A DNA stretch of 20,413 nt, taken from a virus. Below, piece after piece: positions 1-20,413 of the stretch. The position numbers and the translations under genes were made by a program. The stretch is from positions 1-20,413 of IMG/VR virus record IMGVR_UViG_3300044732_001203; one strand, written 5' to 3'. Below the pieces are notes generated by a model. That model had not been told where the DNA came from. It searched no databases and saw nothing but the letters and a program-made list of their open reading frames with translations. Each line of letters begins with the position of its first letter. Within the stretch, counting starts at the first letter, position 1.

Positions 1-421
1 CTTTTTTCGTTCTATCCGTGTAAGCGTCAATAATCGAGTCACGGTACTTGTCGAGAACGTCAGCCGTCTTCCGAAGCTCGGCGGCACTTCCCATCGCCAT
101 CGTCCACGGATTGTGAACCATCATCATCGCGTTTTTTGCCATTACCACGCGATCACCAGCCATTGCGATATAACTGGCAATTGAATACGCCGACGAATCG
201 ACGACAACATCGACGCCGCCCTGATGTCGCTTTAGTGCGTTAAAGATTGCCCGGCCTTCGTCCACGCTCCCGCCAGGAGATGAAATTCGCAATGTGACTC
301 TTCGGCCTGACATCCTTGCGAGGTCTGGCAATACTGTTGCCGCGTCGATCATGCCCCACATGGAGGAACCAATTGCGTCGTAAAGAAAGATTTCGCCGGT
401 TTCCAAATCAGACTGGTACAT
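1..421 (-). CDS. ClpP-like phage head maturation protease (C-terminus beyond window)
   Basis: Serine protease of the ClpP/S14 fold that trims capsid or scaffold proteins during HK97-type head assembly. About 140 residues are visible from the ATG at 421; the gene runs off the left edge. Seen: the ISSPGGSVDEG segment (about 47-56) typical of ClpP-like head proteases, SSAYSIAS with the likely nucleophile Ser80, an AMAGD stretch (about 86-90), and MMVHNPW with the likely catalytic His103. The catalytic Asp would lie beyond the window. An AAGG sequence about 10 bases upstream could serve as ribosome site. The start overlaps the end of the methyltransferase-like gene by 14 bases. Its place after portal fits the usual terminase-portal-protease order, here interrupted by one extra gene. 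Confidence 0.9.
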   Translation of the reverse strand, partial: MYQSDLETGEIFLYDAIGSSMWGMIDAATVLPDLARMSGRRVTLRISSPGGSVDEGRAIFNALKRHQGGVDVVVDSSAYSIASYIAMAGDRVVMAKNAMMMVHNPWTMAMGSAAELRKTADVLDKYRDSIIDAYTDRTKK

Positions 422-1040
422 GCTTTGTAACCTTTTCGACTAAGGAGTCATGAACGAAAATTGAATTGACTCGTGTCGTCCCGAGTCGTGTGTAATTGAA
501 ATCACAAGCAATTGAATAAACGGTTTCGGCGTTGTCTTGAATCTTGAAGCCTTCATCGATCTCAATGCCTAGCAGCCACGCTGGAACACGCCCTACATCA
601 TCCGTATTTGCAGGATGACATTTGTCAAAATGCTCTACCATCAGGATGCTCACCTGATGATTGCTTAACACATGCTGCATGATAAGACTGTCGATGCTGT
701 CCACATCAATGACACAAAGCATAACATTTGCGTCAAGATTCGGACTTGTTTCAAAAGCATATTCCCCGCGTATCTTGGCGCGTGAAAACTTAACAGCCAG
801 TTTGCTGATTGAATCTTCGTCTTTTTCGAATAGCACGCAATCAAGCCCGTAATTGTAAAACGGCTCGATCGTCAACGGCAGCCCCTCGCCGTCGCCAGCA
901 CCAACTTCAACGCACTGGCCCGGCTGGTTAATTAGGTTCGCCAACGCAACCAAAATTCCCTGTTCACCAAACTGCCATCCGCCTGACGTTTCTGTCAGCC
1001 ACTCAAACTCAGGCCGATCGGCCACGAATCCTTCCGTCAT
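408..1040 (-). CDS. SAM-dependent methyltransferase-like protein inserted between portal and protease
   Basis: Protein of 210 residues. A Rossmann-type SAM-binding signature is visible: CVEVGAGDGEG (43-53) as motif I, LFEKDE (70-75) as the acidic second strand, and CVIDVDSID (109-117), which resembles the IDIDG.D motif of FkbM-like methyltransferases. The substrate is unknown. The ATG overlaps the portal stop by 4 bases (ATGA) and has a GGAG about 7 bases upstream, so it is translated as part of the head operon. Portal and protease are normally adjacent, so this looks like an inserted accessory gene, perhaps modifying a virion or host surface component; that role is inference. The methyltransferase fold is fairly secure, activity is not. 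Confidence 0.65.
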   Translation of the reverse strand: MTEGFVADRPEFEWLTETSGGWQFGEQGILVALANLINQPGQCVEVGAGDGEGLPLTIEPFYNYGLDCVLFEKDEDSISKLAVKFSRAKIRGEYAFETSPNLDANVMLCVIDVDSIDSLIMQHVLSNHQVSILMVEHFDKCHPANTDDVGRVPAWLLGIEIDEGFKIQDNAETVYSIACDFNYTRLGTTRVNSIFVHDSLVEKVTKHVPV

Positions 1041-2635
1041 ACTGTCGCTCCAAGTATGTAATCTGCCAAATCCTCAACCCGCTCGCCCCACGATGCCGTA
1101 AGTTCCCCAACTGCGTCTGGAAGTGCCTTTGCCGCCGTCTTGCTCATGACTTCAATCAAGGCATCCTGTGAGATTCGGCAGTGCTCAGCGGCCGCGTATG
1201 GCGTTCCTCCGAGTTGTTCGCAAACATCGCCCAGCGTGTGTTGCCATTTAGCGTAAAACTTTTCGACCGACTGAATCGGCGTTTTTGTTTTGACCGCTGC
1301 TGCCACTCGCTGCTGCTCAATAGCCAGCAAAGGACGTAGCCGAGAGACTACGGCCATTCGTTGCACTGCTTCTGTTTCTGGATCGTCCTCCGGCTCAGGA
1401 TCTTCTGGAACGTCCGGCGAATCCTCTTCCATTGGTGCCGTCACTGTGATTGCTGGATTCTGATATTCATCCCCGCCGTCATAGGGATTCATGTCCAGTT
1501 TTTCGCGTGCCTCATTCGGGCTGATCACCGTTGCCGCAATTAGCTTCGTCAGGTATTCGGCCTGTTTCAGCGGGTCCATTCGCATCAGAGCGTTAGTGTT
1601 AAACTTGAAGTAATGCGTTTCGCTGGTCAACTGGCGTTCGGTCAGCAGCGATCGATTACAGGCAGCCTCAATGTGAACCAGCCATCGGTTAAGGCAGTTC
1701 GTCAGGTATGCCAGATGCTTCTCTGCCAGACTGTTGTAAGACACTGACGAATCATCGCCAAGGATCTCCTCCAGACAAAACCACATTGCAGCCTCTTGCC
1801 GCTGAAATAGCCGTTGCTCTATCCACTGGGAATCCTTACCGCTCATCGACACCATGTTGGCCTTGATGCCTTCGCGGAGCATGGCAGTCTTGCCGGTGTT
1901 TTCCGCACCGTCGTGAGCCTCGCGAAACATCGACAGGAATTTCTTTGCTTCCTCTTCATTGCGAAACATTCCGCCAGGAGCTTCAAGAATTAGAGATCCG
2001 CTGAATCCCTTTTTGGCAAGGTTTCGAACTTGATCCTCTGCCGATAATCCAGCGTCAAGACTGTTGCTCATGACCGCAGACGCATTTAATCCAGCAAGGC
2101 CATTAAAGCTCAGGCCATGCACAAAAAACACATCTTCATCCGGAAACCAAACCGTTTGACTATCCTCGGTCACTCCGAGTTTTGCCGCTAATGGCTCGTG
2201 CTTACACAAAACAGTGCCGTGCCATCGCTTGCCCTCGAACCATTCGCTGCTTGAGCGGTCTGGCAACATTGGCCACAACGCAACTGGCCGTCCGCCTTCG
2301 CGCTCAACAACGCATCGCCAGTTGCCGTACAACAGAAGGCTTGGTGCTCCGAACATTTTCCACTCTGGAGCAGTCTGGTAGTCGTTTGGCCGCGTGTGCA
2401 CGATCTTATGGCCGGCATGAGAACGCTCAATGCTGCTGCCGCGTTCCAGCCTGCGATGGCAGTTGATAGGCAGTTGCGAAAAGTGCCCGGCAATTTTGTT
2501 TACTGCATACCAAACTGGTGCATATTCGATCGCCCTGCGTGGCGTTAACTTAGCAGTGCCAAACTCCGGCGAAGTGCCGAAAAAGGCACCCAAACCTGAG
2601 CCAACTCGTGTGATAAAACGTCGAAACAGTTCCAT
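1037..2635 (-). CDS. HK97-type phage portal protein
   Basis: Portal proteins form the dodecameric ring at the head vertex through which DNA enters and leaves. The protein has 532 residues. The N-terminal half has the family look: ELFRRFITRVGSG, then IEYAPVWYAVNKIAGHFSQLPI (about 36-57), followed by a long mixed region with LAGLNASAVMSNSLDAGLSAEDQVRNLAKKG and later MNPYDGGDEYQNPA. HK97-type portals are usually about 380-430 residues; here the tail after about residue 400 is longer, with an acidic Pro/Glu/Asp-rich linker (about 404-424) and a helical domain to the end. GAAGG lies about 8 bases upstream of the ATG. The gene starts 10 bases after the large terminase stop. Confidence 0.93.
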   Translation of the reverse strand: MELFRRFITRVGSGLGAFFGTSPEFGTAKLTPRRAIEYAPVWYAVNKIAGHFSQLPINCHRRLERGSSIERSHAGHKIVHTRPNDYQTAPEWKMFGAPSLLLYGNWRCVVEREGGRPVALWPMLPDRSSSEWFEGKRWHGTVLCKHEPLAAKLGVTEDSQTVWFPDEDVFFVHGLSFNGLAGLNASAVMSNSLDAGLSAEDQVRNLAKKGFSGSLILEAPGGMFRNEEEAKKFLSMFREAHDGAENTGKTAMLREGIKANMVSMSGKDSQWIEQRLFQRQEAAMWFCLEEILGDDSSVSYNSLAEKHLAYLTNCLNRWLVHIEAACNRSLLTERQLTSETHYFKFNTNALMRMDPLKQAEYLTKLIAATVISPNEAREKLDMNPYDGGDEYQNPAITVTAPMEEDSPDVPEDPEPEDDPETEAVQRMAVVSRLRPLLAIEQQRVAAAVKTKTPIQSVEKFYAKWQHTLGDVCEQLGGTPYAAAEHCRISQDALIEVMSKTAAKALPDAVGELTASWGERVEDLADYILGATV

Positions 2636-2645
2636 ATTTGGGCCT

Positions 2646-4355
2646 TCAAACGATGAATAAAGAACCTGTCGGACGCGATGGAGCCAGCATGGCCAATCTA
2701 ATGCCCATCACCAAAGCCACGGCAGCGTCGATCTTCTCGCTCGAATTCCGCTTATCTGGCATCATTTTACCTTGTGCGTTGCTGGTTGTCATCATGTTTA
2801 GAGCACACCAACGCAGGATGTTGTCAGACTTCTCTGGTACGAACCTATTTTCTCTAATCGCTGCGGACAGTTCCTGCATGGGTTCGTGGAACTGAAAGCA
2901 GTTCTGAGGCATTTTAATAACCTCTAAACCTGCCTGCGACAGCTCATCGCCGAGTTGTGCAGCGTTATACGGGTCATATGCGACCGCCCGAACGCCCAGC
3001 TCTTCTGCCACTTGTAGAAAGTCATCTCGCAGTGCGGCTACCACGTAACGAGACACGGTCAGTTCACCTCCAGCGACCCAACCGGCCCACGGCTGTTTTT
3101 TCAAATCGCGTTTTGTTTCATCGACAATGAAGGATCGCGTGAAAGCCTCATAACGCCAAATGATTTTGCCTTCCTCATCTTCATCGATTGGAAACCGAGC
3201 GACCACAGCAAACGATGCAAGGTCATCACGGCCGCCGAGGTCAATTCCTGCAGTGATCGCGTCCGCATGTCGCCAGGATGCAAGCGTCTCTGCCATGTCG
3301 TCCCACTCGGCAGGCAGAATAAATCGCTCGTACGCTGAAACCTTGCGATTGCAGTGATACCTGGTAAATCTATTCAGTTCTACAGGTGATGTTTTGGCTT
3401 TTGTTGCTGCCTCTCGCAGAGACTCAAGACCAATTGAGACATTGATATTCGGGTTTGCCTTTGGCCACAACGACTCATTCAAAGCATCGTCGTTTTCATC
3501 GAGTTCAAAAATGTACGAAAAGTATGACTCGTCAACGAACTCCCCACGAACAACACCTGTTGCGTAGTCGTAATCTTCCTGCCACAACTGGCTTGTGTCA
3601 TCTCCGGCCGTCGTAAAGTCCCCGATTAATGGCTGCGAGCGGTTCCCAGATCCAGTCATCATCGTATCGTAGAACTTCCGGTGATGCTCTCTCCATGCGT
3701 GCTTCTCGTCCATCAACACCATATGAGGATTCAAGCCGTCAAACGGTTTGTCACTTCCGATGCAATGGATATAGCCCTTGTTGTGATTGAACGTGATCTG
3801 CTTGTTGATCGGTGTCGAAAGAGCCTTGACGTGTTCCGACTGGCCCCGCATTCGCTCAATCTCGGCATACATCACTTTCTGAACCTGCTCCTTTTTGGTG
3901 GCACAAAGTACAACTTCTGCCACATCTTCTGGCCGCCCGGTGAATGGATTTACGTCTGACATCGCTCCAAGTAGTGCGATCCCAGCTCCGAGCGTTGATT
4001 TGCCGTTCTTGCGTGCCATCGTCCAAAAGAATCTGCGGAAGCGTCTTGTGCGGTCTTCACATCGCTTCCAGCCAAAGATATTCCACACGCCAAACAACTG
4101 CCACGGCTCCAGTTCAAACGGTTTTCCGGAACATTTGCCGATTGAGTGCTTTAGGATTTCAGGAAAGAAGTCGCAGCAGGCCGACGCCACATCGAGCGAA
4201 AAGTAATACGGAAACTCTGGACTGTTCTGACGCTCAAGATCGTCCACATATCGCTGCACTGCTGCCCGATGCGAAACACACGACACAATGCGACCGCTCA
4301 GCACGTCTTTCACGTACTTATCAACGGCCTTATGTGTGTCGCTTTTACGCTTCAT
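2646..4355 (-). CDS. terL: Phage terminase large subunit (ATPase and nuclease)
   Basis: Motor that pumps DNA into the prohead and cuts the concatemer. Of 569 residues, the N-terminal ATPase has a Walker A-like ARKNGKST (114-121) and Walker B MVLMDE (212-217, catalytic Glu217), followed by a TTAGDD coupling segment (about 248-253). The C-terminal RNase H-like nuclease shows AGIDLGGRDD (Asp372), AVAYDPYNAAQL (Asp461) and SEKIDAAVAL (Asp543), the expected spaced acidic residues. Length and motif order match the HK97-type Terminase_1 family. The ATG overlaps the small-terminase stop by 4 bases, and portal follows after 10 bases, which is the canonical order. Confidence 0.96.
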   Translation of the reverse strand: MKRKSDTHKAVDKYVKDVLSGRIVSCVSHRAAVQRYVDDLERQNSPEFPYYFSLDVASACCDFFPEILKHSIGKCSGKPFELEPWQLFGVWNIFGWKRCEDRTRRFRRFFWTMARKNGKSTLGAGIALLGAMSDVNPFTGRPEDVAEVVLCATKKEQVQKVMYAEIERMRGQSEHVKALSTPINKQITFNHNKGYIHCIGSDKPFDGLNPHMVLMDEKHAWREHHRKFYDTMMTGSGNRSQPLIGDFTTAGDDTSQLWQEDYDYATGVVRGEFVDESYFSYIFELDENDDALNESLWPKANPNINVSIGLESLREAATKAKTSPVELNRFTRYHCNRKVSAYERFILPAEWDDMAETLASWRHADAITAGIDLGGRDDLASFAVVARFPIDEDEEGKIIWRYEAFTRSFIVDETKRDLKKQPWAGWVAGGELTVSRYVVAALRDDFLQVAEELGVRAVAYDPYNAAQLGDELSQAGLEVIKMPQNCFQFHEPMQELSAAIRENRFVPEKSDNILRWCALNMMTTSNAQGKMMPDKRNSSEKIDAAVALVMGIRLAMLAPSRPTGSLFIV

Positions 4356-4846
4356 CCTCGCCCCATTCTTGCCATGATTTTGGCGAACGGATCTTCCTTT
4401 TTGTCATCCAGCTTTAGACTAGTCAACTTCTGCCGACTGGCTGGCGTCAGGCCCAATTCCGGAAGCAACTTATTGAGTTGCTCGCGAAACTTATTCATTT
4501 CCGACACGTAGGCGTTTCGCGTTATTGTTCTGTTGCCATCTTTGTCAAAGCCTTCAATTGCGAGTCCAGTGTCAGCAACTTTTTCGCGGGCTTCGATCCA
4601 TTTCGCATAAGTCGTGCAATATGCCACAAGCACTTCGCGAGTATCAGATGACAACACGCCGTTCGCTTTAAGGTCCACACTCAGCTCGTTCCACTTTTGT
4701 GTTTCCACCTCGCCGAACCAGTCAGGCATTTCTGGCGATAGTCCATCTGCTTTTGGCGCAGACTTGTTTTGCCGCTTTGGATTTTTCCGGAATGCCCCTG
4801 TTGCGTGCTTGACTTCTGCTGCCAGTGGTTTTCGTCCTCGTGCCAT
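4352..4846 (-). CDS. terS: Phage terminase small subunit, P27 family
   Basis: DNA-recognition subunit of the packaging motor. The 164-residue length and pattern fit the P27 family: basic N-terminus (ARGRKPLAAEVKHATGAFRKNPKR), PDWFGEVETQKWNEL (about 41-55), an AYCTTYAKWIEAREKV helix (about 75-90) and the C-terminal LNKLLPELGLTPASRQKL signature (about 128-145). A GAGG stands about 9 bases before the ATG, inside the short gap after the HNH gene. It is coupled to terL by an ATGA overlap. HNH gene, small terminase and large terminase in this order are typical of HK97-like phages. Confidence 0.93.
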   Translation of the reverse strand: MARGRKPLAAEVKHATGAFRKNPKRQNKSAPKADGLSPEMPDWFGEVETQKWNELSVDLKANGVLSSDTREVLVAYCTTYAKWIEAREKVADTGLAIEGFDKDGNRTITRNAYVSEMNKFREQLNKLLPELGLTPASRQKLTSLKLDDKKEDPFAKIMARMGRG

Positions 4847-4939
4847 TTCCTAAAACCTCAATTTTGTGGAGATATGCGTGTGGGTTACAGGGATATCGAC
4901 GACCGCCAAACCTCAACATTCCGACCGCCCCCCGGCCTG

Positions 4940-5269
4940 TCACTGCCCCTCACGTCTTGCCTGATCCATTGCCCTGTGGCACGCCACGCACAACGACATG
5001 AGGTTATTCCATTCAAGTCGTAGCCACGGAGCCTCTGCAATCGGAATGACGTGGTGGACCTCCTGTGCTTCTGTAGCAATGCCACGCTTTTTGCATTCCT
5101 CACACAAAGGATTCTCATTTCTAAACCGCACGCTTAATCGCTTCCATGCTCCGTCGTACCCTGCCTCTGTCGTGCTGACTGATGCCCTCTGCTTGCCACG
5201 TCCACACCGCTCACACTCCCTGCGCCTTACATCTAACACTGCACCACATGGGCAAAGCTTCAACCTCAT
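4940..5269 (-). CDS. HNH endonuclease associated with packaging
   Basis: 109-residue HNH nuclease. The core is CEEC (Cys56, Cys59), EVHHVIPI (His72, His73), WNNLMSLC (Asn88/Asn89) and CVACH (Cys94, Cys97, His98), giving the zinc-stapled beta-beta-alpha-metal site. An extra N-terminal zinc knuckle is formed by CPC (6-8) and CERC (19-22). HNH proteins beside terminase genes are known in HK97-like and related phages to assist terminase cleavage at cos; the same role is likely here because terS starts 93 bases downstream. It overlaps the upstream structural gene by 4 bases (ATGA). A free-standing homing endonuclease is the alternative, but its length and position favour a packaging role. Confidence 0.9.
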   Translation of the reverse strand: MRLKLCPCGAVLDVRRRECERCGRGKQRASVSTTEAGYDGAWKRLSVRFRNENPLCEECKKRGIATEAQEVHHVIPIAEAPWLRLEWNNLMSLCVACHRAMDQARREGQ

Positions 5270-6456
5270 GCGTCTACCTGTGGTGCCCTAACCACGCTAC
5301 ACACACCCTGCATGTACAGTGTGCTCGGTGCTGCGGCGTCCCGGATAGCAAACCGCAATGTTCGCTCGCTCGCCGTCACTGCTGATGGATAGGCAAACGT
5401 GACGATGTTGCTACTGGCCCCACTGATCGTGATGCTCCCACTTGCAACCGTAGCCACATCGACGCCAGATAATGTTTCAAACACGATTACCAATGTCTTT
5501 CCGCTCAGACTGATAGCCGTTGTTCCGTCCGTCCGGTAGAGCGTGATTGACTGACTGATCGTTTCGCCAACAACCGGAATCAATGTCGCTCCAGCAGATC
5601 GATCGGCAACAATGCCAGTTGCTGGAAGGACATTGACACTAGAACCACCACCACCGCTCGGGGCAAGCTCCAGCATGTTCGCAGTAAATTGGTAGACAGC
5701 CCCATCCTGCACCAATCCTGTCGTCACTCGTGTGGCAAATGTGTTGATCGCAGCAATCTCCGTACTACCACTCAACCCATCCGCCTGGCAGTCGTGGACA
5801 TCGGCAGCAATATGATTAGCCCCAGTAACCTTCACCGCTCTGCCGTTTGTACCATCGCTGATAATCAGCAGCTCACCGAATGAATCTGCTGTAAATGTTT
5901 CTGTGGTCAGTGTATTCCAGATCGCCAAACGGCTAGCGGAGTCCAGTACCGCTGTTATTCTTCCGCTTTCCAGTGCCGCTGGCAGTCGCGTCTGGATGTC
6001 GTTCGTGTCGCTCTGCACAGTCGCAATCGCCGCGAGGACAGCATCGTCAGCAGTCCCCAAAGCAGTCGCAAGTTCGGCATTTGTTGGCAGGTCGTCAACG
6101 CTGGCCTGTGTCGCAAGGCCCGACTGGATCTCAGTGATCGCGTCTGCTGCAAGGGACGAAGCGTTGACCGCGTTGGCCGCGATCAATTCCGTTTTTGACT
6201 TGTCGTAAACCTGAAACGTCGCTGTGGTCAGGGTCAAAGTCACGAACCATCGAGCCACCGAAACCGCACCAACGAAAGCGATCAACTCATACTCTCCAGC
6301 CGCGACATCTGTGTAGGCCGCTGCGTATGTGCCCTTGCGGTTAGTGGCCTCAGTTGCTGTCACGGACGCAACCTGCGTATCGCTGCCAACCGCAAACAAC
6401 TTTGCGGTGGTTGTTTGTGTCGGTGCAGATCTGAATTCAATTGTCTGCGTTGCCAA
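5266..6456 (-). CDS. Probable tail/baseplate or fibre-type structural protein
   Basis: 396 residues, rich in Ala, Thr, Ser and Val with almost no Cys, typical of extended beta-rich virion proteins. Three parts can be seen. Residues 1-80 look like a beta-sandwich domain. Residues about 85-150 form a helical stretch with AVNASSLAADAITEIQSGLA and repeated Ala/Asp/Thr segments often seen in fibre stalks. The C-terminus (about 275-390) reads TLYRTDGTTAISLSGKTL and ends in a beta-rich domain that resembles the N-terminal domain of BppU-like baseplate proteins. A GGGG linker (about 267-270) separates stalk and C-terminal domain. Placement before the terminase genes is unusual for a tail protein. Structural nature is likely; exact role is inference. 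Confidence 0.6.
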   Translation of the reverse strand: MATQTIEFRSAPTQTTTAKLFAVGSDTQVASVTATEATNRKGTYAAAYTDVAAGEYELIAFVGAVSVARWFVTLTLTTATFQVYDKSKTELIAANAVNASSLAADAITEIQSGLATQASVDDLPTNAELATALGTADDAVLAAIATVQSDTNDIQTRLPAALESGRITAVLDSASRLAIWNTLTTETFTADSFGELLIISDGTNGRAVKVTGANHIAADVHDCQADGLSGSTEIAAINTFATRVTTGLVQDGAVYQFTANMLELAPSGGGGSSVNVLPATGIVADRSAGATLIPVVGETISQSITLYRTDGTTAISLSGKTLVIVFETLSGVDVATVASGSITISGASSNIVTFAYPSAVTASERTLRFAIRDAAAPSTLYMQGVCSVVRAPQVDA

Positions 6457-6457
6457 T

Positions 6458-6790
6458 TTATGACTCCAGAATTACGACTGATCCCAGTGCTTGCGTGACT
6501 GCTGCCTGAGCTTGCGTTTGTGCCGTTGCTGCTGCCGTTTTAGATGCGTACGCTCCGACGATCTCGGTCATGTATTGCCGCACCCTATAGGACAGATTGC
6601 GGTATCCATTGACCGGCACCGAATCAACCTCATAGACACCGTAAGCATCTGCAAAAGCAGCCACCAACACGTCTACGATTGGCGTTGCGTCCGGCATTGA
6701 TCCGAGGATAGCCGATGCGTTGTCGACGACTGTTCCGCCGTTGCCTTCGGCGTCGCAGCCGCGCGTGATTGTGATCGTGATTTTGTCCAT
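6458..6790 (-). CDS. Small conserved-looking protein of the fibre module
   Basis: 110 residues from the ATG at 6790, chosen because it forms a TAATG stop-start overlap with the upstream fibre gene; a longer reading frame exists but would overlap that gene out of frame. The N-terminus DKITITITRGCDAEGNGG looks beta-stranded. The middle, ATPIVDVLVAAFADAYGV, is helical, and the C-terminus is an Ala/Gln/Thr-rich helix (AATAQTQAQAAVTQALG) that could form a coiled coil. I recognise no family. Lying between two fibre-like genes, it may be a fibre-associated or chaperone protein. Confidence 0.6.
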   Translation of the reverse strand: MDKITITITRGCDAEGNGGTVVDNASAILGSMPDATPIVDVLVAAFADAYGVYEVDSVPVNGYRNLSYRVRQYMTEIVGAYASKTAAATAQTQAQAAVTQALGSVVILES

Positions 6791-7515
6791 TATGCTGGCC
6801 CCAAAGTTGTGACAGTCCCGGAAGATCCACGAAATTTCAGAGCGCCTGCTTCGCAATACAGGACGCCGCCGCCGCTGGGATTTGTCGTCGGTGCTGTTGT
6901 TGCGTTCGCGATGAATGCGATCCCAACACCACCGCCGGCACTAATAGCGCCATTCAGTCCGAGGTTGCGTAAATGCAGGTCTCGTAGTGTTCCACTCACT
7001 GTGTTATTGATTTCAAACACACCTGAACTGATTCGCCGTAGCGCTGTATCGTTCGCGGTTAACTGCGTTGCAATCGTAATGTTGTTTGCGGAAACAACCG
7101 CCCCGGTTGAGGTTACGTAAAATAACAGTGCGTTTGCGCTGCTTCGTGCCTCAAAAAGATTGCCGCTTTGTGATGCCGCCCCTTTGACGCAGAGCGGAAC
7201 AATTGTAGCTCCCTGAGCGGTCATCGTGACATGTGTCACAGTCGTCGCGTAGACGACTGCAGCCATTCCGCCAAGTGCTCCAGCGTTGTTGTATTGCACT
7301 TCCCCTGACGCGCCGCCTGGAGACGCTGAAACAGTGATATCACCAGACCCCAGCAATGAGGTGCTATTTACAGTCTTGATGTTCGTGCCGCTAACCAGCG
7401 TCACCTGAGCACCCGCAGCCGTACGCACCGCAGCCGCATCGGCAGCAGTCATCACTGACCTGCCGACCGATGTCGTGTCAATTACCTGCGTTGAGATGAC
7501 TGCTTCGACGCTCAT
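6790..7515 (-). CDS. Tail fibre-like protein
   Basis: 241 residues from ATG 7515, which has a GGGGGAG sequence 5 bases upstream; a GTG two codons earlier lacks such spacing. Phage fibre signatures are visible near the N-terminus: DAAAVRTAAGAQVTLVSGTN followed by IKTVNSTSLLGSGDITV, a segment found in many fibre and tail proteins, then GEVQYNNAGALGG. The rest is Gly/Ala/Thr/Ser-rich beta material with NNTVSGTLRDLHLRNLGLNG and a GGGVLYCEAGALKFRGSSG C-terminal section resembling trimerising fibre repeats. It would serve in host attachment. No chaperone cleavage domain is seen. Confidence 0.72.
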   Translation of the reverse strand: MSVEAVISTQVIDTTSVGRSVMTAADAAAVRTAAGAQVTLVSGTNIKTVNSTSLLGSGDITVSASPGGASGEVQYNNAGALGGMAAVVYATTVTHVTMTAQGATIVPLCVKGAASQSGNLFEARSSANALLFYVTSTGAVVSANNITIATQLTANDTALRRISSGVFEINNTVSGTLRDLHLRNLGLNGAISAGGGVGIAFIANATTAPTTNPSGGGVLYCEAGALKFRGSSGTVTTLGPA

Positions 7516-7530
7516 ACCCACTCCCCCAAA

Positions 7531-7541
7531 ATCAACAGCGG
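7531..7541 (+). repeat. Copy of an 11-bp intergenic repeat (ATCAACAGCGG)
   Basis: The 11-mer ATCAACAGCGG lies in the 42-base gap between the PAS-domain gene and the fibre gene. The same 11-mer occurs on the opposite strand at 11468-11478 and 11612-11622, both also in small-gene spacers. See the finding on repeated spacer motifs. Confidence 0.6.
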
Positions 7542-7555
7542 ATCAACAGATCCGC
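7538..7555 (-). terminator. Intergenic hairpin, possible weak terminator
   Basis: Perfect 7-bp inverted repeat GCGGATC / GATCCGC with a 4-base loop. It fills most of the gap between the PAS-domain gene and the fibre gene. On the transcript it is followed by TGTTGATTTT, then by the fibre gene ribosome site. It could be a weak terminator, an RNA processing or stability element, or a protein site. Confidence 0.4.
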
Positions 7556-7557
7556 GT

Positions 7558-8211
7558 TTACTGTCCGACTTGTTCCTGCATCGTGACCTTGACTGGAAGG
7601 TTCACGACCCCTGTTCGCTGCAACAATTCCACAACATTGTTCAGACCGAAAATCGACAGCGCAAACGCGACGCACGCGGCTGTCATTTTGGGATATCGCT
7701 GAACCATTCTGATTGCTCCGAGGACGAACTTGTCCTCATCCGTCTGCGTTGTCACTGCCCTGAGTTCCATCGTCATCGCTTCAATTCTCGCATCCAGCCG
7801 TTGAGTGTGTTCCATTGCCATTGCGAACGCTGTAGCCGTCCCGTTTTTTAGTGGCTCCCATGTGCAGAGACAACATTCAATCTCACCCGACAAGGGGTAT
7901 CTCATAACTGTCAACTGGCCCCACTCCGGCTTCGCGCCTTTGGGGATATATTGCTTCTTAACTTGGTACGTTGGATTGTACGCATCGAGGTTTCTCGCCT
8001 CATCAACATCAGCTTCCAGACTTTTGTCAGGCACGCTGATTGCCATCCATGTGAGCCGCCTTAACTCCGTCAATGTGTACTGTGACCAATCACAAAACGC
8101 TGCATTGGCCCAAAGAATTTGCCCGTCCAATGTGCTCACGAGTTTCATCGCGGGACAATGCTTAATCCATGTCCGTAAATGATGCTCGTTTGCTGTTTCG
8201 TCGATCCACAT
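7558..8211 (-). CDS. PAS-domain protein with coiled coil and membrane segment
   Basis: 217 residues from ATG 8211; AGGA lies about 10 bases upstream, while a TTG start at 8220 would put the site too close. Residues about 15-118 read as a PAS sensor fold: CPAMKLVSTLDGQILWANAAFCDWSQYTLTEL corresponds to the usual DG.I...N.A......Y...EL pattern, and the end, GEIECCLCTWEPL, matches the last strand. Residues about 125-160 are a likely helical connector (EHTQRLDARIEAMTMELRAV). A hydrophobic segment at about 177-196 (TAACVAFALSIFGL) is a probable membrane anchor. No kinase, cyclase or DNA-binding output domain follows. It sits just after small membrane and lysis-type genes, so a sensor of cell state that influences lysis or the envelope is possible, but this is inference. 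Confidence 0.65.
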   Translation of the reverse strand: MWIDETANEHHLRTWIKHCPAMKLVSTLDGQILWANAAFCDWSQYTLTELRRLTWMAISVPDKSLEADVDEARNLDAYNPTYQVKKQYIPKGAKPEWGQLTVMRYPLSGEIECCLCTWEPLKNGTATAFAMAMEHTQRLDARIEAMTMELRAVTTQTDEDKFVLGAIRMVQRYPKMTAACVAFALSIFGLNNVVELLQRTGVVNLPVKVTMQEQVGQ

Positions 8212-8229
8212 TCGCCTCAATTCCTGTTG

Positions 8230-8520
8230 TCAGTCCTGTTGCCAGATTCTTCGTCTAATCGCTTCGACAATCCACATCAGCAGGTCTGGAGCGATTTGCC
8301 AGAACAGCCACACTAAAACGCCGGATGATAATGCCGCCGCGATGTCCTCGTTTGAGTCCGTTGGTTTAATTCGCCCACGCTCAGCAAGCCTCAACATCTT
8401 GCGGCCGTAATGATTGATGTGCAGTCGCTCGTCTCGACCGTCAGCAGCCAACGTGCGGCCTTGCGTAATGACTCCACGCTCGAAGATCACTCCAGCTATG
8501 ATTGCGTTTTCAAGACTCAT
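8230..8520 (-). CDS. Small protein with C-terminal membrane segment
   Basis: 96 residues. The ATG at 8520 forms a TGATG stop-start overlap with the gene before it. The N-terminal 60 residues are polar and basic (RDERLHINHYGRKMLRLAERGRI). The C-terminal part, SSGVLVWLFWQIAPDLLMWIVEAIRRR, is strongly hydrophobic and Trp-rich, ending in Arg residues, consistent with a single membrane helix with positive residues inside. It lies in the probable lysis or envelope block. A pinholin or spanin-like role is conceivable but nothing specific is recognisable. Confidence 0.65.
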   Translation of the reverse strand: MSLENAIIAGVIFERGVITQGRTLAADGRDERLHINHYGRKMLRLAERGRIKPTDSNEDIAAALSSGVLVWLFWQIAPDLLMWIVEAIRRRIWQQD

Positions 8521-8792
8521 CAGTAATTCACCCTGATCTGACTCAACCTCAGATCCACCAACGCATGATCCTCAAACGCCGTCACCCTCAAAACGTCCGG
8601 GCTGATTGGCCCCGGAATATCAACCTCGACCGTACCGTCTGTGATTGTCAAGATTGCCTGTTCGCCATCATGCTTCAGCCTCAAATTGACCGTCTCTGAA
8701 AACTCAATACGCTCAATGCGTCCACTGATCACCGCCTGAATTGCTTCGCGGATGTTTAGGTGTCGCAGGTCGATCGGCTTGATGAAACTCAT
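8520..8792 (-). CDS. Small beta-rich protein of unknown function
   Basis: 90 residues from ATG 8792, selected because it overlaps the upstream stop by 4 bases (ATGA); a longer in-frame reading would run back across the neighbouring gene. After a helical start (FIKPIDLRHLNIREAIQAVISGR) the protein is made of alternating hydrophobic strands (LRLKHDGEQAILTIT, TVEVDIPG, VLRVTAFEDHALVDLRL). It has no Cys and no membrane segment. No family is recognised. The stop-start coupling on both sides supports a real gene. Confidence 0.6.
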   Translation of the reverse strand: MSFIKPIDLRHLNIREAIQAVISGRIERIEFSETVNLRLKHDGEQAILTITDGTVEVDIPGPISPDVLRVTAFEDHALVDLRLSQIRVNY

Positions 8793-9544
8793 CGAAACAG
8801 ACCCCCGAACAATCCACGCCGCTGCCGCGTGTTCGTTGGGCAGACTCCGCCAGGGCAATTCGATCCTCGATTGATCATCTGCACTGGCTTTGATTTCATC
8901 GCGACTGGCTTGCCGTCATGAATCGACGCATGAATGTCGGCCATCTCCTGGTGAGTCATGCCGTCCGTGTTGATGCCATGCTCACGCAAATGTGCTGATG
9001 TCTGAAGGATTGTCGGATTCCAATTGCCTTCGATATTCCACCGCAGAACCGTGCCATCTGAAGCAACACGAGAAGAAGTCCCCGGCGTAGCGACCTTGAG
9101 AGGATTTGGGGTGTCGTTCGCTTTTGCCGGGGACTCAGGGGCAGACTCTGGATCACCATCCTTTCCGTTAGGATTGGAAACGACCTGAAGTGCATCAATC
9201 TGGCTTTTGATCGCGGCCAGTGCGGTTGTATTTGATTCGACGACTTTCAGGATCTCGTCTGACTTTGTCTCTACAGTCTTGGTTGATGTCAGCAGTGCAG
9301 ACAGCTCAGACGCTCGGGCCTGAAGTTCCGGAGATGGCAGTTCCGCCGCTCCGCATCCGATTGCAAAAAGCAGGCAAAAGCCAGCCAGCATCAGATCGCG
9401 AATGGTCGATGGAATGTGACCGAGCGGCACGCCACGCCCAAACCACCTTGCGACGTTCATGCAATCCCACGCTGACACGGTCCACGTTGCCACGACTTCT
9501 ACGCCGCCGTGATTCGGAGCGTCATCTTTGATTGTATTCATCAT
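8789..9544 (-). CDS. Membrane- or lipoprotein-like protein with coiled coil
   Basis: 251 residues from ATG 9544, which follows AAAGGAG by about 5 bases and overlaps the peptidase stop by 4 bases. A hydrophobic segment DLMLAGFCLLFAIGC lies at about 50-64 and ends in a lipobox-like AIGC; from the upstream start this is a late membrane anchor, from an internal Met29 or Met52 it would be a lipoprotein signal. Then come a coiled-coil-prone stretch (about 70-118, ARASELSALLTSTKTVETKSDEILKVVES), a Pro/Ser/Asn-rich linker, HLREHGINTDGMTHQEMADIHASIHDGKPV (about 186-215), and a tail with NCPGGVCPTNTRQRRGLFGGLFR. The layout (anchor, coiled coil, low-complexity linker, small domain) would suit an envelope-spanning lysis or structural protein. 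No family is recognised. Confidence 0.6.
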   Translation of the reverse strand: MMNTIKDDAPNHGGVEVVATWTVSAWDCMNVARWFGRGVPLGHIPSTIRDLMLAGFCLLFAIGCGAAELPSPELQARASELSALLTSTKTVETKSDEILKVVESNTTALAAIKSQIDALQVVSNPNGKDGDPESAPESPAKANDTPNPLKVATPGTSSRVASDGTVLRWNIEGNWNPTILQTSAHLREHGINTDGMTHQEMADIHASIHDGKPVAMKSKPVQMINRGSNCPGGVCPTNTRQRRGLFGGLFR

Positions 9545-10407
9545 GCCACTCCTTTACTTGGGCTGAAGTATCCCCCGCCACTGACAACTCGATTGTGAAA
9601 ACGTTCGACTGGCTTGTCAGGCATCAGCAAATAGCCACCAAACGGGGCAAACTGATTCCGCTGGTAGGCTTCGTAATTTGCTCGCGGCATCAGTTTGAAT
9701 CCGTTGCCGTGAGAGTTCCAAACGACCAGATACCAGATCCCGCCTAGCTCAATCGCTGCGATGATTTCCACAGCATGACCGCCGCCCCCGTTTGCATTTT
9801 TCGACCAGCACGAATACTTGTTTTGCAGCTTGATGAACGATGGAGCCCAATATACTCCGATATGTCCTGTTCCGCCTGCAGACAGTGCAATCAGCATCTG
9901 ATCCCACGGCGGCATTGGACCGTGTTCCGCGACGTAGCTATCTTCAATTGTCAGTCCCTTGGCTCGCTCCGCAAATCGACTGGCCTTTGTTTCATACGTG
10001 CCATACGCCCATTCAGATTCCAGACACAAGCCAGGCTTGACTCCGATGTCGGGGATGCCCTTCGTTAGCAGCTTAACGCCGCTCTGCATTGACGTTCCTT
10101 CATCGCGCCCGACATCGTTAGGAGACTGCACATATTCACTGGCGTTGTATGCGTATGTGTCGGAAAACTGCACCATTTTGCCGACGCAATAACGATGACG
10201 GGCCTCGGTCCCGTTCGCCGTCGCGTTGCCCTGGCAGTCGTTTTGCGTCTGCCGTTGATCCCGCATTTCCGCAAGCAGGATCTTCGACCACTCACGCAAT
10301 CGATCCTGCCAGCCCGCGTAATCCTCAGCACGCGGTGCGGAGACTTTCGCGGTGACTTCCATTTCCTTCCACTCGGCTGTCGTTGGGATTTTCAAAGCAT
10401 GTGTCAT
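9541..10407 (-). CDS. Papain-like (C1 family type) cysteine peptidase
   Basis: 288 residues. The triad expected for papain-type peptidases appears in the correct order and spacing: Cys58 in QNDCQGNATANGTEA, His211 in GGGGHAVEIIAAI, and Asn231 in LVVWNSHGNGF, matching the family pattern Cys...His...Asn-Ser-x-Gly. The DEGTSMQSGVKLLTKG segment (about 102-116) is also typical of this family. No signal peptide or cell-wall-binding domain is visible. It lies between the membrane protein genes of the presumed lysis block, coupled on both sides by ATGA overlaps. It may act as an endolysin-like peptidase, a virion maturation protease or a modifier of host protein; the sequence does not decide. Confidence 0.72.
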   Translation of the reverse strand: MTHALKIPTTAEWKEMEVTAKVSAPRAEDYAGWQDRLREWSKILLAEMRDQRQTQNDCQGNATANGTEARHRYCVGKMVQFSDTYAYNASEYVQSPNDVGRDEGTSMQSGVKLLTKGIPDIGVKPGLCLESEWAYGTYETKASRFAERAKGLTIEDSYVAEHGPMPPWDQMLIALSAGGTGHIGVYWAPSFIKLQNKYSCWSKNANGGGGHAVEIIAAIELGGIWYLVVWNSHGNGFKLMPRANYEAYQRNQFAPFGGYLLMPDKPVERFHNRVVSGGGYFSPSKGVA

Positions 10408-10862
10408 CGCACGTACCTCTCAATCCACGCCGCTTCTTTTTCAGCCGTCCATTGTTCGCCGCCGAACGCTTTCGCCTCTTCCGTGAGCAGGACAACCCAC
10501 GCCGCTTCTGCCTGCGGAATGAACCGAGACGACATCCACGCTGCTGAATCCGCCTCGCTCTTGATTTCCCCGGCTCGGAGTGCCTTGGCTCGCTCTCCGG
10601 ATAGACTGCGGAACGTGCCTTCCTGAGTGTCGAACACGGCAGAAACTGAATCCGCAGGCAATGGCCCCGGCCCCACCTCAATGCCGCCCGCTGCATAAAC
10701 TCCAGCCACTGCCCCGCAAACAATCAACGCAGCAGCCTTGGACCCACCAAAAAACCAAGACCGCCACGCGATTGACTTCGATGGCACTACGACGGCAGTA
10801 GTGGCTTTCTTGGCCGCTGGCTTTCGCTTTGCCGGAGGTTTTGCGGGGGCTTTTTTGGCCAT
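10404..10862 (-). CDS. Basic Lys/Ala/Pro-rich single-pass membrane protein
   Basis: 152 residues from ATG 10862, chosen because GGAG lies at a suitable distance whereas the GTG at 10871 does not. The first 30 residues are a histone H1-like Lys/Ala/Pro tail (AKKAPAKPPAKRKPAAKKA). A membrane helix at about 43-62 (KAAALIVCGAVAGVYAAGG) follows, then a helical acidic domain of about 90 residues containing repeated AAW motifs (SAAWMSSRF, EAAWVVLL, EAAWIERYV). With the basic tail inside, the C-terminal domain would face outward. It begins 2 bases after the holin-like gene and overlaps the peptidase start by 4 bases, so all three are likely co-translated. Function unknown; envelope-acting protein is plausible. 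Confidence 0.62.
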   Translation of the reverse strand: MAKKAPAKPPAKRKPAAKKATTAVVVPSKSIAWRSWFFGGSKAAALIVCGAVAGVYAAGGIEVGPGPLPADSVSAVFDTQEGTFRSLSGERAKALRAGEIKSEADSAAWMSSRFIPQAEAAWVVLLTEEAKAFGGEQWTAEKEAAWIERYVR

Positions 10863-10864
10863 GC

Positions 10865-11065
10865 TTACCACTCCACTGGAACGGAAGTGATAAGACGCAA
10901 GCCAATCGTGATTGTCCCGGAAATAGCGACTGCGGCAGAAATCGCTGTCGGGTATTGCTGAACAAACTCAGACCCAATCAGGACGCCAGTGATTCCGGCA
11001 GCCACTTGCAATACGCCGAAGATGTTGCTTTTGCTATACCAAACCTTCTTTGGCTTGTCCGACAT
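10865..11065 (-). CDS. Holin-like small membrane protein
   Basis: 66 residues from ATG 11065 (a GGGG sequence lies upstream). The layout is a short charged N-terminus SDKPKKVWYSKSN, a first membrane helix IFGVLQVAAGITGVLIGSEFV (about 14-34), a short turn, a second helix AISAAVAISGTITIGLRLIT (about 40-59), and a SVPVEW end. The WYxSK start and the LRLIT(x)xPV end resemble a common class of small phage holins with two helices. It is the first gene after a good promoter and precedes a peptidase, as expected for a lysis cassette. Family assignment is by pattern only. Confidence 0.68.
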   Translation of the reverse strand: MSDKPKKVWYSKSNIFGVLQVAAGITGVLIGSEFVQQYPTAISAAVAISGTITIGLRLITSVPVEW

Positions 11066-11153
11066 CTCGACACCCCACGACGCGATAAGTCCGCCACATT
11101 TCTGAGGGCGGTCAGCAGTCACAGTGTGTTTTTAAGAGCCAAGCGGTGCCGTC

Positions 11154-11181
11154 AGTGTACCAGGGTTTGTTTCGCTGTCAA
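11154..11181 (-). promoter_or_regulatory. Sigma-70-type promoter for the holin/lysis block
   Basis: On the minus strand a perfect -35 TTGACA (11181-11176) is followed after 16 bases by TACACT (11159-11154) preceded by TGG, giving an extended -10 pattern. Transcription would start near 11147, leaving a leader of about 80 bases before the holin-like ATG. It lies in the largest gap of this part of the window, where a new transcription unit is expected. Confidence 0.55.
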
Positions 11182-11274
11182 TGGCTTAGGGCAACACTGG
11201 AGTTCCGAACCGATGTTGATGATCCCGAAATCTGCTTCGGAATCATGGCCAACAGAGCTATGGTTAACCGATGC

Positions 11275-11430
11275 TCAATTTGCCTTCCAGCCGTACACCG
11301 TATCGCCGAACTTGATGAGCCCGTGCTTGGTTACGGCCCCCTCTTCGGTTACTTCGGTAACGACAGCCCAACCGGCTCCGGTGTGAATTTTTTGCCCGAC
11401 CTGAATTGATTTGCTCAACTTAAAAGTCAT
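11275..11430 (-). CDS. Small beta-rich protein of unknown function
   Basis: 51 residues from ATG 11430, which has AGGGGAAATCAA directly before it, a strong ribosome site; the longer in-frame reading from 11514 has none. Sequence MTFKLSKSIQVGQKIHTGAG, then WAVVTEVTEEGAVTKHG, suggests a compact SH3-like or KOW-like barrel of four or five short strands. It is followed by a 209-base gap (to 11066) that holds a 5-bp hairpin at 11229-11244 and the lysis promoter. No family is recognised. Confidence 0.6.
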   Translation of the reverse strand: MTFKLSKSIQVGQKIHTGAGWAVVTEVTEEGAVTKHGLIKFGDTVYGWKAN

Positions 11431-11467
11431 TTGATTTCCCCTGAAAAAGTAAACGCGAACACCAACA

Positions 11468-11478
11468 CCGCTGTTGAT
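11468..11478 (-). repeat. Copy of 11-bp intergenic repeat after the 41-residue ORF
   Basis: ATCAACAGCGG on the transcribed strand, two bases after the TAA of the small ORF at 11480-11605. Exact matches are at 11612-11622 (same strand) and 7531-7541 (opposite strand). Confidence 0.6.
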
Positions 11479-11479
11479 C

Positions 11480-11605
11480 TTAAACCTTGGGTCTCTCCCC
11501 AATTGTCTCGTCACCCAAATTGGCCGTGATCAGCGGCTCACTCCGAGAACCTAAGTTCCCGCCAAGGGCACAAATCTTCCTGACGTGCGGAATAGGATCG
11601 GACAT
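11480..11605 (-). CDS. Possible 41-residue small ORF in a gene gap
   Basis: ATG at 11605 to TAA at 11480. The peptide starts MSDPIPHVRKICALGG and ends DETIGERPKV. There is no clear Shine-Dalgarno sequence (only AGCGG about 7 bases upstream), so support is weak. In its favour, its stop is followed by the same ATCAACAGCGG motif that follows the stop of the neighbouring 84-residue gene, so it occupies a slot like the other small genes. It otherwise fills a 193-base stretch without a gene. It could equally be a decayed gene or spacer. Confidence 0.28.
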   Translation of the reverse strand: MSDPIPHVRKICALGGNLGSRSEPLITANLGDETIGERPKV

Positions 11606-11611
11606 CGACAA

Positions 11612-11622
11612 CCGCTGTTGAT
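11612..11622 (-). repeat. Copy of 11-bp intergenic repeat after the 84-residue gene
   Basis: ATCAACAGCGG on the transcribed strand, beginning a few bases after the TGA of the gene ending at 11624. It is identical to 11468-11478. Confidence 0.6.
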
Positions 11623-11623
11623 T

Positions 11624-11878
11624 TCAATTCTTTCCAGACTCCCATGCCTCGGCCTCACTGGCCCAAATGTCAGCATGTTTTTCGCAAAACTCAGCCTGAC
11701 TGGTCATCCGTACAATGTCGTCCAACAGCCACCTTCGCATCCGGTCATCATGTGTCTCTGAAATCCTCCGTCTTGTGTCGAGGATGGACGCGCGGATGTC
11801 CTCCGCACGACTGCGAAGCCTGTGAGCATTCGCAGTACATTCCTGAGCTATTTCAAGATCCTCGCTCGAAACTGTCAT
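11624..11878 (-). CDS. Small helical protein of unknown function
   Basis: 84 residues from ATG 11878; GGAGGTGATC immediately upstream is the strongest ribosome site in the window, and it overlaps the alternative GTG at 11884, so the ATG is the start. The protein is almost wholly helical and charged (AQECTANAHRLRSRAEDIRASILDTRRRISETHDDRMRRWLLDDIVRM), with three Trp near the C-terminus (RRWLL, DIWASEAEAWESG). It resembles an antiparallel helical hairpin or coiled coil. No family is recognised. Confidence 0.62.
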   Translation of the reverse strand: MTVSSEDLEIAQECTANAHRLRSRAEDIRASILDTRRRISETHDDRMRRWLLDDIVRMTSQAEFCEKHADIWASEAEAWESGKN

Positions 11879-11925
11879 GATCACCTCCGACTCGCGCCCA
11901 CCGGAACGGAATACCGCTCCTCATT

Positions 11926-12396
11926 TTAGACCAGACCAGCCGCCTTAAGTACCGCCGTTAGATCGTCAGTTGACCCAGCGACTTCAACCTTCGCCAACAG
12001 TTTCCGTTCCTGCTGAGACACGGTGAATCGATTCTGACCGGCCCGCACTTCCTTTGTCGCGTTGTGCTTCGCGATGTCCTTCAGGAGTTCCCGGAAGTCG
12101 CCAGAGCATTCACAGTTGTCCCAGCGATTCCGGCGGCTGCCGCTTTCGATCACCATGTCCGCTGGTTTCGCCTTGCGAACTGATTCAGCCAATTTCTTCC
12201 GGAGTTCAGCAGCCTTCTTTTCAGCCGCATCCAGTTGGGCAATCATCGCTGACAGCTTCAGGGACTTCGTCAGACTCTCTTCCGCCTTCTCGATGTCCAG
12301 GCTGCTCGGCTCACGAGTCGCCGCGTTGTAGCGGGCTGCAAACTCACTTTTCACCAAATCAGCTACCCGCTGACGATCACGCAAAGAAACTGCCAT
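11926..12396 (-). CDS. Coiled-coil protein of unknown function
   Basis: 156 residues from ATG 12396; GAAGGG stands about 9 bases upstream and the GTG at 12405 is too close to it. Residues about 35-80 are a strong coiled coil (IEKAEESLTKSLKLSAMIAQLDAAEKKAAELRKKLAESV). A small central patch, RRNRWDNCECSGDF, then a helical C-terminal domain (RELLKDIAKHN, QERKLLAKVEVAGSTDDLTAVLKAAGLV) follow. No catalytic motif is visible. It lies among small genes between replication and lysis modules. Confidence 0.62.
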   Translation of the reverse strand: MAVSLRDRQRVADLVKSEFAARYNAATREPSSLDIEKAEESLTKSLKLSAMIAQLDAAEKKAAELRKKLAESVRKAKPADMVIESGSRRNRWDNCECSGDFRELLKDIAKHNATKEVRAGQNRFTVSQQERKLLAKVEVAGSTDDLTAVLKAAGLV

Positions 12397-12465
12397 CTCT
12401 AACACCCTTCAAAAGCCCAATAAATTCCGGTCCCCACCATGAGGATCGAATACAAGTTCCGCTGC

Positions 12466-12681
12466 TCACAGCCCGTGTTTTGCACACTCAATCTGACATC
12501 GCAGGTCCGCAACCTCTCGTGCCAGTACCTCGGCCGCTTCGACTAGATCCCAGTCATCTTCCTGCGGTCGACCGAGCCGTCGAGCAGTCAGCAGTATTGC
12601 CTCATCCGGTTTCATGTCGCCGCTTGTCTTTTTGTTGTCGAGGTACTCAATTGCTTCCTCAACAGTCACCAGTCGTGTCAT
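12466..12681 (-). CDS. Small acidic helical protein of unknown function
   Basis: 71 residues; GGAG stands about 8 bases before ATG 12681. Sequence MTRLVTVEEAIEYLDNKKTSG then PDEAILLTARRLGRPQEDDW and a helix EAAEVLAREVADLRCQIECAKHGL. The last helix has heptad-like spacing, so dimerisation is likely. The gene is preceded by a 25-base repeat unit (12691-12715) that also precedes the next upstream gene. No family is recognised. Confidence 0.58.
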   Translation of the reverse strand: MTRLVTVEEAIEYLDNKKTSGDMKPDEAILLTARRLGRPQEDDWDLVEAAEVLAREVADLRCQIECAKHGL

Positions 12682-12690
12682 CTCACATCT

Positions 12691-12715
12691 CCAATGTTTT
12701 TGCGCCTAGCGGATG
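12691..12715 (-). repeat. Leader repeat unit, copy 1
   Basis: Plus-strand CCAATGTTTTTG (12691-12702), five variable bases, then AGCGGATG (12708-12715). The same two blocks with identical spacing recur at 13025-13049. On the transcript each copy lies just upstream of the ribosome site of a small gene. Confidence 0.6.
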
Positions 12716-12728
12716 CAATTACCGATGC

Positions 12729-13016
12729 TCACATCTCAATAATTCGCTGCAGCATCCGATATGCTGTATCGGCCTCAAATTCGGTCTGATACGTCCAGCC
12801 ACGATTCAAACGCTTTCGGGTTTCGCGACAATACGCATAAAACTCATCGACAGCCCGCACGAAAGACTCAGGATCTGTGACCTGACCAGACGTGATCAAG
12901 TCCAGTTCAAACCTCCACGAAACCTTTACGGTACGCTGACGAAGGCGAATCCACCGATCACCTCCAGCGTCTGTCACATCTGTTGTTCCATCGCTAACCG
13001 AGTATGCCTGTGCCAT
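12729..13016 (-). CDS. Small phage protein of unknown function
   Basis: 95 residues from ATG 13016, preceded by GGGGAAAGTA; a longer reading from 13079 would overlap the ribbon-helix-helix gene and lacks a ribosome site. The N-terminal half is beta-like (AQAYSVSDGTTDVTDAGGDRW, TVKVSWRFELDLI), the C-terminal half helical (DPESFVRAVDEFYAYCRETRKRLNRGW, ADTAYRMLQRIIEM). It is preceded by leader repeat copy 2. No family is recognised. Confidence 0.58.
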   Translation of the reverse strand: MAQAYSVSDGTTDVTDAGGDRWIRLRQRTVKVSWRFELDLITSGQVTDPESFVRAVDEFYAYCRETRKRLNRGWTYQTEFEADTAYRMLQRIIEM

Positions 13017-13024
13017 TACTTTCC

Positions 13025-13049
13025 CCAATGTTTTTGTGAACAGCGGATG
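13025..13049 (-). repeat. Leader repeat unit, copy 2, with overlapping hairpin
   Basis: CCAATGTTTTTG (13025-13036) plus five bases plus AGCGGATG (13042-13049), matching 12691-12715. Its AGCGGA also pairs with TCCGCT at 13056-13061 (8-base loop), a hairpin that overlaps the stop codon of the ribbon-helix-helix gene. Confidence 0.6.
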
Positions 13050-13059
13050 TTCCACTCCG

Positions 13060-13233
13060 CTAGTCTTCGCTTGCATCAATCAGCCTGCCAATCGCCTCCG
13101 ACACACTGACGCCTTGCCGTTTTGCACGGGCCTTGATCTTCTTTTCACGCTTCGGACTGATCCACAGCGACATGACCTTGGCTCGCATTCCTGCGGGATG
13201 TTTCGGGCGACCTTTTGAGGCTTTCTTTTTCAT
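13060..13233 (-). CDS. Ribbon-helix-helix (CopG/Arc-like) DNA-binding protein
   Basis: 57 residues. A basic tail (MKKKASKGRPKHPAGMRAK) is followed by VMSLWISPKREKKIKARAKR, then QGVSVSEAIGRLIDASED. This is the ribbon-helix-helix pattern: a strand (MSLWIS), helix A (PKREKKIKARAKRQ), a G.S turn and helix B (SVSEAIGRLID). Such proteins bind DNA as dimers and often repress their own promoter. Unlike almost all its neighbours it has no Shine-Dalgarno sequence; the candidate promoter at 13240-13268 would start transcription at or next to the ATG. It heads the run of small genes and is a good candidate for their regulator. Confidence 0.68.
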   Translation of the reverse strand: MKKKASKGRPKHPAGMRAKVMSLWISPKREKKIKARAKRQGVSVSEAIGRLIDASED

Positions 13234-13239
13234 AAACAA

Positions 13240-13268
13240 AAGCTAATAGGTTTATTGCGGGAAGTCAA
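13240..13268 (-). promoter_or_regulatory. Candidate promoter for the ribbon-helix-helix gene
   Basis: Minus strand TTGACT (13268-13263), 17-base spacer, then a poor -10 TAGCTT (13245-13240) or the nearby TATTAG at shorter spacing. The spacer is AT-rich and contains AATAGGTTTATT, a partly symmetrical site that could serve as operator. It occupies the whole gap after the 60-residue gene. Confidence 0.35.
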
Positions 13269-13271
13269 CAG

Positions 13272-13454
13272 TTACTTTATCTCCTTGATCACCTTCACCT
13301 GAATCAGCCGCAACTGATACGTCAGAAATCGTTTCCTGTCGCTCGCCAATTGCTTCTCTGCTTCGGCCTTATCTTTCGACCGAAATGACTCACGCCAGAG
13401 AACATCGGCAGCCCTGCGAAACTCGACAACGTATTCCGGTTTGTTTTCGCTCAT
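13272..13454 (-). CDS. Small basic protein of unknown function
   Basis: 60 residues from ATG 13454, which overlaps the stop of the upstream gene by 4 bases (ATGA). Sequence MSENKPEYVVEFRRAADVLW, then a charged helix RSKDKAEAEKQLASDRKRFL and a final strand LRLIQVKVIKEIK. The strand-helix-strand layout resembles many short phage proteins of unknown role. It ends the replication transcription unit. Confidence 0.6.
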   Translation of the reverse strand: MSENKPEYVVEFRRAADVLWRESFRSKDKAEAEKQLASDRKRFLTYQLRLIQVKVIKEIK

Positions 13455-13849
13455 ACATCCAGCCCCCATGCGTCCGCCAAAGCCTTCAATGTTGCCGCGC
13501 CTAGTTTCACATCGCCTTGCGATGGTGTTCCGTTCCGCTCACGCCTGAGTGACTCACACGCAATGACAATCTTCCCGAGGTCCGGAAATGGATCTGGCCC
13601 ATGAGCAATCTTCAGGATGACCGCGTTGACAATCTTCGGATCGAAAACGCTGAGAGAGGCCAACCACGTTTCTGCCTGATGGCTCGTGAGCTGTACCGTC
13701 GCCTTCGCAGAGCAAAGCCTTTCAAGACTTCCAATCAACCGGCCCGCCTTAGTCGCCGCTGGCAGCAATCGCGGCCCGGATTGAGTTGAAGGCACTTGCG
13801 TTTGCGTTCTCGCGATGCTGTGACGTTGTGAGTCGTTGCGTTCCGCCAT
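13451..13849 (-). CDS. Candidate replicative helicase loader-type protein
   Basis: 132 residues from ATG 13849, which has AGGGG about 8 bases upstream; an ATG two codons earlier sits too close to it. The first 33 codons overlap the end of the replication initiator gene in another frame. The N-terminal part is polar and disordered (DSQRHSIARTQTQVPSTQSG). The rest is helical, and LSVFDPKIVNAVILKIAHGPDPFPDLGKIVIACESLRRER resembles phage helicase-loader or initiation-accessory proteins, where a small helical domain ends in fP..g.i. Position directly after the initiator, as lambda P follows O, supports this. The family call is tentative. Confidence 0.5.
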   Translation of the reverse strand: MAERNDSQRHSIARTQTQVPSTQSGPRLLPAATKAGRLIGSLERLCSAKATVQLTSHQAETWLASLSVFDPKIVNAVILKIAHGPDPFPDLGKIVIACESLRRERNGTPSQGDVKLGAATLKALADAWGLDV

Positions 13850-14540
13850 TCCCATTCCCCTGATGATTTCTCGATTGCCACTGCCTCACTGTTGCCCGCC
13901 AGTCCTTCATCGGGTTGCGACCAACCCGCCATCCGTTTGACTCGTAGTAATCCCAAAAGGCCCGAGCATCGACGGCCGATTGAATCTCAATCACATAGCC
14001 GATAATTTCTTGGACTGTTGGTTTCTGGAATGCCTTGCTGCGATTCTTTGGAGCATTGACCGAAGCCGCATCCTGTTTCACAACAACTGGGACAGTGGAC
14101 GCAATCGCGTCCTGTGTTTCTGTATTACTATTCTTCTCTTCTCTTCTCTTCTCTGGTAACGCTTTTGTAACGCTGTCACCGTTACATTTGCGTTTCACTT
14201 CTCGATGCGTTTCCACCCGTTTCGCTGATAACGCCCGTGTTTTGCATGAGTTGCCGTTGTGGCGGTCAAAATTGCAAAAGTGAATACCACCCGTAGTGAT
14301 GTCGAGCCACCCAACTGATTGCAGTGCGTCCGCGAAACCTGTAACGCAAGAAATGCGATCTAGTAACGCTGATGTAACGCTGGGAGCGTTACCGTCTCGC
14401 GTCTGCTGGTCTGCCCAGATCCAGACCCGCACCAACTTTCCAACAACCGCATCGGGGTCAATTCCGAGCATGTCAGCGATCTGGAACACCTCCGGCTTGT
14501 CTGGAGTCGTGTGTTCAATCTTGATCCATTGCGAGGCCAT
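13749..14540 (-). CDS. Phage replication initiator (lambda O / DnaT-like type)
   Basis: 263 residues. The N-terminal domain (1-110) reads WIKIEHTTPDKPEVFQIADM, then GIDPDAVVGKLVRVWIWADQ, GFADALQSVGWL and FCNFDRHNGNSCKTRALSAKR. This is the winged-helix-type pattern of many phage replication proteins (KPE...GKL.R.W.W, F..F..HNG..AK.RA...KR). A charged linker (about 111-170, with ALPEKRREEKNSNTE) is followed by a C-terminal part VDARAFWDYYESNGWRVGRNPMKDWRATVRQW, also typical and thought to contact the replicative helicase. Two iteron clusters and a pentamer tract lie inside this gene (14134-14392), so initiator and origin may be one unit, as in lambda O. The next gene downstream is a possible loader. 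Confidence 0.8.
   Translation of the reverse strand: MASQWIKIEHTTPDKPEVFQIADMLGIDPDAVVGKLVRVWIWADQQTRDGNAPSVTSALLDRISCVTGFADALQSVGWLDITTGGIHFCNFDRHNGNSCKTRALSAKRVETHREVKRKCNGDSVTKALPEKRREEKNSNTETQDAIASTVPVVVKQDAASVNAPKNRSKAFQKPTVQEIIGYVIEIQSAVDARAFWDYYESNGWRVGRNPMKDWRATVRQWQSRNHQGNGNGGTQRLTTSQHRENANASAFNSIRAAIAASGD
14134..14153. repeat. Tandem pentamer tract (TTCTC x4)
   Basis: Four perfect tandem copies of TTCTC on the plus strand (AAGAG-type purine tract on the coding strand), preceded by AT-rich TATTACTA. It encodes the charged KRREEK linker of the initiator. A gain or loss of one unit would shift the frame. It directly adjoins iteron cluster 1 at 14156, so it may be the strand-opening region of an origin. 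Confidence 0.7.
14156..14185. repeat. Iteron cluster 1 (two direct, one inverted 8-mer, 11-bp spacing)
   Basis: Plus-strand GTAACGCT at 14156-14163 and 14167-14174, then the inverted near-copy ACCGTTAC at 14178-14185. Unit starts are exactly 11 bp apart, one helical turn. The period is not a multiple of three, so it is not a simple protein repeat. Confidence 0.75.
14341..14392. repeat. Iteron cluster 2, same architecture as cluster 1
   Basis: GTAACGCT at 14363-14370 and 14374-14381, then inverted AGCGTTAC at 14385-14392, again 11 bp apart with 3-base spacers. A further near-copy GTAACGCA sits at 14341-14348, two 11-bp turns upstream of the first unit. Its layout copies cluster 1, 207 bp away. 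Confidence 0.75.
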
Positions 14541-14822
14541 TTACTCATCATCCCCGAAAAGATTTCTTTGCGCGGCCAAAGGTTTCTTCACCTCTGGCTT
14601 TTCCTCAATCCACGCCTGCAATTCCTGCCAGGTCATTACCGGAAGGCTGCTCGTGTGAACCAACGCCGATCCATCACGAGCCGCCAGCCAGAATTCCTCT
14701 GTCTCGCCTTGGCGTTCTCCGGTTACCAAGGAGCAGGTTCCGAGCGTGCCGTGGATGATGCCCCGGTCTTGTGCGGTGAATCCGAGCGTCTTTAGCCAGT
14801 AGAGTCGTTGGTTGTGGCTCAT
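14541..14822 (-). CDS. Small protein with C-terminal sliding-clamp-type motif
   Basis: 93 residues from ATG 14822, chosen for its TGATG overlap with the upstream stop. The body is mixed alpha/beta (RLYWLKTLGFTAQDRGIIHG, EEFWLAARDGSALVHTSSL, TWQELQAWIEEKPE). The C-terminus is a short tail AAQRNLFGDDE in which QRNLF (85-89) fits the bacterial beta-clamp-binding pattern QxxLF. It ends one base before the replication initiator start. It may recruit or inhibit the host clamp; this is inference from the motif and context. Confidence 0.6.
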   Translation of the reverse strand: MSHNQRLYWLKTLGFTAQDRGIIHGTLGTCSLVTGERQGETEEFWLAARDGSALVHTSSLPVMTWQELQAWIEEKPEVKKPLAAQRNLFGDDE

Positions 14823-15019
14823 CAAAACTCCTTGTGCCCGTCCCAAGCCTTTAGATCGTCATCGCTGCCAGCCGTCTCGTTCACCGGCTGATACTTCTTC
14901 CGGCCAAACTCAATCGCCTCCTGAATCTGCACGATCGGAAGCCGTTCGACGTGTGGTGGCATCTCGTAGCCGTATACCGCAAACCATTCGTCGTGAAATC
15001 GTGTTTTTTTAGAGTTCAT
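14822..15019 (-). CDS. Small protein of unknown function
   Basis: 65 residues from ATG 15019, preceded by GGAGGG about 6 bases upstream. It overlaps the upstream gene by 11 bases and the next by 1 base. Sequence MNSKKTRFHDEWFAVYGYEMPPHVERLPIVQIQEAIEFGRKKYQ; the tail is acidic (ETAGSDDDLKAWDGHKEF). The longer reading from 15085 is rejected for lack of a ribosome site. No family is recognised. Confidence 0.58.
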   Translation of the reverse strand: MNSKKTRFHDEWFAVYGYEMPPHVERLPIVQIQEAIEFGRKKYQPVNETAGSDDDLKAWDGHKEF

Positions 15020-15374
15020 CGATTGCCCTCCTGAGATAAATCGCCTGATCGAGACATTCTTCGTACGAATGCTGGAGCCACTCACGGAGGCTCAGTGGAT
15101 TGTCTCTGACCGTTGTTCCGTACTTTTCTACGCCGAGCCTCTGGCGAGCTGTTATGTCACTGCAGACGATTGCTTCAATGCCACTCGGCAGAGACAAGTC
15201 CGGGACGATCTTTCGCCGATGCGCAACGTGCCCCTGAGTGACAACCTGATCGACTCTCGCCTGGAAAACCATCAGCCAGCAATCTTGACCTAGAGGCCGG
15301 AACGAATCGCCTGACTGGATCTTTTCGCCGACTGTAAGAAGCCTAAATCCCTCACCGGCTTCGATGTGCCTCAT
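15009..15374 (-). CDS. Small phage protein with a MazG/DUF-like C-terminal helix pair
   Basis: 121 residues; ATG overlaps the upstream stop by 4 bases. The first half is beta-rich and contains FRLLTVGEKIQSGDSFRPLG, then WLMVFQARVDQVV. The second half, CSDITARQRLGVEKYGTTVRDNPLSLREWLQHSYEECLDQAIYLRRAIDEL, matches a motif often seen in phage proteins: an RQ..G..KYG turn followed by an E..D-containing helix, reminiscent of MazG-type all-alpha NTP pyrophosphohydrolases. Whether it has pyrophosphatase activity is unproven. Confidence 0.6.
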   Translation of the reverse strand: MRHIEAGEGFRLLTVGEKIQSGDSFRPLGQDCWLMVFQARVDQVVTQGHVAHRRKIVPDLSLPSGIEAIVCSDITARQRLGVEKYGTTVRDNPLSLREWLQHSYEECLDQAIYLRRAIDEL

Positions 15375-16375
15375 GCCGCACCGCCTTTCAACTCCGCCTG
15401 CCGAGACTGATAGAACGGACGCACCAGACTCAGAACCTGCTGGCTAACGCTGGCTTTCATCGCCGCCAGTTCCTTACCGGCATCCTCAAGCTTCTCCTGA
15501 GTCCTTGCTGCTGCGATCTCATTCCAAACCGATTCAACGAACGTCAACTGGTCCGGGTTGTCAGCGAGAATCTTGCGGATGCGTGCGAGTGATGGCTCGT
15601 GCTTTTCGGTTTCAGTTTTTTCGACCTCGACAGCCGTTCTCTCAATCACTTTGGCCGGAACAATAATCTGTTCAACCTGTGATTCGCTGTCGACCTCATC
15701 CAACTCAATTGGCTCAAAATCCCCAGACACTTTGGCCCAGAGATCACGCAGCAGCCGCCGACGTGCTTTTGCCTCGTGTCCATCTGGTCCGTCCGTTTCC
15801 CAACATGGCAAAATGATTGGCAAGTCTGCGTTACGCTCCACGGTAATGACTTCACCATTTAGCACGCATGACGCTCGACCCTCCACGATCATGTCAAACT
15901 TGCCACCAGCATTCGGACGTGGCCGCATGTGCTTTGCTGCAGAGACAACGTCGATCTGCTTGCATCCTGCGCGACGCAACTTGTGACGATGCCCGGCTTC
16001 CTTGATCAGGACTGAGACGCCGCCCTTGCCAAGAATCACGGTGAAGTGCGGCCCGGCTTCATCGCTGAGCAGGTAGCCTTTCTGCATCGCCCTGACTGCC
16101 CCTTCGAGCTTAACTTCGTCCGGAATCTTAAACTTGTCCGACTCCGCAACTTCGTAGCCGTCGCCAGCCGCCGCAATGATAAGTGCTTTAATCTCTTCCG
16201 CCGATACGACTTTGCGAAACTCCTTTAGTGCCGCAACTCGGTACAGGCTTGCGACGGTATCGCCATGTAATCGAGACAGTTCAGCAGTCCTTGCAATCGC
16301 AACCAGCGGAGTCTGTAACGCCTGCCCGAATGCAATGGCCTGTTCCTCAGTAAGTATCAATTCAGCTTTCGCCAT
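15371..16375 (-). CDS. Putative single-strand DNA annealing protein (RecT/Red-beta-like)
   Basis: 334 residues. The N-terminal third is helical. A central part (about 85-205) reads DEVKLEGAVRAMQKGYLLSDEAG, HFTVILGKGGVSVLIKEAGHRHKLRRAGC, then MIVEGRASCVLNGEVITVERNADLP and KARRRLLRDLWAKVSGD. This alternation of strands, conserved Gly and a basic final helix resembles RecT-type annealing proteins, which also have a GL.P-type helix before a beta sheet and end in a helix with K.R.R. The C-terminal 100 residues are acidic and helical. The start overlaps the previous gene by 14 bases. Position beside a RuvC-like resolvase supports a recombination role, but the family assignment is tentative. Confidence 0.45.
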   Translation of the reverse strand: MAKAELILTEEQAIAFGQALQTPLVAIARTAELSRLHGDTVASLYRVAALKEFRKVVSAEEIKALIIAAAGDGYEVAESDKFKIPDEVKLEGAVRAMQKGYLLSDEAGPHFTVILGKGGVSVLIKEAGHRHKLRRAGCKQIDVVSAAKHMRPRPNAGGKFDMIVEGRASCVLNGEVITVERNADLPIILPCWETDGPDGHEAKARRRLLRDLWAKVSGDFEPIELDEVDSESQVEQIIVPAKVIERTAVEVEKTETEKHEPSLARIRKILADNPDQLTFVESVWNEIAAARTQEKLEDAGKELAAMKASVSQQVLSLVRPFYQSRQAELKGGAA

Positions 16376-16700
16376 TGTTCAATGCTTTCAAAAATGCTTT
16401 AACAACTGATGGCTGCAACGCTGCTGCCATGTCTCGAACTCTCCACTGCGCGGCATCGGCTAGCCTTAACCGCTTGTGCTTCTCAATCCTTGCACGCCAA
16501 AACGGGTTTGTGATCGGTTCGCGTTCGTCGTCGCGATACCTTGCAAACGAATCAACAACGTCGTATGTCCGCAATCCCAGATGCCATGTGTCGCCCGCTG
16601 TAGCTCCAAATGCTTTGCCGTCGCGGATATTGCGATCGTGCCTGATTGCGTCCGCGTATTCACGCGATGGTGTGAAACTGATGCAGATGACCTCGCTCAT
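16362..16700 (-). CDS. Small protein of unknown function in the recombination block
   Basis: 112 residues; ATG 16700 overlaps the resolvase stop by 4 bases, and its end overlaps the annealing-protein start by 14 bases. Sequence includes FTPSREYADAIRHDRNIRDGK, FARYRDDEREPITNPFWRARIEKHKRLRLADAAQWRV and a helical end (VKAFLKALNNGES). It is rich in Arg and Asp, with a strongly basic stretch (about 66-80) that could bind nucleic acid. No catalytic motif or family is recognised. Confidence 0.58.
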   Translation of the reverse strand: MSEVICISFTPSREYADAIRHDRNIRDGKAFGATAGDTWHLGLRTYDVVDSFARYRDDEREPITNPFWRARIEKHKRLRLADAAQWRVRDMAAALQPSVVKAFLKALNNGES

Positions 16701-17140
16701 CGCCCGTTCCTAATCTGTCTGCAGAACTCCGCAATCAGCAGAGCATCCGCATTAGCGTGAGTGATCTTCGTCGACGGCCAGAGCCGCTGTGCAGCCGCCT
16801 TGCTCACGTTCTTATCGCCCTTGGTCAGGCATCGCATGTGCTTCTGCCAAACCTGTGGCCGATAGGATTCGTAAGGCACTTGCAATGCCGTCAGGATGCC
16901 GATCAGGAAGCCAAACGATTTGCCAAACTTGAACGTTGATGAGACGCCCTGCTTGGGCATCGCGTTGACTTGCTCAATCACTGCTGCCAGTTCGTGCGAC
17001 AATGCCAGATCACGAATCCAGTTTGCCAGTTCGTGTTCCGTGCTGTCGTTCTTGATCCAGCAAACATTGCCCGAACCAAATACGACTGCAATGGCTCCCG
17101 ATGCTCCCGGATCAATTCCGATCCATGCTGGTAGTTTCAT
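16697..17140 (-). CDS. RuvC-like Holliday junction resolvase
   Basis: 147 residues from ATG 17140, which follows GAGGGGGCAGGG and overlaps the upstream stop by 4 bases; the longer reading from 17191 is less likely. The RNase H-like fold shows the metal-binding residues in order: Asp10 in WIGIDPGASGAIAVV, Glu56 in AAVIEQVNAMPKQG, and His128/Asp132 in THANADALLIAEF. SYRPQVWQKHM and KAAAQRLWP are also typical of this family. Phage resolvases cut branched intermediates before packaging. Length matches the roughly 150-residue phage RuvC type. Confidence 0.85.
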   Translation of the reverse strand: MKLPAWIGIDPGASGAIAVVFGSGNVCWIKNDSTEHELANWIRDLALSHELAAVIEQVNAMPKQGVSSTFKFGKSFGFLIGILTALQVPYESYRPQVWQKHMRCLTKGDKNVSKAAAQRLWPSTKITHANADALLIAEFCRQIRNGR

Positions 17141-17385
17141 CCCTGCCCCCTCAATACGCCCCTGCCACCTGGCAACATCCGAGTCGAACACTGACGAATC
17201 TGTGAAGGCCGATGTAGCCCTTTGTTCTGCGGGAGATCTGGCCGTTCCATGCGGATTGCTTCCGCCATCCCGATCGTTGTTTCCGTGCCCCAGATCTCTT
17301 CCACGGATGGATCTCGTGTCATTGGCTTGTGACCTGTCGGAGCGTGTAGCCGTTTTGATTTCTTCCCGGCCTTGCGTCGTGTCAT
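17137..17385 (-). CDS. Small basic protein between csrA and the resolvase
   Basis: 82 residues; ATG overlaps the csrA stop and the gene's stop overlaps the resolvase ATG, each by 4 bases (ATGA). Such double coupling supports a real gene despite the short length. It has a basic N-terminus (MTRRKAGKKSKRLHAPTGHK), then RDPSVEEIWGTETTIGMAEAIRMERPD, and a basic end with GGRGVLRGQG. No fold or family is recognised. Translation is likely tied to csrA. Confidence 0.55.
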   Translation of the reverse strand: MTRRKAGKKSKRLHAPTGHKPMTRDPSVEEIWGTETTIGMAEAIRMERPDLPQNKGLHRPSQIRQCSTRMLPGGRGVLRGQG

Positions 17386-17654
17386 TGCGGTTTCCTCCGC
17401 ATCAGTTCGCCGGGAAGTCGTTCACCAATTCGAATCACTGGCACAAGCGGAGCGATTGGAAACGCCTCTGGATTGAAGCCAGTTTCCCGAATCGCGTCGT
17501 GAATCTCTTTGCGATCAATCCTCACGCTTTTCGATGCTGTGAAGCCGAGCCGTGCGTGGTTAGTTCCAATCGTGTCGACCAGCTTGACCACGATTGTTTC
17601 TTCGCCGACCGTGATAATGATTTCTTCGCTGACTGATCTTCGAAGCACTAGCAT
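17382..17654 (-). CDS. csrA: CsrA-like RNA-binding regulator encoded by phage
   Basis: CsrA dimers bind GGA-containing hairpins in mRNA and alter translation and stability. The first 52 residues align well with the family: MLVLRRSVSEEIIITVGEETIVVKLV (strands 1-2), TNHARLGFTASKSVRIDRKEI (strands 3-5), including Leu4 and Arg48 at the RNA-contact positions equivalent to Leu4 and Arg44 of E. coli. A C-terminal extension (about 55-90, FNPEAFPIAPLVPVIRIGERLPGELMRRKPQ) makes it longer than the usual 60-70 residues. AAAGGA (17666-17661) stands 6 bases before the ATG, so the GGA in its own ribosome site could allow autoregulation. A strong hairpin block precedes it. CsrA genes do occur on other mobile elements. 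Confidence 0.9.
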   Translation of the reverse strand: MLVLRRSVSEEIIITVGEETIVVKLVDTIGTNHARLGFTASKSVRIDRKEIHDAIRETGFNPEAFPIAPLVPVIRIGERLPGELMRRKPQ

Positions 17655-17670
17655 TTGAAGTCCTTTCGTT

Positions 17671-17741
17671 AAGAATAAAAACCTGCGAACAGTCTCGACG
17701 TGACTGCTAAGAACGTCGAACCCTTGGTGACTGTTCGCAGG
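17671..17741 (-). terminator. Strong branched hairpin with T-run just before csrA
   Basis: Perfect 13-bp inverted repeat (arms 17682-17694 and 17729-17741). The interior holds a second perfect 7-bp stem, TCGACGT (17695-17701) / ACGTCGA (17713-17719), stacked directly on the first, and a small ACC/GGT pairing (17720-17728), so a three-way junction is possible. On the transcript it is followed by TTTTTATTCTT. It looks like an intrinsic terminator or attenuator, ending 17 bases before the csrA ATG. Confidence 0.6.
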
Positions 17742-17746
17742 AGTAC

Positions 17747-17825
17747 AAAATCAGAGCCTGCCGCGCCTTCATTGGCTTGCGGGGGCCAGCCGTTGAAAAT
17801 CATTTTCCAATGCAGCAGGCTCTGA
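17747..17825 (-). terminator. Second hairpin with short T-run, tandem to the first
   Basis: Perfect 11-bp inverted repeat TCAGAGCCTGC (17751-17761) / GCAGGCTCTGA (17815-17825), followed on the transcript by TTTT (17750-17747). Inside is a 6-bp stem CATTGG (17770-17775) / CCAATG (17807-17812). The T-run is weaker than in the neighbouring hairpin. Confidence 0.45.
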
Positions 17826-17914
17826 GGGAGATTCGCCCGCCGCCGTTGACAGCGGGCCGGACAGAAACGATCTGCCCGTTCCGATTTAATCCGGTGAACC
17901 CTTGCTCTCGCCGG

Positions 17915-18061
17915 TTAGTACGTTGGCGGGTAGTTGTCTCTCGCCCACTTGTTCCCACGCTTGATCTGGTTTCGCTCGTCAGCGAGTTGCGATGATCCAG
18001 CCGCGAACCACGCCAAGACGATCAGTAGAGCTGTTGCGATGATTTCATTTAATAGCGGCAT
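17915..18061 (-). CDS. 48-residue membrane peptide
   Basis: 48 residues from ATG 18061, with AGGAGAGACAATT upstream; it overlaps the previous gene by 17 bases. A single membrane helix LLNEIIATALLIVLAWFAAG (about 3-22) is followed by a polar, positively charged tail (SSQLADERNQIKRGNKWARDNYPPTY). It is the last gene before the structured leader. No family is recognised; small phage membrane peptides sometimes modify host envelope proteins. Confidence 0.6.
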   Translation of the reverse strand: MPLLNEIIATALLIVLAWFAAGSSQLADERNQIKRGNKWARDNYPPTY

Positions 18062-18326
18062 AATTGTCTCTCCTAACTTGTTGAGCGTGTTTAATGGCGT
18101 CGCGTGACATTTCTTTTCGCAGGCATCCGCATGACTTGGTTTCACCGTTTACGATTCGATGCCGTGCTGTCAAAACGATGTTTCCGCATTCGCATCGACA
18201 CTTCCAGATTGGTCGCCCGCCGCCTCCTGACCGTCGAATCTTGATGACTCCCAAGCAAACAATCGGAGTCAATCGCGAATCCTTATGTGGCACTGGTGGC
18301 TTCGACTTGCTTTGCGGAATGATCAT
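18045..18326 (-). CDS. Small zinc-ribbon protein
   Basis: 93 residues; ATG overlaps the upstream stop by 4 bases. The core is WKCRCECGNIVLTARHRIVNGETKSCGCLRKE, with Cys43, Cys45, Cys47, Cys66 and Cys68, a pattern frequent in small phage proteins and in AP2/HNH-associated zinc motifs. A basic Pro/Lys start (PQSKSKPPVPHK) and a helical basic end (KHAQQVRRDNY) flank it. It may bind nucleic acid, but no catalytic residue is evident. It follows the methyltransferase and HTH genes. Confidence 0.65.
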   Translation of the reverse strand: MIIPQSKSKPPVPHKDSRLTPIVCLGVIKIRRSGGGGRPIWKCRCECGNIVLTARHRIVNGETKSCGCLRKEMSRDAIKHAQQVRRDNYAAIK

Positions 18327-18679
18327 TTCCCGTCCTTTGCTTCAAACAACTGCCCGCCATCTCGCTCCGCATCCAGCCGAATGCACAGGTCTTCGTTTCG
18401 CTTAATCTCGTCAGCCCGCTTTCGGAAGTTGTCAAGCTTCTTCGCGTACTGCACAGGATCAACTTTCAGGTCGGAGCAAAACCGACCACAGCAGGCTTCG
18501 GCCAACTCGCTGCTCGTCATTGGTTGCCCGTGTTCGCGGAGGACTTCCAAGCATTGCAGTTGACGGGCTGTCACTGTTGGCTGGATTCGTTCGGCGGCTT
18601 TGTGGCTTGTTACTGGATCGCTGTGGCGGGCGATTGGGGCTGTTGCTTCGGGGATGTCGAAGAGGGTTAGTTGACTCAT
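18323..18679 (-). CDS. HTH-like protein with N-terminal sliding-clamp-type motif
   Basis: 118 residues, coupled by ATGA overlaps on both sides. It begins MSQLTLFDIPE, in which QLTLF (3-7) fits the bacterial beta-clamp-binding pattern QLxLF. HSDPVTSHKAAERI (19-32) is a motif common in phage proteins, followed by a helix-turn-helix-like stretch TARQLQCLEVLREHGQPMTSSELAEACCG (about 37-65). The C-terminus is a charged helix. It could tether a DNA-binding protein to the replication fork. Function otherwise unknown. Confidence 0.6.
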   Translation of the reverse strand: MSQLTLFDIPEATAPIARHSDPVTSHKAAERIQPTVTARQLQCLEVLREHGQPMTSSELAEACCGRFCSDLKVDPVQYAKKLDNFRKRADEIKRNEDLCIRLDAERDGGQLFEAKDGK

Positions 18680-19686
18680 GTTGCGACCTCCTCAAGTTCA
18701 GCGTCATCCATTTCGAACAGTGCTTTCTGCGGGTCTGCCTTTTTTGGCTGGCAAGCTGCTGCGAGATTTTTTACAGCCTGTCTGTAATAACTCGTTTTCA
18801 ATTCGCACCCTACGCCGCGACGACCCTGAATAACTGGTGCATATACTTCTGATCCGACTCCCATGAATGGAGTCAACACAACGTCTCCGGGATTAGTCCA
18901 CATCTGCACGGCCCGTGCGATTACATCCAATTGCAAAGGATGCTGGTGCCGCTCGTCGCCTTCGTCCTTCGACTCCTCGTATGGCAAAACGTTTTCTATC
19001 CTGATGTCATCCCAAAACGACGACGCATAGTGACGCCAGATCCAGTGGCTGTACCGATTCTCAATCTGGTTTCCTTTCCATCCCTTCAGCTTCAACAGTT
19101 CTTTCGGTATTTCACGTTCTCCGTGATACTCAAACAATCCGTTCGGATGAGTGACTGGCTCTGGATTGACTCCGCGTTTTCTGAACGGAATCAGGTAGTC
19201 GGCTGATGCGACATTCGTCAAAGTTGCGTCCTCGCAAATCTGCCGATGTGCCAGTGCTTTGCTCATTGTGCGATTGCGAACAGCAAGTGGTTCTTTCCAA
19301 ATGCAAATTCTTGGAAGCATCTCGAACCCAAGCGACTCATGCAGCCTAATAATGTCGCCCGGAAAATCTGTGTACCCGCAAATGTTGGCCCCTTGCTTTG
19401 GTACATCCATGCAATGCACTGCCGAGATTCGACCGGGCTTCATCGCTCTGTGAATCTGCTTCACAATAAATCCGTAGTGCTCAAAAAACTCGTCGTATGT
19501 TCGTGCGTTAGACAAGTCGCGAACGCTGCTGCTGTAGTTGTATAAACACCCTCCGTTCTCAGTCGCAAACGGCGGCGAGTAAATTGACATGCCGACCGAC
19601 TCGTCTGGTATCGACTGCAGCACTTCGGCTGAATCGCCGTTGTAAATCGCGTACTGATCGCAAATAACTTGATCCATTACAGCCAT
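18676..19686 (-). CDS. DNA methyltransferase (N6-adenine or N4-cytosine, beta-type motif order)
   Basis: 336 residues. The catalytic motif SPPF lies at 37-40 (VGMSIYSPPFA) and the SAM-binding motif TPFMGVGSE at 272-280 in NPGDVVLTPFMGVGSEVYAP, so motif IV precedes motif I. This is the beta-class order and the middle region (about 90-250) would hold target recognition. SPPF leaves the modified base open. The C-terminal tail contains QKALF (320-324), a QxxLF clamp-type motif. No restriction enzyme gene is next to it, so it is probably a solitary phage methyltransferase protecting or marking phage DNA. The start overlaps the helicase stop by 10 bases. Confidence 0.88.
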   Translation of the reverse strand: MAVMDQVICDQYAIYNGDSAEVLQSIPDESVGMSIYSPPFATENGGCLYNYSSSVRDLSNARTYDEFFEHYGFIVKQIHRAMKPGRISAVHCMDVPKQGANICGYTDFPGDIIRLHESLGFEMLPRICIWKEPLAVRNRTMSKALAHRQICEDATLTNVASADYLIPFRKRGVNPEPVTHPNGLFEYHGEREIPKELLKLKGWKGNQIENRYSHWIWRHYASSFWDDIRIENVLPYEESKDEGDERHQHPLQLDVIARAVQMWTNPGDVVLTPFMGVGSEVYAPVIQGRRGVGCELKTSYYRQAVKNLAAACQPKKADPQKALFEMDDAELEEVAT

Positions 19687-20413
19687 GACGGAACCTGCTC
19701 TTTCTCCGGGAAATAATCACTCGACACTAGGTGCATACTGTCCTGCATATGAGCCACGAGACTCTGAAACATTCGCTGCACTTGCTGCTTCTTTCGGTCG
19801 AGGTTCTCAGCGATTTTTCGCTCGCCCTCACTTAACACCATGTCGATTGTTACGGGATTCTTTTGCCCGAAGCGGTAGCATCGCCGCACGACTTGGTAGT
19901 ACTGCTCAAAAGAGTGACTCGGAAAGATCACCTCGTGATTGCAGATTTGAAAGTTGAGTCCCCACGCTCCAATCTTAGGCTTGCATACCAGCCGACGAAC
20001 CTGGCCCTTTGCGAATCCAAGCAGGTATTCTTCCTTCTGCTCATCACTCATTGATCCCTTGACCTGCACGCAATCGTCGAGCATCTTTTCAAGCAGATCA
20101 CATTCAGGATTCAGTTCGCCCCACAACGCCGTAGATCCGTTGTGATTGTTCGCCAGTTCGACAGCCTTTTCGCATCGCTCTTTGATCGTTACGCGGCGTT
20201 CTTCTCGCTCCTCTCGCATATCGTTTGCTGACATTGCGAAAAGATTTCCGGCTCTTGCCTTAGTGCATTCGATGATGTGTGCTCGCTCGGTCAGTGGCGG
20301 AAGAATAAATCGACTATCATCAAACCCGAGGTCAGAAGGTTTTTGAATTGATCTTGCCCACGAGCAAACCCACGACCAAAACGGTTCTTCAGCGTGACCG
20401 CGAAAACGGTATT
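19677..20413 (-). CDS. SNF2-type DNA helicase, C-terminal part (start beyond window)
   Basis: About 244 residues are visible and the frame is open to the right edge. KPKIGAWGLNFQ (motif V type) and SFEQYYQVVRRCYRFGQKNPVTID (motif VI, with RR..R.GQ) identify the second RecA-like domain of an SNF2-family helicase. Upstream of it RGHAEEPFWSWVCSWARSIQKPSDLGFDD matches phage members of this family. A Lys/Glu-rich helix follows motif VI. Its role is probably in phage DNA replication or transcription control; the ATP-binding motifs lie outside the window. It heads the operon seen here. Confidence 0.88.
   Translation of the reverse strand, partial: YRFRGHAEEPFWSWVCSWARSIQKPSDLGFDDSRFILPPLTERAHIIECTKARAGNLFAMSANDMREEREERRVTIKERCEKAVELANNHNGSTALWGELNPECDLLEKMLDDCVQVKGSMSDEQKEEYLLGFAKGQVRRLVCKPKIGAWGLNFQICNHEVIFPSHSFEQYYQVVRRCYRFGQKNPVTIDMVLSEGERKIAENLDRKKQQVQRMFQSLVAHMQDSMHLVSSDYFPEKEQVPSWL

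Follow-up and report, generated by a model that had tools for sequence, protein, structure and literature searches.

In the iteron plasmids RK2, F, P1 and pSC101, the iterons lie outside the rep gene and form direct repeats of approximately 17–22 bp. What they have in common with the locus described here is that the initiator sites are repeated and adjoin an unwinding element (PMC5043065). Closer precedents, in which the iterons are placed within the initiator gene, are provided by phage lambda and Salmonella phage L (PMC3349717, PMC8022706, PMC5043065). As in Stx phages, the lambda origin (oriλ) lies inside gene O; it contains four 18-bp imperfect palindromic iterons (positions 39034–39118) in one array, and next to them an A+T tract in which almost all of the purines fall on the same strand (PMC5043065; lambda sequence). 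The O protein has a DNA-binding N-terminal part and a recruiting C-terminal part; it binds the iterons and also the single strand, and opening requires no more than two iterons and the A+T tract (PMC7466680). In gene 18 of phage L, the 11-bp repeat TGTCCAACGGA is present in six imprecise copies (PMC8022706), and a repeat of this type was also seen in the ST64T sequence. Lambda, P22 and phage L are thus known cases of type-specific iterons inside initiator genes, and phage L also of an 11-bp repeat.

The DNA analyzed in this study (referred to as the window) is a 20.4-kb fragment of a phage genome, the remainder of which may hold an origin of its own, and all whole-window counts given below cover these 20,413 nt. 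It contains a minus-strand gene encoding a predicted replication initiator, within which two clusters of short repeats were identified. These are very probably iterons recognized by the encoded protein and, together with an adjoining purine tract and A+T-rich bases, would constitute a phage origin embedded in its own initiator gene. The features concerned are listed below, the clusters being numbered in the order in which they occur in the gene.

13749–14540, minus strand: replication initiator gene (263 aa), with PHROG matches, containing both iteron clusters
14196–14540, minus strand: segment encoding the N-terminal domain (residues 1–115; predicted fold), the presumed iteron-binding domain
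14341–14392: cluster 1 (codons 50–67), with sites at 14385–14392 (−), 14374–14381 (+), 14363–14370 (+) and 14341–14348 (+, one mismatch)
14156–14196: cluster 2 (linker), with sites at 14189–14196 (−, two mismatches), 14178–14185 (−, one mismatch), 14167–14174 (+) and 14156–14163 (+)
14131–14155, minus (gene) strand: purine tract CAGAGAAGAGAAGAGAAGAGAAGAA, abutting the last iteron of cluster 2; the sole such run in the window
14121–14140: A+T-rich stretch (75% A+T) adjoining the tract, a candidate unwinding element
13752–14063, minus strand: segment encoding the C-terminal part (residue 160 onward), with a conserved FWDYYESNGW..MKDW motif, common to relatives with other N-domains

The initiator protein matched two PHROG families annotated as “replication initiation protein”: PHROG 2509 (E = 2.2e-59; a match of the N-terminal region, residues 1–180 of 263) and PHROG 9474 (E = 3.8e-32). 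On the basis of the profile comparison it is assigned to the PHROG 2509 family. The Pfam search gave nothing above the cut-offs and the NCBIfam search no match. In particular, neither the phage_O_Nterm profile (TIGR01610), which lambda O itself matches at 5e-39, nor the lambda O PHROGs 277 and 2365 were matched; by the profiles tested, the window initiator is not a homolog of lambda O.

AlphaFold2 predicted a confident compact fold for residues 1–115 (pLDDT 85, pTM 0.73), with the order helix-helix-strand-helix-helix-hairpin (helices 16–25, 29–46, 57–64 and 69–75; hairpin 79–88). Foldseek searches with this N-domain returned insignificant matches (best E = 0.39), many of them winged-helix regulators, and the full-length initiator gave no significant match. 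Since the helix order fits but all of the Foldseek matches are insignificant, the N-domain is described here as probably a winged helix. Searching the sequences of solved structures with N- and C-terminal profiles yielded nothing useful. The full model is largely disordered beyond residue 120, and it is this predicted disordered stretch that encodes cluster 2 and the tract. The C-terminal part is presumed to contact the replisome. In relatives from phages TL-2011b and epsilon15 the C-terminal domain, at the corresponding place, matches the DnaT profile NF002770 (7.7e-27 and 3.8e-17, respectively), whereas the window initiator does not and carries another conserved type of C-terminal part. The next gene in relatives encodes a DnaC-like or P-like loader. 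In the window, the helicase-loader position is occupied by an ORF at 13451–13855 (minus strand), which overlaps the initiator gene at its 3′ end and has no family match. The record also contains a gene for a CsrA-like regulator (17382–17654; PF02599, E = 7.8e-11) and, at 18676–20234, a DNA methyltransferase gene beside a short ORF with a match to a helicase in its C-terminal part.

The first-pass annotation of this DNA had described an exact 8-mer, GTAACGCT, at 14156, 14167, 14363 and 14374 on the plus strand and at 14385 on the minus strand, with near-copies at 14178 (inverted) and 14341. All of these positions were confirmed, the near-copies (GTAACGGT on the minus strand and GTAACGCA on the plus strand, respectively) having one mismatch each. 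The design that it attributed to both clusters (site, 3 nt, site, 3 nt, inverted site, in 11-bp phase) was also found in each; the site at 14341, however, departs from it, lying 22 bp from its neighbor. A degenerate site at 14189 (two mismatches) extends the 11-bp phase of cluster 2.

The five exact copies of GTAACGCT are the only ones in the whole record, and all fall within the clusters of the initiator gene. With up to one mismatch, 20 copies are present in the window, compared to 10.3 expected, and none of 100 shuffled sequences reached 20. Overlapping registers of the iteron excepted, no 260-bp stretch of the window contains any other 7-mer four times. A high density of the 8-mer elsewhere, which would have spoken against the origin reading, was absent from the 20.4-kb window; where the 8-mer occurs outside the gene in five complete relatives, it does so as scattered single copies. 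The GC skew is negative throughout the window, with no switch anywhere, including around 14250; because nearly all of the genes lie on one strand, it is uninformative with regard to the origin.

Both clusters of the window gene encode a similar SVTxAL peptide, and in most relatives EKRREEK is the peptide specified by the tract, so the repeated peptides could be what is selected, with the DNA repeats merely following. This reading was examined by synonymous-codon shuffling. In 5000 shuffles that preserved the protein, exact copies of the 8-mer averaged 0.30 (maximum 3), compared to five in the gene. The difference is smaller when one mismatch is permitted (seven in the gene; shuffle mean 2.3, shuffle maximum also 7). 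When the commonest 7-mer of each of 142 non-redundant family genes was compared with synonymous shuffles, it exceeded them at p≤0.01 in 105. Codon choice within the sites was analyzed in 32 genes of the same type in which cluster 1 encodes the peptide NAxSVT: Asn is encoded by AAC, Ser by AGC and Val by GTT in 32 of 32 cases each, whereas in the remainder of these genes the respective codons account for 65%, 26% and 35%.

Other peptides occupy the same places in some relatives (CPDVIGTK in locus L004, SASEADKKR in epsilon15), and the tract remains all-purine even when EEEEEED replaces EKRREEK. The spacing is equally difficult to ascribe to the protein. Across the family, 300 of 458 adjacent site pairs are 11 bp apart (63 are 12 bp apart), whether the sites are direct or inverted, and a spacing of 11 bp is not divisible by three, which bears out the proposal that the period is not derived from codons. 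Protein constraint as the source of the repeats is, on this evidence, extremely improbable; the earlier caveat that it might contribute is answered by the fixed codon choice within the sites and by the switching of site types (see below). The repeats inside the initiator gene exceed chance expectation and are not explained by coding, as looked for in an origin of this kind.

Inverted sites separated by 3 nt may also be read as an mRNA stem with a 3-nt loop that controls translation or transcription, and GTAACGCTnnnAGCGTTAC could indeed form an 8-bp stem. However, the stem in cluster 2 of the window has a mismatch, and further sites are placed directly at 11 bp (111 same-orientation pairs have this spacing in the family). 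Moreover, some related origins consist mainly of direct repeats (the tandem 11-bp repeats in ST64T gene 18; locus L185), and an 11-bp phase is a property of duplex DNA. RNA hairpins as the function of the sites are consequently scarcely credible.

The same architecture was found in phages of Escherichia, Xanthomonas, Pseudomonas and Salmonella as well as in environmental phages. A search of the genome collection gave a single relative, in Roseiconus. The site itself varies: the types include GCGTTAC, GCGGAC, GCGTGAC, CGTCTAC and others, but the spacing is retained. GCGTTAC, the type of the window, is shared with Escherichia phage TL-2011b, the Rac prophage of strain 442/2, Xanthomonas phage CP2, Pseudomonas phage VW-6S and others, in which it occupies the same two places in the gene. 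Epsilon15 and many relatives carry GTCCGCAT/AAGCGGAC sites, and further types, among them AGCGTGAC, GCGTCTAC and ATCGGGAC, were found in other family genes. The 7 bp immediately preceding the tract were compared in 51 distinct origins covering all types; they recur directly 11 bp upstream and in inverted form with the 5′ end 30 bp upstream; other distances and shuffled sequence gave a flat background. The window geometry (site′-3-site-3-site-tract) is identical to this pattern. A loss of iteron spacing in relatives would have counted against the origin reading; instead, the spacing is kept even where the site sequence changes.

The agreement between the two clusters was analyzed by typing each gene on cluster 2 alone and then searching for cluster 1 in the first 285 nt. 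At least two sites of some type were present in this region in 98 of 114 typed genes. In 97 of these 98, the type of cluster 1 was that of cluster 2 (permuted mean 38.5, maximum 54, in 2000 permutations that ignore relatedness). No cluster 1 was detected in the first 285 nt of the remaining 16 of the 114 genes; it is thus common but not universal. In genes of the epsilon15 type (L012, L104–L183), cluster 1 is located at codons 18–35 (gene nt ~50–105) instead of codons 50–67, from which it follows that the match between the clusters accompanies the site type and not the peptide. This second array has moved within the region encoding the DNA-binding domain between types.

On a tree of the N-domain constructed without the cluster 1 codons (48–67), at least 13 changes of site type were counted, compared to a mean of 55 for shuffled labels. 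Site type therefore follows the N-domain, yet has been switched repeatedly. The residues responsible for recognition were also sought in type-specific alignment columns, but the result was uninterpretable, since the closest cross-type pairs are only 55–64% identical and the top columns include site-encoded ones.

The pyrimidine tract and A+T-rich bases noted earlier beside the 14156 cluster were located at about 14131–14155 and 14121–14140, respectively. The pyrimidine run at 14131–14154 is the sole all-pyrimidine/all-purine run of at least 14 bp in the 20.4 kb. In 122 anchored family genes, the strand is 96–99% purine at 5–20 nt past the last site, and mean A+T peaks at 0.78 approximately 25–30 nt past it. 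The encoded peptide varies from EKRREEK to EEEEEED while the strand stays purine. A strand-asymmetric, A+T-containing tract is thus found beside iterons, as in oriλ, and it is likely to be a strand-asymmetric unwinding or loading element.

Viral contigs were scanned for CAGAGAAGAGAAGAGAAGA, which gave at least 120 stretches, with 110 distinct sites among the matches listed. Among these matches, 93 of the 110 distinct exact tract sites fall in ORFs of the initiator family, and several of the remaining 17 are in truncated family members. Of 10 full non-family tract ORFs tested among the matches listed, eight matched PHROG replication categories, as initiators of other types. The tract is also present in initiators lacking the window N-domain (L219, L231, L243, L249, L261, L270, L274, L297 and L301), several of which carry other short repeats ahead of it. 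Its occurrence at these loci suggests an element shared across unrelated initiator families.

These observations bear on the proposal that the sites are operators through which the initiator represses its own synthesis, the origin being elsewhere. The DNA-binding iterons of plasmids are often autoregulatory, the sites in the window lie within a transcribed region, and cluster 1 could well fit such a role. A repressor alone, however, leaves unexplained why the tract is fused to the last site and recurs in initiators that are not homologous, as well as the lambda-like order of iterons, strand-asymmetric tract and A+T-rich bases; we regard this proposal as improbable. The placing of the origin within the initiator gene, as originally put forward, is supported by the comparative evidence of conserved spacing, switching site types and codon choice.

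The co-segregation of N-domain types with iteron types is accompanied by cassette exchange, which was seen in two cases. The flanks of L004 and the window are similar (72–90% identity upstream and 86–100% over most of the downstream part), but the N-domain and both clusters differ (gene nt ~0–390), and similarity resumes at the tract. L004 carries GTCCCGAT sites at the places corresponding to the window clusters. The Rac prophages show the same pattern in a stronger form. The flanks and C-terminal part of ydaU of K-12 (L306, 1720–2577) and 442/2 (L011, 1228–2016) are 80–100% identical, but the K-12 N-domain is DUF1376, unrelated to that of 442/2, and is accompanied by repeats of the kind TGTTCAAAC. 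K-12 Rac ydaU was accordingly rejected as a direct family member, as only its C-terminal part is common with Rac 442/2. In these alignments, the N-domain and both clusters are seen replaced as one cassette between similar flanks. Co-segregation and exchange both favor a DNA-binding domain that would be specific for the iteron type of its own gene.

The putative embedded origin resembles oriλ in its position and in the order of its elements, but it differs in having 8-bp sites in 11-bp phase and two arrays, one of them inside the region encoding the DNA-binding domain. Gene 18 of Salmonella phages L/ST64T and P22 likewise shows different iterons inside distantly related initiator genes; these, however, are tandem direct repeats confined to the linker, without such a purine tract, and the initiators belong to another family (PHROG 345). 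The closest counterparts are the PHROG 2509 initiators of epsilon15, TL-2011b and Rac 442/2, which have a homologous N-domain, two type-matched clusters and the purine tract. TL-2011b and epsilon15 differ from the window in their DnaT-like C-terminal parts, and epsilon15 also in its GTCCGCAT sites and the location of cluster 1 at codons 18–35. No description of the iterons of these three initiators was found in the openly accessible literature searched. As far as the papers covered by this search show, three features are new: the matched arrays, of which one lies within the sequence coding for the DNA-binding domain; the 11-bp geometry, which is fixed across many site types; and the tract signature.

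By analogy with lambda O, we infer the following course of initiation. The N-terminal domain, presumed to be the iteron-binding domain, would bind the 8-bp sites, and those of cluster 2, which face the same side of the DNA because they are spaced by one helical turn (11 bp), would build a nucleoprotein complex beside the purine tract. The duplex would open at the tract, the strand-asymmetric sequence being held single-stranded, and replication would start within the origin, with the C-terminal domain recruiting a helicase loader or helicase. Cluster 1, approximately 200 bp away, would serve as a second array that could raise the local initiator concentration, loop to cluster 2 or damp over-initiation; its role could be in loading, looping, handcuffing or autoregulation.

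A wider and more tentative proposal, which we consider possible though somewhat less probable than not, is that such loci form a large unnamed class of phage origins. Each would be a cassette extending from the gene start to the tract, with iterons set by the N-domain, two matched arrays approximately 200 bp apart that cooperate by looping or handcuffing, and a common tract loader, so that compatibility is swapped. If this is true, the purine tract would be a common loading element even for non-homologous initiators, and phages would change replication compatibility by cassette swap.

The signature described here (8-bp sites in 11-bp phase, ending in a purine tract) finds the likely origins of many temperate phages and prophages from sequence, among them those of the epsilon15 group of Salmonella phages and of the 442/2 Rac prophage. 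Paired N-domains and sites provide a natural data set for a protein-DNA recognition code. In one lambda study, ectopic origin copies are reported to interfere with the phage (PMC4488673), and interference of this kind would reward cassette swaps. The exchanges observed suggest that related phages change their replication type by swapping one short lock-and-key segment.
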